Source: Chloroflexota bacterium (GTDB lineage: Bacteria > Chloroflexota > Anaerolineae > Anaerolineales > Villigracilaceae). Taken from it: a stretch of DNA of 64,000 nucleotides. The position numbers were made by a program, and so were the translations under genes. Of this stretch, positions 1 through 64,000 are shown one piece after another (the stretch's first letter is position 1; the number at the start of each line of letters is the position of its first letter). A model generated the notes under the pieces. It was not told the origin of the DNA and ran no database searches. It was given only the letters and a program-made list of their open reading frames with translations. Where the stretch lies: the NCBI GenBank assembly GCA_016213105.1, contig JACRBN010000025.1, positions 248,001 to 312,000 on the forward strand. Reading direction: 5' to 3'.

Positions 1-197
1 CCGCCGCGCTCGATGATGAAGTCATAGAATTTCATGGCGTGCTCACGTTCCTCGGCTTCCTGCACCCGCATCCAGTGCGCAAAGCCGGGCAGGCTGCGAT
101 CCTCGAGGTAGGCGGCCATCGAGAGGTAAAGGTAGGCGGAGAACAACTCCTTGTTGATCTGTTCGTTCATGGCGTCTTGCATGGCTTTTCCAATCAT
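1..197 (-). CDS. ftnA: Ferritin, non-heme (3' part beyond left edge)
   Basis: Iron-storage ferritin that oxidises Fe(II) and stores it in a 24-subunit shell in the cytoplasm. Only the first 65 or so residues are present; the rest lies left of the window. The visible part is the first helix of the four-helix bundle: the N-terminal [20 protein letters not shown] stretch carries the ferroxidase Glu, and the later [15 protein letters not shown] stretch carries the Glu-x-x-His ligand pair. The ATG at 197 is preceded by AAGGAG at a good distance, which fixes the start. It has its own upstream region with -10 boxes and appears monocistronic at the 5' side. High confidence in family; bacterial ferritin rather than heme bacterioferritin is judged from the EREHAMK wording. 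Confidence 0.9.
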
Positions 198-223
198 ACG
201 TGTCTCCTTGTTGAGTTACGGAT

Positions 224-295
224 ATTATACAAAGGCTGCCTCAGATTACATCGAAAGGACCATTAAATTATACAGGTATTCCGCGCCCGGTGAAC
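224..295 (-). promoter_or_regulatory. Promoter region of the ferritin gene
   Basis: Two perfect TATAAT hexamers occur on the minus strand, at 229-224 and 272-267. The distal one has a TGTTCA hexamer 18 bp upstream, ending near 291. Either could drive the ferritin gene starting at 197. No iron-box palindrome was recognised. Seen directly; function inferred. Confidence 0.5.
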
Positions 296-301
296 AGTCA
301 C

Positions 302-811
302 TTATGGACGGTTTATCCTCCACGAAGCGGAGCCGTCCCTTTGTTCCACAAGCTGCGCGCCCAGCTTTTCGAGCAGGCGGTTCGAAGCGGGATTTTTGAC
401 CGTGGTGGCCGTGACCGCCCGACAGAATGGATGCGTGAAGGCCCAGTCCACCAGCCCGCGGACGGCCTCCGTCATATAGCCCTTGTTCTGGAACCTGTGC
501 GCGATCCCGTACCCGATCTCGGTCGCGCCGCCCTCGTCGGGGAAGCCCTTGAAGCCGGCCAGTCCCGCGCCGGCGCGCTCCTCCTTCAGGACGATCAGCC
601 AGTAGGTGTACCACTCGTGCGTGGACGGGGCCGCCAGCTTCATCTTCCTGAGCTTCATCCCCAGCGCGCGCAGCACGGCCATGTCCACCACCTCGCGCGC
701 GAACGGAAAACCGAGGTCATTCTCGAAGGCGGGCAGGTTGTGCAGGCACAGGCCAAGCTGCCGCTCGGATAACGGGAGCAGACGCAGGCGGGGGGTTTCG
801 ATCATGCTCAT
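302..811 (-). CDS. GNAT family N-acetyltransferase (RimJ/RimL-like)
   Basis: Predicted acetyl-CoA-dependent N-acetyltransferase of 169 residues, the usual size for RimJ/RimL-type GNAT enzymes. The N-terminus MSMIETPRLRLLPLS is the classic ETxRLxLRxL opening of this branch; the acetyl-CoA-binding motif is seen as the EIGYGIAHRFQNKGYMTEAV segment near residues 97-116, followed by AVTATTVKNPASNRLLEKLG, where the Asn-x-x-Ser-x-x-x-x-x-Lys-x-G end of motif B is typical. Substrate is unknown: ribosomal protein, small amine or antibiotic are all possible. It lies 19 bp downstream of the ribose-phosphate pyrophosphokinase gene on the same strand and is probably co-transcribed. A start two codons later (MIET) is equally possible because no clear ribosome site separates them. 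Confidence 0.85.
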   Translation of the reverse strand: MSMIETPRLRLLPLSERQLGLCLHNLPAFENDLGFPFAREVVDMAVLRALGMKLRKMKLAAPSTHEWYTYWLIVLKEERAGAGLAGFKGFPDEGGATEIGYGIAHRFQNKGYMTEAVRGLVDWAFTHPFCRAVTATTVKNPASNRLLEKLGAQLVEQRDGSASWRINRP

Positions 812-830
812 TCAGGCGGCAGGGTGCGTT

Positions 831-1805
831 TCACTCACCGAACACGAACAAGTCGCTGATCGACTCGCGGTTGAAGTTGTGGCGGATGGCCTCGGCAAAG
901 ACCGGCGCAACCGATAACACCTTGAGTTTGGGATGCGTCTTCTCGGGCGGGATGTAGACCGTATCGGTCGTGACGATCTCGCTGATCTGCGGCACAGCCG
1001 CCAGCCGTTCGAGTCCGTTGCGGCTGAACACGCCGTGCGTGCAGATGACCATGATGTCCTCGACGCCCTCGTTGACCAGCACGCGGCTCAACTCCTCGAT
1101 GGAGCCGCCCGTGGCGATCTCGTCATCGTAGACCAGGGCGCGCTTGTGTCCGCGCACCTGGTTGCCGATCAACCCGCTGATGACGACCTCGGTATCCGAG
1201 ATGCGCTCCTTGTTGCCCGCCGCAACGGGCAGGTCGAGGGTGCGCGCAAAGCGCGCCGCGGACTTGGCCTGTCCCATGTCGGGCGCGACGATGATCGCCC
1301 CGCTCAGGTCATGCTGGGAGAGGTATTCCTTGAAAACAGGCCGGCTGCTTAGCGGGTCGGTGGGAACGCCGAAGAAGCCATGCACCTGCGGCGAATGGAA
1401 CATCATGCTCATCACGTGCGTGGCGCCGGCGGTCTTCAACAGGTCGGCCACCAGGCGGGCGGTGATGGAGATGCGCGGCGCGTCCTTTTTGTCCGAACGG
1501 CCGAAGGAGAAGTACGGGATGATGGCGTGGATCTCGGAGGCCGCCGCCCCGCGCGCGATGTCGATCATCATCAACAATTCCATCAGGTGATCGTTGACCG
1601 GCTGCGACAGCGACTGGACGATGTACACGCGGCGATAGCGCACGCTGGCGCCGAGCTGGATGTACATGTTGTCATTGCTAAAGCGCGTGATCTTGGTTTC
1701 ATCGAGGGGGACGCCCAGCTTCGCGGCAATGCTCTCCGCGAGATGGGGGTTGGAACTTCCGCTAAAGAAACGGACCTCCCCGGCAGCAATGGTTTCGTTT
1801 ATCAT
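831..1805 (-). CDS. prs: Ribose-phosphate pyrophosphokinase (PRPP synthetase), divergent
   Basis: Makes PRPP from ribose 5-phosphate and ATP for nucleotide, His and Trp synthesis. Length 324 residues fits the family. Landmarks in order: VRFFSGSSNPHLAESIA at the N-terminus, the IPYFSFGRSDKKDAPR region (canonical enzymes have IPYFGYARQDRK), the SPQVHGFFGVPTDPL segment, and the PRPP loop YDDEIATGGSIEEL near residues 221-234 (canonical VDDMIDTGGTI). The changes in flexible loop and PRPP loop make this a divergent or class-III-like member. ATG at 1805 has GGAG a few bases upstream. It heads a likely two-gene unit with the GNAT gene. Whether it is the organism's sole PRPP synthetase cannot be told here. 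Confidence 0.88.
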   Translation of the reverse strand: MINETIAAGEVRFFSGSSNPHLAESIAAKLGVPLDETKITRFSNDNMYIQLGASVRYRRVYIVQSLSQPVNDHLMELLMMIDIARGAAASEIHAIIPYFSFGRSDKKDAPRISITARLVADLLKTAGATHVMSMMFHSPQVHGFFGVPTDPLSSRPVFKEYLSQHDLSGAIIVAPDMGQAKSAARFARTLDLPVAAGNKERISDTEVVISGLIGNQVRGHKRALVYDDEIATGGSIEELSRVLVNEGVEDIMVICTHGVFSRNGLERLAAVPQISEIVTTDTVYIPPEKTHPKLKVLSVAPVFAEAIRHNFNRESISDLFVFGE

Positions 1806-1960
1806 GGTGTCTCCACTATCTTGCTTGTTCGATTGAACTCTTGCGAATGAAGGTCAATGGATCGTTCAGCCTCACAGGGATTTGGCCGCGGCAGAAGTTT
1901 CAGCGGGCCGTGGAGGCCGAAACGCCCATTTGTATATCAAAAACCCCGCCTGCGCAAGGG

Positions 1961-2491
1961 TCAGTCCTGCCCGCCCGGCCTGCGCTCGAAGATGGATTTG
2001 AAGCGTCCGTGGATCAGGCCGTTCGTCTGGGTGTAAGCATACCACGCAGTGCCCAATCCGCTCAACAGGCCGAATCCGCCAAACAGGAGGCGGCCCACGA
2101 ATTCGTTCCCCTGTCCGCGCACGGAGACGGGACCCGCTCCGACCGAGGATTGGAACTCATGCTCGCCCGGGCCAAAGCCCGCCCACAGCAACACACCCGA
2201 AAAGGCGACCATCACGGCCAGCACCAGCAGGAACTGGATCCACTGCATAACGGGCAGGCGCAATTCCCCGGTGGAGAAGATCATGCCCATCAACATCAGG
2301 AAACCCGCCAGGAAGAAGACCAGCCCGGCCGCGGTGATAACGGGCCGCGGCGCTTTGAAATTTTCCTCGGGGAAAGGGAGGAGGTTGGTGGAAATCAGGA
2401 TAATGAACAACCCCGTCCCCAGGATTATCAACGCCATGAGCGCACCAACACAGCCGCCCACCCAGCCCGGAAGCTGCTTCTTTTCATCCAT
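1961..2491 (-). CDS. Hypothetical integral membrane protein (about 176 aa)
   Basis: No family recognised. The protein has a charged start (MDEKKQLPG) followed by three clear hydrophobic helices at about residues 10-32, 48-70 and 78-100, a polar external or internal loop (EFQSSVGAGPVSVRG), and a weaker glycine-rich helix near 137-155 before a basic C-terminus. The start at 2491 is chosen over an upstream in-frame codon because AAGGAAG precedes it directly and it lies 2 bp after the stop of the preceding gene. It is the last of four tightly packed genes (Nudix, two small paralogues, this one), so a shared membrane-related role is likely but undefined. Confidence 0.7.
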   Translation of the reverse strand: MDEKKQLPGWVGGCVGALMALIILGTGLFIILISTNLLPFPEENFKAPRPVITAAGLVFFLAGFLMLMGMIFSTGELRLPVMQWIQFLLVLAVMVAFSGVLLWAGFGPGEHEFQSSVGAGPVSVRGQGNEFVGRLLFGGFGLLSGLGTAWYAYTQTNGLIHGRFKSIFERRPGGQD

Positions 2492-2493
2492 CG

Positions 2494-2757
2494 TTACTTC
2501 CTTTTTGGGGTGAACCACTCCACGACCAACGCGCCGACTATGTACCAGATCAGGAGGTCCGCGGCCAGGCCGCCCCAGCGCACCTCCGTGCAGGGATCGA
2601 TGGCGGGACCGCAGTTGTAAGTCGCAACCGTGGCGAAGAACGGCGCCCCGAACGGATGAATATCGCTGATGCCGATGAATTTCCAGTAATAGCCGCTGAC
2701 CAGAAACAACGCAACCGCCAGGACGATCTTGACGAGGTTGGGCTTCAGGAATCTCAT
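2494..2757 (-). CDS. Small two-helix membrane protein, paralogue of its upstream neighbour
   Basis: An 87-residue protein of unknown function. It opens with MRFLKPNLVKIVLAVALFLV, nearly the same pattern as the preceding gene (MLKFLKPSLLKIVVALVLFL), so the two are tandem duplicates that have diverged in the middle loop. A first hydrophobic helix lies at about residues 8-24 and a second near 65-80 (ADLLIWYIVGALVVEWF); the loop carries two cysteines (YNCGPAIDPC) as in the paralogue. The ATG at 2757 overlaps the previous stop as ATGA and is preceded by GAAGGA, arguing for translational coupling. Confidence 0.75.
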   Translation of the reverse strand: MRFLKPNLVKIVLAVALFLVSGYYWKFIGISDIHPFGAPFFATVATYNCGPAIDPCTEVRWGGLAADLLIWYIVGALVVEWFTPKRK

Positions 2758-3029
2758 GGTTTCCTTCTCCATCTCTGAATCAACTCAACCCCAAAGGCGC
2801 TGACTAGATACCAGAAAACGATATCCAGCGCAAAGTTGACGTTGTTGAACTCGGAGCAATTCTGTCCCACCTGGCAGGGACCCCAGACCGTGAAATAGGT
2901 CAGCGGCACGCCGTGGAAGGAGGCGTCCATGATGAACATGTTCTTCAAGCCCCACAGCCAGGTCAGGCCGAGGAACAGGACGAGGGCGACGACGATCTTG
3001 AGCAGGGAGGGTTTGAGAAATTTCAACAT
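2754..3029 (-). CDS. Small two-helix membrane protein, paralogue of its downstream neighbour
   Basis: A 91-residue protein of unknown function with hydrophobic helices at about residues 8-27 and 66-82 and an intervening loop with two cysteines (GPCQVGQNC). The conserved FLKPxLxKIV opening, the loop cysteines and the DxxxWYxVxAxxVE ending are shared with the next gene, which marks a tandem duplication. It starts 6 bp after the Nudix gene stop, with GAGGT upstream of the ATG at 3029, so it belongs to the same transcription unit. Confidence 0.75.
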   Translation of the reverse strand: MLKFLKPSLLKIVVALVLFLGLTWLWGLKNMFIMDASFHGVPLTYFTVWGPCQVGQNCSEFNNVNFALDIVFWYLVSAFGVELIQRWRRKP

Positions 3030-3035
3030 AATACC

Positions 3036-3437
3036 TCAATGATAGGAATTCCCCTCCAGCAAATGCTGGAAGGGGAGAAAGAGTGGCTGGGGCAGGTCGG
3101 TCCAAGCGAACCAGCCCACTTCAGAGGATTCATACTTTGCGTTGACGATGGGCTCGCCGCCCGCATATCGGCCCTCCATCCAGATGGAGATGTAATGTTT
3201 GCCTTCCTGTTCGAAGACATCGTTCGTCAGCGCCTTGAATTTGACCTCGCTGATGTCGAGGTTCGTCTCTTCCTTGAGTTCACGGATCGCGCATTGCTCA
3301 GGCGTTTCCCCATAATCCAAATGCCCGCCCGGCGTGGACCAGGTCCCGGCACCATGCACATTCCTTCGTTTCAGAAGCAGGACTTCCTTACCTTTGGTAA
3401 TGATGACAGCCACCCCGACGCTGACGTATTTTTCCAT
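3036..3437 (-). CDS. Nudix hydrolase
   Basis: Hydrolyses a nucleoside diphosphate linked to another moiety. The Nudix box GX5EX7REUXEEXGU is seen as GHLDYGETPEQCAIRELKEE at about residues 37-57, with the expected REXXEE metal ligands. The protein is 133 residues long. The region after the box (SIWMEGRYAGGEPIV) is typical of the ADP-ribose/8-oxo-dGTP-like small Nudix proteins, but the substrate cannot be read from sequence. GGAGAGG precedes the ATG at 3437. It is first in a four-gene run with small membrane proteins. Confidence 0.9.
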   Translation of the reverse strand: MEKYVSVGVAVIITKGKEVLLLKRRNVHGAGTWSTPGGHLDYGETPEQCAIRELKEETNLDISEVKFKALTNDVFEQEGKHYISIWMEGRYAGGEPIVNAKYESSEVGWFAWTDLPQPLFLPFQHLLEGNSYH

Positions 3438-3462
3438 ATAACCTCTCCGCTGGAGGAATGTT

Positions 3463-3487
3463 GGTCGGGCTTGCGGCCCGGCCTTTT
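3463..3487. repeat. GC-rich hairpin followed by T-run
   Basis: GGTCGGGC-TTGC-GGCCCGGCC forms an 8-bp stem with one G-T pair and is followed on the plus strand by TTTTT. It lies upstream of the Nudix gene and no plus-strand gene precedes it, so it is more likely one of the dispersed palindromes of this genome than a functional terminator. Confidence 0.4.
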
Positions 3488-3641
3488 TGTTTCCGATGCT
3501 GGTGCTGGTTATAGCTCATTCAGCCGTCCAGAAAATCCCCTATTTGTCAGATAAAACTCAACCACTGAGGCATGGAGACACTGAGGAAATTAGTGCTGGC
3601 TCCATGCGCTCAGCGGACTCAGTCATGGAAAAGCTTTTGGC

Positions 3642-5369
3642 TTACCCTCTCTTCTTCAGCCACTTCAATAACTTATCCGTCGACCAGCAGTTGATCACGT
3701 CGGCCTTGGTCAGCCAGGCGCGGCGGGCAATGGCCACGCCGTAGAAGAGATTGTCGAAATCCTGCTCGGAGTGCGAGTCGGTGTTGATGCTGATCGGGAT
3801 GCCCATCTCTTTCGCGCAGCGGGCGTACACGTCGTCCAAATCGAGGCGGGCGGGATGGGCATTGATCTCCAGTGCCACGCCCGTTTCCGCGGCGGCGTTG
3901 AGCACGGCGTCCATGTCCAAATCCGCGCCTTCGCGTTCGGGGATCAGCCGTCCCGTGGGGTGGCCGATGATGTCCACGTGCGGGTTGCGGATGGCGTTGA
4001 GCAAACGCTGGGTGACCTTCTCGCGCGGCTGGCGCAGGGAGGTGTGTAATGAGGCCAGCACCAGGTCGAGCGAGGCCAGAAATTCATCGGGGTAATCCAG
4101 CGCGCCGTCGGCCTTGATCTCGACCTCGGTGGCGTGCAGGACAAGAATCTCATCGCCAAGTTGCTTTTGGATTTTCTTGATCTCGGCGGCCTGTTTCTTG
4201 TGATCGTCCATGCTCAGGCCGCCCGTCACGCCCAGGCTGACCGAATGGTCGGTGAAGGCGATGACCTGCATGCCGCGTTTCGCCGCCGCGCGCGCCATTT
4301 CGAGCATCGTCAGTTTTCCGTCGCTCCAGGTGGAGTGGGTTTGCAGGTCGGCCTTAATGTCTTTGACTTCGATCAGCTTCGGGAGTTTGCCTGCTTTGGC
4401 CGCCGCCACCTCGCCGCGATCCTCGCGCAGTTCGGGCGGGATCCACGGCAGGCCGAGCGTTTCGTAGACTTCCTTTTCGGTGGCGCACAAAATCTCGCCG
4501 CTGCCGTCGGTGCGGGTCAGCGCATGTTCCGAGAGCGAGAGTCCCTTGGCCAGCGCGATCTGCCGCAACTGCACGTTGTGATCCTTCGAGCCGGTCGCGT
4601 ATTGCAGGGCCGTGCCGAACTTCTCGGGCGGATGCACCCAAACCTGCGCCCGCACCCCGTCGCTGAACTCGATGCTGGCCTTGGTCTCGCCCTTACCCAG
4701 CACGCGGCTGACGCCTGGCAGGTTGACGAAGGCCTCCATCACCGGCGCGGATTCCTGCGCCGCGACGAGGATGTCCAGATCGCCGACAGTGGAGCGCATC
4801 CGCCTCAGGCTGCCGGCCGGTTCCGCCGCGACGAATCCGTCCACGCCTTCGAGCACGCGGATGATCTCCTGCGCCAGCGGGTAGGCCCGTCCAAGCGGAA
4901 TCCGCCCGGAGCGGCGGGAGAGCGAGGCAATCCCTTCGAGGATGGCCGCCTCCGATTTGGCGCCCATCCCAGGCAGGCCGCGCAGTTTCCCCTCTTTGGC
5001 GGCGGTTTCCAGTTCTGCGAGAGTCGTGATGTTCAGCGTCTTCCAGATCAACGCGATTTTCTTGGGTCCCAGCCCCGGCACTTGCAGCCAGCCTGCCAGA
5101 CTCTCGGGCACTTCCGCTTTGAGCTTTTCCAGAAATTCGAGTTTGCCTGTGGTGAGCAGTTCATCGATCTTCTCGGCGATGGCCTTGCCCACGCCGGGGA
5201 TCTCGCGCAGTTTGCCCTCTTTCCAATATTCACTGGTCTCGCGCGGCAGGCTGGCGAGACTCTCCGCCGCCTTGCGATAAGCCAGGATGACGTAAATGAC
5301 TTCACCCTTGATCTCCACTAAATTTCCGATCAGGGTGAACGTATCGGCCAATTGACGGTTGTTCAGCAT
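3642..5369 (-). CDS. polX: DNA polymerase X family protein with PHP domain (PolX-like)
   Basis: Repair-type family X polymerase with a C-terminal PHP nuclease domain; 575 residues, the usual bacterial PolX length. Helix-hairpin-helix motifs occur near residues 50-150 (IPGVGKAIAEKI, VPGLGPKKIALI, LPGMGAKSEAAI). The palm has AGSLRRMRSTVGDLDILVA, giving the first two catalytic Asp residues in GDLD. The strand that normally supplies the third Asp (VDLRVVPPE in relatives) reads AQVWVHPPE here, so that carboxylate is replaced by Gln and polymerase activity is doubtful. The PHP domain starts at about residue 335 with DLQTHSTWSDGK and continues with IAFTDHS. The start MLNNRQ at 5369 is chosen because AGAGGAG precedes it; the longer reading upstream is non-coding. 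Monocistronic. Confidence 0.9.
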   Translation of the reverse strand: MLNNRQLADTFTLIGNLVEIKGEVIYVILAYRKAAESLASLPRETSEYWKEGKLREIPGVGKAIAEKIDELLTTGKLEFLEKLKAEVPESLAGWLQVPGLGPKKIALIWKTLNITTLAELETAAKEGKLRGLPGMGAKSEAAILEGIASLSRRSGRIPLGRAYPLAQEIIRVLEGVDGFVAAEPAGSLRRMRSTVGDLDILVAAQESAPVMEAFVNLPGVSRVLGKGETKASIEFSDGVRAQVWVHPPEKFGTALQYATGSKDHNVQLRQIALAKGLSLSEHALTRTDGSGEILCATEKEVYETLGLPWIPPELREDRGEVAAAKAGKLPKLIEVKDIKADLQTHSTWSDGKLTMLEMARAAAKRGMQVIAFTDHSVSLGVTGGLSMDDHKKQAAEIKKIQKQLGDEILVLHATEVEIKADGALDYPDEFLASLDLVLASLHTSLRQPREKVTQRLLNAIRNPHVDIIGHPTGRLIPEREGADLDMDAVLNAAAETGVALEINAHPARLDLDDVYARCAKEMGIPISINTDSHSEQDFDNLFYGVAIARRAWLTKADVINCWSTDKLLKWLKKRG

Positions 5370-5422
5370 GATTTGCGCTCCTCTAAAACGTGTGATCCAA
5401 GGGCAAATTATACGCCAAGCCC

Positions 5423-5567
5423 CCTGTCCGGACCCGCATGGGTCGGCTGCAAAGGGAGCCATTTTGGCGGAAACAGGTTCAATCAGAGCCGAAAGCGGGA
5501 ACCTACAAAAAAGTCGGGTGGGATTAATGGTATTCACAGAAAGCCCCTGGAAAGGGCTTTTTTTGTT
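5423..5567 (+). ncRNA. Candidate structured RNA ending in an intrinsic terminator
   Basis: This lies in the 408-bp gap between the divergent polX (5369) and the secreted-protein gene (5778), which holds no ORF of note. CCTGT (5423-5427) can pair with ACAGG (5473-5477), enclosing two hairpins (ACCC/GGGT at 5432-5443 and GGCT/AGCC at 5445-5460). AGGTTC (5475-5480) can instead pair with GAACCT (5499-5504), sharing bases with ACAGG, so the two folds exclude each other. A terminator follows at 5540-5564. This is riboswitch-like or sRNA-like architecture; no known class was recognised. Confidence 0.35.
5540..5564 (+). terminator. Intrinsic terminator in the 5778 gene leader
   Basis: AAAGCCC (5540-5546) pairs with GGGCTTT (5554-5560), running into seven T residues (5558-5564). 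It lies about 215 bp before the start of the secreted-protein gene and has no plus-strand ORF upstream, so it is either a premature terminator in that gene's leader or the end of a small RNA. An 8-bp inverted repeat, GTGGGATT at 5518-5525 and AATCCCAC at 5580-5587, encloses it. Confidence 0.6.
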
Positions 5568-5777
5568 CACCAAATTCAGAATCCCACTTTTCCATTCTGT
5601 CGAGTTAACAGGTCTGTAGGCGCTTTTAGTACTCCGGTCCTATGCAGTGACTTCCTTCACAAACCATAATACAGGCTGACAAGGCGAGAGCCCTTTATCA
5701 GCGGACTGCCGGGTTGCAGTCAAAAAAATGAGGAGGTCTGTCCGGTTCGTTTTGGCAGATTTTCCACCAGGAGAAAA

Positions 5778-7898
5778 ATGAAACTTCCATTCCAGCGCTT
5801 CCTGAGCATCCTTGCCGGTTTAACCTTGGTTTTTGGGAGCACCTTCACGGTCAGCGCCGCCAGAGAGGCGCAATCCACAGGTACCCTGTACGTATCCAGC
5901 ACGGGCAGCGGGACCAGCTGCACCCAGGCCGCGCCCTGTTCGATGAGCACGGGCGCAAAGAACCTGGCGGCCGGCAAGACCCTGTTCCTGCTGCCCGGGA
6001 ACTACAATGCCGCCCTGCAAATTACCAAATCGGGCACGGCCGCCCAGCCGATCAAGGTCAACGGGCCGGCCAGCGTCAAGGGGGTTACCGTCACAGGCTC
6101 TTACGTGGAACTGACGAATTTGGAGATCGCAGGCGCCACGGGGCACGGGATCGCGATCAGCGGCAAGCACATCAAATTCAGCAATTTCTCGGTGCATGAC
6201 AACGTCAATGAAAACAAGAGCGGTTCCGCCTGCACGGGCACGGGGTCATGGGGCTCCGGGCTGAAGGTCTCGGTCGGCGGCGAGGACGTGCAGATCTCGA
6301 ACGGCCAGGTCTTCCACAATTGCGGCGAGGGACTGGCCGTCACGCGCGGGATCAACGTCACCATTTCGAACGTGACCGCCTACGACAATTTCAGCGCCAA
6401 CTTCTACATCGACAACAGCAAACAGGTCACGCTGCAAAAAAGTTTTTCGTACTGCACCAGCGACTCGAACTATTACCGCTCCGGGCAGCCGGCCAGCGGG
6501 ATCCTGATCGGTGAGGAGTACTACTCGGGCTGGGGCGGCCAGCTTTCGAACCTGACCATCGTCAACAATATTTCCTATGGCTGCAAGGGCCTGAACTTCT
6601 ACGGCGTGGAATCCGGGGTGCCCAATGGCGGCCTGGTGGGCGCGCTCATCGCGCACAATACCATCTGGAACGTGTACGCTGGCGGAAAGGCCATCTCGAT
6701 CAGCAGCCAGCCCGCCAACAGCGACATCGTCATCGGGAACAATCTCGTGGGCGGCGCCATCGCCCCCGCCAACGCCACCGTGGTCAAGAACCAATCCACC
6801 GCGAACTTCCTCAGCACCCCGGGCTATACCCTGGCCTCGTTCCTGCCCGCGCAGACCTCGCCGGGCGTCAACGCAGGCGCCACGCTGGGAGTCGCCGTCG
6901 ACATCAACAGCCGCACCCGCGACACCCTGCCCGACGTGGGCGCATGGGAATCCACGAACAGCCCGACGACGGTCACGCCGTCCTCCCCCACCCCGACCAA
7001 AACCGCCGTCAAAACCGCCACCGCCACCCGAACGTCGGCTCCCACCCTGAAGCCGCCCACGCCGACCGCGTCGGGCCAGACGGCCACTCCCATCCACCGC
7101 GGCGTCACCGTCCTGGACCTGCGCATCGCCGCGGGCAACGACGACGCCGAGGAAGGCGCCTCGGGCAGTGTCTACCTCGACAGCAGCGACCTGGAACTAA
7201 TCTACGACTCCAGCCTGCAGGTGATCGGCCTGCGCTTTACGGGCGTCAAACTGCCCGCGGGCGCCACGATCGTGAACGCCTACCTCCAGTTCAAGGTGGA
7301 CGAGACCTCCTCCACGGCCGTGAACCTGTCCATCCAGGGCGAGGCCAGCCCGAACGCCGCCGCCTTTTCGAGCGCCGCCCACGACCTGTCCATGCGGGCG
7401 CGCACGGCAGCCTCCACCGCGTGGACGCCTCCCGCCTGGCCGACCGCCAACGCAAGCGGCCTGGATCAACGCACGCCCGACCTGTCCCCCGTGATCCAGG
7501 AGATCGTGAACCAGGCCGGCTGGGCCTCTGGAAATGCGCTGGCCCTCGTCATCACGGGCAGCAGCAACAAACGGGTGGCGCAGGCCTTCGAAGGCAGCGC
7601 CGCGGGAGCGCCCCTGCTGCACATCGAATATACCGCGGGCGGACTCCTGCCCGAGCAATTGACCACCCCGACCTCCACGCCGTCACCCGTCAGTTCGCCC
7701 ACCGCCACAGCGACGGATATCGTCACGGCCACGCCCTCCCCGACCAGCACGCCTGCCCCCACAGACACCCCCGCGCCGACGGAGACTCCCGAACCGACGG
7801 GGACACCCTTCCCCACCGAAACGCCCCTGCCGACCGAAACCTCGACCGAGGTGCTCCCGCCGACCGAGCCTGTCACGCCCACCCCCACTGCGCCATAG
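5778..7898 (+). CDS. Secreted beta-helix protein with Thr/Pro linkers
   Basis: A 706-residue exported protein. Residues 1-27 form a signal peptide ending at VSA-A. Residues about 35-390 look like a right-handed parallel beta-helix (repeated short strands such as VTGSYVELTNLEIAG, GINVTISNVTAYDNF, DIVIGNNLVGG), the fold of pectate-lyase-like polysaccharide-binding or -cleaving proteins. A Thr/Pro linker (about 393-440) leads to a second beta-rich domain (443-640: LRIAAGNDDAEEG ... LPAGATIVNAYLQFKVDE), which resembles the DNRLRE-type cell-surface module, and then a 60-residue Thr/Pro tail with no membrane anchor. AGGAG precedes the ATG at 5778. Catalytic residues were not identified, so an enzymatic role is not claimed. 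A long leader with a terminator lies upstream. Confidence 0.8.
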   Translation: MKLPFQRFLSILAGLTLVFGSTFTVSAAREAQSTGTLYVSSTGSGTSCTQAAPCSMSTGAKNLAAGKTLFLLPGNYNAALQITKSGTAAQPIKVNGPASVKGVTVTGSYVELTNLEIAGATGHGIAISGKHIKFSNFSVHDNVNENKSGSACTGTGSWGSGLKVSVGGEDVQISNGQVFHNCGEGLAVTRGINVTISNVTAYDNFSANFYIDNSKQVTLQKSFSYCTSDSNYYRSGQPASGILIGEEYYSGWGGQLSNLTIVNNISYGCKGLNFYGVESGVPNGGLVGALIAHNTIWNVYAGGKAISISSQPANSDIVIGNNLVGGAIAPANATVVKNQSTANFLSTPGYTLASFLPAQTSPGVNAGATLGVAVDINSRTRDTLPDVGAWESTNSPTTVTPSSPTPTKTAVKTATATRTSAPTLKPPTPTASGQTATPIHRGVTVLDLRIAAGNDDAEEGASGSVYLDSSDLELIYDSSLQVIGLRFTGVKLPAGATIVNAYLQFKVDETSSTAVNLSIQGEASPNAAAFSSAAHDLSMRARTAASTAWTPPAWPTANASGLDQRTPDLSPVIQEIVNQAGWASGNALALVITGSSNKRVAQAFEGSAAGAPLLHIEYTAGGLLPEQLTTPTSTPSPVSSPTATATDIVTATPSPTSTPAPTDTPAPTETPEPTGTPFPTETPLPTETSTEVLPPTEPVTPTPTAP

Positions 7899-7923
7899 GC
7901 ACACGAGCGCGCTAAAAGAATCA

Positions 7924-7961
7924 ACAGGACGGCCTCCCGTCTCGGCGGGAGGCCGTCCTGT
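7924..7961. terminator. Bidirectional terminator between convergent genes
   Basis: A perfect 16-bp stem (7924-7939 with 7946-7961) and a 6-base loop. It sits between the plus-strand secreted-protein gene ending at 7898 and the minus-strand transporter gene ending at 7990. Only modest T-runs follow on each side (TATTC on plus, TTGATTCTTTT on minus). Confidence 0.75.
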
Positions 7962-7989
7962 ATTCATCCTAAAACTGGAACTTATTTTT

Positions 7990-8427
7990 CTACCTGACCG
8001 TCAACCAAACCCCGGCCAGAACGACCCCCAACCCCAGCACGCGCGTCAGGTCGAGCGGACGCTGGACCGCGCCCAGCAGGCCGAAGTGGTCGAGCAGGGT
8101 GCCGACCAGCAATTGTCCCGCCACGATGGTGACGATCGAAGCCGCCACGCCGATGCGGGGGATCATGTAGCTCACCGCCCCGATGACGACCAGCCCGAAC
8201 ACGCCTGCCGCCAGCGCGTACCAGGGCACACTGCGCCACTGGCCCAGTTTCCCGCCGCTGTAGAACAACAGGGGCAGCAGGGCCGCCAGCGCCCCGCCCA
8301 TGTGGACGATGAAAACACTCTCCAGCGTGCCGATGCGTTGACTCATCAAACTCGAAAGCGGACTCTGCAATCCAACCGCGATGCCCCCGGCCAGACCGAT
8401 CAAAATGATCAAGAGAATGTTTTCCAT
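7990..8427 (-). CDS. YdcZ/DUF606-type DMT superfamily membrane protein
   Basis: A 145-residue protein with five predicted helices: about residues 4-20, 34-52, 64-84, 90-112 and 122-141. The opening LLIILIGLAGGIAVGLQSPL and the Asn-free VHMGGALAALLPLL second helix are typical of the YdcZ (DUF606) half-size members of the drug/metabolite transporter superfamily. Substrate is unknown. The start at 8427 is chosen because AAAAAGGAA precedes it; an upstream in-frame codon lacks a ribosome site. Monocistronic, ending just before the bidirectional hairpin. Confidence 0.8.
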   Translation of the reverse strand: MENILLIILIGLAGGIAVGLQSPLSSLMSQRIGTLESVFIVHMGGALAALLPLLFYSGGKLGQWRSVPWYALAAGVFGLVVIGAVSYMIPRIGVAASIVTIVAGQLLVGTLLDHFGLLGAVQRPLDLTRVLGLGVVLAGVWLTVR

Positions 8428-8552
8428 GCCGAATTCCTTTTTGGGGCCAATGATAACCCAGGCGGGGGCCATTCCGGAATTATCTTCCGGGCAGATCCCT
8501 CCCCAACAAGCTGATCATGCTCTCCCATGCCAGGCGTCCACCCCACGCGGAG

Positions 8553-9128
8553 TCAGCCGCCGGCAGGCGGAAGGTTTTCAAGATGGGCTGCCAGTTCCTG
8601 CCAGACCGTCGTATTGCTCCAGTAGGACAGCAGTTCATCCGCAGGGATTTCAGAGATGGGATGCGAGAATCCTGCCGGGATGAATATCTGGTCGATGGAG
8701 GTGCCATTGCGGCGGCCGGGGTTGACCGCCATTTCCCCGTGATGCACCTGACAAAAGAGGGTCGGCTTTTCGTTGGGACGGCAGTAGGCCAGGCAGTCCC
8801 GCAAGACGACGCGGCGATTCTCCCTGCCCTGCATCAATTTGAGATAATCCTCCGCAGAGAACCATTCATTGACATATTTGATGAACGGGCCGGGGAAACC
8901 GTTGAGCGCCTCGATGTAATAGCCCGCGTCCATCACGACAACGGGCTGATTCAACTGCCGGCTGGCCCAAACCGCCGACCATTCCGCAATTTCCTCGACG
9001 CGGCTGCTCTGGATCTCCGGCGTATTCAGGGACTTACGCTCCAGGGAAATGCCCGAGCCTTGCAGGGCTTGCAGGGCCACTTTGTACTTCAATTCGTTGC
9101 CGGTGACGTAGACCAGGGAGTTATCCAT
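8553..9128 (-). CDS. Non-canonical purine NTP pyrophosphatase, RdgB/HAM1-like
   Basis: Predicted house-cleaning enzyme that hydrolyses dITP/XTP to the monophosphates. The 191-residue protein begins VYVTGNELKYKVALQAL, matching the family's (V)ATxNxxKxxE opening, and has VVVMDAGYYIEALNGFPGPF, equivalent to the DDSGLEVxALxGxPG catalytic stretch; note MDAGYYIE for the usual DDSGL, so the pair of acidic residues is partly changed. Later segments (NGTSIDQIFIPAG) match the nucleotide-binding GFGYDPxF region loosely. It is a divergent member, close to the eukaryote-like ITPase-type variants. The ATG at 9128 has GGAG 13 bases upstream. A spacer repeat lies 25 bp upstream. Confidence 0.75.
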   Translation of the reverse strand: MDNSLVYVTGNELKYKVALQALQGSGISLERKSLNTPEIQSSRVEEIAEWSAVWASRQLNQPVVVMDAGYYIEALNGFPGPFIKYVNEWFSAEDYLKLMQGRENRRVVLRDCLAYCRPNEKPTLFCQVHHGEMAVNPGRRNGTSIDQIFIPAGFSHPISEIPADELLSYWSNTTVWQELAAHLENLPPAGG

Positions 9129-9152
9129 CTTTAGGTTGCACTCCAATGCTCA

Positions 9153-9182
9153 GGCATGGACTCTGCCCGGGAGCGGGAAACC
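9153..9182. repeat. Spacer repeat, copy A (degenerate)
   Basis: GCATGGACTCTGCCCGGGAG is followed by CGGGAAACC. It is the weakest of four related copies (others at 11.0, 12.2 and 12.9 kb), all located upstream of single minus-strand genes. Confidence 0.6.
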
Positions 9183-9289
9183 CCGCAGTCACGCGCGCGA
9201 TGTTTGCCGCAGGCCCCAGCAGCCTGCCCCAAATCAATGGCTGACGGTGCGTCTTCCGCCCGTCGCTGACTTGATTAACGTACACCAGT

Positions 9290-9760
9290 TTAGAAGTCTT
9301 CCCTGATCGGTTTCATCTTCCTGGGCATCACCAGCGCGACTTCCTTCGTGCGCGGATCGTATTTGACAGAAACCATATCCCCGGGGTCGATCATATTCAC
9401 GATGCGAATCGCATCTTCGGCAACCGCCACAAATGGCGCGCCGCCCGAGGGATGAACCTCCAGCTTGACGCGGTACACTCCAACGCGATTAACGCTTTCG
9501 TTCGTTCCTTCGACGGCCCGCACGATGGCCGTGCCCGATTCGCCGAAGCGATGCAGGAGCGCATTCACGATACTGCGAAAGACAAGCATGCCAATGAATG
9601 AGACCGCGAAGGCGGCCAGGGACGCTATAAACACGAACTCTGACAGCCTGGACGGCAAACTGAGCCCGGCATCGTCAAAAAGCACCCGCGCAGCCATCGC
9701 CAGCATCGCGACCACGCCTGCAATGGGGGTGAATTTTCGGAAAAACCTGGGCAGCTTCAT
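9290..9760 (-). CDS. Hypothetical membrane protein with C-terminal soluble domain
   Basis: A 156-residue protein. Two hydrophobic helices lie at about residues 10-27 and 41-62, followed by a short linker and a roughly 80-residue beta-rich domain (TAIVRAVEGTNESVNRVGVYRVKLEVHPSGG ... GDMVSVKYDPRTKEVALV is the pattern, given in part). The ending DPGDMVSVKYDPRTKEVAL resembles small secreted or periplasmic proteins in which V-x-V-x-Y-D-P closes an OB-like or DUF3592-like domain; DUF3592 is the nearest idea but not certain. AAGGAG precedes the ATG. First of a string of single genes of unknown function. Confidence 0.65.
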   Translation of the reverse strand: MKLPRFFRKFTPIAGVVAMLAMAARVLFDDAGLSLPSRLSEFVFIASLAAFAVSFIGMLVFRSIVNALLHRFGESGTAIVRAVEGTNESVNRVGVYRVKLEVHPSGGAPFVAVAEDAIRIVNMIDPGDMVSVKYDPRTKEVALVMPRKMKPIREDF

Positions 9761-9866
9761 CTTGACTTCTCCTTATGATGGCAAGTATTTTCTATATGGA
9801 ACGATAGGCCCAGGAGCCCCATGGACGCCCGGCCATGAGGAGCCGCCCGCCCTGCCTGGCCTCCGC

Positions 9867-10145
9867 TCATTTCTTCCAAAATTGCCACCACTTTTTGGGA
9901 GCTTTGCTGACAACATTTCCGTTTCCGATCACGATATTCGAACCACTCACGCTGCCGCCAATGGATATGACCACTTTCCCAGGACCGCGTTTGACTTTTT
10001 CTCCTGGCAGGTATTTCGTTCCACAATGCGGGCACGTGAAGGTCTGATCGGCCAGTACGAGGATGGTGTCGCCAGACTCGAAGACCTGGGACTGTTCGAC
10101 TTCGAGTTTGCCGCCGCACTGTTTACATATCAATGGGATCAACAT
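9867..10145 (-). CDS. Small zinc-ribbon protein with 'GSNIVIGNGN' tail
   Basis: A 92-residue protein. The N-terminal half has two Cys pairs, CKQCGG (residues 7-12) and CPHCGT (about 38-43), forming a zinc ribbon. The C-terminal half contains GGSVSGSNIVIGNGNVV (about 61-77), a short motif of a kind I associate with proteins tied to bacterial effector or conflict modules, then a basic/aromatic end, KKWWQFWKK, that may sit at the membrane surface. GGAAAGGAATTG upstream of 10145 decides the start over a codon 14 residues earlier. Function unknown. Confidence 0.65.
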   Translation of the reverse strand: MLIPLICKQCGGKLEVEQSQVFESGDTILVLADQTFTCPHCGTKYLPGEKVKRGPGKVVISIGGSVSGSNIVIGNGNVVSKAPKKWWQFWKK

Positions 10146-10349
10146 TTTCAATTCCTTTCCGCGGACGAACTGGGATTTGTGCAGCAAACTATATCAAATT
10201 GCCCTGATTCAAACATGGGACTTTGGTAAGGTGTTGTTTCGCTGCCCAGCGCGGTCACAACTTGCGTTTTTGAGAGAGGGGATAACGCAATCGGTGACCG
10301 CAAGGATGATAGGGAACTGCTGGTTCCTGATTTTCCCTTTTCGGGAAGG

Positions 10350-10955
10350 TCAGGCGTTTTCGACCTTCAGATCAGTAAAATGTCCTTCCGTGCCGATGTC
10401 CACCCACAGCCCGACGCCGCCCGAGGCATCCGCGCCATGCTTGAGATCGTTCACGATCAAGACCGGCTGGGACTGTCCATTCAAGTAGAGCTTTGCCTTC
10501 TCGTCCCTGACCTCGATCCTGAGCGTGATCCATTCATCAAGGCCCATGTCCGTATAGGATTCGTAGAGTCCAGGGGCTTCGAGCCTGAGACGGTCGAATT
10601 TGAAATCTGGATACGAGAAATACTGCGTGGAGCGATTCCTGCGCAGCTGGTCATCGGCTCTTCCATTGGTCGGGCGAATATACATACATTCGAACTTTGA
10701 ATTACTCTCGTCGATCCTGAAAGCCACGCCGATGAACCCGCGGGCGTACCCGGGAGCGTCTACCAACAGCCTGCTCAGCACCTTGACTTCGATCGTCCCA
10801 TTTCTGAAATCGGATGCGGTCAGCTTCGCAAATGTCGCCTCGTCGACCGCCTCGACCTTGGGATCTTTCGTAACGCGGAGGGTCTCCCGCCCTGCGAGCC
10901 TGTCCGCGCTTACAAATGTGTTGACGGGATGAAATTGGGCAATGTCCATGCTCAT
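10350..10955 (-). CDS. Concanavalin-like / DUF1080-like domain protein
   Basis: A 201-residue protein with no signal peptide. The core pattern, FRNGTIEVKVLSRLL ... ARGFIGVAFRIDES ... FECMYIRPTNGRADDQ ... WITLRIEVRDEKAKLYLNGQ, is that of the 3-keto-disaccharide hydrolase-type DUF1080/LamG jelly-roll fold, in which an N-G-T-I-E-V strand, a Y-I-R-P strand and a W-x-x-x-R-I-E-V strand recur. A carbohydrate-related or regulatory binding role is possible. AAGGAAA lies upstream of the ATG at 10955. Single gene. Confidence 0.7.
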   Translation of the reverse strand: MSMDIAQFHPVNTFVSADRLAGRETLRVTKDPKVEAVDEATFAKLTASDFRNGTIEVKVLSRLLVDAPGYARGFIGVAFRIDESNSKFECMYIRPTNGRADDQLRRNRSTQYFSYPDFKFDRLRLEAPGLYESYTDMGLDEWITLRIEVRDEKAKLYLNGQSQPVLIVNDLKHGADASGGVGLWVDIGTEGHFTDLKVENA

Positions 10956-11022
10956 TATGGCGGTTTCCTTCTTTATGTTTTTTTCCGCGCGATATTCAAT
11001 GGGCGGGCTGCCCGCCTATGTT

Positions 11023-11077
11023 AGCGGAACTTGTGTCCGGGCGTGGACTCTGCCTGGGAGCAGGAAAAACTCAAGAC
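11023..11077. repeat. Spacer repeat, copy B
   Basis: Begins AGCGGAACTTGTGTCC and continues with the core GGGCGTGGACTCTG then CCTGGGAGCAG and AAAAACTCAAG. It is identical to copy C over about 25 bases of core and alike over about 50. A 9-bp palindromic GGGCGGGCTGCCCGCC lies just before it. Confidence 0.75.
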
Positions 11078-11164
11078 AGCCTGCCCCTTACCAGAACTGG
11101 ACTCGCTTCGCGACCAGTAAGCAGACGATGATTTATCAGGACACACCACGCTTTATTAGCCCGT

Positions 11165-12154
11165 CTAAGGATTATATATACTTTCATATCTCGTCGGAGG
11201 ATCTATTTTAAGTGCAGCCTTGTAACAGCAGTCCCCTGGGTGACCACTGTTTAGTAGTTTAAATAATTCCATATCCACGCCTGGACCATAACCGCTATAT
11301 GAACCACCGTGATTTGTTTTTAACCACCACATCGAATAAGGCAAATTAAAAGTTATACTCCAACCACCCGAAGAATCTCCACCATACAAACCCATGTATA
11401 CGTAGAGTTTATTGCTGTCCAAATTAGTTCCCATTCCTACGCCATAAACGTTATCCTGCCACATAGTGACATTTTTCATTTTATTGATTCTTACAAATGC
11501 CACACCAAATTCTGTTATCGCCCTTACGCCTGAAGGAATCTGGGAAAGATCGCCAGTATACATAGGCCAGATTGTATATTCTTGTGGTTTGTATCCATTA
11601 CCGTCATTTAAATCATTAGCCCAGATCCCATCGATCTGTACCTTCCCCCAGTCCACGGGGTCGTTGCTCTTCTGCGCTAGCGACCAAAGTTGTAAATAAG
11701 CTTTGAAATCCTCATCGGAAGTAGTTTGACTATTCTGGCGTGATCTCCAAAGCCTATAAAAAGTACGGGCTGCAAAATGAGCTAGTGCATCTTTAGAATT
11801 TTCACCTTTGGAATTATTAAAGCGGGGATTTATGTAAATTTTGTGTAGAGGCGGATTAGAACTCTTCAATGATTCATCGGTAATAATGCTTAGATTAATT
11901 TCCACATCCATATAAGGTTGTGCAATCGTCTCTATGTATGCAGGTTGCAATTCTTTTTCTACAATAGGTGTAGTTGTCTCGGTCGCTATTTGCGTTGGTG
12001 TAGGAGTTGATGTTGGTTTCAGTGTTGATGTAGGAACTGCTGTGCTTGAAGCGGTAGCCGTTAATGTTGGTGGAGAGACAAAAGTGCCGCACCCAGATAA
12101 GACTGTAAGGAGAACAATGGACAAGATAATCAGTGTAAGCGACCTAGATTTCAT
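11165..12154 (-). CDS. Lipoprotein of unknown function (AT-rich gene)
   Basis: A 329-residue exported lipoprotein: signal peptide residues 1-21 ends in the lipobox LSGC, followed by a Ser/Thr/Pro linker (about 28-60) and a globular domain of about 260 residues. The mature domain has no motif I recognise; it is rich in Tyr, Trp and Gly (e.g. DNVYGVGMGTNLDSNKLYVY; GGYGGDSS-like turns). Base composition is clearly more AT-rich than in the flanking genes, and codon use follows that, which suggests acquisition from another source. GAGGA precedes the ATG at 12154. Flanked by spacer repeats B and C. Confidence 0.75.
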   Translation of the reverse strand: MKSRSLTLIILSIVLLTVLSGCGTFVSPPTLTATASSTAVPTSTLKPTSTPTPTQIATETTTPIVEKELQPAYIETIAQPYMDVEINLSIITDESLKSSNPPLHKIYINPRFNNSKGENSKDALAHFAARTFYRLWRSRQNSQTTSDEDFKAYLQLWSLAQKSNDPVDWGKVQIDGIWANDLNDGNGYKPQEYTIWPMYTGDLSQIPSGVRAITEFGVAFVRINKMKNVTMWQDNVYGVGMGTNLDSNKLYVYMGLYGGDSSGGWSITFNLPYSMWWLKTNHGGSYSGYGPGVDMELFKLLNSGHPGDCCYKAALKIDPPTRYESIYNP

Positions 12155-12219
12155 AATATCCTCATGTCTATGTGAGCAACGGAAAACTCTTTACTTTGCA
12201 CGTGCGGGCTAACGGCGAT

Positions 12220-12269
12220 AGCGGACATTGTGCCCGGGCGTGGACTCTGCCTGGGAGCAGAAAAACTCG
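12220..12269. repeat. Spacer repeat, copy C
   Basis: AGCGGACATTGTGCCC, then GGGCGTGGACTCTG, CCTGGGAGCAG and AAAAACTC. Nearly the same as copy B at 11.0 kb. Located between the genes ending at 12313 and starting at 12154, both on the minus strand; AT-rich DNA follows. Confidence 0.75.
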
Positions 12270-12312
12270 TTTTTTTATAATCTAAATCCTAGCTATATCC
12301 AATCGCTTAATG

Positions 12313-12789
12313 CTATTTTCGATCTAACACTTGTAGTGGATCTGAAAGAAGAGTTAGCATTAGCACTTCTTTTGTGTACATATCATGATGCTCTGCTATA
12401 AACGCCCTGATAGCAGGGCTAGATTTATATAATCGGTGTATATAATTTTCCCAAGTGTCCCACAAATGAGAAGGAAGTGTCATGCGTTTTTGAATTACAT
12501 GCTCAAAAAGATCAAGATAATATTCTGAAATTATCATTACTTGGTCGTAATTTGGGTTTTTTTCATCTATTGGTTTATTTTCATAAAAATATGGGCGAAG
12601 GTTCGGGAAATCTTTAAAAACTGCCAATATCTCCCGCATATGCATTGATAACATATCATGGGCTTCACCTTTGATTGACATTTCGACTTGTCGTAATTGT
12701 TTAATTATAAAGAATATACCTGCAAGCGTTATGATGGTTTGCAGAATTGAATTGATGGTTTGAGTCAGTTCCAAAGATAATGAATTCAT
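12313..12789 (-). CDS. Hypothetical protein with N-terminal membrane helix (AT-rich gene)
   Basis: A 158-residue protein of unknown function. One hydrophobic segment (about residues 12-30, ILQTIITLAGIFFIIKQL) anchors it; the rest is helical and charged (MHMREILAVFKDFPNLRPYF; ISEYYLDLFEHVIQKRM), a pattern seen in small single-pass proteins of the DUF4760 or DUF6082 sort, though neither can be asserted. The gene is AT-rich, stands alone and is bordered by spacer repeats C and D. Confidence 0.65.
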   Translation of the reverse strand: MNSLSLELTQTINSILQTIITLAGIFFIIKQLRQVEMSIKGEAHDMLSMHMREILAVFKDFPNLRPYFYENKPIDEKNPNYDQVMIISEYYLDLFEHVIQKRMTLPSHLWDTWENYIHRLYKSSPAIRAFIAEHHDMYTKEVLMLTLLSDPLQVLDRK

Positions 12790-12868
12790 GATGACATCTC
12801 TTGAAAATAGATTTTTTTACTGCAACGTACTATGTGAAACTACTAACTATTTGAATTGACATCACCCA

Positions 12869-12906
12869 CTCGGGTGTGGACTCTGTTTGGGAATAGATAA
12901 AACTCA
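12869..12906. repeat. Spacer repeat, copy D (degenerate)
   Basis: CTCGGGTGTGGACTCTG, then TTTGGGAATAGATAAAACTC. It matches copies B and C at most positions but is AT-shifted like its surroundings, as expected of an older copy. Confidence 0.65.
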
Positions 12907-13008
12907 AGCCGTAAATTGTTTGCACATAGCATATTGCACGCTATGCCATTACCAAATCTGCAAAATGTCCATAGCCGATTTGTTGGGCGCATTTTTATCG
13001 CACAAAAT

Positions 13009-13986
13009 TTATTCTACTTCTAAAGAGATGCCGAACACAGAATAATGTACTTTCATTGTATCTGGTGACTGAGGAACAAAATTGTGGACAAAGGTAATTT
13101 TTTCCAGATAACAATCTTTCATAAACTCATACACTGGTATTTTCAAGCAGTCAATTACTGCATTTGCTCCATTTTTGCTCATCCCACCCCATACATTGGT
13201 AACTGTTTCAGGACTGGAAGTTTCCCGAACATAATCACCCACATTTCCTGGACACCATTCCCTGATATTTTTCCCTAAAATTAATTCAACATCTATAGAG
13301 GGTGCATCCTTGAAAACAAGCCTAATTTTCCCCATGCTCCGATTTGCGTAGATGATTTTGCTGTTCCCAGAATTAATTAAGAAATAAGCTGATTTAACTC
13401 GATTTACCGTTTCGGAAAGTTGAAGCTCAACTTGATAACCGCCATAATCAAAAGGCTGATAATCACGTTTGGGGTCGTTTGTATCAAAAATTAGCGCATC
13501 CTGTTTTAACTGAAATTGCGCTCCGCCTAAAACAACATCCCCAATTGGCGGGTCTATATAACGGTCTTTTAGATATGAATTTCCAAAACCTGGTCGCAAG
13601 GGAATTGATATAAATTTTGTTCTAGCTATATTAGTTACTTTCTTCTTGCTCATAAATATTATTTGGTGAATTTTAGATAATCCCCAACCGAGCAACCCAA
13701 TTATGTAGAATGCAAAAGAAAAAGCGGTGATTTTCCAATCTGAATATAGGCGAAAAACAATTATTCCAAACGCAATGACGATACAAAATGGCAAAGAAAA
13801 ATACCATTTTTCGACCACAAACCATTTAAATATATATACAAAATATGCAAATAATTTATTAAGCCATATTTTAAATTTACTGGATCTAAAGTAAGCAATT
13901 GCGATACCACCCACTGCCAAAATCAACGTAGCAATTAATTCAGAAACGATGCTTGGAAGAAATTGAGACCAATCTATTTGCGTCAT
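13009..13986 (-). CDS. Hypothetical membrane protein with large C-terminal domain (AT-rich gene)
   Basis: A 325-residue protein with up to four hydrophobic helices in the first 115 residues (about 12-32, 45-60, 64-82 and 88-106) and a soluble C-terminal domain of about 200 residues. That domain has alternating strands (GDVVLGGAQFQLKQDALIF; YGGYQVELQLSETVNRVKSA; SKIIYANRSMGKIRLVF), suggesting a beta-sandwich fold. No motif fixes a function. Strong AT bias, own promoter region and lack of co-oriented close neighbours fit the other genes of this island. The start at 13986 is the first Met of the frame. Confidence 0.65.
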   Translation of the reverse strand: MTQIDWSQFLPSIVSELIATLILAVGGIAIAYFRSSKFKIWLNKLFAYFVYIFKWFVVEKWYFSLPFCIVIAFGIIVFRLYSDWKITAFSFAFYIIGLLGWGLSKIHQIIFMSKKKVTNIARTKFISIPLRPGFGNSYLKDRYIDPPIGDVVLGGAQFQLKQDALIFDTNDPKRDYQPFDYGGYQVELQLSETVNRVKSAYFLINSGNSKIIYANRSMGKIRLVFKDAPSIDVELILGKNIREWCPGNVGDYVRETSSPETVTNVWGGMSKNGANAVIDCLKIPVYEFMKDCYLEKITFVHNFVPQSPDTMKVHYSVFGISLEVE

Positions 13987-14203
13987 AACATTTGCACCGA
14001 TTTTTATTTGTATTTTTTGATTATTCTGTTAGCGATACGCCTATACGTGTCTGCGCAGAGCGTTTCCACTGAATACTTTTTACATGACAAAGACCCAACT
14101 CACAATCCTGTCCTTCATGCCCTTACCAAACTTCTAAAGGGGAAATCCCATGCTCTAAATCCGACACCGTGACATCATTATAGATGTCCGCCCTTTTAAA
14201 ATC

Positions 14204-14230
14204 AATAGCCTCCCGTAACGGAAGGCTATT
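14204..14230 (-). terminator. Hairpin downstream of the kinase-like gene and gene fragment
   Basis: AATAGCCT pairs with AGGCTATT around a CCG/CGG inner stem (one A-C mismatch) with a TAA loop. On the minus strand it is followed by GATTTTAAAA. It lies 12 bp after the broken gene end at 14242 and is a plausible intrinsic terminator for minus-strand transcription. Confidence 0.55.
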
Positions 14231-14241
14231 GAACAAATCCC

Positions 14242-14325
14242 CTACGGCCGATACAGCTCCTCGCGCACGAGGTGGCCGCAGACGATCTTGAGGAACAGCG
14301 CGGGGATCAACCAACCGTATTCCAT
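14242..14325 (-). pseudogene. Duplicate 3' fragment of the membrane-protein gene at 15131
   Basis: Reads MEYGWLIPALFLKIVCGHLV followed by REELYRP and a stop. This repeats the last 25 residues of the intact gene at 15131-15718 (FEWLIPALFLKIVYGHLV, REEPYRP) with three substitutions and a different stop codon. It begins 3 bp after the stop of the kinase-like gene at 14329. The intact end and this fragment therefore flank the kinase-like gene as imperfect direct repeats of about 82 bp. Confidence 0.85.
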
Positions 14326-14328
14326 CTC

Positions 14329-14979
14329 TCATATATCCCAAAAGGAAAGCACTTGGGGAACGATTTCATCCATGCAGGCGCGAGAGGTATTGATCTTCAA
14401 CCATTCCATCCTGGTTCTTGGGAGGAGGTTAAAGAGTAACTCCTGCTGTTTTTTATAATACTCGACGATTTCAAGATTCGAGTTGCCGAACTGGCGCAGG
14501 AATTGCTGCCAACCGGCATTATTTCTCTCAAGAATGATCCGCTGTTCCATATCGGCTTCGTCGACTTCGAGAATGCATAACTTGCAGTTTAGTTTTGCAA
14601 GGCGTACATCGATTGGCCTTACATACTCCCAATCCAGCCCGTAATGAAATACATGTGTCAAATGAAAACGCTCCAACAAAAACGGAAAACGATGATTGGT
14701 CCGATTCCTGGCGCTCCAATCCATTCGACTGGAGCGTTCAGACACCTGCTCAAAAAACTGCACATAGAACTCAAGCACTTCCAAATGGTCAGCAGGCACA
14801 AGTCCTTCCCTGGATAGCTTTTGCTCCAGGATGCGCGAGGTATGGTGCTCGGAAATTACGATGGATGAAAGGTAACTTTTCTGAACGAAAGGGGCGCTTT
14901 GCGTTAAAGCATGAACGAGCGCTGTCTTTCCAGCCCCACAAATTCCTTCAACGATCAACCCAGACACATCCCGGTTCAT
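14329..14979 (-). CDS. P-loop nucleoside/nucleotide kinase-like protein
   Basis: A 216-residue P-loop NTPase. The Walker A motif is GICGAGKTALV (residues 13-23), and LLERFHLTHVF (about 101-111) resembles the (D)ERFxxSxxAY motif of thymidylate and deoxynucleoside kinases. No lid Arg cluster or base-recognition motif was identified, so the substrate is unknown. AGGAACC precedes the ATG at 14979. The gene lies between an intact gene end (15131) and a broken copy of that end (14242), which suggests it arrived by an insertion or duplication event. Confidence 0.7.
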   Translation of the reverse strand: MNRDVSGLIVEGICGAGKTALVHALTQSAPFVQKSYLSSIVISEHHTSRILEQKLSREGLVPADHLEVLEFYVQFFEQVSERSSRMDWSARNRTNHRFPFLLERFHLTHVFHYGLDWEYVRPIDVRLAKLNCKLCILEVDEADMEQRIILERNNAGWQQFLRQFGNSNLEIVEYYKKQQELLFNLLPRTRMEWLKINTSRACMDEIVPQVLSFWDI

Positions 14980-15056
14980 GGTTCCTAATCCCTGGTCACA
15001 GCACGCCTCCAGCCGCAGCTAAAAGCGCAGAGCCACAAAGAACGACGCTTGAAAAT

Positions 15057-15079
15057 TTCGCGTCTTCGCGTCCTGGCGT
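15057..15079. repeat. Short tandem repeat (TTCGCGTC type)
   Basis: TTCGCGTC-TTCGCGTC-CTGGCGTA is a degenerate tandem repeat in the 150-bp gap between the kinase-like gene and the membrane-protein gene. It resembles the heptad repeat families found at 31.8-47.2 kb. Confidence 0.45.
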
Positions 15080-15130
15080 AAAAAATTTGCGTGTTCAACA
15101 CAAATATTGAGGGGAATACTATAGCTCGAT

Positions 15131-15718
15131 TTACGGCCGATACGGCTCCTCGCGCACGAGGTGACCGTAGACGATCTTGAGGAACAGGGCGGGGATCAGC
15201 CACTCGAATCCCCACACGGGAGGGAGGAGGTACAGGTTCAGCAAAATCGCGATCAGGATGATGCCCAGCGCGGCGGGACGCTGGAGGTAGAGCGGCATTT
15301 GCAGCAGCGCCAGCGCGGACAGCACCAGCGCCAGGTACCAGAACAGGCCGTAGGTCCAACTGCCGCCGAAGAGGAAAGCCGCCAGCAGCGGGTGAACATG
15401 CAGGGCCGTGAACAGCAGGGGCTTCTTCGCCAGGCGTGTCAATCCCGTCTCTTCGGGCTGGAGCGGCGCGTGATAGAAACGCTTGCAGCTATTAAGCGCG
15501 TTCGCCACCACCCCGCCGAACACGTCCAGCGCCAGCAGTCCCGCCGCGAGGTACTGCCAGACCGTCCACGGGATGGACTTGCTCCACACCACCCAGCCCA
15601 GCAGGCCCGTGGCGAACAGTCCCACCGTCCAGACCAGGGCGCGTTCCGCAATGGTCGCGCCCGTGCCGAAGAATTCATCGGGCTTGCCCGAGTAGTTCCA
15701 GTCGATGTTGGTTTTCAT
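15131..15718 (-). CDS. Hypothetical polytopic membrane protein
   Basis: A 195-residue protein with five or six hydrophobic helices (about residues 25-43, 50-70, 94-112, 118-137, 146-165 and 168-182). It begins with a soluble N-terminus (MKTNIDWNYSGKPDEFFGTG). No family recognised. The start at 15718 is chosen for the GGAG upstream. It lies 15 bp downstream of the SDR gene and probably shares the TetR-controlled transcript. A broken duplicate of its C-terminal 25 codons lies at 14242-14325. Confidence 0.75.
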   Translation of the reverse strand: MKTNIDWNYSGKPDEFFGTGATIAERALVWTVGLFATGLLGWVVWSKSIPWTVWQYLAAGLLALDVFGGVVANALNSCKRFYHAPLQPEETGLTRLAKKPLLFTALHVHPLLAAFLFGGSWTYGLFWYLALVLSALALLQMPLYLQRPAALGIILIAILLNLYLLPPVWGFEWLIPALFLKIVYGHLVREEPYRP

Positions 15719-15733
15719 GGAAGGCTCCAATTT

Positions 15734-16807
15734 TCATCCTGCCGTGGGTTTGCAAAACCAGTTGCAGGGATTCAAATATTGCTTGTAGCGCGCGACCACT
15801 TCCTTGCCCAGCAGCGCGCCGCCAATCCAAAAGGTGGCCTCGCCGAACAGGATCAGCAGCGGCGTGGCCGCCAGCTTCGTCGCGGTCGGGATGGACAGGA
15901 AGGGCAGGAGCAGCAATCCGCCATACAGCAGGGTGGAGATGACCACCAGCGCGATACCCAGCCGCATCATCCACGGCGAGGCGGGCGGCGGGGTTGGATT
16001 CCCGTCGACCAGGTGCTTCTTCAGGGTGCGGCCGTACTGGTCGAGCAGCAGGGCATCTGCCAGCGCGGGCGCGATCGCGTTGAGTCCCGCAAACAGGCGC
16101 GCGCCGAATCCGCCCATGATGTCCACCCTGCGCCGCCGCGCGATCATCGCCAGCAGCGCCGCGGCGATCTTTTCCACGGGCAGGATGCTCACGCCCATCT
16201 CGCGCCAGATGGGATGGAAGGGATGCTCGGCCTCGGTATCGGCGGGGCTGGGCGAGAAGTACCCCACCTGGACGCGGCTGTGCTCCAGTTTCAACTCGCG
16301 GTTGAGCGCCTCGATGAACGTGAACAGGCCCGCGCGCGTCGCCGCATCCACGCTGTAAAAGGGGAAGGCCAGCCGCCCATCCGCGAAGCCGCCCACGTGG
16401 ACGAGCATGCCGTCGTTGCGTTCGCGCAGGTGCGGCAGGAAAGCCTGTGTGAGCAGGATCGCGCCGCGCAGGTTGACATCCAGCAGCCGTTGGATTTCCT
16501 CGGGGGTGTGTTCCTCCAGCGGCTTGCGGACATCCGCCCCGACGGCGTTGACGACCACGTCCACCCGCCCGAACTGCTCCAGCGCGAATTGACGCAGCCC
16601 CGCATGACTCCCCGCGTCGGTGAAATCGAGGACGCAGGCCTGCGCCCCACCCTGCAAGCTGGCCGCGACCGCCTCCAGCGCGGCGAGGTTCCGCCCCGCC
16701 AAAATCACCCGCGCGCCCTCGGCGGCAAAGGCCCGCGCAAACGCGGAACCCAAGCCGCCGTTGGCGCCTGCGATGAGCACAACCTTGTCGGTAAAACGTG
16801 ATGACAT
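15734..16807 (-). CDS. SDR family oxidoreductase with C-terminal membrane helices
   Basis: NAD(P)-dependent short-chain dehydrogenase. The Rossmann motif is IAGANGGLGSAFA (residues 12-24, TGxxxGxG-like with A for T), with VVNAVGADVRKP (NAG-like), and VHVGGFADGRLAFPFYSVDA, where the catalytic Tyr is in FYSVDAAT; the usual YxxxK Lys is replaced (YSVDA), so the catalytic Lys appears missing. The SDR domain of about 250 residues is followed by a region with two hydrophobic helices (about 285-307 and 315-332), unusual for the family. AAGGAG precedes the ATG at 16807. Second gene of a TetR-headed unit. Confidence 0.82.
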   Translation of the reverse strand: MSSRFTDKVVLIAGANGGLGSAFARAFAAEGARVILAGRNLAALEAVAASLQGGAQACVLDFTDAGSHAGLRQFALEQFGRVDVVVNAVGADVRKPLEEHTPEEIQRLLDVNLRGAILLTQAFLPHLRERNDGMLVHVGGFADGRLAFPFYSVDAATRAGLFTFIEALNRELKLEHSRVQVGYFSPSPADTEAEHPFHPIWREMGVSILPVEKIAAALLAMIARRRRVDIMGGFGARLFAGLNAIAPALADALLLDQYGRTLKKHLVDGNPTPPPASPWMMRLGIALVVISTLLYGGLLLLPFLSIPTATKLAATPLLILFGEATFWIGGALLGKEVVARYKQYLNPCNWFCKPTAG

Positions 16808-16809
16808 GT

Positions 16810-17403
16810 TCACTCCTTGTTTTCCAATCCGTTCATCAATAGGTTCAGCGAGGACAGCAGCGCCTGCCGCGCATCCACGTTCTGCGGGTCGAGCAGGGTC
16901 AGTTCCAGGGTGCCTTCGTACAACGCCGCAAAGGTCAGCGCGGCGTCGCGCGCATTGACGGCCTTGAACTCCCCGCGCCCGATGCCCTGCTGGATGAATG
17001 CCTCCAGCGCCTCGCGATAAGTGTGCAGGAACGAGCGGATGTGATTCCGCACGCGGGCCTTGCGCAGCGCCAGGGAATACAACTCGTAGGTGATCGGCAG
17101 CGCCTCCACCGCCTCGGCCAGGCTGAGGCTGATGTACTGCTCCAGCCGCGCGCGGACGGTGCCTTCGGCGTCCAGCAGGCCGCGCAGGTCGTTCACGTCG
17201 CGGTCGATCAGGCGCTCCATGATGGCCAGGATGATCTCGTCCTTGCCCTTGTAATACCAATACACGCCGCCGACGCTGAGTTTGGCGGCCTTGGCGATGT
17301 CTTCCATGCGCGCGGCCTCGAAGCCTTTTTTGGAAAAGACCTTGAGCGCGGCATTCAAAATGACTGGGATGCGTTCGGCGCTGACGTCGGGCTTGGGGGA
17401 CAT
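16810..17403 (-). CDS. TetR family transcriptional regulator
   Basis: A 197-residue repressor. The N-terminal helix-turn-helix spans about residues 10-56: RIPVILNAALKVFSKKGFEA, then RMEDIAKAAKLSVGGVYWYY, the standard TetR pattern. The C-terminal ligand-binding half is helical, with no recognisable inducer motif. It overlaps closely with the SDR gene (stop at 16810, next start at 16807). A perfect palindrome 11 bp upstream of the start is the expected self-operator, so the regulator probably represses its own operon with the SDR and membrane genes. Confidence 0.9.
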   Translation of the reverse strand: MSPKPDVSAERIPVILNAALKVFSKKGFEAARMEDIAKAAKLSVGGVYWYYKGKDEIILAIMERLIDRDVNDLRGLLDAEGTVRARLEQYISLSLAEAVEALPITYELYSLALRKARVRNHIRSFLHTYREALEAFIQQGIGRGEFKAVNARDAALTFAALYEGTLELTLLDPQNVDARQALLSSLNLLMNGLENKE

Positions 17404-17414
17404 GGCTCCTCGAA

Positions 17415-17440
17415 AATAACCGAATGACTATTCGGTTATT
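17415..17440. promoter_or_regulatory. Palindromic operator of the TetR-type regulator
   Basis: AATAACCGAAT, a 4-bp spacer (GACT), and ATTCGGTTATT form a perfect 11-bp inverted repeat 12-37 bp upstream of the TetR gene start. Position and symmetry match self-regulated TetR sites. Confidence 0.85.
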
Positions 17441-17467
17441 ATGATAACAGGCAGCCTGCTGTCTGTC

Positions 17468-17590
17468 AATATCCACCCTCACCCATCCCCTGCCCATCCC
17501 TCTCCCAAAGTATGGAAGAGGGATGGGAGAATTGTGGCTTCCACCTGTTCCCCCTCTCCCGAAACGGGAGAGGGGGCAGGGGGTGAGGGC
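17468..17590. repeat. GGGAGAGGG-type inverted repeat
   Basis: Two nested palindromes: CCCATCCCTCTCCCAAAG with its inverse at 17515-17530, and CCCCCTCTCCC with GGGAGAGGGGG at 17550-17577, flanked by CCCTCACCC and GGGTGAGGG. A dispersed-repeat type seen in many bacterial genomes; it separates the TetR and ppc promoters. Confidence 0.6.
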
Positions 17591-17603
17591 AGCAATTGGG
17601 TAT

Positions 17604-17631
17604 TTGTTTCCAGCCGCGGCTTTGCTATACT
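17604..17631 (+). promoter_or_regulatory. Promoter of ppc, near-leaderless
   Basis: TTGTTT (17604-17609), a 16-bp spacer and TATACT (17626-17631). The expected start of transcription (about 17638) is only a few bases before the ATG at 17642, and no ribosome site is present, so the mRNA is probably leaderless or nearly so. Confidence 0.6.
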
Positions 17632-17641
17632 GTTGTTCAAT

Positions 17642-20344
17642 ATGGATCTCTCACAGAACATCCACCTGCTGGGCGACCTGCTCGGCAAAGTCATTTCGGA
17701 ACTCGAATCGCCCGAGCTGTTCGAGACCGAGGAACGCATCCGCGCGCTGGCCAAGGCGCGGCGCAGCGGAGATGCCGTCGCGGCGGAACGCTTGCAGGCC
17801 GAGGTCTCGTCCCTGCAAAACGGGGACGCGCGCGTGGCCGCCGCCTCCTTCGCCGCCTACTTCGATCTGGTCAACCTGGCCGAGGAGCACCAGCGCGTGC
17901 GCCTGCTCCGTCAGCGCGAGGACGCCTTCTTCCCCGAACCCATCCACGAGTCGATTGGCGATGCGCTGGAGACTTTGAAGGAGCGCGGGGTCACATCCGC
18001 AGAGATGTCGGCCCTGCTGGAGAATCTGTCCATCGAGTTGGTGCTGACGGCGCATCCCACCGAGGCCCGCCGCCGCACCGTGCTCTCCAAGACCGAGCGC
18101 ATCGCCACCCTGCTGCGCCAGCTCAACGGGGACGCGCTCTCGCAGCGTGAACGGCAGGAGGCGCTGGTGTCTTTGCGCGCCGCCATCTCCGCGCTGTGGC
18201 TGACCGACCGCTCGCGCGCCGACAAGCTGACCGTCCCCGACGAGGTGCGCACGGGCCTGTACTTCGTCGACGCGTTCTTCTGGAACATTCTGCCGATCCT
18301 GTATCGCGACCTGGAAAGCGCGCTGGAAAAATATTACCCGGGACTGAAGGCCCCCGAGGGCTGGCTCAAGCTGGCCTCGTGGATCGGCGGCGACCGCGAC
18401 GGCAATCCCTACGTCACCAGCGCCGTGACCGCCGAGACGCTGCGCCTGCACCGCGGCCTGTCCGTGGAGAATCACCGCCGCGAGTTGCAGGAACTGGGAC
18501 GCTCCCTGAGCGTGAGCGCCAGCCGCATCCCCCCGCCGCGCGCCCTGCTCGAATGGATCGGGGCCCGCCGTCCCTTCCCGCCGCACGTGGCCTACATCGA
18601 ACAGCGCTACGCCAGCGAACCCTACCGCCTGGTGCTGTCCCTGCTGGCCAACGACCTGGCCGAGGCCTCGCGCGACGACATGACCAAACACCTGCTGGGA
18701 CAGTATCCGCATAAGGCGCTGATCGACGAGCGCAGCCTGCTCGAGTCGCTGCTGCTGATCGCCTCGGCCCTGCCGCCCAGCCTCGCGCGCGACGAGCTTA
18801 GAACCGCGATCTGGAAGATGCGCATCTTCGGCCTGCACGCCGCGCGCCTCGACATCCGCGAGGACTCGGGCCGCCTGAATGCCGCCCTGGGGGAGATCCT
18901 GCGCGCCTTGAAGATCGAAGCGGATTTCGAAAACCAGCCCGATGAGACCCGCGCCTCGCTGCTGATCCGCCTGTTGGCGAATCCCGCGCCGCAGCTTTCC
19001 AGCCGCCCGGGCGTGACCGCCTCCGCCGCCGAGACCTGGTCGCTGTTCCAGTTGATCGCGCGCGTGCAGGAGGTCTACGGCGATGACCTGCTCGGGCCGA
19101 TCGTCATCTCGATGACCCACGCCGCCGCCGACGTGCTGACCGTCATGCTGCTATCCAAATGGGCGGGCTGCCGCCAGATGCCCGCCATCGCCCCGCTCTT
19201 CGAGTCGATCCAGGATCTGCAAGACGCATCCAAGATTCTGACCCTGCTGTTCGAGTCGTACCTGTACCGCGCCCACCTGGCCGCGCACGGCGACGAGCAG
19301 ATGGTCATGATCGGCTACTCGGACAGCAACAAGGACGGCGGCTACCTGATGGCCAACTGGTCGCTCTACCAGGCGCAGGAGGACATCACGCGCACTGCCC
19401 GCCAGTTCAACGTCAAGCTGACCATCTTCCACGGGCGCGGCGGGACGATTGCGCGCGGCGGCGGGCCTGCCAACCAGGCCATCCGCGCCCAGCCCACGGG
19501 CAGCGTCAACGGGCGCTTCCGCGTCACCGAACAGGGCGAGATCATCGCCTCGCGTTACGCCAACCCCGACCTGGCCCACCGTCACCTGGAGCAGATCGCC
19601 AGCGCGGTCATCCTGGCTTCCGCGCCACAAAAGGCGGAGCCCATCCCCGACCGCTGGCGGGAGGCCATGCAGTCCATGTCCGCGACGGGACTGCGCGCCT
19701 ATCGCTCGCTGGTGTACGAGACGCCAGGCTTCATCCAGTTCTGGGAATCGGCCACCCCCCTGGACGAGATCAAGCGCCTGGGCATCGGTTCGCGCCCCGT
19801 CTCGCGCGCCAAGGCGGGCGCCGTCAACCAGATCCGCGCCATCCCGTGGGTCTTCTCGTGGATGCAAAGCCGCTTCAACCTGCCAGGCTGGTACAGCCTG
19901 GGCGCGGGGCTGGCTTCAATCGATGAACCCTCCCTGCTGCGCGAAATGTACGACGGCTGGCCGTTCTTCAAGACGCTGCTAAACAATACCGAAATGTCGC
20001 TGCTCAAAGCCGACATGGACATCTCCGCCCTGTACGTGAGTCTGGTCCCCGATAAAAAACTGGCGGATGGAATCTTCGAGTCCATCCGCGCCGAATATGA
20101 ACGCACCCGCGAATCCGTGCTGCGCATCAGCCGCCACGAGGCCCTGCTCGAACTGGAGCCTGTCACCCGCCAGGCTGTGCAAGTACGCAACCCCTATGTC
20201 GACCCGTTGAACTACATCCAGGTGGAAACCCTGCGCCGCCTGCGCTCCCTGCCCGACCCCGAGGGCGCGGACGCGAAACCCCTGCGCGAGATCATGGCCC
20301 TGACCATCAACGGCATCGCCGCGGGGTTGAGGAATACTGGCTGA
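17642..20344 (+). CDS. ppc: Phosphoenolpyruvate carboxylase
   Basis: Carboxylates PEP with bicarbonate to oxaloacetate, refilling the TCA cycle; cytosolic homotetramer. The 900-residue length is right for the family. Signature 1, LVLTAHPTEARRRTV, lies near residue 134 with the catalytic His; GGDRDGNPYVT follows near 253; MIGYSDSNKDGGYLMANW near 556-573; FHGRGGTIARGGGP near 597-610 carries the catalytic loop; and the chain ends in the invariant NTG. The start MDLSQNIHLLG at 17642 is chosen because a -10 box sits just upstream; a longer reading upstream falls in repeat DNA. Monocistronic. High confidence. Confidence 0.97.
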   Translation: MDLSQNIHLLGDLLGKVISELESPELFETEERIRALAKARRSGDAVAAERLQAEVSSLQNGDARVAAASFAAYFDLVNLAEEHQRVRLLRQREDAFFPEPIHESIGDALETLKERGVTSAEMSALLENLSIELVLTAHPTEARRRTVLSKTERIATLLRQLNGDALSQRERQEALVSLRAAISALWLTDRSRADKLTVPDEVRTGLYFVDAFFWNILPILYRDLESALEKYYPGLKAPEGWLKLASWIGGDRDGNPYVTSAVTAETLRLHRGLSVENHRRELQELGRSLSVSASRIPPPRALLEWIGARRPFPPHVAYIEQRYASEPYRLVLSLLANDLAEASRDDMTKHLLGQYPHKALIDERSLLESLLLIASALPPSLARDELRTAIWKMRIFGLHAARLDIREDSGRLNAALGEILRALKIEADFENQPDETRASLLIRLLANPAPQLSSRPGVTASAAETWSLFQLIARVQEVYGDDLLGPIVISMTHAAADVLTVMLLSKWAGCRQMPAIAPLFESIQDLQDASKILTLLFESYLYRAHLAAHGDEQMVMIGYSDSNKDGGYLMANWSLYQAQEDITRTARQFNVKLTIFHGRGGTIARGGGPANQAIRAQPTGSVNGRFRVTEQGEIIASRYANPDLAHRHLEQIASAVILASAPQKAEPIPDRWREAMQSMSATGLRAYRSLVYETPGFIQFWESATPLDEIKRLGIGSRPVSRAKAGAVNQIRAIPWVFSWMQSRFNLPGWYSLGAGLASIDEPSLLREMYDGWPFFKTLLNNTEMSLLKADMDISALYVSLVPDKKLADGIFESIRAEYERTRESVLRISRHEALLELEPVTRQAVQVRNPYVDPLNYIQVETLRRLRSLPDPEGADAKPLREIMALTINGIAAGLRNTG

Positions 20345-20351
20345 CCCGTCA

Positions 20352-20442
20352 CGTCATTGCGAGGAGGCCGTAGGCCGACGAAGCAATCTCCCCATTAATC
20401 GGAGATTGCTTCGGGCGGAAGAGCGCCGCCCTCGCAATGACG
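20352..20442. repeat. MITE-like palindromic repeat, copy 1
   Basis: Begins CGTCATTGCGAGG and ends CTCGCAATGACG, with inner GAAGCAATCTC and GAGATTGCTTC arms. The whole unit folds as a long imperfect hairpin of about 90 bp. One of seven copies in the window; lies between the convergent ppc and HAD genes. Confidence 0.85.
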
Positions 20443-20445
20443 GAA

Positions 20446-21084
20446 TCATTCGATCATCTCCCACCCGCGCTCCAGCGCGACCGCCTTTAACTTCTTGTCA
20501 GGATAAACCGCCACGGGATGCTCGGCATGTTCGAGCAGGGGAATATCCAGCACGGTGTCGCCGTAGGCAAAGTCCACGCGCGAGACACCCAGTTTGGCGA
20601 GGATCTGCTCCAGCTTCTTCTCGTCCGCCACCAGGCCGCCCGTCATTCGCAGACGTCCGTCCCTGATCTCCACGGGGGTGCCGCTGACCTGCGCCCCAAT
20701 CCGCCGCGCGAATGGCTCGATGAACGGCTCGACCACGCTGCTGGCAATGTAGACCTGCGCGCCCGCCTCGCGGTGCGCCGTCAGCCGCGCCACCACATCC
20801 TCGCGGCGCTGTTTCCACAGGTTATGCTCCACGATCCACTCCGAGGCGTGACGCACCTTTTCCTCGTCCGCATCCTGGATGTAAGCAAGACTATCCACCA
20901 TTAATTTCTGTCCCCAGGCCTGCCAGTCGATTAGTCCATTTTTCGCCAGCAGATACGACGGCATAATGGACGCCATGTAAAAGTTGGCGCGCCATTTGCT
21001 CTGGTTGTGCCTGACCCAATCCACCAGCCCCAGGAATGGCGAGCCTGTGGTCAACGTGCCCATCATGTCCGAAACGACGATCAT
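20446..21084 (-). CDS. HAD superfamily (phosphoserine-phosphatase-like) protein
   Basis: A 212-residue HAD-IB-type hydrolase-like protein. Motif I is VVSDMMGTLT (residues 3-12): the nucleophile Asp is present, but the second Asp of DxDGT is Met, so acid-base catalysis must differ. Motif II is probably VYIASSVVEPF, motif III Lys is in DEKKLEQIL, and the metal-binding motif IV is FAYGDTVLDIPLLEHAE. A helical cap lies between residues 20 and 100. GGAGGATTTCAC before the ATG at 21084 fixes the start. Substrate unknown; the cap and size resemble those of PSPase/HAD-IB phosphatases. Monocistronic, convergent with ppc. Confidence 0.82.
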   Translation of the reverse strand: MIVVSDMMGTLTTGSPFLGLVDWVRHNQSKWRANFYMASIMPSYLLAKNGLIDWQAWGQKLMVDSLAYIQDADEEKVRHASEWIVEHNLWKQRREDVVARLTAHREAGAQVYIASSVVEPFIEPFARRIGAQVSGTPVEIRDGRLRMTGGLVADEKKLEQILAKLGVSRVDFAYGDTVLDIPLLEHAEHPVAVYPDKKLKAVALERGWEMIE

Positions 21085-21115
21085 GTGAAATCCTCCAAAT
21101 AGTCTCCTCTTGCTC

Positions 21116-21316
21116 ACGGCGGATTTGCACTCCGCCGCATGACAGGAGCAGTAAATATTTCTGCCAACGCCGCTGGATCACAACTCCAGCGAACAGTCTC
21201 CTCTTGCTCGCGGCGGATTTGTAATCCGCCGCATGTGTTGACGGGCAGGCCGCTGGATTTGAAATCCAGCGGGAGCAGTGTCGGTGGGAGCAAGGCAGGC
21301 GCGGAAATATTCCGCG
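21116..21316. repeat. Cluster of five short palindromes
   Basis: This fills most of the 315-bp gap between the HAD gene and the small basic-protein gene; no gene is present. In order: CGGCGGATTTGCACTCCGCCG (given in part as CGGCGGATTT/ATCCGCCG type) near 21118, CGCTGGAT/ACTCCAGCG near 21170, CGGCGGATTT/AATCCGCCG near 21210, CGCTGGATTT/AAATCCAGCG near 21250, and GCGGAAATATTCCGC near 21301. The two types alternate. The same pair recurs at 52.1 kb. Confidence 0.7.
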
Positions 21317-21347
21317 GATTATAGCATCCTCCCTTTGACAAACAAAC

Positions 21348-21377
21348 AAAGAGACCAGTCCCCAGACTGGCCTCTTT
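21348..21377 (-). terminator. Intrinsic terminator of the small basic-protein gene
   Basis: AAAGAG-A-CCAGTC pairs with GACTGG-C-CTCTTT across a CCCA loop. On the minus strand it is followed by GTTTGTTTGTTTGTC. It lies 23 bp after the stop of the gene at 21400. Confidence 0.75.
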
Positions 21378-21399
21378 CCAAACTCATCGAAACCGTGAG

Positions 21400-21540
21400 T
21401 TACTTCTCTTCGGGCTGAACAGGTTTCTCCTGGGGCTTGACGGTCTTCTTGTTCAGCTTTTCCTTCTGCTTCTCTTCCTTCTTTTTCTTCTTCGCAATCT
21501 CTCTCTGGCGCTTCTCGTAGTTGTAATTTACCTTGGCCAA
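21400..21540 (-). CDS. Small Lys-rich protein (46 aa, TTG start)
   Basis: A 46-residue, very basic protein: (M)AKVNYNYEKRQREIAKKKKK, then a Glu/Lys-rich helix and a Pro/Glu tail. Small proteins with this AKxNYxxxKRQRExxKK opening are widespread hypotheticals; function is not known, though nucleic-acid binding is conceivable. The TTG at 21540 is chosen as start because AAAGGAGG stands 5-6 bases upstream; an ATG 22 codons earlier has no ribosome site and would add an unrelated peptide. It has its own terminator. Confidence 0.72.
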   Translation of the reverse strand: MAKVNYNYEKRQREIAKKKKKEEKQKEKLNKKTVKPQEKPVQPEEK

Positions 21541-21737
21541 CGGATCCTCCTTTCGGATCGTTTCCCCTGAACTGTGGAATGAATGTCGCCCCATCGACTT
21601 TGTCATTATACAATACCCACGGGTGAAAATTGCGCTTTCCGCCCTCTAAAAGAGCGCAATTTTCGCCCGAGTGCGGTAGAGCACGCGCGCCGCCGCAGTC
21701 ATGACCAACATCCCATTCGCCCGCCGGCCCGCGGTGA

Positions 21738-21743
21738 TACAAT
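21738..21743 (+). promoter_or_regulatory. -10 box of rsmI, leaderless arrangement
   Basis: TACAAT ends 7 bases before the ATG at 21750 and there is no ribosome site. The -35 region is poor. The same arrangement is seen at ppc and at the 49815 gene. Confidence 0.5.
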
Positions 21744-21749
21744 CGCCGC

Positions 21750-22580
21750 ATGGGAATCCTTTATCTCGTTGCCACCCCCATCGGGAATCTCGAAGACATG
21801 TCGCCGCGCGCCGTGCGCATTTTGCGCGAGTCGGTGCTGATCGCCGCCGAAGACACCCGTCACACGGGGACTCTGCTCAAGCATTTCGAGATCAAAACGC
21901 CGCTCACCAGCTACTTCGAACACAACAAGCTGACCAAACAGGATTACGTGCTGGGCAAGCTGATCGAAGGCGACGTGGCCCTCGTCTCGGATGCGGGCAC
22001 GCCCGCCATCAACGACCCGGGCTACGAATTGGTGCGCGCCGCCCTGGCCGCCGGCTTCGACGTTCAGCCGGTCCCCGGTCCCTCGGCCCCCATCGCCGCC
22101 CTGACCGTCTCCGGCCTGCCCACGGATGCCTTCCTGTACCTGGGCTACCTGCCGCACAAATCGGGAGACCGGCGCAAAGCCCTCGCGCAAATTGCCAATT
22201 TGCGCTACACCCTCATTTTCCTCGAAACCCCGCACCGCCTGCTCGACTCCCTCGCGGATTTGCTCTCCGCGCTGGGCGACCGCCGCATCTCCGTCTCGCG
22301 CGAGTTGACCAAGCTCTACGAAGAGACCTGGCGCGGAAGCATCAGCGGAGCCATCGAACACTTCACCGTCAAAGAACCGCGCGGCGAGTTCACCCTGGTG
22401 GTGGAGGGACAACAAACCGTGGATGGCGGCCGCTGGATCGAGGAGCAATTATTGGCCGCAATTCAGGATGAGGCGCAAAGCGGAAAGGCCGCCTCGCAAC
22501 TGGCGGGGGAACTAGCCGACCAATCGGGATGGAAAAAGAAGGAAGTGTACAACTTGATTCTCAAGAGAATGTCATCCTGA
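21750..22580 (+). CDS. rsmI: 16S rRNA 2'-O-ribose C1402 methyltransferase
   Basis: Methylates the 2'-OH of C1402 in the 16S rRNA decoding centre using SAM. The 276-residue protein begins GILYLVATPIGNLEDMSPRA, the RsmI hallmark, and continues with VLIAAEDTRHTGTLL, LVSDAGTPAINDPGYELV (residues about 76-93) and VPGPSAPIAALTVSGLPT, all standard tetrapyrrole-methylase-fold motifs. LIFLETPHRLLDSL follows near 151. The C-terminus KKEVYNLILKRMSS ends inside a dispersed repeat, which supplies the stop codon. No ribosome site: probably leaderless. Confidence 0.96.
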   Translation: MGILYLVATPIGNLEDMSPRAVRILRESVLIAAEDTRHTGTLLKHFEIKTPLTSYFEHNKLTKQDYVLGKLIEGDVALVSDAGTPAINDPGYELVRAALAAGFDVQPVPGPSAPIAALTVSGLPTDAFLYLGYLPHKSGDRRKALAQIANLRYTLIFLETPHRLLDSLADLLSALGDRRISVSRELTKLYEETWRGSISGAIEHFTVKEPRGEFTLVVEGQQTVDGGRWIEEQLLAAIQDEAQSGKAASQLAGELADQSGWKKKEVYNLILKRMSS

Positions 22581-22599
22581 GCATAGCGAAGGATCTCAT
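22571..22599. repeat. Dispersed GTCATCCTGAGC-type repeat
   Basis: GTCATCCTGAGCATAGCGAA followed by GGATCTCAT, a repeat form common in bacterial genomes. It overlaps the rsmI stop codon and lies 20 bp before the next gene. Confidence 0.6.
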
Positions 22600-22618
22600 C
22601 TTGTTCAAGGAAAATCTC

Positions 22619-23758
22619 ATGGAAACTCCCGCCGTCCTGCCTGAAGTGCAATCCACTCCCCTGCCCGTCCCCAAATCCATTTTCTGGCGCATCGCCCAGG
22701 CCTTCGTGGTCACCCTCCTGACCCTGGCCGCCTTCATCGTCGTGGTCATCCTCAAACCCGAGTGGCAGGATGGGAAATTCTCCTCCTACGTCGTGTTGAT
22801 GCTCTCGCCCGAGGCCTCGTGGATCTTCGCGCCGCTGCTGGGCTATTCCGTGCTCTCCCTGCTGTTCCTGCTGGCCGCGCCCGCGAAATGGGCACAGGCC
22901 TTCTGGGTACGTCTGGGCATCTACTCAGGCGCGCTGCTGGCCCTGCAATTCACCGCCCTGGCCCTGCTTGCCCTGGAAGATACTTTCTGGCTGGCGCTGC
23001 TGGTCTGGCTCGCCCCGCTGACCGCCTGGCCGGTCCTGCGCTGGCTGGCCCGTAAGATCGGCGTCCTGTGGACGAGTCTGGGCGTGCTGGCGGTTGCCGC
23101 TTTTCTCTTTTTGGGCTACTTGCTCTTCGAAGCCATTCGCGCCCGCTCCTTTCCCCCCGCGTACGCCTTCTCCACCCCGTTCCTGTTCCTGATCGGATTC
23201 CTGTTCGCCTCGGCCCCGTTCTGGTCGCTGCTCATCATGGGCGCGACGGGATACCGTCTGCTCAAACATTACGAGACGCGCTTCACCCGCCTGCGCGGAG
23301 TCGGCATCCTAGCCTGGCTGGGAGGCTTCGCCGCCACCTGGAGCCTGTCCATTCTGCGCACGCTGCAACTGTACTCCCAACTGCCGACCCAGCCGCCTGA
23401 TTGTTACATCGCCACCGCCGCCGCGAACGGACATCCGCGCCTGGTCGGCTCGCGCGAAGTGACCCTGCCCGGCGGCGCGCACATGCGGGTCAACGCGCAG
23501 TTACAGCGTCTCAAATGCGCCGAACTGGCGCTGAAAGCCATAGCCCCGCGCCTGCATGGAGTCCTTCGAAAGTTGTATGATACTTTGGGGCGTCCCCTCG
23601 CCCGGCGCATGACGAATCCCTTTGTGGCGGATTCGGCCTATCTGCTGCTCAAGCCGTTCGAGTGGCTGGCGATAAGCATTCTGTATAAGTTGGCCCCTGA
23701 AGCCTGGACATTAACAGGCAAAATATTCAAAGGTTCCTCAGAACCAGGGGCTTCTTGA
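22619..23758 (+). CDS. Polytopic membrane protein with C-terminal CYIATAA domain
   Basis: A 379-residue protein. Six or seven hydrophobic helices span about residues 25-250, followed by a soluble C-terminal domain of about 120 residues starting at DCYIATAAANGHPRLVGSRE and including VNAQLQRLKCAELALKAIAP. That domain, with its Cys-Tyr-Ile-Ala-Thr-Ala-Ala motif, resembles DUF6688-type proteins; its function is not known. The start at 22619 is chosen because AAGGAAA precedes it; the longer reading includes a dispersed repeat. It lies 38 bp after rsmI and may be co-transcribed. Confidence 0.72.
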   Translation: METPAVLPEVQSTPLPVPKSIFWRIAQAFVVTLLTLAAFIVVVILKPEWQDGKFSSYVVLMLSPEASWIFAPLLGYSVLSLLFLLAAPAKWAQAFWVRLGIYSGALLALQFTALALLALEDTFWLALLVWLAPLTAWPVLRWLARKIGVLWTSLGVLAVAAFLFLGYLLFEAIRARSFPPAYAFSTPFLFLIGFLFASAPFWSLLIMGATGYRLLKHYETRFTRLRGVGILAWLGGFAATWSLSILRTLQLYSQLPTQPPDCYIATAAANGHPRLVGSREVTLPGGAHMRVNAQLQRLKCAELALKAIAPRLHGVLRKLYDTLGRPLARRMTNPFVADSAYLLLKPFEWLAISILYKLAPEAWTLTGKIFKGSSEPGAS

Positions 23759-23841
23759 AATTTTCACAAACAGGCCATACCTGCATCGGTACGCCCTTGT
23801 TCACTTCCTGATCCCACCTCTGCTTAGTCCACTCCGCTTGG

Positions 23842-24861
23842 CTAAAATTCAACCAACCGCCCCGTAGTCTGCGATTCCTTCGCGCCCAGCGCCAACTTCA
23901 AGGCCTGGATGCCATCGTTCAAACCGCAAATCGGTTGGGCGCCATTCACCACGTCGAGGAAGTGTTGGGTCTGCGCGACGAAGAGGTGATTGCGGTCGAA
24001 GCCTTCGGGCAGGGGGAACTGCTCCACCACCGCGGCAGGCGGATTGGCCGTATAGGTTCCAAACTCGGCGGGCATGCGCAGGTGATGCAGCACGCCGTCG
24101 GCGTTGTCCCAGCGCAGGGTGCCCTGCGTCCCGACAATCTCCAGCTTGTGAATCGGCGGGCGCTGGAAATAGTTGACATGTACGCCGCCAACTGCCCCAT
24201 TCACGAACCTCAAACCGATCTCGGCCATATCCTCCACATCCACTTCGAGCGGGGAGAGATGGCCGTTGAACGACCACAAGGCTTCGACGTCGCCCAGCAG
24301 GTAGCGCAGATAATCCAGCGGATGCGTGAGCGTGACGATCACGCCGCCGCCCAACTCCGCGCGCGCGGCGTAGCTCTGGCGGTAATCCTCCCACGGATGC
24401 CAGTTTGGCAGGTACTCGCCCCAGTGCGAGTGGACGGTCAGCACACGCCCAAGCACCCCGGCCTGGATCAAATCGCGCGCCTTGTTGATGGTGGGATGAT
24501 AACGGAACTGGAACCCGACCAGGATGCGGCTCCCGCTCTTCGCGGCTGCCTGCTGCAACAGATCGAGTCCCTCCAGCGAGTGGGAGACGGGCTTTTCGAG
24601 CAGGATGTGACAACCCGCCTCGGCGGCTGGGATGGCAACCTCCAGATGCATCGACGTGGGATTGGCCACCACGACCGCCTCGGGCTTGTGCCGCTTCAGC
24701 GCCTCAGCCAGGTCCGCTTCGACGGGATAGCCCGCCAACTCGTCATCGGGCAGGGTGGCCTTGCGGGTGCGCAACAGAACGAGATCCGTCTCGCCCAGGG
24801 CGACCAGGTTACGAAAATGACGTCGGCCAATGGAGCCGAGACCAGCAATCAGGAATTTCAT
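23842..24861 (-). CDS. Gfo/Idh/MocA family oxidoreductase
   Basis: NAD(P)-dependent sugar or cyclitol oxidoreductase of 339 residues. The N-terminal Rossmann motif is FLIAGLGSIGRRHFRNL; VVVANPTSMHLEVAIPAAEA and ILLEKPVSHSLEGLDLLQQA give the family's EKP motif near residues 90-110 with the catalytic Lys. The C-terminal half (GGGVIVTLTHPLDYLRYLLG) has the His-Pro-x-Asp substrate stretch. Context in a polysaccharide cluster suggests it acts on a nucleotide sugar. The start at 24861 has AGGTG upstream. Last gene of the long minus-strand run. Confidence 0.88.
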   Translation of the reverse strand: MKFLIAGLGSIGRRHFRNLVALGETDLVLLRTRKATLPDDELAGYPVEADLAEALKRHKPEAVVVANPTSMHLEVAIPAAEAGCHILLEKPVSHSLEGLDLLQQAAAKSGSRILVGFQFRYHPTINKARDLIQAGVLGRVLTVHSHWGEYLPNWHPWEDYRQSYAARAELGGGVIVTLTHPLDYLRYLLGDVEALWSFNGHLSPLEVDVEDMAEIGLRFVNGAVGGVHVNYFQRPPIHKLEIVGTQGTLRWDNADGVLHHLRMPAEFGTYTANPPAAVVEQFPLPEGFDRNHLFVAQTQHFLDVVNGAQPICGLNDGIQALKLALGAKESQTTGRLVEF

Positions 24862-24878
24862 ACGCACCTGCCATTCTA

Positions 24879-26066
24879 TTAAATATATGGGTTGCCGAGA
24901 ACACAGACAACATAATAAACGACCCCGCTGACAATATGCAAGGCCCAAAGCAGCGCGGGAAAGCGGCGCTCGAACTGCGTCCGTTTGGGAACCTCCAGAT
25001 AGAAGAGGGTCGAAACCGCAAAAAGCAGCAGCAGGGTAATCTGTCCGCTCCAGATAAAGTTGCCTTCCAGCAGGCGTTCATTTTCCGCGAAAAAATAGGT
25101 GAAGACGGCCCCGAATAGAAAGACCAGCCAGCCCAACACCAAGCGCACATCCCCCCTGGCCTGTTTGAAGAACAGGATCGACACAGATAGGGGGAACAGG
25201 ATCGACAGGAGGAACTTCAGCCCCAAATAGTTGGAAAACGCGCCCATCACGCCAAACGGTAGGAGACCGATTCCGCCCGCTTCATTGGCGTAATAGGTTA
25301 CGCCGAACTGCCAGGCCAGCACCAGGGCGGTCGGCAGGCCCACACCAAAGAACAACGCCAGGGTATGTACGTATGCCTTTCTCCATAAACGGTAGGCGGC
25401 ATAAAAAACCAGGGCAGGCAGGATGCAGATCGCCAGGCTCGGTTTGATGAACGTCCCCAGCGCTGAGAGCAGCGCAGTGGCAGCCACCTGCCACAGGTAC
25501 GGCCGATGCTCCTCGGAAAAGCAGCACAAGGCATACATGAATTGCAGGATGGCCAGCGGCTTGAGCAGGAACATGGTGGGGCTGTGATAGACGTTCATGC
25601 CGATATACCCCAGGTACAGCAAACCATCCAGCGGCCACAACAGGCTGACCGGCGCCGCCATGCCGACGCCCAACGCGGCCAGCATGACCTTCCAGGCCGG
25701 CACGTGCCCCTTTGCGAGAGCCGTCCAATACCAACAAACCAGGACGAGCAGGGTCAACTCCGCAAAGGCCACGGTCGCGACGAAACCCGCCCCCTCGAAG
25801 GAGAGCCCGAGCGTTTGATTCAGGAAAACGAGCAGCCGTTCCCAGGCAGAGTGGGCCTGGACAAAGGCGGGGATGCCGTCAGGCCCGTGTTGTTGCAGGG
25901 CTTTTGCCCAACGCAGGTGCTGATAATAATCCGAGAGGGCATCCGCATCCCTCAGGTATGTATGCGAATAGGCCGCGGGCACGATCAGCGCCAGACCAAG
26001 TGTCATCAATGTTAGGAGCAGGGTCAGTTTTTCACGGGTACCGATAAAATTCCAGATTTTTTGCAT
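24879..26066 (-). CDS. Polytopic membrane protein, GT-C-like
   Basis: A 395-residue protein with about ten hydrophobic helices. After the first helix (residues 14-34) comes a loop with acidic residues, HTYLRDADALSDYYQHLRW, in the position where GT-C glycosyltransferases carry their catalytic Asp motif; a second conserved-looking stretch is GMNVYHSPTMFLLKPL. These features suggest a lipid-linked sugar transferase or polymerase, but no named family was recognised. The start at 26066 lies 1 bp after the stop of the sulfotransferase gene, so the two are co-translated. Confidence 0.7.
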   Translation of the reverse strand: MQKIWNFIGTREKLTLLLTLMTLGLALIVPAAYSHTYLRDADALSDYYQHLRWAKALQQHGPDGIPAFVQAHSAWERLLVFLNQTLGLSFEGAGFVATVAFAELTLLVLVCWYWTALAKGHVPAWKVMLAALGVGMAAPVSLLWPLDGLLYLGYIGMNVYHSPTMFLLKPLAILQFMYALCCFSEEHRPYLWQVAATALLSALGTFIKPSLAICILPALVFYAAYRLWRKAYVHTLALFFGVGLPTALVLAWQFGVTYYANEAGGIGLLPFGVMGAFSNYLGLKFLLSILFPLSVSILFFKQARGDVRLVLGWLVFLFGAVFTYFFAENERLLEGNFIWSGQITLLLLFAVSTLFYLEVPKRTQFERRFPALLWALHIVSGVVYYVVCVLGNPYI

Positions 26067-26067
26067 C

Positions 26068-27093
26068 CTACCACGTTTTATCCTTCTCGTATCTCCAACG
26101 GATCAGCATCTCCCCCGCCGCCTCCTTGAACACGGCCCGATCCTTTTGCGTGAACAGGCGGCTCCAGTTGCCCGCCTGTCCCTTGGGCAGGAAGGAGGAG
26201 ATGTCGCCGTTGCGTTTGGCCTGCCACTCCTCGTCAGGGTTGGAGGCCATCTCGGCGCGGAGGGTTGCCTCCAGCGACGGGTCGGAGTCCACGCCCAGGA
26301 AGGCCCACAGCTTCTGCATCTCCTCGAAGGGATGGGCCAGCAGGTCCTCGTAGCGCATCCCGTAGTAGTTGCCGCCGAACAGGCGGCGGCCTTCATCCTC
26401 GGTCTCTTTCAGGTTTTTCGCCCAGCCCGAGGCCACGCGGCGGATGACGCTCTCGGTGAAGATCGAACGCGTGCCGTTCGTGAATTGCGCCTGATCCTTG
26501 CGCAGGTCCGCGATGATGCGCCTATCCTCGGCGGTCAGGAATTTGGACTCCTCCACGAAGTTGCGGAAGCGCTCCGAGATGAGCACGTCGCGCCCGTCGC
26601 GGACGATGTAGACCAGCTTCGCGTCGGGATAGATGGCGTGCATGTCGCGCACTGCCTGGCCGTGGATGGTGGATGAGGGGCTTTTGTCGCCGACGATGCG
26701 CTTGCCCTCGCGGGCGGCGTCCCGTTCCATGATGAAGTCCGCGGCGGAGCGCAGCACCAACGGCGACAGGTCGCGGCCCTGATTCCAGCGGTTGGACTTG
26801 CGGGTCAGCCACTCCTCCGCCTCGGGCGTGTTGACCAGTGACTTGAGCAGCGGCTGGCGCGTGAAGAAATGCGCCTGATAGTTGCAATGCACCTCGGGGT
26901 GCAGACGCACCAGGCGCATGAGCAGCGTCGTGCCCGAGCGCGCATGCCCGAAGATAAAGAACTTCTCGCGTGGGAAGAACTGTTTGATCTCGGCCACTTC
27001 CTCAAGTGTGATGGCGGGGATGGGATTGCGTTTATTCTTTTTTGGGTCGCCCTTGATGAGGATGCGGGCGGCGGATTTTAGACGGGAAAACAT
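26068..27093 (-). CDS. Sulfotransferase family protein
   Basis: Predicted PAPS-dependent sulfotransferase of 341 residues. The 5'-phosphosulfate loop is FFIFGHARSGTTLLMRLVRL (about residues 45-64), with the GxxRSGTT core; the 3'-phosphate-binding region is KLVYIVRDGRDVLISERF (about 165-182), with RDxRD. Nothing identifies the acceptor, but its place in a polysaccharide cluster points to a glycan or glycolipid. GGAG lies upstream of the ATG at 27093. A partial duplicate of its first 30 codons sits at 27607-27726, across the lipoprotein gene. Confidence 0.88.
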   Translation of the reverse strand: MFSRLKSAARILIKGDPKKNKRNPIPAITLEEVAEIKQFFPREKFFIFGHARSGTTLLMRLVRLHPEVHCNYQAHFFTRQPLLKSLVNTPEAEEWLTRKSNRWNQGRDLSPLVLRSAADFIMERDAAREGKRIVGDKSPSSTIHGQAVRDMHAIYPDAKLVYIVRDGRDVLISERFRNFVEESKFLTAEDRRIIADLRKDQAQFTNGTRSIFTESVIRRVASGWAKNLKETEDEGRRLFGGNYYGMRYEDLLAHPFEEMQKLWAFLGVDSDPSLEATLRAEMASNPDEEWQAKRNGDISSFLPKGQAGNWSRLFTQKDRAVFKEAAGEMLIRWRYEKDKTW

Positions 27094-27114
27094 TCGCGTT
27101 TTATCTCCAATGAT

Positions 27115-27588
27115 TTATCGTTCAAGCACAAGAACACAGCCTTCCCCGGGAGCGTCTGCGCGGGTTATATTGTTGATCAGGATGCCTTCTTCATTTTGCA
27201 CAAGGTCAAAACGCAGGAAATGGGGCGGAGTAGGAGTGACAGGTGAACTGTCACTCCTGGGATAAAGCGTCTCTTCAACAAGGACCACATTCGCACCGCA
27301 GTCGTAGAGTTTGTACGACACGTTCACTTTCCACCATTTGGACTGGAACTTGGATGCATCACCCAGAGGTACAATCTTGGGGTTTCCCATCGCTAGTGTG
27401 GTAAGCAGATTAAATGCGTTGAGCACGTCTGCTTCCGTCTGGGCTTCATTGATCTTCCTGTAAAAGGCATCCACCGTCTCGACAGAGGCGGATGTGGATC
27501 CGAGGGGTGCGGGTGTGGCAGTGGGCGCAGGCGCACATGCGGTGAAGAACAAGAGGAACGAAAGCATGAAAAGCACAATCTTATTCAT
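27115..27588 (-). CDS. Small lipoprotein of unknown function
   Basis: A 157-residue lipoprotein. The signal peptide ends at lipobox FTAC (Cys near residue 18), followed by APAPTATPAPLGSTS, a short Pro/Thr linker, and a domain of about 125 residues with no recognised motif (AFYRKINEAQTEADVLNAFN; WWKVNVSYKLYDCGANVVLV). The Met at 27588 is preferred over a GTG two codons earlier. The gene lies between the sulfotransferase start (27093) and a duplicated, broken copy of that start (27607-27726), so it looks like an insertion. Confidence 0.75.
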   Translation of the reverse strand: MNKIVLFMLSFLLFFTACAPAPTATPAPLGSTSASVETVDAFYRKINEAQTEADVLNAFNLLTTLAMGNPKIVPLGDASKFQSKWWKVNVSYKLYDCGANVVLVEETLYPRSDSSPVTPTPPHFLRFDLVQNEEGILINNITRADAPGEGCVLVLER

Positions 27589-27606
27589 GGGCACAACCTT
27601 TTTCTT

Positions 27607-27726
27607 TCAATGTAGCATAACCAGGCCGGTTAAACAAATGGCAGGGATGGGATTGCGTTTATTCTTTTTTGGGTCGCCCTTGAGCAGGATGCGGGCGGCG
27701 GATTTCAGACGGGCGAACAAATCCAT
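27607..27726 (-). pseudogene. Duplicate 5' fragment of the sulfotransferase gene
   Basis: Reads MDLFARLKSAARILLKGDPK, then KNKRNPIPAI, followed by an unrelated tail and a stop 39 codons in. The intact gene at 26068-27093 begins MFSRLKSAARILIKGDPKKN with the same continuation, KRNPIPAI. The match ends sharply after PAI. The ATG overlaps the stop of the upstream gene as TAATG, which was probably the original context of the sulfotransferase start. The intact copy and the fragment flank the lipoprotein gene. Confidence 0.88.
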
Positions 27727-28073
27727 TACTTGTACTCTCTAACGACTTCGATCAAGCCAACGATATTCTCGTTGAGTTCTTCCAGGTCTTCAGCGGGGAT
27801 CCACCACTCGCAGTGATGGTCACCGCCCACTTTGTGGACCGCGTAACGGTCCATGAAGCTCTTCTTTACCGCAAACTTCGTCACGTATCCAGCTCCGCTC
27901 TCACGCACATTCCACTTGACCGCGATCTCGCAGGCGTATTCTTCATTGGTCACGGGATAAAAGATCGGCTGCTCGGGCAGGCGCGGCGGCCAGCGGCGGA
28001 ATCCGCTGGCGGAGACCAATTCTAATTCTTTTGGGCCTGTTGGGCGGAAGAGAATCACCGTCTCTTCTAACAT
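27726..28073 (-). CDS. Small protein of the 'ADP-ribosylation/crystallin J1' type
   Basis: A 115-residue cytosolic protein. The wording FRPTGPKELELVSASGFRRW, PPRLPEQPIFYPVTNEEYAC and WWIPAEDLEELNENIVGLIE matches a common family of short proteins labelled ADP-ribosylation/crystallin J1, whose role is unknown despite the name. The ATG at 28073 overlaps the previous stop as TGATG, with GGAAG upstream, so it is translationally coupled to the transporter gene. A GTG one codon earlier is possible. Confidence 0.75.
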   Translation of the reverse strand: MLEETVILFRPTGPKELELVSASGFRRWPPRLPEQPIFYPVTNEEYACEIAVKWNVRESGAGYVTKFAVKKSFMDRYAVHKVGGDHHCEWWIPAEDLEELNENIVGLIEVVREYK

Positions 28074-28516
28074 CACCGCTTCCAGTTCAGCATGACCAGC
28101 CCTGCCAGACAGACAAAAATCCCAACAATATTTACCCAGGAGATCTTGTCCTTGAAGAGGAAGATCGCCACGGGCAGCAGAATCAGCGAGGCGACCACGT
28201 TGACCAGCACCGCGGCGATGCCCAGATTCCAGCCCGAGCGGTAGACCAGCAGGAAGCCGAACTCGATGCCCACGATGGCCAGGGCCAGCGCGAAACTGGC
28301 CCAGTTGAGCTGCTTCAACTCGAAGGCCAGTCCGTTTTGGGCGGGGAAGAAGAAGGTGGCAACGATGGTAATTCCGAGCGCGACGGCGTAGGTCACGACC
28401 AGCGAGATGGTAAAGTTAATATTCGACGGCACGCTCTTGGCGCTGAAATGATACAGCGCGCTCGAACCAATGGCAAGGGTGATGGAGAAGTAGAAGAGGA
28501 ACATGGATTTTTTCAT
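28073..28516 (-). CDS. EamA/DMT-type small membrane transporter
   Basis: A 147-residue membrane protein with five helices: about residues 5-22, 35-57, 73-92, 95-116 and 125-143. The last helices (LLPVAIFLFKDKISWVNIVG, IFVCLAGLVML) carry the ExxxxxExxxxxxxxGxxLIxxG-like ending typical of EamA repeats, with one repeat only. Substrate unknown. The start at 28516 is chosen because upstream codons fall inside the palindromic repeat at 28533-28650. Coupled to the following small gene. Confidence 0.72.
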   Translation of the reverse strand: MKKSMFLFYFSITLAIGSSALYHFSAKSVPSNINFTISLVVTYAVALGITIVATFFFPAQNGLAFELKQLNWASFALALAIVGIEFGFLLVYRSGWNLGIAAVLVNVVASLILLPVAIFLFKDKISWVNIVGIFVCLAGLVMLNWKR

Positions 28517-28532
28517 ATCATAATGTGAATCT

Positions 28533-28650
28533 GTCATTGCGAGGAGCCTGCGAAGCAGGCGACGTGGCAATCTCAAGTAACCTGTAAATAAGAATTTGGA
28601 TGGTAAGTTGAGATTGCTTCGTCGTGCCTTCGGCACTCCTCGCAATGACA
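28533..28650. repeat. MITE-like palindromic repeat, copy 2
   Basis: TGTCATTGCGAGGAGCCTG at the left and CTCCTCGCAATGACA at the right, with GCAATCTCAA and TTGAGATTGCTTCG inner arms and an AT-rich centre. The longest copy in the window (about 118 bp), between the GIY-YIG gene and the DMT gene. Confidence 0.85.
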
Positions 28651-28652
28651 CT

Positions 28653-28949
28653 TTAACTCCAAAACTCTTTTGAGAGGTCTTTCCATTCAGGATTGATACT
28701 GTTTATCAAATCGATTTTATCTTGCCTTGAACCTGCTTTGATTTGCTTTTCGCGAAAGATGGCTGCGTTGACATCATCGCCGCATTCAAAATACACCAAC
28801 TGGTCGACGTTGTACTTTTTCGTAAAGGCACTTCCAATCTTTCCTTTGTGCTCCGACAATCTGCGTTCCAAATTATTCGTCACGCCCGTGTAAAGAACCG
28901 TGTGACGGGAATTCGTCAGAATGTAAACGCAGTATTGTTTGTTTCCCAT
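28653..28949 (-). CDS. GIY-YIG nuclease-domain protein
   Basis: A 98-residue single-domain GIY-YIG endonuclease-like protein (UvrC N-terminal/Slx1 fold). Motif: YCVYILTNSRHTVLYTGVTN with the VYIL and LYTGVT halves, then LERRLSEHKGK (the Arg/His stretch) and YFECGDDVNAAIFREKQIKA with the metal-binding Glu in REKQIK. Proteins of this size are common and of unknown biological role. It sits between two MITE-like repeats, copies 2 and 3. Confidence 0.9.
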   Translation of the reverse strand: MGNKQYCVYILTNSRHTVLYTGVTNNLERRLSEHKGKIGSAFTKKYNVDQLVYFECGDDVNAAIFREKQIKAGSRQDKIDLINSINPEWKDLSKEFWS

Positions 28950-29016
28950 ATTTCATCCACACTGACAATACTTTATAACAGCTCAACCCACCATAAACTC
29001 ACATTTGCTGGTTAGT

Positions 29017-29056
29017 TGAGATTGCTTCGTCGGCCTACGGCCTCCTCGCAATGACA
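29017..29056. repeat. MITE-like palindromic repeat, copy 3 (right half only)
   Basis: TTGAGATTGCTTCGTCGGCC ending in CCTCCTCGCAATGACA matches only one arm of the family. It overlaps the 3' end of the glycosyltransferase gene at 29035 and supplies its last codons and stop. Confidence 0.75.
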
Positions 29057-30495
29057 TTAGGGTTTAGCACTTTCAAAATATATTCCGCCGTGCGTTGACC
29101 AGACGTGGCATCCGTGAAGGTGACCTCATCTTCCACGAACTTGCGGCGTTCCTGCGAGTCGATGGTGCGGTCTTTCAGGTACAGATTGAGCGCATCGCGC
29201 AATTCGTTTTCATCTTTGGCTACACGACCCGCTTTGGCAAGGCGGAAGCGCTGATGGGTGGGCCAGTCGCCGATTTCCTTTAGCGAGAGCGAGAACTTGT
29301 TGGGTTTGTTCCAGCCGCCAGGGACGTCGATGGTGGCGGCGATCATGGGCGTGTCGTGGACGGCGGTCTCGACCAGCATGGTCGAGTAGACCGTCACCAC
29401 CACATCCGAGTAGGCCATCATGGAGGACTTCTCATCCATGTCCTCGCCGCCGTAGTAGCCAAGCGAGCCACCCAGCGCCACAGGCTGGACGACATGCACG
29501 TGCGGATATTTCTTCTCCAACTCGAAGACTTGCGCGCGTTCGTCGGCGAAGATCTTCGGCTTGTCCTGGAAGTGACTCGGGTGCAGGCGGATCAACAACT
29601 GCGACGGCTCGGCCAGCGCATCGGACGAGACCAGTTTCGCCAGCGCTTCGATGTTGGGATAGTTCGGCGCAAAGTGGACGAAGCTGCTGGCGTACGAGAT
29701 CAGCTTGCGGCTCGGGTCGAGGCCGTGCAGATTGAAATACTCGTCGCGCGGCATGAGCCATTGCTTGCGAAAATATCCATCGTAGGATGGGATACCGCCG
29801 ATGTTGACCTGCTCGGGCTTCCAATCCGAGCCGTTGACCAACTCGTCCTTTTGCAGCTGCGACCAGCAGGTGGCCCACTGCACGTCCGCGCCTGGGACGT
29901 TGTAGCTGGAAGAATTGTCCCAGCCGACGATGACGGTCATGTTCGGGATCCCCCTTTGGGCGGATTCGCGCAGCAGGTAGCGGTCCATGCGCCAGCCAGG
30001 GGTGGAGGCGATGACCAGGTCGGGCTGGTACTTGTCGAAGAGGTCGGAGTACAGATTTGGCGTGAAGCGTTTTTGGATTTGCACCAGCCATCTGCGGGCG
30101 AAGGAAAAATTCCGCAGCAGGAGGATCGCCAGCGCGGAGGGAATCCACACCCCCAGGCGGAACTTCCAGCCGTTCTCGGCCCACACCTCCCAAATGTGAC
30201 TGTCCATCGCTTCGGTGTTGATGCGGCGCGAACCGCCGACGCGGCGCAGGTAGATGAGCAACGATTGCAGGCGCGGGCTGACCTTTTTGGCGTAGTCGTC
30301 CGCCTGCTTGAGGCGCAGACCTTCGAAGGTCAACCCAGGCTGGGCGAAGCGCGCCGCGATCTTGCCTCTGGTTTCGTCGTCGGTGAGGACGACGACTTCA
30401 ACGCCCGCTTTGAGCAGCGTCGGGACGACGTCGCTTTGCAGGAAGTAGATGATTGCCATGCCGTGGTCGGCGGAAATGAAAATGCGTTTGGTCAT
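29035..30495 (-). CDS. GT-B glycosyltransferase / CDP-glycerol transferase-like
   Basis: Predicted surface-polysaccharide transferase of 486 residues. The N-terminal half begins RIFISADHGMAIIYFLQSDV; the C-terminal nucleotide-binding half has YASSFVHFAPNYPN, LIRLHPSHF and the glycine-free donor loop DVVVTVYSTMLVETAVHDTP followed by MIAATIDVPG, much like CDP-glycerol glycerophosphotransferases and capsule GTs. The family differs from classical GT4. A relative is at 43270. AAAAGGA precedes the ATG at 30495. The last residues (VIARRP) and the stop come from a MITE-like repeat; a duplicate of the first 11 codons is at 30628-30669. Confidence 0.78.
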   Translation of the reverse strand: MTKRIFISADHGMAIIYFLQSDVVPTLLKAGVEVVVLTDDETRGKIAARFAQPGLTFEGLRLKQADDYAKKVSPRLQSLLIYLRRVGGSRRINTEAMDSHIWEVWAENGWKFRLGVWIPSALAILLLRNFSFARRWLVQIQKRFTPNLYSDLFDKYQPDLVIASTPGWRMDRYLLRESAQRGIPNMTVIVGWDNSSSYNVPGADVQWATCWSQLQKDELVNGSDWKPEQVNIGGIPSYDGYFRKQWLMPRDEYFNLHGLDPSRKLISYASSFVHFAPNYPNIEALAKLVSSDALAEPSQLLIRLHPSHFQDKPKIFADERAQVFELEKKYPHVHVVQPVALGGSLGYYGGEDMDEKSSMMAYSDVVVTVYSTMLVETAVHDTPMIAATIDVPGGWNKPNKFSLSLKEIGDWPTHQRFRLAKAGRVAKDENELRDALNLYLKDRTIDSQERRKFVEDEVTFTDATSGQRTAEYILKVLNPNVIARRP

Positions 30496-30538
30496 AAATC
30501 CTTTTATACGTCACACCTGCACTTGCGTGCGGTGCAAG

Positions 30539-30626
30539 TGTTGCGAGCGCGTAGCGCGAAGCAATCTCAGGCTAGCATGCAAGCATGAGATTGCTTCGGG
30601 CGGGAGAACGCCGCCCTCGCAATGAC
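30539..30626. repeat. MITE-like palindromic repeat, copy 4
   Basis: GTTGCGAGCGCGTAGCGCG, GAAGCAATCTCA, a centre with CTAGCATGCAAGCAT, TGAGATTGCTTCGGG and GCCGCCCTCGCAATGAC. The left end is degenerate. It lies between the intact 5' end of the gene at 29035-30495 and the short duplicate of that end. Confidence 0.8.
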
Positions 30627-30627
30627 A

Positions 30628-30669
30628 TCAAGTGCCGCGGTCGGCGGAGATGAAAATGCGGTTGGTCAT
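30628..30669 (-). pseudogene. Duplicate 5' fragment of the glycosyltransferase gene at 29035
   Basis: Reads MTNRIFISADRGT and stops. The intact gene begins MTKRIFISADHGM. The nucleotide match is about 40 bp, from just before the ATG, then breaks into the MITE-like repeat. It lies directly upstream of repeat copy 4 and just downstream of the AT-rich gene at 30757. Confidence 0.78.
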
Positions 30670-30756
30670 GTAGTCTGTTAGTCACGCAGCCAGACAGTCT
30701 ATTTCTTGTTCTACAGCTTACTTCTATGAATTAATATTACAAGATATTCATTTTCT

Positions 30757-31758
30757 TCATTCAACGTTTGTAATTAGCGGCATTTGTCTACCAGTTTGCA
30801 AGTCAAGGAGCCAAATTTCAAGAAAATTGTCTTCTTTTATAAAAGTAATGTATCTCCCGCTGGGTGACCATATAACATCTTTTTCAATCGTTCCGTTTAA
30901 TATAAAAGGAGTCTTTTCTATGATTGAACATGAAAAGGGGTTTTCTTTAAATTGAAGTCTGACAACTTCAAGATTTTCGTTGGCTTGAAAAACCAATTTC
31001 GCACCGTCTGGCGACCAAGAAAGAAAATAGACAGGGTGATCAACTTTTAGGGACGCCATTTCCCTTGTTGGAAGATAAATAAAAATGATTTCCTGCTCAT
31101 CGACATTGCTTTTTTTCAAGGCAAGCAATGTGCTATCAGGAGACCATGCGGGGTCAGTGGAAACCAGAAAATCGCCTTTGAAGATTTCCTTGTTATTCTC
31201 ACTTATGGAAAAATCAAAACCTTGAAAACCATCCTTTTGTCCTACCAACTGAATTAAATACTTTTTGTTGGGAGATAAATATGTATAGTTAGGCAAATTA
31301 TTATCTTTGCGATAATACTCAACATGATTATCACTCTCCTTAATCAATCCAGATTGAATGTCATACTCCATAAGTCCACTTCGATAGTCTTGCCACATTA
31401 ATTCACTCCCCTTTACCGACCAAACTGGATGCAACTTGTATCGTCCATATGTTAATCGTTTGAACTCTCGTGTTTCCATGTCTACATAACAAATTTCACG
31501 TGTGGATTCCCACCAACTAGGATTGTTCCGAGAAATATTGTCGTACCCATCTGTTGGATAGGAATAACGACACTCAAACGCCACAAATTTCTCATCGGGC
31601 GACCATGCAGGATCTAATTGTCCCACCATGTGGGGAATACCAAATACAATGATGGAAGAATAGTTTATTAACCAAATTCCAAATATAAAGACCAATCCTA
31701 AAACAATCAATACTCCAAGAGTGATTCTTGACGTAAGAGATAGTTTATGCAATTTCAT
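30757..31758 (-). CDS. TolB-like beta-propeller membrane-anchored protein (AT-rich gene)
   Basis: A 333-residue protein with one N-terminal hydrophobic helix (about 12-33) and an extracytoplasmic domain with repeated WSPD-type blades: DPAWSPDEKFVAFE, HPVWSVKGSELMWQ, DPAWSPDSTLLALK, LSWSPDGAKLVFQ, VIWSPSGRYITFI. The WSP(D/S/V)G(S/A)K motif is that of TolB/PD40 six-bladed propellers. A scaffold or sensing role is likely; no partner is seen. It is strongly AT-rich and stands out among the surrounding polysaccharide genes, suggesting later insertion. Confidence 0.82.
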   Translation of the reverse strand: MKLHKLSLTSRITLGVLIVLGLVFIFGIWLINYSSIIVFGIPHMVGQLDPAWSPDEKFVAFECRYSYPTDGYDNISRNNPSWWESTREICYVDMETREFKRLTYGRYKLHPVWSVKGSELMWQDYRSGLMEYDIQSGLIKESDNHVEYYRKDNNLPNYTYLSPNKKYLIQLVGQKDGFQGFDFSISENNKEIFKGDFLVSTDPAWSPDSTLLALKKSNVDEQEIIFIYLPTREMASLKVDHPVYFLSWSPDGAKLVFQANENLEVVRLQFKENPFSCSIIEKTPFILNGTIEKDVIWSPSGRYITFIKEDNFLEIWLLDLQTGRQMPLITNVE

Positions 31759-31798
31759 TTTGTCTCAATTGATTTATAGCCATCAAATAGCAAGAAAT

Positions 31799-32746
31799 CT
31801 ACGAGTAATACCAATTGAAAATCTTGTTATACACCGCCAGCAACATCTTCTTGACAGGGCCAGCATTCAGCACACGTCGTGCAAAACCTTCTTTCCTCTT
31901 TCCTCTTTCCTTCCCCAACTCCCCTCGCAAATACCCCAGCGTATTTGACATATTCATCGCCAGCGGATCGGAGACCATCAGGCGCAGCAGGCCCGCGTCG
32001 TTCATGCGCTTGTCCAATTGGCGCACCTGTCCCATGGGCTTGTCCATGTCGAAGGGCAGGAATTGCTGGAGCGTGGATTTGTAGGCCGTAAACTGCCAGT
32101 GCGACGCGCCCGCCATCGCGGTCACGCCCTTGTAGACTACTCTCCAATCTCTAGTCTCTGCATATACCTTTTTGTTCTCCTCCTCGGTCTGCCCGAGCGA
32201 GAGGTTGAATTCGAGGAAGGTCTCCCACGGGATGAACTGTCCCTCAGTAAGGGTCGCATTGTCCCGCGCCCACTTCAGGGTCGACTCGTAAAATTCGGGC
32301 GGGGTGCGGAACGGTCGTGCGGTCACCATGCCCACGTTCGGGAAGGTTTCGAGGATCTCCACCGAGCGTTTGAGCCAGTTCGGCGAGAACAGCACGTCCG
32401 CGTCGGTGTAGGCGATGATCTCGCCAGGCGCTCCCGTCAGCATCACGTTCCACGCGCCGCCCTTGCCCATGTTCTTCTCCGAGAGGATCAGATACTGGAT
32501 GCGCCCCTCGTCTTTTTCCTGGATGAGAAAATCGCGCACCTCGGGGCAGGACCCGTTATCGAAGACCATCAGGTCGAAGGGCAGGCCCGCGTCCCTGCGC
32601 ATGGTTTCGAGCGAAACCTTCAGCACATCGAGGGTCTCGGCATAGAATCCGCTCAGGAAGGGGATGTAATTCAGCAGCGCGACCGTGATCCGCTCGGGGC
32701 GGGCCACGTCTTTGACGAACTTGGCGGGGTTTTGACCTTTTCTCAT
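31799..32746 (-). CDS. Family 2 glycosyltransferase with in-frame repeats
   Basis: A GT-A transferase of 315 residues, cytosolic. RITVALLNYIPFLSGFYAET near residue 18, the nucleotide-sugar region DLMVFDNGSCPEVRDFL, KNMGKGGAWNVML and the metal-binding TDADVLFSPNWLKRSVEILE (DxD near residue 117) define the family. The start MRKGQNP at 32746 is chosen because the upstream reading is heptad repeat. Two heptad repeats interrupt the C-terminal part: at 32135-32160, encoding AETRDWRVVY, and at 31891-31910, encoding GKERGKRKEG; neither belongs to the fold. The Lys/Arg stretch may be a surface loop. Confidence 0.82.
   Translation of the reverse strand: MRKGQNPAKFVKDVARPERITVALLNYIPFLSGFYAETLDVLKVSLETMRRDAGLPFDLMVFDNGSCPEVRDFLIQEKDEGRIQYLILSEKNMGKGGAWNVMLTGAPGEIIAYTDADVLFSPNWLKRSVEILETFPNVGMVTARPFRTPPEFYESTLKWARDNATLTEGQFIPWETFLEFNLSLGQTEEENKKVYAETRDWRVVYKGVTAMAGASHWQFTAYKSTLQQFLPFDMDKPMGQVRQLDKRMNDAGLLRLMVSDPLAMNMSNTLGYLRGELGKERGKRKEGFARRVLNAGPVKKMLLAVYNKIFNWYYS
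31891..31910. repeat. Intragenic heptad repeat (CTTTCCT type)
   Basis: CTTTCCTCTTTCCTCTTTCC, a 7-bp-period repeat lying inside the GT2 reading frame and encoding a Lys/Arg/Glu/Gly stretch. Confidence 0.7.
32135..32160. repeat. Intragenic heptad repeat (CTCTAGT type)
   Basis: GACTACT-CTCCAAT-CTCTAGT-CTCTG, a degenerate 7-bp-period repeat within the GT2 gene. Encodes AETRDWRVVY on the minus strand. Confidence 0.65.
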
Positions 32747-32763
32747 CGGTTTCAAGTTCCAGG

Positions 32764-32830
32764 TTTCGGGTTTGGGTCGAAGGTCAAAAGTCGAAAGTCC
32801 CACGACCTTTGACCTTCGACTTTTGACCGA
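32764..32830. repeat. Heptad inverted repeat (GGTCAAA type), intergenic
   Basis: GGGTTTGGGTCGAAGGTCAA, AAGTCGAAAGTC on the left and GACCTTTGACCTTCGACTTT, TGACC on the right: a 7-bp-period repeat with inverted halves. It lies between the stop of the 32834 gene and the start of the GT2 gene; ATG codons here are not used. Confidence 0.8.
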
Positions 32831-32833
32831 CAA

Positions 32834-33769
32834 TTATTTGAACAACTTTTTGAGTCTTTTCTGCCACCGTTTCGGACGCGCAACATTCTCAAGCATGTTC
32901 TCGGGCAGGAAGAAAAAGAGCGCCCGCAGGAATAGCTCGACCTGGCGCATGAAGCGCAGGGTTGTCAGCTTTGGGCGGGCAAGTGTACCACCGACCAGGC
33001 GATGGGTTGAGTCCAGGATCGTGTAGCGGATGTTGGCCTGTCCGCCCGCGAGACGGATGTTCTCGTTGGTGTCGGGGTGATCGTAATGCGACTTGCCGCC
33101 CGGCAGGTGGCTGTAATCGTGATTCTGATGCACGATCATGACCGACGGCGTGCAGTCGATGACGGGCCAGCCTTCCTTGCGGGCCTTGTAGATCATCCAG
33201 TTGTCCCAGCCCGCGCGGCCGATGACGAAATCAGGGATTTCCGTGTAGCAGGATTTGGGGAAGAGGAAAAAGTCGCTGCCTGCGGGACGGTGGAGGTTGT
33301 TTTGACCGTGGACGGTGGACCGTAGACGGTCCTGCCAGCCATCGGTGAAATCGATCGTGGCGGTGATGTCGTAGTCCCAACGCTGACTGAGGAGAACGAA
33401 ATTTTGGAGTGCGGAAGCTTGCTTCCGTTTTTTCGACAGCAAGCTGTCGGACTCCAGAGCCGCTTCGACGAAATCGGGCATGAGCAGCATATCCGCGTTG
33501 ATGATGCACAGCAGGTCGCTGTGACTGTTTTCGCGCGCCAACTGGAACATGGACGAGATCAGCGGCGTGCCGTTCGCGTTGCGCGCCACGTTGGGCAGGT
33601 GCTTCACGTCGAGATCGCGCGCGGCTTCGGCGAGGCCATCCTCTTCACCCAGCAGGATGACTTCCACGTCGGGCAGCAGAGTCCACGAGCGGATCGCGTT
33701 GCGTTGAATCATCGCGATGTGCGGATTAGTGAAGGGCTTGGGGGCGGAGAATAAGGTAATGAGGGGCAT
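32834..33769 (-). CDS. Glycosyltransferase (GT-A like) with in-frame repeats
   Basis: A 311-residue GT-A-like transferase. It begins MPLITLFSAPKPFTNPHIAM; nucleotide-sugar contacts are suggested by SWTLLPDVEVILLGEEDG and the metal site by LLCIINADMLLMPDF (NADML near residue 89). The later YDITATIDFTDGW, FFLFPKSCYTEIPDFVIGRA and WDNWMIYKARKEGW segments recur in related surface-polysaccharide genes. The start at 33769 is preferred to one six codons earlier, whose codon lies at the edge of a palindrome. Two repeats lie in frame: 33304-33330 (encoding DRLRSTVHGQ) and 33406-33455 (encoding SDSLLSKKRKQASALQ). Confidence 0.78.
   Translation of the reverse strand: MPLITLFSAPKPFTNPHIAMIQRNAIRSWTLLPDVEVILLGEEDGLAEAARDLDVKHLPNVARNANGTPLISSMFQLARENSHSDLLCIINADMLLMPDFVEAALESDSLLSKKRKQASALQNFVLLSQRWDYDITATIDFTDGWQDRLRSTVHGQNNLHRPAGSDFFLFPKSCYTEIPDFVIGRAGWDNWMIYKARKEGWPVIDCTPSVMIVHQNHDYSHLPGGKSHYDHPDTNENIRLAGGQANIRYTILDSTHRLVGGTLARPKLTTLRFMRQVELFLRALFFFLPENMLENVARPKRWQKRLKKLFK
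33304..33330. repeat. Intragenic heptad repeat (GGACGGT type)
   Basis: GACCGTG-GACGGTG-GACCGTA-GACGGT inside the 32834 gene, encoding DRLRSTVHGQ. The same type is found at 37758-37790. Confidence 0.75.
33406..33455. repeat. Intragenic double palindrome
   Basis: GGAGTGCGGAAGCTTGCTTC, CG then a T-run, then GACAGCAAGCTGTCGGACTC C: two adjacent hairpins (CGGAAGCTTGCTTCCG and CGACAGCAAGCTGTCG). In most genomes this sort of palindrome is intergenic; here it encodes SDSLLSKKRKQASALQ in frame. Confidence 0.8.
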
Positions 33770-33787
33770 AATTTCAATAACATTCAT

Positions 33788-33875
33788 GTCATTGCGAGGG
33801 CGAAGCCCGAAGCAATCTCATGTTCGCTGGTGAGCTGAGATTGCTTCGACCTGCTTCGCAGGTCTCGCAATGACA
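33788..33875. repeat. MITE-like palindromic repeat, copy 5
   Basis: GTCATTGCGAGGGCGAAGCC, CGAAGCAATCTCA, a short centre, GCTGAGATTGCTTCGACC and GCAGGTCTCGCAATGAC. Lies exactly between the stop of the 33876 gene and the start of the 33769 gene. Confidence 0.88.
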
Positions 33876-34721
33876 TTATTTCAGGGCTCGTTTATCAATA
33901 TCCTTGAGCGTCTTATGCTGCACGCCCGCGTTGATCTTCATCAACTCAGGCTCATCGTGGACCAGGTCAAGGACTTCCTTCCAGGTGAAATCATCGCGGC
34001 CGTCGAAGCGGGCATAGACCTGACGCATGAATTCGAGGTCTTCGGGCGTGTCGACCGTCCAGCGGTAGTCGCCGAAGTCGGTGGGATGGTGTAGCAGGGC
34101 GACGCAAAATCCACGCGGGGAGATGCCCTGTTCAAGGTCAAAGGTCGAAGGTCGAAGGTCAGACTTTCGACCTTTGACCTTTGACTCAAATTGAACGCCT
34201 TCGTAAAAGTACGGCATGGCATGTTCGCGGTGCTGGGGTTCCCTGGCTTCCTTCCAGGCTTTTTCCAAGACTTTGAACGTGCAGGCTTCCACATCCAGGC
34301 CGATGGGATAGGTGCGCTGCCAGGGCGGCGGGAGGCGGTTGCAGACGAAGTCATATTCGCCGTCGAGGATGGTGTTGACCACATCGTCAATTAACGCGGG
34401 GTCCATGACGGGGCAGTCGGCGGTAATGCGGACGATGATGTCGGCTTTGGTCTCTTTGGCGGCTTGATAGTAACGATCCAGCACATCGTACAGGCTGCCG
34501 CGCGTGAACGGGATACCGCTGAAGTCGCAGTACTCGGCCACAGGGTCGTCGCTGGGATCAGTCGTCGTGGCGAAAACGGTTTCGGTAACGGTGGCAGCCC
34601 GCGAGGTCCGCACGAATACGCGAGTCAGCATGGGCTGGCCCGCCAGGTCCGCCAGAATCTTCCCAGGCAGGCGCGAGGAGGACATGCGTCCTTGAATGAT
34701 GGCAACGACTTTTGGTTTCAT
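33876..34721 (-). CDS. spsF: SpsF-like cytidylyltransferase with in-frame repeat
   Basis: A CMP-sugar cytidylyltransferase-type protein of 281 residues, of the spore-coat SpsF/KdsB/NeuA superfamily. VVAIIQGRMSSSRLPGKILA (CTP-binding, SRLPGK) opens the protein; FATTTDPSDDPVAEYC, RGSLYDVLDRYYQAAKE and IIVRITADCPVMDPALID (metal site, ITADCP) follow. Beside a NeuB-like and a PseB-like gene this suggests activation of a nonulosonic-type acid. The region FESKVKGRKSDLRPSTFDL is encoded by a heptad repeat at 34134-34188 and is absent from relatives as I know them. Confidence 0.82.
   Translation of the reverse strand: MKPKVVAIIQGRMSSSRLPGKILADLAGQPMLTRVFVRTSRAATVTETVFATTTDPSDDPVAEYCDFSGIPFTRGSLYDVLDRYYQAAKETKADIIVRITADCPVMDPALIDDVVNTILDGEYDFVCNRLPPPWQRTYPIGLDVEACTFKVLEKAWKEAREPQHREHAMPYFYEGVQFESKVKGRKSDLRPSTFDLEQGISPRGFCVALLHHPTDFGDYRWTVDTPEDLEFMRQVYARFDGRDDFTWKEVLDLVHDEPELMKINAGVQHKTLKDIDKRALK
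34134..34188. repeat. Intragenic heptad inverted repeat (GGTCGAA type)
   Basis: AAGGTCAAAGGTCGAAGGTC, GAAGGTC then AGACTTTCGACCTTTGACCT, TTGACTC. Same family as at 32.8, 38.1, 46.2 and 47.1 kb. Lies inside the SpsF-like reading frame, encoding a Lys/Arg/Ser-rich stretch. Confidence 0.85.
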
Positions 34722-34730
34722 ATTTTTTCT

Positions 34731-34756
34731 GTGGGGCAAATTGGCAATTTGCCCTA
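34731..34756. repeat. Short palindrome (GGGGCAAATTGGC type)
   Basis: GTGGGGCAAATTGGCAATTT then GCCCTAC, a hairpin in the gap between the SpsF-like and DUF4910-like genes. It overlaps the stop of the latter's region; a sister copy is at 44875. Confidence 0.65.
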
Positions 34757-36079
34757 CGCAGTCTGCGCCTCGGAGGGAATCGGCAGCGGCGTGACAAACC
34801 CTTTGACGCGGAATTTTTCGACGTAGTCGCGCACCATCCAGTAATCGAGGCCGACCTGCTCAGCGATGTCGAAGACGGTGTGCTGGCCTTCGAAGCGCAT
34901 CATGATCTTTTCGATGGCGCGGTTGAGCGCCCAGTTCTCGCGCCAGTCGACCCACAGGCCGTTGCCGCTGAGGAAGACGGGGCCGCGGAAGGTGCGCTTC
35001 GGAATGTAGTTCGTGGCGTAGATGCGGATGATCTGCTCGGCCAGGTCCGCCGCGCCGACCAGCATGTCCTCGTGCATGATGTCGAGGTTATCGTCGGTGG
35101 TGTGATACTCGTCGTACGGCCAGCGGTTGATCGAGATGCACGGCACGTTGACGCCCGGCCCGTTGATGACGCGTTCGTCGTTGGCGGGCGCGGCGGCGAA
35201 GTCGCGCTCGTCGTGTTCGATATTGCGTAATTGGTAATTGGTAATTCGGTCGAGCAGGTGCGTGTGCTGTCTTGTATGATGCCAGGCGATCTTGTTCTGG
35301 TTGCCTGTCATCTCCATGAAGATGCCGCCGCGCAGATGCGGGATGAGGTCCTCGTTGTGGGCCAGCCAGGCGATGGTGCCGATGGTCTCAGGCCCGAACC
35401 AGAAGCGGACGCTCATCGACCCCGCTGGCAGCGGATTCTGCGCGAGGCGCCGCGCCAGCTCGATAGCGCTGACCACGCCCGCGCCATCGTCGTTGGCCTG
35501 GGCGGGGTGGCATGTGTGCGCCTGGACGACGATCTCGCCCGCCTCGGGGTTGGGTCCGCCCTCGGGGTGGACGACCGCCGTGGCCACCTTGAATCCCTGC
35601 ACGGGGTCGGTGATGAATTCAACATTGATGACCGCGTGATATTTTTTGTCGCGCGGCAGCTTGTCGAAGAGATTCTTCGGCAGGCAGAAGCCCCAATCGC
35701 GCTCGTAGTATTTGAAGATCCACGGGATGGTGTGCGGCAGTTTCTCGTTGTAGTACAGGTGCGGCTGAAGCTCTTCGAATGTCAGCAGCTTGTCGGTCGG
35801 CAGCGAGTACGAGACAATGTGCAGTGGATTGTCCTTGAAGTCCACCACACGCTGCCCATCCTCGGTTTCGAGATAGGCTTCGTGGACAACGTAACGCTCG
35901 GGCACCTGCCAGGTCCAGACCTTGGTGAGCGGCGCGTAGGTCTCAATGGTGTAGTTGGATGACTCGGGCATGTACGAGCCGACGATCTCCAGCGTCTTGT
36001 CGTGGTCGTCGGAGGCCAGGGTGCGGTGCAGCGGCAGAAATTCCGCCAGGATGGATTTGAGGGAGGTAATTGGTTTCAT
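34754..36079 (-). CDS. DUF4910-type aminopeptidase-like protein
   Basis: A 441-residue zinc-peptidase-like protein often found in surface-polysaccharide clusters. The pattern matches the DUF4910/DUF2172 aminopeptidase-fold family: VVQAHTCHPAQANDDGAGVV (His and Asp ligands, near residues 200-220), FWFGPETIGTIAWL (Glu ligand) and VNVPCISINRWPYDEYHTTD. A C-terminal winged-helix segment (IAEQVGLDYWMVRDYVEKFR) is present. In relatives it probably processes a modified glycan, not protein. A heptad repeat at 35226-35249 encodes TNYQLRN inside the frame. The start at 36079 is chosen by its position outside the upstream repeat. Confidence 0.82.
   Translation of the reverse strand: MKPITSLKSILAEFLPLHRTLASDDHDKTLEIVGSYMPESSNYTIETYAPLTKVWTWQVPERYVVHEAYLETEDGQRVVDFKDNPLHIVSYSLPTDKLLTFEELQPHLYYNEKLPHTIPWIFKYYERDWGFCLPKNLFDKLPRDKKYHAVINVEFITDPVQGFKVATAVVHPEGGPNPEAGEIVVQAHTCHPAQANDDGAGVVSAIELARRLAQNPLPAGSMSVRFWFGPETIGTIAWLAHNEDLIPHLRGGIFMEMTGNQNKIAWHHTRQHTHLLDRITNYQLRNIEHDERDFAAAPANDERVINGPGVNVPCISINRWPYDEYHTTDDNLDIMHEDMLVGAADLAEQIIRIYATNYIPKRTFRGPVFLSGNGLWVDWRENWALNRAIEKIMMRFEGQHTVFDIAEQVGLDYWMVRDYVEKFRVKGFVTPLPIPSEAQTA
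35226..35249. repeat. Intragenic heptad repeat (GGTAATT type)
   Basis: CGTAATTGGTAATTGGTAAT TCG inside the DUF4910-like gene, encoding ITNYQLRN on the minus strand. Confidence 0.75.
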
Positions 36080-36084
36080 ATTGT

Positions 36085-36146
36085 GTTTGGAGTCAAAAGT
36101 CTCCCGACTTTTGACTCTCCTATCCAACGTCTGGAGACGTTGGACT
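36085..36146. repeat. Heptad and palindromic repeats, intergenic
   Basis: GGAGTCAAAAGTCTCCCGAC, TTTTGACTCTCC, then TCCAACGTCTGGAGACGTTG, GACTCC: two hairpins between the AAC(3)-like and DUF4910-like genes. Confidence 0.75.
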
Positions 36147-36150
36147 CCTT

Positions 36151-36912
36151 TTACTTTTTCTCGATCTTATACAACAAATGCGGATCACGCCGCATCTCGC
36201 GCGCGGTGAAGGCATAGGCCTCGTTGGCCTTCATCAGCTTGACGGCGGCCTCGCCGATCTGCGCGGACTGGATGACGCCGCGTTCTTCCATCAAATTGCC
36301 CATCGGGTCGACCATGGTTAGCACGCCCTTGTCGATGTCGCGCACGAGCATCTCGAAGGTGTCGGTGTAGGTGTTGCCGTCCGCGTCGGTGACTTCGCCC
36401 GTGAACTGTTTGAGGAAGCGATAATCCACGCCTTCCATTTGCTCGATGTGGTGGAAGAAGGTCATACTGTCGTTGTAGGACAAGCCGATGACCATGATCT
36501 TGCCGTCCAGGTCGCGCAGTTTGCCGAAGACCGAGTCCCGTTCGTAGGCGCTCTTGTAGCGCAGGCTGCCGAGCATCTCCGCGTGCCTGCCCAAAATCGC
36601 GAACGAGTAAAACGGATGGAAGACCCGTTTCGCGCGCGGATCCTGGCGGACAACTTCCGTCAGCACGCCCATTTTCGAGGGTGTGGTGCGCACGTCCCAG
36701 GCCTGGCCCTTGTTGAAGTCGAAGTTGAAGGTCGGCATGATCAGCGTCCCGTCGCCGTCGGTGTCGAGGGCCAGTTCCAGGGCGCGGATGACCGTCTGCG
36801 GGCCGCCGTCCACGGGGCCGAAGGATTTGTACGAGCTGTGGACCAGCAAGGTGTCGCCCGCCTCCACACCCAGGGAGCGGAATCCAGCAACGAGGTCGTT
36901 CAGGGTCAGCAT
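36151..36912 (-). CDS. AAC(3)-family N-acetyltransferase
   Basis: Acetyl-CoA-dependent N-acetyltransferase of the aminoglycoside 3-N-acetyltransferase (YokD) fold, 253 residues. Family wording: VEAGDTLLVHSSYKSFGPVD, GTLIMPTFNFDF, RVFHPFYSFAILGRHAEML and TFFHHIEQM, with the catalytic His in HSSYKSF region and ATxxHxxE-like TFFHHIE. In this cluster it is more likely to N-acetylate an amino sugar than to confer resistance. GGAGGAATA precedes the ATG, and TAATG overlap with the LapA-like gene suggests coupling. Confidence 0.85.
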   Translation of the reverse strand: MLTLNDLVAGFRSLGVEAGDTLLVHSSYKSFGPVDGGPQTVIRALELALDTDGDGTLIMPTFNFDFNKGQAWDVRTTPSKMGVLTEVVRQDPRAKRVFHPFYSFAILGRHAEMLGSLRYKSAYERDSVFGKLRDLDGKIMVIGLSYNDSMTFFHHIEQMEGVDYRFLKQFTGEVTDADGNTYTDTFEMLVRDIDKGVLTMVDPMGNLMEERGVIQSAQIGEAAVKLMKANEAYAFTAREMRRDPHLLYKIEKK

Positions 36913-37199
36913 TATTCCTCCAGAGGTTTACTTTTTTCCACAGGCTTGACGGGGGGTTGTTCCATTTTGGCAAGCTGCTTCCTGTGACGCGATACGATCA
37001 CCTGGTTTTTGATCGCGCCCGGCGTCATCAGGATCACACCGATCAACACACCCAGGCTCAAGGCAATGATCAGAATCAGGCCGAGCGGACCGGATACCAT
37101 AAACCCGAACAGGGAAACATCCACAACGGCCGTGTTATACGAGGAAAAGATCACTGCCGCAATGGCGACCGCAATGATCACGATCAGGGAGAACAACAT
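36912..37199 (-). CDS. LapA/DUF1049-domain small membrane protein
   Basis: A 95-residue protein with two hydrophobic helices (about residues 1-20 and 37-58) and a charged tail rich in Lys, Pro and Glu. The pattern VIFSSYNTAVVDVSLFGFMV followed by LGLILIIALSLGVLIGVILM is the LapA (DUF1049) family, linked elsewhere to lipopolysaccharide assembly. GGAGGCTCCC precedes the ATG at 37199. Coupled to the downstream N-acetyltransferase. Confidence 0.85.
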   Translation of the reverse strand: MLFSLIVIIAVAIAAVIFSSYNTAVVDVSLFGFMVSGPLGLILIIALSLGVLIGVILMTPGAIKNQVIVSRHRKQLAKMEQPPVKPVEKSKPLEE

Positions 37200-37208
37200 G
37201 GGAGCCTC

Positions 37209-38300
37209 CTACTTTAAATGGATCACCGCTGCATAGGTTTTCATCAATGTGTCGGTGTTCTTCTTCCAATCGGCGCGGGCCTCGGCGGTCGAGCGGGAGT
37301 TCCGCCCGATCTGCGCCAGCGTTTCGCGCCGTTCGATGGCCTGCAAAATCTTCGCAGCCAGGTCATCCACGTTCCCATCGCGGAAGAGCCAGCCGTTTTC
37401 GCCCTCGCGCACCCAGTCCCGGTTGGCGGGGATGTCGGAGACGAGACAGGGCAGGCCGCAGGCCAGGGCCTCCATCAACGAGACGGACGAGCCGTCCACG
37501 TGTGAGGGCGAAATGTACAGGTCAGCCTGATGATACCAGCTTGGCAGGTCTTTTTGGGCGATATGTCCGCCGAAGTGGACCTGCTCGATCACCCCCCCAT
37601 TCGTCAGGATTTGACGCAGGACTCCGCCCTGCGAGCCGCCGCCCAAAAGAATCAACCCGACCTCGGGCCTGGTCGCCGCTACCTTGACGAAAGCCTTCGC
37701 GAGGACGTCCACGCCGTAGCGCGGCTCCCAGGAGCGGTTGCAGAATAGGGTGAAGTTGGACGGTGAACGATGGACTGTGGACGGTGAGTAGTGTTGCAAG
37801 TCCACGCCCCAGGGGAAGACGACCGTGCGCTCGGGATTCATGCCGTAAAGCACAGCCTTGTCGCGGGTGACGTTGGCGTCGCTAATGAAATATGTGGAGC
37901 GCTTCAACGTGTAACGCGTAACTGCCTCCCACCAGCGGTTGCGGTGAACGTCATCCATCAGGTCGAAGCCCCACGACATGGTCAGGATCGGGCGGAAGCC
38001 CGTCAGCACGGCGAGGAAGGCGCAGGTCTGGATGGGCCCTGCGTGGATCAGGTCAGGTTTGATTTCATGAGTCAAACGTCGAAAGTCGAAAGTCAACTTG
38101 GCAAGATGGCCCCATCGAAACGGTTCACGTCCGCCTTTCCAAATGACCTGACGAACATTCGCTGGCACGGGACGGTCTTCCACCTGCCTCTGATTGCCTT
38201 CCAACTGGACAAAGAACACCTCATGCCCGCCGCTCGTCATGGCAGACAGGAAGCGGTGGTCGTGGGTGCAGTAGCCGAGGGAGAAGTAGAGGATTCTCAT
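37209..38300 (-). CDS. Family 4 glycosyltransferase with in-frame repeats
   Basis: A GT-B, GT4-type transferase of 363 residues. The N-terminus (MRILYFSLGYCTHDHRFLSA) is typical. The donor site is YISPSHVDGSSVSLMEALAC, GLPCLVSDIPANRDWV (about residues 268-303), with the EX7E motif around SLMEALACGLPCLV. A heptad repeat at 38070-38098 encodes LTFDFRRLTHE and one at 37758-37790 encodes YSPSTVHRSPSNF; both lie in loops between strands. The gene starts 10 bp after a MITE-like repeat. Confidence 0.85.
   Translation of the reverse strand: MRILYFSLGYCTHDHRFLSAMTSGGHEVFFVQLEGNQRQVEDRPVPANVRQVIWKGGREPFRWGHLAKLTFDFRRLTHEIKPDLIHAGPIQTCAFLAVLTGFRPILTMSWGFDLMDDVHRNRWWEAVTRYTLKRSTYFISDANVTRDKAVLYGMNPERTVVFPWGVDLQHYSPSTVHRSPSNFTLFCNRSWEPRYGVDVLAKAFVKVAATRPEVGLILLGGGSQGGVLRQILTNGGVIEQVHFGGHIAQKDLPSWYHQADLYISPSHVDGSSVSLMEALACGLPCLVSDIPANRDWVREGENGWLFRDGNVDDLAAKILQAIERRETLAQIGRNSRSTAEARADWKKNTDTLMKTYAAVIHLK
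37758..37790. repeat. Intragenic heptad repeat (GGACGGT type)
   Basis: GGACGGT-GAACGAT-GGACTGT-GGACGGT-GAGTA inside the GT4 gene, encoding YSPSTVHRSPSN. Confidence 0.8.
38070..38098. repeat. Intragenic heptad repeat (GTCGAAA type)
   Basis: GAGTCAAACGTCGAAAGTCG, AAAGTCAAC inside the GT4 gene, encoding LTFDFRRLTH on the minus strand. Confidence 0.75.
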
Positions 38301-38310
38301 GTTTGTCTAC

Positions 38311-38396
38311 GTCATTGCGAGGGTGCGAAGCACCCGAAGCAATCCCCGTATTCCATGAGATTGCTTCGGGCGGAAGAACATCGCCCTCGCAATGAC
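38311..38396. repeat. MITE-like palindromic repeat, copy 6
   Basis: GTCATTGCGAGGGTGCGAAG, CACCCGAAGCAATCCC, a short centre, GAGATTGCTTCGGGC and CGCCCTCGCAATGAC. Fills the gap between the GT4 gene start and the NeuB-like gene stop. Confidence 0.88.
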
Positions 38397-38397
38397 A

Positions 38398-39468
38398 TCA
38401 ATTACCTAAATCCGTCCAGCGCAAGTCCTTGCCGAGCGGCATATCGACCAGCGCCTTCGCGCCGAGCACGTTTTCGATCTGGTCGGGTTTGATCGCGCCA
38501 GGAGTGGCGGGACGCAGCACGTCAATCATGTCACGGGTGAAGACCTCGCCCGCCTTGACCTCGCGCGCGGCGCGCAGGCAGCGGCGCTGAACGATGGCGG
38601 TATCCACTTCGTTGGCCGCGATGAATTTATCCGCGGAGCCGAGCGCGCGTTCGAGCAGGCGCGTCTCCTCGACCATCTTCGCCCAATTCTCAGGATTCAT
38701 GGCGAACTTGTGGTCGGGACCTTCGCGGTCATTGCTGTCGGTGAAGTGGCGCTCGATGACGCGCGCGCCCAACGTCACGGCGGCGATCACAGGCGAGACA
38801 GCGTGGGTGTGGTCGGAGAGTCCCAGGATCACATCGGGGAACATGCTGGCGTAGGTCTTGAGCACGTTGATGTGCAGGTGGTCGTAGTTCTTCGGGCTGG
38901 CGGTGTAGTTGGTATTGCATTGCATCAGCACCAGTTGCTTGTTGATCTTGAGGATGGCGTGTACCGCCTTCTGCACCTCGCCGATGGTGGATGCGCCCGT
39001 GGCGACGAAGAACGGCTTGCCCTTGGAGGCCATGCGTTCCAGCGCCTCGATCCAGTCGATCTCGCCCGAGCCTGCCTTGTAGACTTCCACGTACTGGTCG
39101 AGGAAGTCGATGGCCTGGAAATCGTAGGGCGAGGAGAAGTAGTCGATGCCGACCTCGTTGCACTCTTCCATCAGGATGTTCGACCACTCGAACGGGATGG
39201 ATGCGCCCTTGTAGACCTCGAACACCGACTTCTTCCAGGCCGCCTGGTGCGAAACCTGTCCGCCGCTCATGGCCTTGAAGCCGTAATCCGAGACAATCTT
39301 GGGGGCGTCGAAATTCTGGAACTTGGCCGCATCCGCGCCCGCTTCCTTTGCCAGGCGGATGAGTTGCTTCGCGCGCTCGAGGTCGCCGTCGTGGTTGGCG
39401 GCAATGTCCGCGATGAAATAGGTGGGATGGTTCAGGCCGATGGTGTGGTTGCCAAATTTGATGTCCAT
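38398..39468 (-). CDS. NeuB/PseI/SpsE-type sialic acid synthase family protein
   Basis: Condenses a hexosamine with PEP to a nonulosonic acid (N-acetylneuraminate, legionaminate or pseudaminate); 356 residues. TIM-barrel part: YFIADIAANHDGDLERAKQL, KFQNFDAPKIV, FFSSPYDF-like IDYFSSPYDFQAIDFL, and YKAGSGEIDWIEAL, which is the usual KIxSxDxxNxPLL equivalent; GLSDHTHAVSPVIAAVTLGA matches the GxSDH motif. The C-terminal SAF-like domain (REVKAGEVFTRDMIDVLRPA) completes the family. GGAGGCACCC lies before the ATG at 39468. Which acid is made is not clear. Confidence 0.9.
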   Translation of the reverse strand: MDIKFGNHTIGLNHPTYFIADIAANHDGDLERAKQLIRLAKEAGADAAKFQNFDAPKIVSDYGFKAMSGGQVSHQAAWKKSVFEVYKGASIPFEWSNILMEECNEVGIDYFSSPYDFQAIDFLDQYVEVYKAGSGEIDWIEALERMASKGKPFFVATGASTIGEVQKAVHAILKINKQLVLMQCNTNYTASPKNYDHLHINVLKTYASMFPDVILGLSDHTHAVSPVIAAVTLGARVIERHFTDSNDREGPDHKFAMNPENWAKMVEETRLLERALGSADKFIAANEVDTAIVQRRCLRAAREVKAGEVFTRDMIDVLRPATPGAIKPDQIENVLGAKALVDMPLGKDLRWTDLGN

Positions 39469-39506
39469 GGGTGCCTCCGAAAATTATGGAAAAAGTGGGT
39501 CAAACC

Positions 39507-39679
39507 TGTGGATAACTGGTGTTTTTGCTGTGGATAATTGACGTAAGGCGGGATATTATCCCGCCTTACATCTGTTGATAACTACGGATTTTCTGTGGAT
39601 AACCCTGCTGGAACTGTGCATAAAACTGGTCGAGTCCTGTGGAGAATACGGGAAGGGGCTCGCCCAAAGCTGTGGATAA
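39507..39679 (-). other. Cluster of seven DnaA-box-like sequences
   Basis: On the minus strand TTATCCACA occurs perfectly at 39679-39671, 39602-39594, 39537-39529 and 39515-39507; one-mismatch versions are TTCTCCACA (39646-39638), TTATGCACA (39623-39615) and TTATCAACA (39581-39573). All seven are followed by G and share one orientation. Successive boxes start 33, 23, 21, 21, 44 and 22 bp apart, so most spacings are near two helical turns. The perfect 9-mer was not noticed elsewhere in the window. Five boxes fall in the last codons of the RmlD-like gene and two in the spacer. No dnaA, dnaN or gid gene is nearby. Confidence 0.7.
39544..39568. repeat. Short palindrome at the RmlD-like gene end
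   Basis: TAAGGCGGGATATTATCCCG CCTTA, a perfect hairpin that includes the gene's stop codon and lies between two DnaA-box-like sequences. It could terminate minus-strand transcription, though no T-run follows. Confidence 0.6.
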
Positions 39680-40483
39680 CCTGTGAGTAGACAGCCACAA
39701 ATTAGGCGCGCGCCGCGCCGTCAGGCCGGAGTCCAGCACGGACTTGGGGGAAATGGTGGATTCGTCCAGTCCGAACTGGCGCGCCACCTCGACCCCAAAC
39801 TGGTACTTGCTCATCGGCTGCGGCCCGACCGCGTGATACAGTCCGCTCAGGCCGTGCTCGAGCATTTTGACCAGGATGCGTCCCGTGTCGTTGACCAGCA
39901 TGGGGCAGAAGGTGACATCCGTAAAGCCGCTGGCCTTCAACCCATTCGACAGACAGTTGTAGAAGAACTCCGCCAGGCTGCGCTTGCCGCTCGGACTCCA
40001 GCCGTAGATGTTGACCCGTGCCACGACCGCCTCGGGATACTCCGCCCCGACGGCCTGCTCCCCTTCCAATTTGGTCTGGGCATACACCCCCAGCGGATTC
40101 GGGACGTCCGCTTCAGTGTAGGCGCCCTGTTTGCTGCCGTCAAAGACCGCATCGGTGGAGACGTGCGCCATGCGAATGCCGCGTGCCTTGCAGGCGCGGG
40201 CCAGTCGCGCGGGCAGGTGCGCGTTGAGGCGGCGGGCCAGGTCCGGGTCCGCCTCGCAGGCTTCGAGGTCCGCCAGGGCGGCGCAGTGGATCACCCCGTC
40301 GGGCTGGGCCGCGTCGAGGACGGAATCCACCGCCCCCGCGTCGAGCAAATCCGCCCGCACGATGCGGAATGGCGTCCCCGACAATTTGCCGCGGTCCACC
40401 ACCGCCACCTCGTGCGCCGACATGGCTTCGAGGGCGAGGTTGATTCCGAGCAATCCGCTTGCACCGGTGACGAGAAGTTTCAT
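39566..40483 (-). CDS. dTDP-4-dehydrorhamnose reductase (RmlD)-like SDR
   Basis: Extended SDR of 305 residues, RmlD-like; reduces a 4-keto nucleotide sugar. Rossmann motif KLLVTGASGLLGINLALEA; DGVIHCAALADLEACEADPD and VSTDAVFDGSKQGAYTEADV follow; the catalytic tetrad is in VYAQTKLEGEQAV (YxxxK). Size and STDAVFDG are typical of the RfbD group. GGAG precedes the ATG at 40483. Its last 38 codons hold five of the seven DnaA-box-like sequences, using the Leu codon TTA that is rare in the rest of the gene. Confidence 0.85.
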   Translation of the reverse strand: MKLLVTGASGLLGINLALEAMSAHEVAVVDRGKLSGTPFRIVRADLLDAGAVDSVLDAAQPDGVIHCAALADLEACEADPDLARRLNAHLPARLARACKARGIRMAHVSTDAVFDGSKQGAYTEADVPNPLGVYAQTKLEGEQAVGAEYPEAVVARVNIYGWSPSGKRSLAEFFYNCLSNGLKASGFTDVTFCPMLVNDTGRILVKMLEHGLSGLYHAVGPQPMSKYQFGVEVARQFGLDESTISPKSVLDSGLTARRAPNLWLSTHRLSTALGEPLPVFSTGLDQFYAQFQQGYPQKIRSYQQM

Positions 40484-40493
40484 GAAATTCTCC

Positions 40494-40526
40494 AAACCCT
40501 AAAGGTCTCGGAGACCTTTAGGGTTT
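40494..40526. repeat. Perfect palindrome between pseB-like and rmlD-like genes
   Basis: AAACCCTAAAGGTCTCGGAG followed by ACCTTTAGGGTTT. A 16-bp perfect stem; a possible attenuator or transcript-stability element in the operon. Confidence 0.6.
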
Positions 40527-40530
40527 TATG

Positions 40531-41541
40531 CTAGCCTTCCAGCTTGCCCTGCGTGTACAGTTCCTCGAAGGGCGCGATGAATTTCTTGATGCCTTCCAGG
40601 TCGAGCCACTCGCTGTTGTTGTCGCTCGAATAGAAATAACCTTCGGGCGGGGTTTTGCCTTTGGACTGCCACGAGTAACCGAACCAACTCGCCTCGGCGG
40701 GCTGTACCACAAACATCCTGTCGAGCTCGATGGTGTGACGGGCCTCGTCTTCCGAGATGAGCGCCTCATGCAGTTTTTCGCCCGCGCGGATGCCGATGAC
40801 CTTGATCTCGGCGTCGGGCGCGATGGCGCGCGCCAGATCAATGACCGTGGTGCTGGGAATCTTGGGGACGAAGACTTCGCCGCCTTCCATCTGTTCGATG
40901 CAGTCGATGACGAAGCGCACGCCCTGTTCGAGCGAGAGCCAGAAGCGGGTCATGCGGTCATCGGTGACGGTGATGCTGCCGCCGCCGCGCTGTTTGAGGA
41001 ACAGCGGGACGACCGATCCGCGCGAGCCGACCACGTTCCCGTAGCGGACGCACGAGTAGCGGGTGGCTGATCCCGCGGCGTAGGCGTTGCTCTGGATGGT
41101 CAGCTTCTCGGCGGCCAGCTTGGTCGCGCCGTACAGGTTGGCGGGGCTGACGGCCTTGTCGGTGCTGATGGTCATGACCTTTTTGACGCCTGCATCCAGG
41201 GCGGCTTCCACCACGTTGGCGGTGCCCATGATGTTGGTCTTGATGGCTTCCATCGGGTTGTACTCGCAGGCAGGCACCTGCTTGAGCGCCGCCGCATGGA
41301 CGACGATGTCCACGCCGTGCATGGCGCGCAGCAGACGTTCGCGGTCGCGGATGTCGCCGATGAAATAGCGCAGGCGCGGATCATTGTACCCACCGACCTG
41401 CATCTCATGCTGCTTCAACTCGTCGCGGCTGAAGATGATGATCTTCTTCGGCTGTTTTTCTTCCAGCAGGATCTTGGTGAATTTCTTGCCGAACGAACCC
41501 GTGCCGCCTGTAACGAGCACGACTTGATTTTTCCAGTCCAT
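40531..41541 (-). CDS. pseB: UDP-N-acetylglucosamine 4,6-dehydratase (PseB-like)
   Basis: First step of pseudaminic-acid-type synthesis: UDP-GlcNAc to a 4-keto-6-deoxy sugar. The 336-residue extended SDR has VVLVTGGTGSFGKKFTKILL, IGDIRDRERLLRAMHGVDIV, HAAALKQVPACEYNPMEAIK, ISTDKAVSPANLYGATKLAA (catalytic STDK and YxxxK), and CVRYGNVVGSRGSVVPLF. These match the FlaA1/PseB wording closely. AAGGAG precedes the ATG at 41541. Together with the NeuB-like and SpsF-like genes it marks a nonulosonic or deoxyamino-sugar pathway. Confidence 0.93.
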   Translation of the reverse strand: MDWKNQVVLVTGGTGSFGKKFTKILLEEKQPKKIIIFSRDELKQHEMQVGGYNDPRLRYFIGDIRDRERLLRAMHGVDIVVHAAALKQVPACEYNPMEAIKTNIMGTANVVEAALDAGVKKVMTISTDKAVSPANLYGATKLAAEKLTIQSNAYAAGSATRYSCVRYGNVVGSRGSVVPLFLKQRGGGSITVTDDRMTRFWLSLEQGVRFVIDCIEQMEGGEVFVPKIPSTTVIDLARAIAPDAEIKVIGIRAGEKLHEALISEDEARHTIELDRMFVVQPAEASWFGYSWQSKGKTPPEGYFYSSDNNSEWLDLEGIKKFIAPFEELYTQGKLEG

Positions 41542-41558
41542 GAAGTTCTCCTTGAATT

Positions 41559-41585
41559 GTAGGGCAAGTTTGCAACTTTCCCTAC
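41559..41585. repeat. Short palindrome
   Basis: GTAGGGCAAGTTTGCAACTT then TCCCTAC, a degenerate member of the GTAGGGCAAATTG family, between the methyltransferase and pseB-like genes. Confidence 0.55.
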
Positions 41586-41595
41586 ATAATTTGAC

Positions 41596-42399
41596 CTATG
41601 ATTTCCGCGCTTCGAACAAACCGCCAGCCTTCCCGATGAAGATCTCGCCGTTCCTGCTCATCTCCGCTGTGAGTTCACGTTCAATGGATCGAAATGCATC
41701 CTCCTGAAAATCTGCGGTGGATCCCATCGAACGGATGTATGCCATCATCACAGAAACATCCGTCACCCGCAGGTCGTCGAGGTAACGCGACCATTCCACA
41801 TGCGGAAAAAATTCCTGCAACTGTTCCTGCCCATTTTCGAGCGTGAAGGCGGAAGTGATGGTCTCTCTTTTTATGCCGTTGCCCGTACGTTCGAGCCAGT
41901 CCCACATCTGGCGCATGTGATTCTGTCCGAGCGTGGCGGTGAACAGGATGCCGTCGGCTTTCAAGACACGCCGCATCTCCTTCAACGCACGCCTTCGGTC
42001 GGGGACGTGATACAGCATGTGATTGGCGATGACCGCGTCAAACGTCCCGTCTTCAAAAGGGATTTCCTGCGCGTCGATCTCTTTGAACTTGTAGTTACGT
42101 CCCGTGACGACCAGATTTCTCCAGGCCGAATCGATCATCCCCGCAGATAGGTCAGAGAGGGTGATGTCCCAGGTGGCGGGGATTCGAGCTGCGTTATCTC
42201 TCCACAAATATCCAGGCCCGCATCCCAATTCCAGGAGCTTTGCGTTCGCTGGCAATACGAGGAGATGGTCAAAGACCCAGGGCATCCAACCGTAGGGATT
42301 CGTACTGAAACGCTTGTGGATCTCCACCCGCGCATCCAGGTTGGACGAGTCTTTGTATTGATCGGTTTTGAGATATTGTGGGTCGGTGAAACGGGACAT
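41596..42399 (-). CDS. Class I SAM-dependent methyltransferase
   Basis: A 267-residue SAM methyltransferase, UbiE/Methyltransf_11-like. Motif I is AKLLELGCGPGYLWRDNAAR (residues about 50-69), with the acidic loop WDITLSDLSAGMID and motif IV-like FDAVIANHMLYHVPDRRRAL. Acceptor unknown; in this setting most likely a sugar hydroxyl or a carboxyl. AGGAAGTG precedes the ATG at 42399, 3 bp after the next gene's stop. Cytosolic. Confidence 0.85.
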   Translation of the reverse strand: MSRFTDPQYLKTDQYKDSSNLDARVEIHKRFSTNPYGWMPWVFDHLLVLPANAKLLELGCGPGYLWRDNAARIPATWDITLSDLSAGMIDSAWRNLVVTGRNYKFKEIDAQEIPFEDGTFDAVIANHMLYHVPDRRRALKEMRRVLKADGILFTATLGQNHMRQMWDWLERTGNGIKRETITSAFTLENGQEQLQEFFPHVEWSRYLDDLRVTDVSVMMAYIRSMGSTADFQEDAFRSIERELTAEMSRNGEIFIGKAGGLFEARKS

Positions 42400-42402
42400 G
42401 AA

Positions 42403-43224
42403 TCACTTCCTAATGACGATCAGCGGATATTGTCCGTTCTCGCCGAAGAAACGCGGGAAGCGTTCCTCCAGCCAGAAGATGAATTTCAGCCAGGCCTTGC
42501 CGCCCAGTTGCGGACGGACGAACCAGCGCATGAAGCGCGGGCTGAGGCTGCGCCACGGGTGGATCTTGAAATTCAGCACACCGTTCAATTCGCTCTTGAG
42601 CCAGCTTGGGGTCATCTTGGCGACGAACGTGCCCGCTTCGTCATCTTCGGATTTCCAGTTTTTCTTCTGCTTGGCCGAGCGTCCCGTCAACGCGCGCGCG
42701 AGGCCGATGAAGGGTTCGGCCATGCGCATCAGCAGCGGATTGTGCCAGCCGTTGACGATGGCCGCGCTTTTGCCCGTCTTAAGCACGCGCGTCAGTTCGA
42801 GATAAGCACGCTTGTGCTCGGTCAACGCCAGGTGGTGGATAGTGTGCATCGAGACCACGCCGTCGAAGGTCTCGGGCTTGAAGGGCAGGTTGGCGATGTC
42901 GGCCACCACGACCAGGCCCTTGTCGCCGAGGCGTTTGCGGGCTTCCTTCAGGGCGGTGATGGAAATATCGGCGCAGACGCGGAAGCGGTAGCCTGCGGAA
43001 TAGGTCAGGTAGTCAGGCCACTGCACGGGGCCTGAACCCGCGTCGAGCAGGAAGTCACCCGTCGGTGCGATGTGGCGGTTGACACGCAAATGGCAGTTGT
43101 GGATGTAGTCACGCGAAACAGGACGCAAGTCTTCGTAGCGGGCATTCTGATAGAGTCCCTCGCCGACCTGCGACCAGCCGATCTGGTCATAGAATTCGCG
43201 CACTTGTTGTTTTGAATTTTCCAT
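42403..43224 (-). CDS. Class I SAM-dependent methyltransferase
   Basis: A 273-residue methyltransferase. Motif I is DFLLDAGSGPVQWPDYLTYS (AGSG), with DISITALKEARKRLGDKGLV and the post-motif FDGVVSMHTIHHLALTEHKR. The long C-terminal part (TPSWLKSELNGVLNFKIHPW) is specific to this subgroup. AGGAACC stands before the ATG at 43224, and a perfect palindrome lies just upstream. Acceptor unknown. Confidence 0.85.
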   Translation of the reverse strand: MENSKQQVREFYDQIGWSQVGEGLYQNARYEDLRPVSRDYIHNCHLRVNRHIAPTGDFLLDAGSGPVQWPDYLTYSAGYRFRVCADISITALKEARKRLGDKGLVVVADIANLPFKPETFDGVVSMHTIHHLALTEHKRAYLELTRVLKTGKSAAIVNGWHNPLLMRMAEPFIGLARALTGRSAKQKKNWKSEDDEAGTFVAKMTPSWLKSELNGVLNFKIHPWRSLSPRFMRWFVRPQLGGKAWLKFIFWLEERFPRFFGENGQYPLIVIRK

Positions 43225-43235
43225 ATTGGTTCCTG

Positions 43236-43262
43236 TAGGGGCGACCCAATGGGTCGCCCCTA
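43236..43262. repeat. Perfect palindrome (TAGGGGCGACCC type)
   Basis: TAGGGGCGACCCAATGGGTC then GCCCCTA, a 12-bp perfect stem with a short loop, between the 43270 and 42403 genes. Confidence 0.75.
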
Positions 43263-43269
43263 TCAAAAA

Positions 43270-44868
43270 TCATTTCCAGGTAAACGGTTTGCCGGCCAAA
43301 AAGCCGAACGTGTCCGAAAATTGGGACATGCCTTCGTCGCCCAGCACGCGTTCGATGGGCCAGACATCCAGGTCATCCCAGAAGTTCATCAAGCGCCAGG
43401 GGAATGGGCGCGGATATTCGAAGAAGAAACGATAGCCGTAATTCCAGGCCAGGGCGGTCTGCTCTTCGGTCAGACGGTGGCCTTCGAAGTCGGCTAGCAC
43501 AGATTCGACTGCGGCAAAGTATTCATCCCAGGAACTGGGGTCGATGGTGAAACCGCGTTTGCGATAATGCGTGTCCCCGCAGGCGATTACGGGACGCCCG
43601 TTCATGGCCGTCTCCACGCCGACGGTGGTCGTGTAGACCAGGCCCAGGTCGGCGATCTCGATCAGGTCGTAGGTGTTGATCTTGTCCGTCGCGCCGATAA
43701 TGTGGATGTGGTCGGGTTGCCCTGTCAGCGCGTCGCGGGCCACCTGTCCCATCGAGCGCGCCTTCGGGACGAGGGTCTCGCCAGGGTGGACGCGGATCAC
43801 CAATTGGACTTCGGGCCGATGGGCGAAGAATTGCACAGTGCGCGTCATCCACTCGGACATCGACTCGGCGAAGACGTTGCGGCCGAGCGTCAGGCTGTCG
43901 CCGAGGACGTTGGCGGCGATCATCACCACGGGACGGCTGTCGAGGCCGAGCGCCTTGCGGGTATTCTCCGCGCCCTGCGAGGAGATGTACTGCCACAGCC
44001 GCTTGGACTTGCCCCACACACGGGCGCCACGGCGGGCGTTTTCCAGGTCGGCCAGGCGCTGGTACATGTCATCGGTCATCGGCTGGGAGCAGCGCGCCTT
44101 GACGAGATAATCCGTCTCCTGGCGCATGATGGACGAATCCTGCGCGAGCCAGATCTGCTCACGTTGATCGTTGAATTCGTAGGTTATGACCTGGATGCCG
44201 AGATAGCGCGCCACACGGAAGACGATGCCCATCTCCAGGATCAGGCCGTTCGGGACGAGCACCGCGTCGGGTTTGTGGGCCTGCATCCAGTCGAGGGCGA
44301 CGCGGGCGGCGAAGGTGTTGCGCTGGATGCGCAGGTTGTAGAGCGCGCGGTCGCCCGCATCGTCCATGTCCACTTCTTCGCGCATCAGGGTGTACTGCGC
44401 GTCCCAGAGGGAGATTTCTTCCACGTCAGACTGGAGCTGGCTCGGTAAAACGGAGACAGGCTTGAGGTCGAGCATGGAGACATGCGCCACGAGTGGCGAA
44501 AGGGACGCAAGTGCATCGCGTGTGTGCAGCGCGCGCTGGCGCTGGGTCAGCTTGTCCATTTGCTTGTGCCACTCGGAGTAGGGCAAAGTCATCAGCGTGA
44601 CTTTGTGCCCTTGCCCCGCCAGCACGAGCGAAATATAGGCGGACTGCTCAATCCAGTAATGCAGCGTGGCGAAGAAGAGAATGTTCTTGCCAGGTTTGGC
44701 ATTGTTCACAAAGGGAATCGTTTTCGCGACCGCAGCGGGCAAAGACTTTTGCAGGCGGTCGAGATTGTAATGATCCTTGCGGGCGCGGTTCTTCTGACGG
44801 AGTGACCAGTCGAGTTCGGCGGCCAGCGGGAGTTCACCAAGGAAATTGCGGAGGGAGGTTTTATTCAT
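43270..44868 (-). CDS. GT-B glycosyltransferase / CDP-glycerol transferase-like
   Basis: A 532-residue surface-polysaccharide transferase related to the gene at 29035. N-terminal part: NILFFATLHYWIEQSAYISL and MTLPYSEWHKQM; C-terminal GT-B donor domain: VVMIAANVLGDSLTLGRNVF, VQLVIRVHPGETLVPKARSM and IADLGLVYTTTVGVETAMNG followed by RPVIACGDTHYRKRGFTI. The ETAMNGRPVI loop is characteristic of KpsC/CDP-glycerol-like enzymes. The start at 44868 (MNKTSLR) is preferred to one five codons upstream. It closely follows the ABC transporter genes. Confidence 0.8.
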   Translation of the reverse strand: MNKTSLRNFLGELPLAAELDWSLRQKNRARKDHYNLDRLQKSLPAAVAKTIPFVNNAKPGKNILFFATLHYWIEQSAYISLVLAGQGHKVTLMTLPYSEWHKQMDKLTQRQRALHTRDALASLSPLVAHVSMLDLKPVSVLPSQLQSDVEEISLWDAQYTLMREEVDMDDAGDRALYNLRIQRNTFAARVALDWMQAHKPDAVLVPNGLILEMGIVFRVARYLGIQVITYEFNDQREQIWLAQDSSIMRQETDYLVKARCSQPMTDDMYQRLADLENARRGARVWGKSKRLWQYISSQGAENTRKALGLDSRPVVMIAANVLGDSLTLGRNVFAESMSEWMTRTVQFFAHRPEVQLVIRVHPGETLVPKARSMGQVARDALTGQPDHIHIIGATDKINTYDLIEIADLGLVYTTTVGVETAMNGRPVIACGDTHYRKRGFTIDPSSWDEYFAAVESVLADFEGHRLTEEQTALAWNYGYRFFFEYPRPFPWRLMNFWDDLDVWPIERVLGDEGMSQFSDTFGFLAGKPFTWK

Positions 44869-44874
44869 GGATAT

Positions 44875-44902
44875 GTAGGGCAAATTGCCAATTTGCCCCT
44901 AC
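44875..44902. repeat. Palindrome (GTAGGGCAAATTGCC type)
   Basis: GTAGGGCAAATTGCCAATTT then GCCCCTAC, spanning the gap between the GT gene start and the end of the ABC ATPase gene, whose stop lies inside it. Confidence 0.65.
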
Positions 44903-46188
44903 TCGACTTTCTCAATATTCCAATCCAAACGCGGGCGGACGGGGCCGACGCGCGGCTCGGGCCATTGGGTGCCTGGCGCGCCGCTGATGTCTACGTTGAA
45001 GGCGATGGCGTTCTCGTCCATGAAGTAGCGGCGCACGCCGAATGAACTGGCGTTGACGCCGATGCTGTAACGGCCTTCGTTGAAAATATCGGCGGGGATT
45101 TGCGCGCGGCTGACGTAGCGGCCCGCTGTGCGCGAGTCGAATTTTTCGAATAACTCTTGCGCGTCGGTGTCGAACGAAGTAAGCACGTATTCGCCGCGCA
45201 TGGTGCTGAGGTAAAAACCGATCCGCAGGCCCGTGATGGGCGCATCGAGTTGATAGGTAAACTCGACAGTGACAGGCTCGGTCGAGCGGACGGTATCCAC
45301 GACCTTGCCGCGCACATCCCTGACCTTGAGGCTGATCGGCCTGAATGGCGCGCTCGCCGCGGGGATCTCATCCACATCCCAGGCCCGCTCCCCAGCCTGC
45401 GACTGCCCCGAGGACAGGTAGAAATCCACGGCCTCCTGTGTGGGGCCGCGCATGATCATCTGGCCCTTGTTCAGCACGATGGCCTCCTGCGTCAGGCGCA
45501 GAATGGCCGACATATTGTGACTGACGAACAGCACGGTGCGTCCCTGCTGGGCCACGTCGCCCATCTTGCCGAGACACTTCTTCTGGAACTCGGCGTCGCC
45601 GACCGCCAGCACTTCGTCCACGACCAGGATCTCGGGTTCGAGATGCGCGGCGACCGCGAAGGCCAGACGCAGGTACATGCCCGACGAATAGCGCTTGACG
45701 GGCGTGTCAATGTATTGCGTGACTTCGGAGAAATCCACGATCTCATCGAACTTGCTGTCGATCTCGGCGCGCCGCATCCCCAGGATGGCGCCGTTCATGT
45801 AGATATTCTCACGGCCCGTCAACTCGGGATGGAAGCCCGTGCCGACTTCGAGCAGCGACCCCACCCGTCCACGCACAGCGACCGTGCCGACGGTTGGTTC
45901 CGTGACGCGCGAGAGGATCTTCAGCAGGGTGCTTTTCCCCGCGCCGTTGCGTCCCACGATGCCGAGCACTTTGCCTTCCTCCAGATCGAAGGAGACATCC
46001 TTCAAGGCCCAGACGTAGTTCTGGTTCAGCCGACGGTCGGATTTCCCGATCATGGCCTTGGCCAGGCGGACGGGCGCGGAGAATGTATCCACGATCACGT
46101 CGCGGAGCATGTTGTAGCGGAATTTCGACTCCGCCGCGCCGATCTTATATTGTTTGCCGATGTTTTTTACAGAAATGGCTGTTGTCAT
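44899..46188 (-). CDS. wzt: Polysaccharide ABC exporter, ATPase subunit (Wzt-like)
   Basis: ATPase of a Wzm/Wzt-type exporter for O-antigen or capsule-like glycan; 429 residues. Walker A GIVGRNGAGKSTLLKILSRV (residues about 77-96), Q-loop ENIYMNGAILGM, signature YSSGMYLRLAFAVAAHLEP, Walker B EILVVDEVLAVGDAEFQKKC and switch His FVSHNMSAI. After residue 260 comes a C-terminal beta-sandwich (DVRGKVVDTVRSTEPVTVEF; EGRYSIGVNASSFG), the Wzt glycan-recognition domain type. Paired with the permease at 46252. Confidence 0.93.
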   Translation of the reverse strand: MTTAISVKNIGKQYKIGAAESKFRYNMLRDVIVDTFSAPVRLAKAMIGKSDRRLNQNYVWALKDVSFDLEEGKVLGIVGRNGAGKSTLLKILSRVTEPTVGTVAVRGRVGSLLEVGTGFHPELTGRENIYMNGAILGMRRAEIDSKFDEIVDFSEVTQYIDTPVKRYSSGMYLRLAFAVAAHLEPEILVVDEVLAVGDAEFQKKCLGKMGDVAQQGRTVLFVSHNMSAILRLTQEAIVLNKGQMIMRGPTQEAVDFYLSSGQSQAGERAWDVDEIPAASAPFRPISLKVRDVRGKVVDTVRSTEPVTVEFTYQLDAPITGLRIGFYLSTMRGEYVLTSFDTDAQELFEKFDSRTAGRYVSRAQIPADIFNEGRYSIGVNASSFGVRRYFMDENAIAFNVDISGAPGTQWPEPRVGPVRPRLDWNIEKVE

Positions 46189-46198
46189 AAGTTACCAG

Positions 46199-46256
46199 GG
46201 TCGAAGGTCAAAAGTCGAAGGTCAAGGGATATTTGACCTTTGACTTTTGACCTATA
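46199..46256. repeat. Heptad inverted repeat (GGTCAAA type)
   Basis: GTCGAAGGTCAAAAGTCGAA, GGTCAAGGGATATTTGACCT, TTGACTTTTGACC: inverted halves of 7-bp period in the gap between the permease and ATPase genes. Confidence 0.85.
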
Positions 46257-47097
46257 TGGTGTCCGCAAAGGTCTTTTCCATGCTGCGGAAGTAGAAAAGG
46301 CCGGAGATGAAAATCAAAATCGAGATACCGACCGAAACCCACAGGGTGAGGTCGGGGCCGTTGCCAATGCCGAGCAGCGCCCAGCGGAAGCCGTTGACCA
46401 CGCCCGCCATTGGATTGAGGGAGTATAAAATCTGCCATTTATCGGAAATGACCGAGGCGGAATAGGCCACGGGGGTGGCGAACAGCCAGAACTGGGTCAG
46501 AAACGGCAGGGCCTGGTTCACGTCGCGATATTGCACGTTGACCGCCGAAAGCCAGAGCGCCACGCCCAGCGCGGTAATAATGGCCAGCAGCAGGAACAGC
46601 GGCAGCGTCCACAGCAAATGCCAGGCGGGTGCCACGCGATAGTACAGCATCAAAATAACCAGGATCACAAAGGCAATCGCAAAATCAACCAGCCCCGCAA
46701 AGACCGAGGACATCGGCAGGATCAGGCGCGGGAAGTAGATCTTGGTCACCATGTTGTTGTGCGCGACGAGTGAACGGCTGCCCTGATTGAGCGCGGTGAC
46801 GAAGAGTCCCCACGGCAGCAGGGCCGTGAACGAAAAAACAGGATACGGGATGCCTTCCGTCGGGAGTTTTGCGACCCTGTCGAACAGGAAGGTGAAAATC
46901 AGCATAGTCATCACAGGCTGGATGACAGCCCAGGCCATGCCCAGCAGGGTTTGCTTGTATTTGACCTTCACATCGCGCCAGACCATGAAGAAGATTAATT
47001 CACGGTAAATCCACAGGTCACGCAGGTTCAAGGCCGCGAGTCCCGTGGAGGGTTTGATATAGATGGTGTGCGGTTCGTGTTTTGTTATTTCAGTCAT
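46252..47097 (-). CDS. wzm: Polysaccharide ABC exporter, permease subunit (Wzm-like)
   Basis: Integral membrane ABC-2-type permease of 281 residues with six helices. LRDLWIYRELIFFMVWRDVK begins it, followed by LLGMAWAVIQPVMTMLIFTF and FDRVAKLPTEGIPYPVFSFT; ALLPWGLFVTALNQGSRSLV is also typical. The ending MAGVVNGFRWALLGIGNGPD matches the Wzm/TagG family. Works with the Wzt-like ATPase to carry lipid-linked glycan across the inner membrane. The start at 47097 (MTEITKHEP) is preferred to one five codons upstream; the gene's stop lies at the edge of a heptad repeat. Confidence 0.92.
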   Translation of the reverse strand: MTEITKHEPHTIYIKPSTGLAALNLRDLWIYRELIFFMVWRDVKVKYKQTLLGMAWAVIQPVMTMLIFTFLFDRVAKLPTEGIPYPVFSFTALLPWGLFVTALNQGSRSLVAHNNMVTKIYFPRLILPMSSVFAGLVDFAIAFVILVILMLYYRVAPAWHLLWTLPLFLLLAIITALGVALWLSAVNVQYRDVNQALPFLTQFWLFATPVAYSASVISDKWQILYSLNPMAGVVNGFRWALLGIGNGPDLTLWVSVGISILIFISGLFYFRSMEKTFADTI

Positions 47098-47105
47098 AAG
47101 CGCCT

Positions 47106-47162
47106 TTGTCAAAAGTCGAAGATCAAAAGTCGTGTGACTTTCGACATTAGACCTTTGACCTG
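47106..47162. repeat. Heptad inverted repeat (GTCGAAG type)
   Basis: GTCAAAAGTCGAAGATCAAA, AGTCGTGTGACTTTCGACAT, TAGACCTTTGACC. Same family as at 46.2 kb. It overlaps the last codons of the GDP-fucose-synthase-like gene. Confidence 0.8.
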
Positions 47163-48115
47163 TTTGCCCTGAACCACTCGATTGTGCGGCGCATACCTTC
47201 TTCGAAGGGGACTTGTGCGCTCCAGCCGAAGAGTTCCTTCGCGCGGGAGACGTCCAGTCCGCGGCGGGGCTGGCCGTTGGGCTTGTCGGTCTGCCAGACG
47301 ATTTTGCCTTCGAAGCCTGTCAGCTTGGCAATCATCTCGGTCAGGTCTTTGATGGAGATTTCATAACCAGAGCCAAGGTTGACAGGCAGGTCGCCGTTAT
47401 ATGTTTCCGCGGCGGTGACAATGCCATCGGCGGCATCTTCCACGTACAGGAATTCGCGCGTGGGCGAGCCGTCGCCCCAGGCGGGCAGTTCCGCGTCGCC
47501 ATTTTCCCTGGCGGCAATCGCCTTGCGGATCAACGCGGGGATGACGTGCGAGGTCGCCAAGTTGAAGTTATCGCGCGGGCCGTACAGATTCACAGGCAGC
47601 AGGAAGATGGCATTGAAGCCATACTGCTGACGGTAAGCCTGCGCCTGCACCAGCATCATCTTCTTGGCCAGGCCGTAGGGCGCGTTGGTCTCTTCGGGGT
47701 AGCCGATCCACAGGTCATCTTCCTTGAACGGCACAGGCGTGAACTTGGGATAGGCGCAGACCGTGCCGATGGCGACGAATTTGCCTACACCGTTCTTCCA
47801 GGCCTGGTGCATCAACTCCACACCCATCATCAGGTTGTCATAGAAGAATTCGGCGGGGTGTTCACGGTTGGCGCCGATGCCGCCCACGTTAGCCGCCAGA
47901 TGGATGATGACCACATTCTTCGGGTCAACACCGCTGAGCGAATCCACATACATGCGTCGGATGTCATTCGGGTCGACCAGGTTGTAATCCTCGATGCGCG
48001 GAATGAAGACATCTGTCGCGCCGCGTTCCTTGAGCTTCGCGATCACGAACGATCCCAGGAAGCCTGCACCGCCCGTGACGATGATTTTTTTACCTTGCCA
48101 AAAATTTTCTGCCAT
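47147..48115 (-). CDS. fcl: GDP-L-fucose synthase-like epimerase/reductase
   Basis: NADP-dependent extended SDR of 322 residues like GDP-L-fucose synthase (WcaG). [20 protein letters not shown] (Rossmann), [40 protein letters not shown] (Ser/Thr-Cys catalytic region), [20 protein letters not shown] (YxxxK) and [20 protein letters not shown] all match. No GDP-mannose 4,6-dehydratase is in the window, so the substrate is not settled. GGAGAATCATC precedes the ATG at 48115. The last three codons and stop come from a heptad repeat. Confidence 0.88.
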
Positions 48116-48136
48116 GATGATTCTCCATTATTTTAT

Positions 48137-48228
48137 GTCGTTGCGAGGGCAGTGTTCTTCTGCCCGAAGCAACCTCCACCTTACGGGAGATCGCTTCGTC
48201 GCTCCCTATGGTCGCTCCTCGCAATGAC
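48137..48228. repeat. MITE-like palindromic repeat, copy 7
   Basis: GTCGTTGCGAGGGCAGTGTT, CGAAGCAACCTCC, a short centre, GGAGATCGCTTCGTCG and GCTCCTCGCAATGACA. Arms have diverged more than in the other copies. Confidence 0.8.
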
Positions 48229-48231
48229 ATG

Positions 48232-49245
48232 TTACTGCACAATAAACTGCGCGTTTCGATATTTCTCATCCAGCGGATTGCGGATCATACCCGTCTTCAA
48301 CGCGTTCAGTACCTCGCGGATGCCGTGATCCACATCCAGCGTGGTCTCGAAACCCAGCTCGCGTTTGATCTTGCCGAACGACACGGTGATGTCGCGCATG
48401 TCGCCGCCAAAGGTCAGGTTTTTGTATTCCACGGTCGTTTCGGGCATACGCTTCAACACCAGGGCCACGATCTGATCCTTGGTATAGTTGCCCGCGTCCG
48501 TGCCGAGGTTGTACACCTGCCCGCGGATCTTCGCCTCGTCGGCGTCCAGGCCCAGCACAATGCCGCGCACCACATCGTAGACATGCACGAACGAGCGCGA
48601 ATATCCGCGCTGATAGATGATCAACTCGCGTTTGGTGAAGGCTTCGAGCACGAACTGATTCACGATCAGGTCGAAGCGCGTGCGCGGCGAGATGCCATAC
48701 AGCGTGGCAAAGCGGAACATCAGCGGCGCGCAGGAGGCGTCCTTTTGGGCCAGCAGGAATTCCTCCGAGGCGATCTTCGTCTCGGCGTACAGCGACTGCG
48801 GATTTAAAGGCGACTCTTCCGTGACGGACTGGCCGTCGGTCGAGAGGCCATAATTGCTGTAGGTGGACGCAAACACAAAGCGTCCGACGCCCAGGCTGGC
48901 TGCCTGCTCGAAGAGCATCTTCGTGGACTCGACGTTGTAGCGCCAGGCCACCTGTTTGCCAACCGCCTGACAGGCGGGGAATCCCACGATGCCCGCCAGG
49001 TGAACGACCGCCTCGGGCTTGGGCCAGTCCCCTTTGACGGCTCCACGCAGGGCGCGCGGCTCGGTCACGTCGGCTTTGACAAAATGGAAGTTGGGATGAT
49101 TCAAAAACGGGGTCAACGATTCGCCGCCAAAGAGCAGCGTGTCGACGACGGTGACGCGATGATTGGCGCGCAGCAGTTCCGCAGTCAGCAGGGAGCCGAT
49201 GTAGCCCGCCCCGCCCGTCACCAGCACATGTCGTTGATCCGTCAT
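48232..49245 (-). CDS. NAD-dependent nucleotide-sugar epimerase/dehydratase
   Basis: Extended SDR of 337 residues. HVLVTGGAGYIGSLLTAELL (Rossmann), VVDTLLFGGESLTPFLNHPN, VVHLAGIVGFPACQAVGKQV, FVFASTYSNYGLSTDGQSVT (catalytic Ser/Tyr region) and QSLYAETKIASEEFLLAQKD (YxxxK) define it. The substrate is probably a nucleotide sugar or related intermediate used in the cluster. GGAGGAGAAACC precedes the ATG at 49245, which overlaps the regulator's stop as ATGA. First enzyme gene of the cluster after the regulator. Confidence 0.88.
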   Translation of the reverse strand: MTDQRHVLVTGGAGYIGSLLTAELLRANHRVTVVDTLLFGGESLTPFLNHPNFHFVKADVTEPRALRGAVKGDWPKPEAVVHLAGIVGFPACQAVGKQVAWRYNVESTKMLFEQAASLGVGRFVFASTYSNYGLSTDGQSVTEESPLNPQSLYAETKIASEEFLLAQKDASCAPLMFRFATLYGISPRTRFDLIVNQFVLEAFTKRELIIYQRGYSRSFVHVYDVVRGIVLGLDADEAKIRGQVYNLGTDAGNYTKDQIVALVLKRMPETTVEYKNLTFGGDMRDITVSFGKIKRELGFETTLDVDHGIREVLNALKTGMIRNPLDEKYRNAQFIVQ

Positions 49246-49718
49246 GGTTTCTCCTCCAGTTCCAGATGAATCCTGAATCCGTCCACGCGCAGGCAGGGCG
49301 CGGAGTTATCCGTCACCACGCTGACGCCTTCTTCGAGACAGGTCAGGCGGCAGATATCGGCCATGTCGCCCTCGCCCACAATGCGGACACGGTCGTGACC
49401 CGCGCGGCGCAGTTCAGCAACGCGCTCCTGCACACGCTGGCGGGTTTTGCGGTACAGCGAAAAGGAAGTCTCCACGTAGTTGACCGCCAGGCGGGCGCGC
49501 AGGGCGATCCCTTCGGGCGTGATAATGTAGCGCAATTTCTTGCGTTCTGCGCGCGAGACCTTGACCGCCCCCTTGGCGATCAGGCGCTTTAAATGCCAAT
49601 TGACCGTGCCAACCGCCACGCCCAATTGGTGGGCCAGCGTGGATTGATTGACATCGGGATCGGTTTCGATCTGTTCGAGCAGGGTCAGTTCGCGAAAGTC
49701 GTCGTTTGTGGATTCCAT
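49242..49718 (-). CDS. EPS-associated MarR-like winged-helix regulator
   Basis: A 158-residue DNA-binding protein. The N-terminal winged helix is FRELTLLEQIETDPDVNQST, then LAHQLGVAVGTVNWHLKRLI and KGAVKVSRAERKKLRYIITP (residues about 8-70). The next part, EGIALRARLAVNYVETSFSL, is the hallmark of the EPS-associated MarR family (TIGR04176 type). A C-terminal region adds VRIVGEGDMADICRLTCLEE, not part of the winged helix. It heads the polysaccharide operon and overlaps the next gene as ATGA. A palindrome over its -10 box suggests self-regulation. Confidence 0.85.
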   Translation of the reverse strand: MESTNDDFRELTLLEQIETDPDVNQSTLAHQLGVAVGTVNWHLKRLIAKGAVKVSRAERKKLRYIITPEGIALRARLAVNYVETSFSLYRKTRQRVQERVAELRRAGHDRVRIVGEGDMADICRLTCLEEGVSVVTDNSAPCLRVDGFRIHLELEEKP

Positions 49719-49725
49719 AATTCAA

Positions 49726-49767
49726 AATTCAGTCGCTGAATTATAACCCCAATCGGAAGCGGGTCAA
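49726..49767 (-). promoter_or_regulatory. Promoter and operator of the polysaccharide operon
   Basis: TTGACC (49767-49762), a 16-bp spacer and TATAAT (49745-49740) form a near-consensus promoter. AATTCAG (49726-49732), TCG and CTGAATT (49736-49742) form a perfect 7-3-7 palindrome covering the end of the -10 box and start of transcription, a likely binding site for the MarR-like regulator. Confidence 0.8.
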
Positions 49768-49777
49768 GCCTAAAACC

Positions 49778-49806
49778 TTTGCAAAGCTCCCTCACCCGCG
49801 TACAAT
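49778..49806 (+). promoter_or_regulatory. Promoter of the 49815 gene, leaderless arrangement
   Basis: TTTGCA (49778-49783), a 17-bp spacer and TACAAT (49801-49806), which ends 9 bases before the ATG. No ribosome site. Diverges from the polysaccharide operon promoter. Confidence 0.6.
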
Positions 49807-49814
49807 CAGCCCGC

Positions 49815-51248
49815 ATGAATCCCCAACCCTCCTTCGACGCGGCTGGCCGCGCCTATCAACAAACCCGCATCGCCCATTGGGACGCGCTCGCCAGACGACG
49901 CGACACCTGGCATGGACAGGGCGGCTGGTATCACCGCCGCCTGCATGAAATCTTCCGTTTTCTGGTCGGCCCCAGCCAGCGCGTGCTCGAAATCGGATGC
50001 GGCGCAGGCGGGCTGCTGTCTACGCTCCAGCCTTCGAAAGGCGTGGGCGTGGATTTCTCCGCCGAGGCCATCCAACGCGGACGGGCCAGCCATCCCGAAC
50101 TCGAATTCATCCACGCCGACGCGCACGATCTCTCCGCGCTGAAGGGGCCGTTCGACTTTATCATTCTCTCGGATACGATCAACGACCTGTGGGATGTCCA
50201 GCGCGTGTTCGAGCAGGTGTGCCCGTTGTGTACACCGCGCACACGGCTGATCCTCAATTTTCACAGCCACTTGTGGGGATTACCGCTGGCGATCTTGCAG
50301 CGGCTTGGGCTGGCCTCTCCCAACCTCGACCAGAACTGGCTGACGCGGGAGGATATCAGCGGGATGCTGCACCTGGCCGGCTTCGAAGCCATCCGCTTTA
50401 CGCGGGAAGTATTGTGGCCGTTGCCGCTGGGCGGATTCGCCGACCGCTTCCTCGTGCGCTTCTGGCCGTTCAGCGAGCTGGCCCTAGCCAACTTCGTCAT
50501 CGCCCGACCCGCGCCCCAGCCTGCTCCGCCTCCGAAGGTCTCGGTCATCGTCCCCGCGCGGAACGAGTCGGGCAACGTTCAGGCCATCTTCGAGCGCACA
50601 CCCCAGATGGGACGCGAGACCGAGCTGGTCTTCGTCGAGGGCCACTCTTCCGACGACACATATGCGGCCATCGAACGCGAGATGGCCGTCCATCCCGAAA
50701 TCCCCGCGCAGCTGCACCGCCAGACGGGCATCGGCAAAGCGGACGCCGTCCGCCTGGGCTACGACAAAGCCACGGGTGACGTGCTCATGATCCTGGACGC
50801 CGACCTGACCGTCCCGCCCGAGGATCTGCCGCGCTTTTACGACGCGCTGGTCTCGGGCAAGGGTGAGTTCATCAACGGCGTGCGCCTGGTCTATCCTATG
50901 GAAAAGGAAGCCATGCGCGGACTGAACTTCCTCGGCAACAAATTCTTCAGCCTGGCCTTCTCGTGGCTGCTCGGTCAGTCCGTCAAGGACACGTTGTGCG
51001 GCACGAAGGTGCTCTGGCGCGAGGATTACCAAAAGATCGCCGCCAACCGCGCCTACTTCGGCGACTTCGACCCCTTCGGCGATTTCGACCTGATCTTTGG
51101 CGCGGCCAAGCTCAACCTCAAGATCGTCGACCTGCCCATCCGCTACCGCGAACGCACCTACGGCTCCACCAACATCTCGCGTTGGAAGCACGGGCTGCTG
51201 CTCTTGCGCATGGTGGCCTTCGCGGCGCGGAGGATCAAGTTCGTATGA
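49815..51248 (+). CDS. Fused SAM methyltransferase and family 2 glycosyltransferase
   Basis: A 477-residue two-domain enzyme. Residues about 1-210: class I methyltransferase with RVLEIGCGAGGLLSTLQPSK (motif I), VGVDFSAEAIQRG and FIILSDTINDLWDVQRVFEQ. A Pro-rich hinge (RPAPQPAPPPK) leads to a GT2 domain, residues about 233-470: VSVIVPARNESGNVQAIFER, TGIGKADAVRLGYDKATGDV, the metal-binding ILDADLTVPPEDLPRFYDAL and an amphipathic C-terminal part (VDLPIRYRERTYGSTNISRW) typical of Dpm1-like members. The start at 49815 is fixed by the -10 box just upstream. Its stop overlaps the next gene as ATGA. Confidence 0.88.
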   Translation: MNPQPSFDAAGRAYQQTRIAHWDALARRRDTWHGQGGWYHRRLHEIFRFLVGPSQRVLEIGCGAGGLLSTLQPSKGVGVDFSAEAIQRGRASHPELEFIHADAHDLSALKGPFDFIILSDTINDLWDVQRVFEQVCPLCTPRTRLILNFHSHLWGLPLAILQRLGLASPNLDQNWLTREDISGMLHLAGFEAIRFTREVLWPLPLGGFADRFLVRFWPFSELALANFVIARPAPQPAPPPKVSVIVPARNESGNVQAIFERTPQMGRETELVFVEGHSSDDTYAAIEREMAVHPEIPAQLHRQTGIGKADAVRLGYDKATGDVLMILDADLTVPPEDLPRFYDALVSGKGEFINGVRLVYPMEKEAMRGLNFLGNKFFSLAFSWLLGQSVKDTLCGTKVLWREDYQKIAANRAYFGDFDPFGDFDLIFGAAKLNLKIVDLPIRYRERTYGSTNISRWKHGLLLLRMVAFAARRIKFV

Positions 51249-51997
51249 ACCCGCAGGACGTCAACGTTCACGAGGAACAGATCCTCGAAAACCAGAAACA
51301 CTGGGAGCGCAAGCCGCTGCTGCGTCAGATCTATCGCGGCTTTCACGAACTGATCGCGGCACAGCTCAGCCAAAAGCCGGACAGCCAGATCGTGGAGTTG
51401 GGCTCGGGCATCGGCAACATCCGGAAAGTCATCCCCACCTGCCTGCGCACTGACCTGTTCCCCAACCCCTGGCTGGATCAGACCGAAAACGCCTACGCCC
51501 TGTCCTTTACAGATGGCAGCGTCTCGGACTTGATCCTCTTCGACGTGTTCCATCATTTCCGCTACCCCGGCACCGCCCTGCAAGAATTCGAACGCGTGCT
51601 CCAGCCAGGCGGGCGGGTGATCATCTTCGATCCCTGCATCAGCCTGCTGGGGCTGATCGTGTACGGGCCGCTGCATCCCGAACCCATCGCCGCGTTTCAG
51701 CCCATCACCTGGCTCGCGCCGGGCAACTGGTTGCCCTCCGAAACGGATTACTACGCGGCGCAGGGCAACGCCACACGCGTCTTTGTGCAGAAACAATTCG
51801 CAGATCGGCTCGGGGCGTGGAAGGTAGTCAGCGTCCAGCGCATCGCGGCCCTGGCCTATGCCGCCTCGGGTGGATATTCGGGTCCGCAGTTGTATCCGAC
51901 GGCAGCCTATCCCCTGGTGAAAGCCATCGAGAAAATTTTACAACCATTCCCCCTGGTGTTTGCCACGCGGCTTTTGGTGGTGCTGGAAAAGAAGTAA
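51245..51997 (+). CDS. SAM-dependent methyltransferase
   Basis: A 250-residue class I methyltransferase. Motif I is SQIVELGSGIGNIRKVIPTC, a later motif is ILFDVFHHFRYPGTALQEFE and post-motif RVLQPGGRVIIFDPCISLLG. The rest has no known signature. It starts with ATGA overlap on the fusion gene, and the pair forms a small plus-strand operon terminated at 52092. Acceptor unknown. Confidence 0.85.
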   Translation: MNPQDVNVHEEQILENQKHWERKPLLRQIYRGFHELIAAQLSQKPDSQIVELGSGIGNIRKVIPTCLRTDLFPNPWLDQTENAYALSFTDGSVSDLILFDVFHHFRYPGTALQEFERVLQPGGRVIIFDPCISLLGLIVYGPLHPEPIAAFQPITWLAPGNWLPSETDYYAAQGNATRVFVQKQFADRLGAWKVVSVQRIAALAYAASGGYSGPQLYPTAAYPLVKAIEKILQPFPLVFATRLLVVLEKK

Positions 51998-52091
51998 CGT
52001 AGTGATATAGGTGTGATGAATTCCGTGGGGCGGGATGGAATCCCACCAAAGCATGAATACGCGGAATTCCGCGCCACATAACTTAAAACAG

Positions 52092-52130
52092 ATACGCCCG
52101 CAGTTGATTGACTGCGGGCGTATTTATTTT
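52092..52130. terminator. Bidirectional terminator between convergent genes
   Basis: ATACGCCCGCAGT pairs perfectly with ACTGCGGGCGTAT (52092-52104 with 52111-52123), followed by TTATTTT on the plus strand and preceded by AAAACA (T-rich on minus). Between genes ending at 51997 (plus) and 52188 (minus). Confidence 0.85.
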
Positions 52131-52133
52131 GCT

Positions 52134-52185
52134 CGCGGCGGATTTCAAATCCGTCGCCGCTGGATTGCAAATCCAGCGGGAGCGT
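52134..52185. repeat. Paired short palindromes (CGGCGGATTT and CGCTGGATT types)
   Basis: CGGCGGATTTCAAATCCGTC G and CGCTGGATTGCAAATCCAGC G, ending in GGAGCG. Same alternating pair as in the cluster at 21.1-21.3 kb. Confidence 0.7.
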
Positions 52186-52187
52186 CA

Positions 52188-54179
52188 CTATTGACAGGCC
52201 GAAATATCCAACAACCTGCGGAAATCCTTGCGATAGTCATCGGGGGCGCGAGTGCCCTGCACCTCGTCCACAAGTTTCACGCAGGCGTCCTGATACAGAT
52301 ACTGAACTTCAGGGGATATTTCCTCCCAATATTCAGTTCCAAAATAAATGTAATCGAAACCCGCCGCATTGAGCAGTTGGGGCTCAGGGTTGCCCATAAG
52401 CTGATTCCACTCGGGCGTCAGCACCCAGGCGCTCATCGAGTTGCTGCCGCGGCCAAAGACCGTCACGGCGCGGCGCGGGTCGGCGTCGAAGACCATCGCG
52501 TCGCGCGGCAACAGATTCCAGTGGCGGTTCTCCATGCGCACATCCATCTCGTTCATGAAATATGGCAGGATGGGATTTTGGATGGCGATCAACTGCACGC
52601 CGAGGAAGACCAGCCCGCCGAAGATGGAAATCAGGCCCAGGGAGAGTCCCGTCAACTTCAGGCTTTCACTGCGTTTCCTGAGCCAGATCCAAACCAGCGG
52701 AACGGCGTATAACGTGGGCACCAAAACCAACGTGACCATCAGGCGGGTCGTGGCGCTGACTCCCGCCGTGCCCGTGTATTTGACAAAGAGCGAAAAAAGA
52801 CCCGCCCCCGCGCTGACGGCCACCCCCGCCTCCCACCACTGCTGGGCGCGGAACATTTTCCTGCCCCAGATGAACAACAGCGGCAGCGCCAGCAGGACCG
52901 GTCCCATTTCGAACAGGCCCGCAATGAGTTGATACGGATCCAGCAGGCTCATGAATCCCAGGTGGGCGGAGACGAAGGCTGGGACGCCGGGCGCAAAATT
53001 AAAGGTATGGAAGGAACCTGCGTCGGCGGCGGGGAAGAGCATTCCGCGCGCGATCTCGGTCAGCACCCCGCCCTGAACGAGGGCAAAGACCAGGGCAACG
53101 GAGCCAACTCCCAGCGTCGGCAGGAAGGAGCGCGGGAGGTGGATGCGACGGGCGCGAATCCACTCGATCAGCAGCAGCAATCCAACGCTCGGATATACGA
53201 TCAGGAAGGTGTATTCCCCTGTCAGCGCGTAGGCGGCCAGGATCGCCGCGAGCACAATGCCGCCAGTCAGGCCGCGCAAACGGCGGAAAAGCATGATGAG
53301 CAGCAACAGGATCAACGGTCCCATCACGCCGATGCCCCCGAGAGTCATCGCGGCAGGCGAATTGACGCCGTTGGCAAACGCAAACGGGAACGGGAATGGG
53401 CCGCCGCCTTCGATGGCCCATGGGGAGATGAGCGCCTGCGCCAGGTCGGGCGCGGTCGGGATGCCCGATCCCAACAGCGAGATGTGCTCCGAAATCTTCT
53501 GCGTGAGGGCGGCAGGCAGGAGCAGCAGCAGCCAGCGCGCGCCGCCCGAGAAGGCGACGAAGAAGGCGCCCAGGCAGCCCGCGATGCGGCTGCGCGTCAT
53601 GCGGCGAGTCCAAAGGTAGGCCAGCATCACCAACAGGGACAGGGCCAGGGCGCGGGCGGCGTCCATGGCGGTCCACGGGAAGAGGTCGCCCAGGCGCGTC
53701 AATTGGGCGGAGAAGATCAGCAGCAGGTAGTGATAGCCAAAACGTAGGGAGGGGTCAAAGGGGAAGTGCGGCGGGATGTCGCCCGCGGCCATGATCGAGG
53801 TGAGCGGGATATTCTGAAAATCATCGAAGATGTTCAGCCCGCGCCCGATGGAAAAGAACACGTAAAAGAGGAAAAGCAGAACAAGGGCCTGGGGAAGCGA
53901 GAATGTCAACAGACTGTGCCAATCACGCAGGAGGGACTTCCAAGCCACAGCCAGGCCAAAGACCAGCACAAGGGCCGCGCCCACCCAAAACGAGTAAGGC
54001 ACAGGCATGAGATGGGACATCAGGTTGGACAGCCACAATTGCAAAACGAAGCCCAGCGCCAGACCCACGATCAGGCGCTCACGGCGCAGGCGAAAGACCT
54101 GGTGCGCGATGAACTGCCCGCCCAACATCCAGGCGGCGGCCCACAGCGCAAAGGGGATCAGGGTGAGGAGTTTCGTCAT
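52188..54179 (-). CDS. Large polytopic membrane protein, GT-C/DUF2298-like
   Basis: A 663-residue protein with about fourteen hydrophobic helices over the first 500 residues. The loop after the early helices has NIFDDFQNIPLTSIMAAGDI, then PPHFPFDPSLRFGYHYLLLI, where the Asp-Asp and the FGYHY wording are like the catalytic Asp and YYY motif of GT-C glycosyltransferases of the DUF2298/YYY type. The C-terminal 120 residues form a soluble domain (RENRHWNLLPRDAMVFDADP-like). Lipid-linked sugar donors are likely. The start at 54179 is 1 bp after the stop of the preceding gene. Confidence 0.78.
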   Translation of the reverse strand: MTKLLTLIPFALWAAAWMLGGQFIAHQVFRLRRERLIVGLALGFVLQLWLSNLMSHLMPVPYSFWVGAALVLVFGLAVAWKSLLRDWHSLLTFSLPQALVLLFLFYVFFSIGRGLNIFDDFQNIPLTSIMAAGDIPPHFPFDPSLRFGYHYLLLIFSAQLTRLGDLFPWTAMDAARALALSLLVMLAYLWTRRMTRSRIAGCLGAFFVAFSGGARWLLLLLPAALTQKISEHISLLGSGIPTAPDLAQALISPWAIEGGGPFPFPFAFANGVNSPAAMTLGGIGVMGPLILLLLIMLFRRLRGLTGGIVLAAILAAYALTGEYTFLIVYPSVGLLLLIEWIRARRIHLPRSFLPTLGVGSVALVFALVQGGVLTEIARGMLFPAADAGSFHTFNFAPGVPAFVSAHLGFMSLLDPYQLIAGLFEMGPVLLALPLLFIWGRKMFRAQQWWEAGVAVSAGAGLFSLFVKYTGTAGVSATTRLMVTLVLVPTLYAVPLVWIWLRKRSESLKLTGLSLGLISIFGGLVFLGVQLIAIQNPILPYFMNEMDVRMENRHWNLLPRDAMVFDADPRRAVTVFGRGSNSMSAWVLTPEWNQLMGNPEPQLLNAAGFDYIYFGTEYWEEISPEVQYLYQDACVKLVDEVQGTRAPDDYRKDFRRLLDISACQ

Positions 54180-54180
54180 G

Positions 54181-55002
54181 CTAGGCCCTGGGCTGGGAAG
54201 CCACCACGCGGATCATCGTAACTGAGTCATCATCCGCGTTGCCGCTCAGGAACTCGGGGCGGATGCGTGAACGGGCCTGCTGGAACTGCGCCTCGTCCCG
54301 TCCGCGCACAAGAATATCCACCCCCGAGAAGGAGGCCTCAAAAACGCGGCGATAATCCCAGATGCGATAACGGTTGTGATTGCTGGACGGGTTCAGCCAG
54401 CCGTACCAGACGGATTTGGAATAGCAAAGCATCTCGAACGGATATTTGAAGAAGTGATCGCGCAAGTCCACGAAGTGAATGTGCAGGCCGCTCGGGCTGG
54501 TCAATGCGGCCAGGGCGCGCGTGATGCCTTCCACGTCATCGAGATGCTCGTAGACGGAGTTGCTGATGATGAGATCGACGGGCGAAATATCGCCCGGCTG
54601 CACGTCGCGGATGTCGGCTTCGAGCAAGGTGATGCGCTCGTCGCGCGGACGCACGCGCTCTCCGTCCAGGCGCAGGTGGGCTTCATAGCGCGGCAGCAGG
54701 GCGCGGTTGTGGGCATCGTCGGGCGGGGCGTATTTCTCGCACAGCACCACCGCACCCGTGCCCGCTTCGAGCAGGCCCACACCGATGTCGAAGCGCCCAC
54801 CATAGCCGAAGACCATCACGCGTTTGCCTTGGAGCGAGTCGCCGCGTTCGGCCAGCACATCCACGTAACGCTGGACGGCGGCCTGCGGATCACGGGTTTC
54901 GAGTCCGGGCTCGATGACCAGGGAGCGCAGCAATAAAAAGCGCACGATCTTTTCGGGCAGGAAGTGGCGCACAACGCGCGGGAGGAGGTAGGGAAGGTTC
55001 AA
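54181..55002 (-). CDS. SAM-dependent methyltransferase (TTG start)
   Basis: A 273-residue protein. Motif I is unusual, KRVMVFGYGGRFDIGVGLLE (residues about 59-78; GYGG instead of GxGxG), followed by VVLCEKYAPPDDAHNRALLP, ITLLEADIRDVQPGDISPVD and LIISNSVYEHLDDVEGITRA. The start codon at 55002 is TTG, preceded by AAGGTGA. In line with the two membrane GT-like genes on each side; a glycan or lipid acceptor is likely. Confidence 0.72.
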   Translation of the reverse strand: MNLPYLLPRVVRHFLPEKIVRFLLLRSLVIEPGLETRDPQAAVQRYVDVLAERGDSLQGKRVMVFGYGGRFDIGVGLLEAGTGAVVLCEKYAPPDDAHNRALLPRYEAHLRLDGERVRPRDERITLLEADIRDVQPGDISPVDLIISNSVYEHLDDVEGITRALAALTSPSGLHIHFVDLRDHFFKYPFEMLCYSKSVWYGWLNPSSNHNRYRIWDYRRVFEASFSGVDILVRGRDEAQFQQARSRIRPEFLSGNADDDSVTMIRVVASQPRA

Positions 55003-55039
55003 TCGGTCACCTTGATCTTCAAGTGAGGGTCACTTGAAA

Positions 55040-57391
55040 TTATTTTAAGTATTGTTCACACCCCACGGGATTTTTCCGCGGGACAAGCATCATCACGCCG
55101 ACCGTGCGGTCGTCCATGATCGGTTCGTAGAAACACAAGGTCGGCGCGGAGACCCAGGCCACCCACAGATCGTTCTCCTCCGAGAACACGCCGCCGTCTG
55201 TCTTCAGGACGACCTTGAGCGGTTCGGTCACGATGAGCGCGAAACGCCCCGCCGCCAGATCGCGGTAATACGGTTGGAAGTAGGCCGCATTGGAGGCCAT
55301 GGCCTGGTCCATCATGTACTTCTTTTCATACTCAGGCACGAACGGCACGGCATTCACGTAGCCAAAGGTCAGCAACTGGCGCTGGTCCATGAAGAGCACC
55401 TCGCCGCGCTGGGAAAAGTCATTGACGGCGGCCTGGATCTCCAGGAGCGCCTGGTCCATGTCGCCCTGCGCAGGCAGATCCAGGCGCGAGTGATACCCCG
55501 CGGAAGGATGGAAGGGCGTGAATGGATGCACGGGCAGGAGCGCCAGGAAACACAAGGCGGCCAGCGCCCAGGCGGGCCAGGCCTTCATCTCGGGGAGTTT
55601 GGCCTGCGAGGCCAGCCCCAGCATGACCGCCGCGATGAGGGTGCCGATGTACATATCCAGGTTGTGCAGGTCGCCGCCGCCGCCGATCTTGGTGCTGATG
55701 ACCATGCCCGCGCCGAGGAAGCCCAGCAGGGCACCCCACAACGCCAGGGCTTGAAACCCGTCCAGCCGCAACGGGCGGGTCGACAGGCGGTAGGCCAGCA
55801 GGGCGAACAGCGGGGCCGTCGTCATGATGGTCAGGAGCACAATGCCCAGGCCGAGCGTCGGGTTCGGGAGCAGGCGGTACCACAACAACGGCTGGTTGGC
55901 CGTGGAGACCGAGCCGCTGGTATAACTGGCAAAACTGCCAAAACTTATGATCAGGCCCGGCACGGCGCCCAGCGCCGCCATCAACCCCGTGGGCAGCAGG
56001 CGCTTGAACCAGTTCCCTTCGCGCTTTGGGTAATACAACAGCAAGTCGGTCAGCGCGCCCCAGGCGCCTGGCGCCAGGACCCAGGTCCAGCGGCTGATGC
56101 CTGCGTACAGGCTGGCCGCGATCAGGGAGGCGCCGCGCACGTACGGCGAGGGATGAAAGGCAAACAAGGCCACGATGGCCGCCATCAACATGAAGGGCGG
56201 ATGCAGCGGCGCGATCAGGATGAAGAACGCCGAAATCCACAGGAATAGCCCGCGCCGCCAGGTGACGGAGGGCAGGCGCCGCGTCCAGGCCCAGGCCAGC
56301 AGCAGCGAGGGCACGGTCAGCATGACCACGTTCCACAGGCGGTGCGCGGAGATGGGCAGGCCCCGCCAGAGATACAACACGCCCCACAGGCTGTACCGTC
56401 CAGGCGTGTTGTATGGGTCGGGGATGCGGCCCACGTAGTTGTACAGATCCTGCGCAAAGACCAGGGAATAATCGTAAAGACGGTTGCCCTCGGACCACGA
56501 GAGCGAAAATGGGTTGTCCACGGCAAGCAGCATCATGCGGATGACGGCGGAGACGAGCACCAGCCAGCCCGTGGCGATTCCCAGCGATTCGAGCGCGACG
56601 AGGCGGCCTGGCTCCGCGCAAAGGAGATAAGCCGCCGCCCAGAGCGCCGCCAGCCAAACCGCGAAGCGGATGTTGTAATGCAGGATGTAATCCGTCGGGC
56701 CGATGGCATAACGCAGAAACAAGGGCGTCAGCAGAATCAGGACAGCTAGCGGACCTCGAAACCCGTCCAGGCGCACACGGAGCTTCAACAGGCCCACGCG
56801 CAGATTGTGTCCCCAGGCTGTGTACAGAAATCCCAGCAGGCCGAAGAGGAAGAGCAAGCCCGCCGCCAGCGTCCCGCGCGTGGCCAGCGAGACGGGGTAA
56901 TACAGGCGCACTTCTTGCACGAGGCGGGGATAAAGAAAAATGCTGAAAGCCAGCGCGAGTTCATTCCACCCAAAGGGCTGGTCCTGCGCGGGGGCGAAGA
57001 GCCAGGTCAAAAGCCGGGCGGCGATTGCCGCGACCAGGAATTGCGTCCACGGGCCGGTGAGAGTCGCCTGCCAGGGGGAAAAGAGATAGGTCCAGGTCAG
57101 GAATCCCAGCAGGGCCAGGGCCAGCGACCAGTGGAGGACGGTCAGCCTCTGCGCCAGGGGTCGAATCCGCTCAGGCCGCCACAGGCTGAGGGCCAGGACC
57201 GTCAGGCCGACGATGACCAGCAGGAGGTACGCCAGGATCGTCGCCCAACCCGCGGCGCTCAGCAGCTTCGCCCAGTTTGGCTCGGGGACGAAGACACGCT
57301 GAATTTCGGGAATGGTCAGGACAAGGCCTGCCGCCAGGCCAAAGGTTAATAAACCGCGCAGGTTGCGGGGGAAGGCTGCTTGATTGTTCAT
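55040..57391 (-). CDS. Large polytopic membrane protein (possible GT-C)
   Basis: A 783-residue protein with about sixteen hydrophobic helices. The first 350 residues hold paired helices and the loop GNRLYDYSLVFAQDLYNYVG (residues about 313-332), which looks like the acidic loop seen in GT-C proteins; a soluble C-terminal domain of about 150 residues starts near 640 (SAGYHSRLDLPAQGDMDQAL; EVLFMDQRQLLTFGYVNAVP). No family name could be assigned. The start at 57391 is four bases after the preceding stop. Confidence 0.75.
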   Translation of the reverse strand: MNNQAAFPRNLRGLLTFGLAAGLVLTIPEIQRVFVPEPNWAKLLSAAGWATILAYLLLVIVGLTVLALSLWRPERIRPLAQRLTVLHWSLALALLGFLTWTYLFSPWQATLTGPWTQFLVAAIAARLLTWLFAPAQDQPFGWNELALAFSIFLYPRLVQEVRLYYPVSLATRGTLAAGLLFLFGLLGFLYTAWGHNLRVGLLKLRVRLDGFRGPLAVLILLTPLFLRYAIGPTDYILHYNIRFAVWLAALWAAAYLLCAEPGRLVALESLGIATGWLVLVSAVIRMMLLAVDNPFSLSWSEGNRLYDYSLVFAQDLYNYVGRIPDPYNTPGRYSLWGVLYLWRGLPISAHRLWNVVMLTVPSLLLAWAWTRRLPSVTWRRGLFLWISAFFILIAPLHPPFMLMAAIVALFAFHPSPYVRGASLIAASLYAGISRWTWVLAPGAWGALTDLLLYYPKREGNWFKRLLPTGLMAALGAVPGLIISFGSFASYTSGSVSTANQPLLWYRLLPNPTLGLGIVLLTIMTTAPLFALLAYRLSTRPLRLDGFQALALWGALLGFLGAGMVISTKIGGGGDLHNLDMYIGTLIAAVMLGLASQAKLPEMKAWPAWALAALCFLALLPVHPFTPFHPSAGYHSRLDLPAQGDMDQALLEIQAAVNDFSQRGEVLFMDQRQLLTFGYVNAVPFVPEYEKKYMMDQAMASNAAYFQPYYRDLAAGRFALIVTEPLKVVLKTDGGVFSEENDLWVAWVSAPTLCFYEPIMDDRTVGVMMLVPRKNPVGCEQYLK

Positions 57392-57395
57392 TGGG

Positions 57396-58388
57396 CTACT
57401 CGGATGAACGGTTGTGGAACAATCCGTACAGCGGCAAGTATAACAGGACAACCAGGTTCGTCAGGTAAAAAAGCAGGCGGGTGGCGATCAGCACCGCCGC
57501 CAGCTCGGTCTGCGGGAAGTTGAAGATTCCGTACAGATAGAGCGAGGTCGTCTCGTTGACACCCAGGCCGCCAAAGACCTGAATGGGCAGGTACGAGATC
57601 AACTGCATGAAGATGTTGACGAAGACCACGGGCAGGGGGCCAATTGCGAAGGAGAAGGTTTGCAGGCTGGCGTAGATCCACGCCATCGTAACGGCCATGT
57701 AGACCAGTGAGAACGCCACGCCCGTGCCGACCATGCGGAAGACGAACGCATGCTCCTGCTCCGCCAGGCTGGAGAGCAGGTCCATGAATTTGTTCACGAA
57801 GCCCAGCCGCGAGAGGCGCAGCCTGTCCACGAACCAGGCCAGGATGGAAACGAATTTCTGGCGCCAGAAGACCGCCGCAAAAAAGCCCAGGATGGCCGCG
57901 CCAATGACAGACAGGGACAAAATGACCACGCCGTGCAGGGCCGTCACCTGCGGCCAGGCGAGCAGGCTGGCCGCCAGCATGAACAGCCAGATCGAGATCA
58001 GGTCGCCGACCTTGGTCAGCAAAAACGCCAGCGCGGCGCGGCTGATTTTCAGGCCCTGTTCGATGCGAAAGAGCGCGAGGTATGATGCGATGCCCGCCCC
58101 CGTGGCGATGAAGTTCGAGATGGCGTTCTGCACCACGACAATATTCAGCACCTGCGGATAATCCACGCGGCGGCCGATCAGGAAATAATATTGCAGCGCC
58201 TTGAGCAGGGTCAGCGCAAAATACAAAAGAATCCCCGCCACGAGCCACGGCAGGGAAATCTGTTCGCGCAGGGTAATGAGTTGCGTCAGGTCTGTCTTTG
58301 ATAGCACGAACCAGATCAGGCCGACCGCGAAGACGACCTTGAGGATATTCCACAGGGATGGCGCGGAGCGCCGCTTGGCTTCGGTCAT
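57396..58388 (-). CDS. Lysylphosphatidylglycerol synthase-type / YbhN-AglD membrane protein
   Basis: A 330-residue protein with eight or nine helices (TEAKRRSAPSLWNILKVVFA at the start). The wording QNAISNFIATGAGIASYLAL and FVNIFMQLISYLPIQVFGGL, then GVNETTSLYLYGIFNFPQTE, matches the UPF0104/YbhN/AglD (LPG-synthase TM) family: membrane proteins that flip or handle lipid-linked substrates. ATG at 58388 lies 1 bp after the asparagine-synthase gene's stop; the longer reading upstream is that gene's other frame. Probable role in moving lipid-linked sugars across the membrane. Confidence 0.85.
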   Translation of the reverse strand: MTEAKRRSAPSLWNILKVVFAVGLIWFVLSKTDLTQLITLREQISLPWLVAGILLYFALTLLKALQYYFLIGRRVDYPQVLNIVVVQNAISNFIATGAGIASYLALFRIEQGLKISRAALAFLLTKVGDLISIWLFMLAASLLAWPQVTALHGVVILSLSVIGAAILGFFAAVFWRQKFVSILAWFVDRLRLSRLGFVNKFMDLLSSLAEQEHAFVFRMVGTGVAFSLVYMAVTMAWIYASLQTFSFAIGPLPVVFVNIFMQLISYLPIQVFGGLGVNETTSLYLYGIFNFPQTELAAVLIATRLLFYLTNLVVLLYLPLYGLFHNRSSE

Positions 58389-58389
58389 G

Positions 58390-60267
58390 TCAGCGGGAAT
58401 TAGCCCACACGCCCAGCATCGCCAGCGCATATAGGCGCTTGCCATGATCCACGCGCGCGGAATGATGTTCCGCGATGATCTTCGCCAGCGCGGCTTGATC
58501 GAACCACTGATGCAGCGGACTTCCCTGCCCGAGCAGCATCCCCTTCGACCAGTCGTACAGCGGCCCGCGGAACCAGGCCGAGACGGGGATGCCGAATCCC
58601 TGTTTGCCGCGGCCTTTGATGGAGTCGGGCAACTCTTTGGCAAAGGCCTTCTTCAGGAGATGCTTGCCGCTGCGCCCCCTGACCTTGAGCTGGTCCGGGA
58701 CCCGCGCCGCCCACTCCACGATCTCGTGGTCGAGGAAGGGCGAGCGGCCTTCGAGCGAGGCGGCCATCGTCATGCGGTCGGCTTTGACCAACAGGTCGCC
58801 GGGCAGGTAGGTGTGCAGGTCGGTGTAAAGGGTTTTGTCGAGGTAGGAGCCTTCGGCGGAGTCGAATTGCCTTGCCAGAAGGGACTGCGCATTCATGGGG
58901 TCGAAGCGGAATTCAGGTTTCCACAACGCGGAACGCTGACGCGGCGAGAAGTACGACCCCCAGCGCAGGATGCTGGCGCGTCGGTCAATCTCGGGCAGTT
59001 GTTCGAGGCGCTTGAGTCCGTTGATGAGACTCTGTCCCACGGGACGGTCGGCATTATCAGGGAAGAGTCCCGCAATGGACGGGACCAGCCCACGGGTCAG
59101 AAAGCGCGGCGCGCGCACATAGGCTTCCGCGAAGCCATCCAGCCAGTAACGCTGGTAGCCCGCGAAATCCTCGTCGCCGCCGTCGCCGTTGAGGGCCACG
59201 GTGACGTGTTCGCGCGTCATCACCGAGAGGTGATAGAGCGGAATGGCGGACGAATCCGCGAACGGTTCGCCAAAGTGGGAGGCAATCTTTTCGAGCGTGG
59301 ATGGGATGTCGCCATAGGTGAGGGTGAATTCGTGATGGTCGGTGGCATATTTTTCGGCCACGGCACGCGCATAAGGCAGCTCGGTAAAGTTCTGCTCCTG
59401 AAATCCCGCCGAATAGGTCTTGACCGGGCCGCTGGCGAACTCGGACATAAGCGCCACGATGATGCTCGAGTCGATGCCGCCGCTCAGGTGCGCGCCCAGC
59501 GGACGTTCGCTGAGCAGGCGCATCTTGACGGCCTCGCGCAGGCGGGAACGCAGTTCTTCGATCAACTCATCTTCCGAGGCGGCCCACTTGGGCTGGTAGC
59601 TGTAATCCCAGTAGCGCTGGATATGAAGCTGACCGTTTTCCCAGGCGAGGGTGTGCGCGGGCGGAAGTTTGAAGATGCCCTGATAGATGGTCAGCGGGTC
59701 GGGAACGTATTGCAGGCTGAGATACAGATCCAGCGCTTCGAGGTCGATTTCAGGCTTGTGCGGCAGCGCGGTAAGGATGGCGCTGAGTTCCGAGCCGAAA
59801 TAGAGCGTGCCGTTTTGAACCGTGTAATACATCGGTTTCTTGCCCAGACGGTCGCGGCCCAGCAGAAGTTTTTTTCTTTTGTCATCCCAGAGCGCAAAGG
59901 CGAACATGCCGCGCAGGCGTTTGATGCAGTTGTCGCCTTCATCCTCGTAAAAGTGGACGATGCACTCGGTGTCGGTTTTGGTGGCGAGGCGATGTCCGCG
60001 ACGTTCGAGTTCGGCGCGCATCTCGGGATAGTTGTAACACTCGCCGTTGAAGATGATCCAGATGGACTCATCCTCGTTGGCGATGGGCTGGTCGCCGCCG
60101 CTGACATCGATGATGGCGAGACGGCGCATGGCCAGACCCACGCCCGCGTCGGTGTGAAAGCCGTCGCTGTCGGGGCCGCGATGCAAGATGGAGGCGTTCA
60201 TCTTTTCGAGCAGGGCGCGTGAGGGAGTTTGGTGGTCAGAAGGGGAAATGCCGCAGATGCCGCACAT
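58390..60267 (-). CDS. asnB: Asparagine synthase (glutamine-hydrolyzing)
   Basis: AsnB-type enzyme of 625 residues. The N-terminal Ntn glutaminase has the catalytic Cys as residue 2 (MCGICGI), RGPDSDGFHTDAGVGLAMRR and IIFNGECYNYPEMRAELERR. The C-terminal synthetase domain has the PP-loop SERPLGAHLSGGIDSSIIVA (about residues 244-263), with SGGIDSS, and VALNGDGGDEDFAGYQRYWL near 343. AsnB-like enzymes in polysaccharide clusters often aminate a sugar or peptide instead of free Asp, so true substrate is uncertain. GGATAAACCTC precedes the ATG at 60267. Confidence 0.94.
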   Translation of the reverse strand: MCGICGISPSDHQTPSRALLEKMNASILHRGPDSDGFHTDAGVGLAMRRLAIIDVSGGDQPIANEDESIWIIFNGECYNYPEMRAELERRGHRLATKTDTECIVHFYEDEGDNCIKRLRGMFAFALWDDKRKKLLLGRDRLGKKPMYYTVQNGTLYFGSELSAILTALPHKPEIDLEALDLYLSLQYVPDPLTIYQGIFKLPPAHTLAWENGQLHIQRYWDYSYQPKWAASEDELIEELRSRLREAVKMRLLSERPLGAHLSGGIDSSIIVALMSEFASGPVKTYSAGFQEQNFTELPYARAVAEKYATDHHEFTLTYGDIPSTLEKIASHFGEPFADSSAIPLYHLSVMTREHVTVALNGDGGDEDFAGYQRYWLDGFAEAYVRAPRFLTRGLVPSIAGLFPDNADRPVGQSLINGLKRLEQLPEIDRRASILRWGSYFSPRQRSALWKPEFRFDPMNAQSLLARQFDSAEGSYLDKTLYTDLHTYLPGDLLVKADRMTMAASLEGRSPFLDHEIVEWAARVPDQLKVRGRSGKHLLKKAFAKELPDSIKGRGKQGFGIPVSAWFRGPLYDWSKGMLLGQGSPLHQWFDQAALAKIIAEHHSARVDHGKRLYALAMLGVWANSR

Positions 60268-60283
60268 GAGGTTTATCCATTAT

Positions 60284-60343
60284 CTGGAGTCCAAAGTCTC
60301 CTGACTTTGGAAAACCAACGACAGGAGTCGTTGGACTCCGCTA
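60284..60343. repeat. Double palindrome, heptad related
   Basis: GGAGTCCAAAGTCTCCTGAC, TTTGGA then CCAACGACAGGAGTCGTTGG, ACTCC. Similar to the pair at 36085-36146. Lies between the AsnB and GT4 genes and overlaps the GT4 stop. Confidence 0.75.
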
Positions 60344-61468
60344 CATGATTTTTTCAAGATACTCGGAATACTGGCGGGCGACGCTCTCCCACGAATATTC
60401 GCGTTCCACGCGCAGGCGGGAGGCATGTCCCATGCGTTCGCGTTTGTCCGCATCGATGAGCAGAGCGCGCAGGCCGTCGCGCAGCGAGTCCACGTCTTCG
60501 GGGCTGACCAGCATGCCCGTCTCACCGTCCACGACCAGCTCCTCGCTGCCCGCGATTCTTGTTGCGACCACGGGCAATCCGCTGGCCATGGCTTCGAGCA
60601 CAGCGTTGGGCATGCCCTCATGCCGCGACGGGAAGAGGAACAGATTGGCCTGATGGTATCCGTCCGCCAGTTCCTCCTGCGACTGCCAGCCGAGGAAGGT
60701 CACCCGTTCGCCGATGCCGAGTTCATGCGCCAGCGATTTGAGCGCCGCCATCTGCGGGCCGTCACCGGCGATGTACCAATGCCAGTCCAGTTCCTGGAGT
60801 TGGGCCAGGGCGCGCATGCCCAGGTCGAGTCCCTTTTGGTAGACGATGCGTCCCGCCGAGAGCAGGCGCGGGGAGGCCCAGTCGCGCTGGCCCGCGTCAA
60901 AACGGGAGCCGTCCACGCCGTTGGGGATGATCGGGATGTCGACGCCCGCATCGAAGGCGCGCGCCAGGCTCCCCAATCCGTGGCTGTTGGCGATCACGCG
61001 CGCGGCCGCATGCCAGATCACGTGCAGGAACGGGCCGATCAATTTATGGAAAACCTTGAAATCGTAGGGGCGGAAGCCGGGCACATCCCCGCCGCGCAGG
61101 GAGACCACATAGGGAATGCGGTATAGTTTTTTCAACAGCCAGGCGATGGCCCCCGAGGGCATCCCAAAGAAGGCCAGGGTCACGTCGGGCTTGAAGCGGC
61201 GCGTCAGGCCCAGGGCGTAAAAGGTCCCGGAGAGGATGAAGGCCAGTTGTTCGAGAGCTCCCGAGCGATCCTGTTTGCGGCGCAGGGCGGGAATGCGGTG
61301 GACGGTCAGACCGTCCCGCGACTCCACGCGCGGCAGACCCTCGAAATGGGCGGTCAACACGGCCACCTCGTGGCCAAACGCCACGAACCAGCGCGCAATA
61401 TTCGCGCTGGCATTGCCTGCCCCGCCCCCGATGGGCGGGTATTCGCTGTTGATGACCAGGATACGCAT
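60341..61468 (-). CDS. Family 4 glycosyltransferase
   Basis: A GT4 transferase of 375 residues. ILVINSEYPPIGGGAGNASA near residue 2, LRGGDVPGFRPYDFKVFHKL (acceptor side), VIPNGVDGSRFDAGQRDWAS, and the donor site ANLFLFPSRHEGMPNAVLEA, MASGLPVVATRIAGSEELVV with the EX7E motif (E-G-M-P-N-A-V-L-E). The start at 61468 is chosen by AGG upstream and loss of similarity before it. Adds a hexose or hexosamine to a glycan. Confidence 0.9.
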   Translation of the reverse strand: MRILVINSEYPPIGGGAGNASANIARWFVAFGHEVAVLTAHFEGLPRVESRDGLTVHRIPALRRKQDRSGALEQLAFILSGTFYALGLTRRFKPDVTLAFFGMPSGAIAWLLKKLYRIPYVVSLRGGDVPGFRPYDFKVFHKLIGPFLHVIWHAAARVIANSHGLGSLARAFDAGVDIPIIPNGVDGSRFDAGQRDWASPRLLSAGRIVYQKGLDLGMRALAQLQELDWHWYIAGDGPQMAALKSLAHELGIGERVTFLGWQSQEELADGYHQANLFLFPSRHEGMPNAVLEAMASGLPVVATRIAGSEELVVDGETGMLVSPEDVDSLRDGLRALLIDADKRERMGHASRLRVEREYSWESVARQYSEYLEKIM

Positions 61469-61525
61469 GCGGGGAAACCTGAAGGCCCTTGTTTGAAATG
61501 ACTGAACCTGACGGACGCCCAACCG

Positions 61526-62479
61526 TCAGGCTTTTTTATCCAGGTTGAACGTCTCGCGGACGGTGTAGGTGGGCTTGGCCTGTGACTCGTGATAGGTGCG
61601 CGCCAGCAGTTCGGCGATCAGGCCCATCAGAATGGACTGAAAGCCCATGATGGCGAACATGACTCCCACCATCAGCAGCGGCGAGGTGGAGGCGGGCACG
61701 TTCCAGAAGCGGCGGATGAACAGGTAAAGCAGGTCCACCAGGCCGATGAACGTCAGGATCAGGCCTGCGCCGCCGAAGAGGTAGATCGGCTTGCTGGAAT
61801 AGCTCAACAGGAACTTGACCGTGAGCAGATCGAGCACCACCTTGGCGGTGCGCTCCAACCCGTAGTTGGCCTTGCCGAATTTGCGCGGGTGGTGATGGAC
61901 GGGCATCTCGGCGATGCGCGCCCCAATCGAATGGGCGAAGACGGGAATGAAGCGGTGCATCTCGCCGTACAGGCGGAAGCCCGCCAGCGCGTCGCGGCGG
62001 TAGGCCTTGAGCGTGCAGCCGTAATCGTGCAGGTGTACGCCTGTGACCTGCGAGATCAACCAGTTGGCGATGCGCGAGGGAAAGGTGCGGACGATGGCGT
62101 TATCCTTGCGGTCCTTGCGCCAGCCGCTGACCAGGTCGTAGCCTTCGTCCAGTTTGGCGAGCAGCATGGGGATGTCAGCGGGATCGTTCTGCAGGTCGGC
62201 ATCCAGCAGGATGATGGTTTCGCCCACGGCATGGTCGATACCCGCCGCGATGGCGGCCGTCTGCCCGAAGTTGCGGCGGAAGGATACGACCCGCACGTGC
62301 GCTACATCCTGTGCGGCATACCCGCGCAGGACTTCGAGACTGCGGTCGCGGCTGCCATCATCCACGAGCACCACCTCCCACTGGGAGAGCAGCGGAGGCA
62401 TTACGCTGTAGATCGCCTCGAACAATAATGGCAGGTTTTTCTCTTCATTATAGACAGGGATGATCAGGGAAAGATCCAT
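61526..62479 (-). CDS. Dpm1/GtrB-like family 2 glycosyltransferase
   Basis: Polyprenyl-phosphate sugar synthase type of 317 residues. LSLIIPVYNEEKNLPLLFEA, VVLVDDGSRDRSLEVL, RRNFGQTAAIAAGIDHAVGE, and the metal site TIILLDADLQNDPADIPMLL (DxD at about residue 95) are typical; MHRFIPVFAHSIGARIAEMP and VHHHPRKFGKANYGLERTAK follow. Two C-terminal helices (about residues 236-256 and 272-295) anchor it in the membrane. It lies one base from the neighbouring gene and is probably co-transcribed; it may supply lipid-linked sugar for the GT-C proteins around. Confidence 0.92.
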   Translation of the reverse strand: MDLSLIIPVYNEEKNLPLLFEAIYSVMPPLLSQWEVVLVDDGSRDRSLEVLRGYAAQDVAHVRVVSFRRNFGQTAAIAAGIDHAVGETIILLDADLQNDPADIPMLLAKLDEGYDLVSGWRKDRKDNAIVRTFPSRIANWLISQVTGVHLHDYGCTLKAYRRDALAGFRLYGEMHRFIPVFAHSIGARIAEMPVHHHPRKFGKANYGLERTAKVVLDLLTVKFLLSYSSKPIYLFGGAGLILTFIGLVDLLYLFIRRFWNVPASTSPLLMVGVMFAIMGFQSILMGLIAELLARTYHESQAKPTYTVRETFNLDKKA

Positions 62480-64000
62480 TCATTTCCTTCGGAAAATGCG
62501 CAGGTCGCTGCCTTCGATGCAGGAGGTCTGCACAGGAAAGCGCGGCAGTTCTTCGAACACGGATTCGGGCAGGTCTTCCTTCATCTTCGGATACCGCCAA
62601 CTCTCGACCACGATGTAATCGGCTTCCTGTTTCCATTGCACCGCCAGGACATCGTTCCAGAGTCCATATTTTAGCAAGTCTTGCACATCCCCGCCAATCC
62701 GATATGCGTAGCCGTCGTTGATCTGCGGCAGGTAGATGGCGATATGCGGGGCGTACAAGAGCGGCGCCACGGATAATCCGCCGTTCCAGTATACACGACT
62801 GCCCGGCGGAATGACCTCGGCCAGGCGCCTGCCAACCTGCTCGTTGGCGGCAATTGTATCCTCGTCGGCGCAATCGGGGCGGCCTGCGCTGCCCGAGAGC
62901 AGCGGTGAGACGACCAGGCCGATAATGATGATGGATACGGCCAGCAGGTATCCATAGTTGAGGCGCGGGAATTTCCAACGTTTGATGATGAAAGAGGCAA
63001 GAAGAAAGACCAGGCCAAGGAATGCGCCCGCCGCCGTGGAGACCGCTTTCTCGGCAAGGTTGCGCTCGGGGTTGAACTTGTTCGAGATCACATCCCAGAG
63101 CGTGGTGAAGCCAGGCTGGAACTGTCCATCGCGGACGCGCGGCACATCGAGGGCCAGCAACCCATCGCCGATATCCTCAAAGGCGGAGAAGCCGATGCCC
63201 GTGAAAATCACCAGCGCCGCCAGGACGATCAACGCCTGCCGAACGGGATGAGCATCCCGTTCGAGCGCGCGCAGGATCACGACCACGAACAGGATGGCGC
63301 TGACGTTGAAGAAGGATACGTAGGGCGTGAAGCAAAACACGCAGTAGTCGTTGCTTATCGAAGCCCACGAGTGCATGAGCAGCAGTCCCACGAACAGGGC
63401 CGCCAGGAAAACCGCCGCGCGGAACTCGGTCTGCGCCGCCCAGGCGCGCTGTTTGGGCCAGAGAAGCAGGCCCAGCCCCAGGCCGACCATCGCCACGAAG
63501 TGAAAGCGCATCCCCTGGAAAAAGGACAGGCTGCGCCCGCTCCAGTCGATCTGTGGATCCCACACGAGCTTGCCCGCCGAGGGAAGCGAATAGGCCTCGA
63601 ACCAGGTTCTGATCCCGTCTGAAAGCCAGGGCGTCCACAATTGGATGATGTACGGCCAATAGAGGAAGTGGAAATAAATCAATACCGCTGCACCCGCCAG
63701 ACCCGCATACAGGGCGGGTTTCCAGCCATATTCCCACCAGATGTACAGCGCCAGCAGGGGCAGGACGAGCAGCATGTTCTGCCGCACCATGATAACCGCG
63801 CCCGCCAGAAAACCCGCCAGGATCAACTGCCAAAGTGGACGTTTCCCGCCCAGCGACAGGGCCAGGATGAGCGCCATCAGGCAGGCGACCGTGCTCTGCG
63901 TGACGCCCATGCTGTATATCTTGATCACCGCCGGGCTCAGCGCCAGAGTCCAGACTGCCAGCGCCGCCAGCCACTTCCCGCCCAGGCGGCGGGCCGCCGT
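62480..64000 (-). CDS. Polytopic membrane GT-C-like protein (5' end beyond window)
   Basis: The right-edge gene is incomplete at its N-terminus: the frame stays open from 64000 to its stop at 62480, giving 506 codons in view. About nine hydrophobic helices are seen, with the C-terminal 150 residues soluble (GRPDCADEDTIAANEQVGRR; IPPGSRVYWNGGLSVAPLLY; DYIVVESWRYPKMKEDLPES). GLGLGLLLWPKQRAWAAQTE and FQGMRFHFVAMVGLGLG are characteristic of no family I can name. Its companion Dpm1-like gene suggests a transferase using polyprenyl-phosphate sugar. A GTG at 63928 is an internal codon, not the start. Confidence 0.7.
   Translation of the reverse strand, partial: TAARRLGGKWLAALAVWTLALSPAVIKIYSMGVTQSTVACLMALILALSLGGKRPLWQLILAGFLAGAVIMVRQNMLLVLPLLALYIWWEYGWKPALYAGLAGAAVLIYFHFLYWPYIIQLWTPWLSDGIRTWFEAYSLPSAGKLVWDPQIDWSGRSLSFFQGMRFHFVAMVGLGLGLLLWPKQRAWAAQTEFRAAVFLAALFVGLLLMHSWASISNDYCVFCFTPYVSFFNVSAILFVVVILRALERDAHPVRQALIVLAALVIFTGIGFSAFEDIGDGLLALDVPRVRDGQFQPGFTTLWDVISNKFNPERNLAEKAVSTAAGAFLGLVFLLASFIIKRWKFPRLNYGYLLAVSIIIIGLVVSPLLSGSAGRPDCADEDTIAANEQVGRRLAEVIPPGSRVYWNGGLSVAPLLYAPHIAIYLPQINDGYAYRIGGDVQDLLKYGLWNDVLAVQWKQEADYIVVESWRYPKMKEDLPESVFEELPRFPVQTSCIEGSDLRIFRRK

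Follow-up and report, generated by a model that had tools for sequence, protein, structure and literature searches.

A cluster of DnaA-box-like sequences was found across the 3′-terminal region of an rmlD-like gene from the Anaerolineales (Chloroflexota), and recurs at the same place in orthologous genes of the family, where, judged by codon usage, it is kept at the expense of the usual codon choice. The array is read here as a candidate DnaA-binding locus outside the replication origin, which would titrate or regulate DnaA (probability roughly 0.55). The stretch of DNA analysed, termed the window, comprises 64,000 nt (C24:248001–312000) of the own genome G000 (5.39 Mb, 28 contigs, 97.55% complete).

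Box array and host gene

Pattern search returned seven matches to TTATCCACA with at most one mismatch on the (−) strand (starts 39507, 39529, 39573, 39594, 39615, 39638 and 39671), four of them perfect (39507, 39529, 39594 and 39671), in agreement with the original prediction of seven same-strand boxes at 39507–39679. The base after each box is G (7/7) and the start-to-start spacings are 22, 44, 21, 21, 23 and 33 bp, which bears out both the following G and the predominance of 21–23 bp spacings that had been described; gaps of 12–14 bp between boxes predominate accordingly. As predicted, no perfect box was found elsewhere in the 64,000-nt window. With one mismatch allowed, the window holds 13 matches against 6.96 ± 2.48 expected (at least 13 in 3 of 100 shuffles), and 7 of these 13 are packed into 173 bp.

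At the genome level, 47 perfect boxes were counted in G000, compared with 16 for the reversed-pattern control, and four of the 47 belong to the array. The pair TTATCCACA-N8..38-TTATCCACA occurs in two places only, the array and C21:26106. The array is the densest 250 bp of the sampled DNA of contig C24 (384 kb; 7 boxes, runner-up 3), and for G001 and G009, too, the rmlD locus is the densest place in the DNA sampled, with 8 boxes (sample of 431 kb) and 6 boxes (sample of 1.2 Mb), respectively.

The host gene (39566..40483, (−) strand) encodes an RmlD-like NAD(P)-dependent sugar reductase, identified as an ORF with a match to PF04321 (E = 3.3e-57, residues 2–293 of a 306-residue query; the query, 39566–40486, begins one residue ahead of the likely ATG). 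As the original prediction stated, five of the seven boxes lie in coding sequence, namely in this ORF, whose stop end is at 39566; the codons of the last two are located beyond the Pfam match. All boxes are on the (−) strand and are named by their position relative to the rmlD stop codon; shares given for orthologues refer to sites with at most one and at most two mismatches, respectively. Box −111 (39671..39679) is a perfect TTATCCACA and encodes Leu-Ser-Thr (76% and 95% of 37 orthologues), box −78 (39638..39646) reads TTCTCCACA and encodes Phe-Ser-Thr (32% and 78%, n = 37), and box −55 (39615..39623) reads TTATGCACA, which fits TTATNCACA, and encodes Tyr-Ala-Gln (73% and 95%, n = 37). Box −34 (39594..39602), again a perfect TTATCCACA, encodes Tyr-Pro-Gln (95% and 100%, n = 37), and box −13 (39573..39581), TTATCAACA, encodes Tyr-Gln-Gln (86% and 100%, n = 36). 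The claim that Leu is encoded by TTA at the coding boxes thus held for the box at 39671 only, since Phe-Ser-Thr is read from the box at 39638 and Tyr-x-Gln, in another frame, from the remaining three.

Two further perfect boxes, +31 (39529..39537) and +53 (39507..39515), are intergenic. Boxes within 120 bp past the gene were also recorded in L038, L039, L040, L041, L044, L067–L072 and L074. The G+C content of the intergenic part is 0.37–0.47, compared with 0.58 in the surroundings. Low values were also seen at 11000–15000 (0.37–0.41) and 30000–32000 (0.46) against 0.58 for the window, and these stretches are possibly acquired DNA.

Occurrence in related genomes

Matches to RmlD at E ≤ 1e-60 were obtained from 30 of the 37 family genomes and from 13 of 24 others of the order. 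Of the 37 loci in the orthologue set, the genome search contributed 29, which represent 22 genera, and named records the other 8. Before counting, the paralogues L224–L226 and the duplicates L073 (identical to L048) and L075 (identical to L038) were left out; of the 52 rows that stayed, 37 were classed as family-like by a phmmer score of at least 375, with the exception of L063, which belongs to another family. L220, a partial gene from this family in which 3 boxes are present, scored too low and stands outside the 37.

At least three box-like sites (at most one mismatch) were found from −150 to +120 relative to the stop codon in 36 of the 37 loci, and at least one perfect box in 35. Box-like sites lie on the coding strand in 170 cases and on the opposite strand in one, and the only coding positions that recur are −111, −78, −55, −34 and −13. 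Nine extra loci outside these counts (L285–L293) each hold at least three boxes, the lists of L285 and L286 being identical.

Among the 14 outgroup rows of the order, seven are without a box (L076, L215, L217, L219, L221, L222 and L223), a single site with one mismatch is present in L218, and six (L063, L211–L214 and L216) carry a partly different box set. In a tree of rmlD sequences from which the tail was excluded, the box-less rows need 3 changes, compared with about 6.7 in shuffles; a single gain of the array, with losses afterwards, is possible.

The pattern TTATNCACA-12-TTATCCACA was present in 83 of 104 genomes in the family search (reversed control 0 of 104), and 40 of those 83 carry the rmlD type TTAT[AG]CACA. 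In all 21 of these 40 genomes for which the position of rmlD is known, the pair TTAT[AG]CACA-12-TTATCCACA lies inside rmlD. A looser pair pattern gave one control match, in G009. The strict three-box pattern with 21 bp spacing was found in 12 of 396 genomes of the class, 8 within the family and 4 elsewhere.

Codon choice at the boxes

Box by-products of the protein sequence were considered, i.e. that Tyr-Pro-Gln-type residues in the RmlD tail give rise to box-like codons by coincidence. Tyr-Pro-Gln is also present near the end of the protein in the outgroups L076 and L218; there, however, it is encoded without a box (TAT CCC CAA and TAT CCG CAG). The codons of 37 tails were drawn anew 1000 times from the same genes with the protein fixed, which yielded 0.52 expected perfect boxes with a maximum of 5, compared with 45 observed, and 2.7 expected matches to TTWTNCACA, compared with 99 observed. 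The statistics, the P values for the codons fixed at the boxes included, treat related loci as independent (pairwise protein identity median 60%, maximum 91%). A protein-driven coincidence was rejected on these two grounds and is regarded as negligible in probability. The rmlD gene bodies, nearly six times as long as the tails, contain 2 perfect boxes.

At box −13, the codon before Tyr/Phe ends in T in 37 of 37 loci and encodes Ser (29), Gly (4), Arg (2), Asn (1) or Cys (1); the Tyr/Phe codon is TAT (32) or TTT (5), and the codon after it is CAA (24) or NCA (13), through Gln (24), Ala (6), Pro (3), Thr (3) and Ser (1). Over the rest of the gene, the most frequent third base has an average share of 0.55. 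Rare codons are used almost throughout at the boxes: CCA for 35 of 36 Pro (body share 0.08), AGT for 29 of 29 Ser (0.10) and GGT for 32 of 34 Gly (0.14). Across the 37 orthologues, box bases are constant where the encoded amino acid differs, the opposite of conserved amino acids with lost boxes, which had been named as the outcome contrary to the original prediction. Fixed box bases under changing amino acids are a reversal of normal codon evolution and the strongest result of the analysis; maintenance of the boxes by selection on the DNA, and not on the protein alone, is strongly supported by this codon pattern and by the recurrent positions and shared strand of the boxes.

Neighbouring genes and transcription

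Upstream of rmlD lies a PF02719 gene, which we take to be pseB-like; downstream follow a NeuB-family synthase gene (38398..39468, (−) strand, PF03102, E = 3e-68), which is outside the array and given as context, and a glycosyltransferase gene. The neighbourhood looks like a surface-polysaccharide operon. The pseB-like gene is upstream in 35 of 37 orthologous loci. The start of neuB is less than 200 bp from rmlD in 22 of 37 loci and 0.27–1.3 kb away in 9, and neuB was absent from the 1.5 kb examined past rmlD in the remaining 6; every locus with a distant or unfound neuB (9 + 6) retains at least two coding boxes.

An inverted repeat at 39540..39572 (16-nt arms, 1 nt apart) extends over and past the rmlD stop codon, between the coding and the intergenic boxes, and its RNA fold reaches −25 kcal/mol (z = −8.4). 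Hairpins of differing sequence are present after the stop codon in some relatives only. When seven such sequences were folded, L071 was no better than shuffles and L072 and L074 were weakly better, and with covariation thus assessed on seven folds, the hairpin was left out of the proposed mechanism. In L052, a tandem repeat with units starting attcgttccattcg was seen immediately 3′ of the rmlD stop codon.

DnaA on the array could block or attenuate transcription by RNA polymerase near the rmlD stop codon, which would couple the pseB-like/rmlD/neuB operon, a surface-glycan operon, to the replication cycle. The location of the boxes at the rmlD 3′ end, their orientation along transcription, the pseB-like gene upstream in nearly all loci and the hairpin found here and in some relatives would fit such a role, and the sections of PMC10950094 on E. 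coli describe DnaA as a possible transcription roadblock and the datA locus itself as read through. However, the coding boxes persist while the distance of neuB varies, which makes regulation of neuB unlikely as the sole role, and where neuB begins 9–40 bp past the stop codon, a roadblock inside rmlD would be expected to truncate rmlD transcripts too. Control of transcription is the main rival explanation and is held to be possible but doubtful.

Replication origin

The original prediction had offered a datA-like titrating site, a regulatory site and an origin element. Raw GC skew, calculated for 20 stretches of G009, was weak and gave way to skew at third codon positions with correction for gene strand (TA3, GC3). 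In G001, a genome of the same genus, TA3 switches on contig C8 at 552 kb (within 90% of best, 531–559 kb; 0 of 500 permutations). A box cluster is located 1 kb away, at 553.1 kb, and rmlD at 136 kb. The genes beside this cluster presumably encode a deoxynucleoside kinase and an LTD-domain protein. In G000, the TA3 switch of C21 at 24.6–29.0 kb encloses the orthologous box cluster (26.1 kb). G009, a single contig of 4.40 Mb, has a TA3 switch at 441–562 kb and the opposite switch at 2.34–2.43 Mb, with a box cluster at 505.3–505.6 kb. Its rmlD gene is at 150 kb, and its dnaA gene, at 3.07 Mb, is separated from the likely origin by 1.84 Mb along the shorter arc. No TA3 switch was found at the array in G001, G009 or the own contig C24, the best splits of which are at 111 kb (reached in 55 of 500 permutations) and 478 kb (in 20 of 500).

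GC3 was the less clear measure, and its best splits differ from those of TA3, being located at 487 kb in G001 (within 90% of best, 485–548 kb) and 801 kb in G009; for C21 of G000 the best GC3 split is at 13 kb (108 of 500 permutations). In G399, the best splits are at 3.49 Mb for TA3 (2 of 500 permutations) and 0.38 Mb for GC3 (33 of 500), and the box pair is elsewhere, at 3.905 Mb. In three genomes, G000 among them, TA3 switches where other box clusters lie and not at rmlD, on which ground the array was rejected as oriC; with GC3 splits that differ, it is probably not the origin. From the three options, the origin thus fell away on TA3 skew, and the selected DnaA-type boxes agree with the other two, titration and regulation, which would look alike in sequence. 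The absence of dnaA from the vicinity, noted in the prediction, was borne out: dnaA of G000 is on another contig (C9:33798–34274; L001, L006), and in the 19 kb around it no box cluster was found, with one single-mismatch site.

Contig C21 of G000 holds two oriC-like box clusters about 60 kb apart (L004, 8837–9136; L005, 8683–9540), each near one of two paralogous genes, which we take to be LTD-like. The first type of cluster is present in G001 and G007, and the second in G009, at its skew switch; this division points to a duplication or relocation of the origin within the group.

A second, dormant or former origin at rmlD would accord with such apparent moves of origin-like clusters, with the AT-richer intergenic part, and with the box density of the array, higher than at the likely oriC in G001, G009 and the own genome. 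The TA3 results at rmlD in the three genomes speak against a second origin, as do boxes that are unidirectional and mostly coding and an array sequence without a long AT-rich unwinding stretch, and this explanation is considered quite improbable.

Distance of rmlD from the origin

On contigs that carry both sites, rmlD is separated from an oriC-like cluster by 61 kb (G355), 107 kb (G007), 155 kb (G456), 227 kb (G399), 354 kb (G009), 358 kb (G446) and 417 kb (G001). The origin used for these distances is backed by skew in G001 and G009 only and by G001-like gene neighbours in G007, while in G399, G446, G456 and G355 it was assumed from the box pair alone, the skew splits of G399 lying elsewhere. 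Only G009 and G399 are single contigs. Restriction to genomes in which the same contig carries both sites biases the distances towards low values where assemblies are fragmented, so that nearness to the origin counts as weak evidence. The box-less rmlD genes of G044 and G057 (L219 and L221) are also found close to an oriC-like pair, at 52 and 41 kb; rmlD may therefore be near the origin for another reason, and the nearness may be older than the array. Subject to the contig bias and to these two genomes, the distances would suit an early-replicated location.

Comparison with known systems and proposed function

Clusters of DnaA boxes outside the origin that control initiation are known from a few model bacteria, and datA of E. 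coli requires IHF. Like datA, the array is an off-origin cluster with its boxes in one direction. It differs in that 5 of its 7 boxes are coding and in that no match to the HU/IHF family PF00216 was found in G000 (97.55% complete), by which an IHF-dependent route of the E. coli type becomes doubtful; PF00216 was matched three times in G001 and once in G009 (best E = 2.1e-7). The likeness to datA is meant as one of working, with no claim of sequence or positional homology. The own DnaA retains the stretch GGRDHTT, presumably the domain IV signature.

DARS cores contain three boxes that are not all in the same direction. A DARS-like site, reactivating ADP-DnaA instead of inactivating or titrating it, would also appear as an off-origin box cluster, and the direction of action is not readable from the sequence; the one-way array resembles datA more, and a DARS-like role is judged highly improbable.

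The datA sections of PMC5742627 describe essential boxes that are unidirectional, a minimal region of 183 bp and a location near oriC; on the E. coli map, datA is at 94.7 min and oriC at 84.6 min, with datA downstream of a transcription unit (passages of PMC5742627 and PMC10950094). The datA locus is non-coding (PMC4585315). The chromosomal box clusters described for B. subtilis and S. coelicolor repress untimely initiation and are termed analogous to datA (PMC5742627); they belong to other phyla. For E. coli, a concentration of boxes near oriC is interpreted as titration in PMC12371093, where the enrichment is broad and regional, whereas the array is single and fixed in one gene. Likeness to datA and to the B. 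subtilis and S. coelicolor clusters, together with chromosomal titration in E. coli, favours titration or regulation of DnaA off the origin.

Under this preferred reading, DnaA would bind the array cooperatively as a filament, with which head-to-tail boxes in one direction at a spacing of about two helical turns would be compatible. If located in an early-replicated region, the array would be duplicated soon after initiation, the duplicated copies would lower free DnaA, and re-initiation would be held back. The array may merely sequester DnaA, or an ordered filament may also stimulate ATP hydrolysis. Two reports call for caution: PMC11317965 gives box pairs 2–3 bp apart as favoured by E. coli DnaA in cells, unlike the gaps in the array, and a site in the rplB ORF of B. 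subtilis was bound by DnaA in vitro and undetected in cells (passage in PMC4447404), so that a predicted site within an ORF may fail in vivo.

A more far-reaching version holds that, in one family of Chloroflexota, the array overwrote the RmlD C-terminus and forms an IHF-independent locus that inactivates DnaA beyond titrating it and couples surface-glycan expression to replication; we consider this unlikely. If true, the sequence of the RmlD tail would be dictated by the binding site of the replication initiator.

In the literature search, nothing was found on a conserved, gene-internal DnaA cluster of Chloroflexota. By its sequence, the array is unusual compared with known off-origin clusters in that it lies in coding sequence. 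A cluster kept at the same address, inside a gene, in at least 22 genera would show that control of initiation by off-origin clusters can come under strong long-term selection in Chloroflexota, and the array would be a clean natural case of a DNA-binding site shaping a protein.
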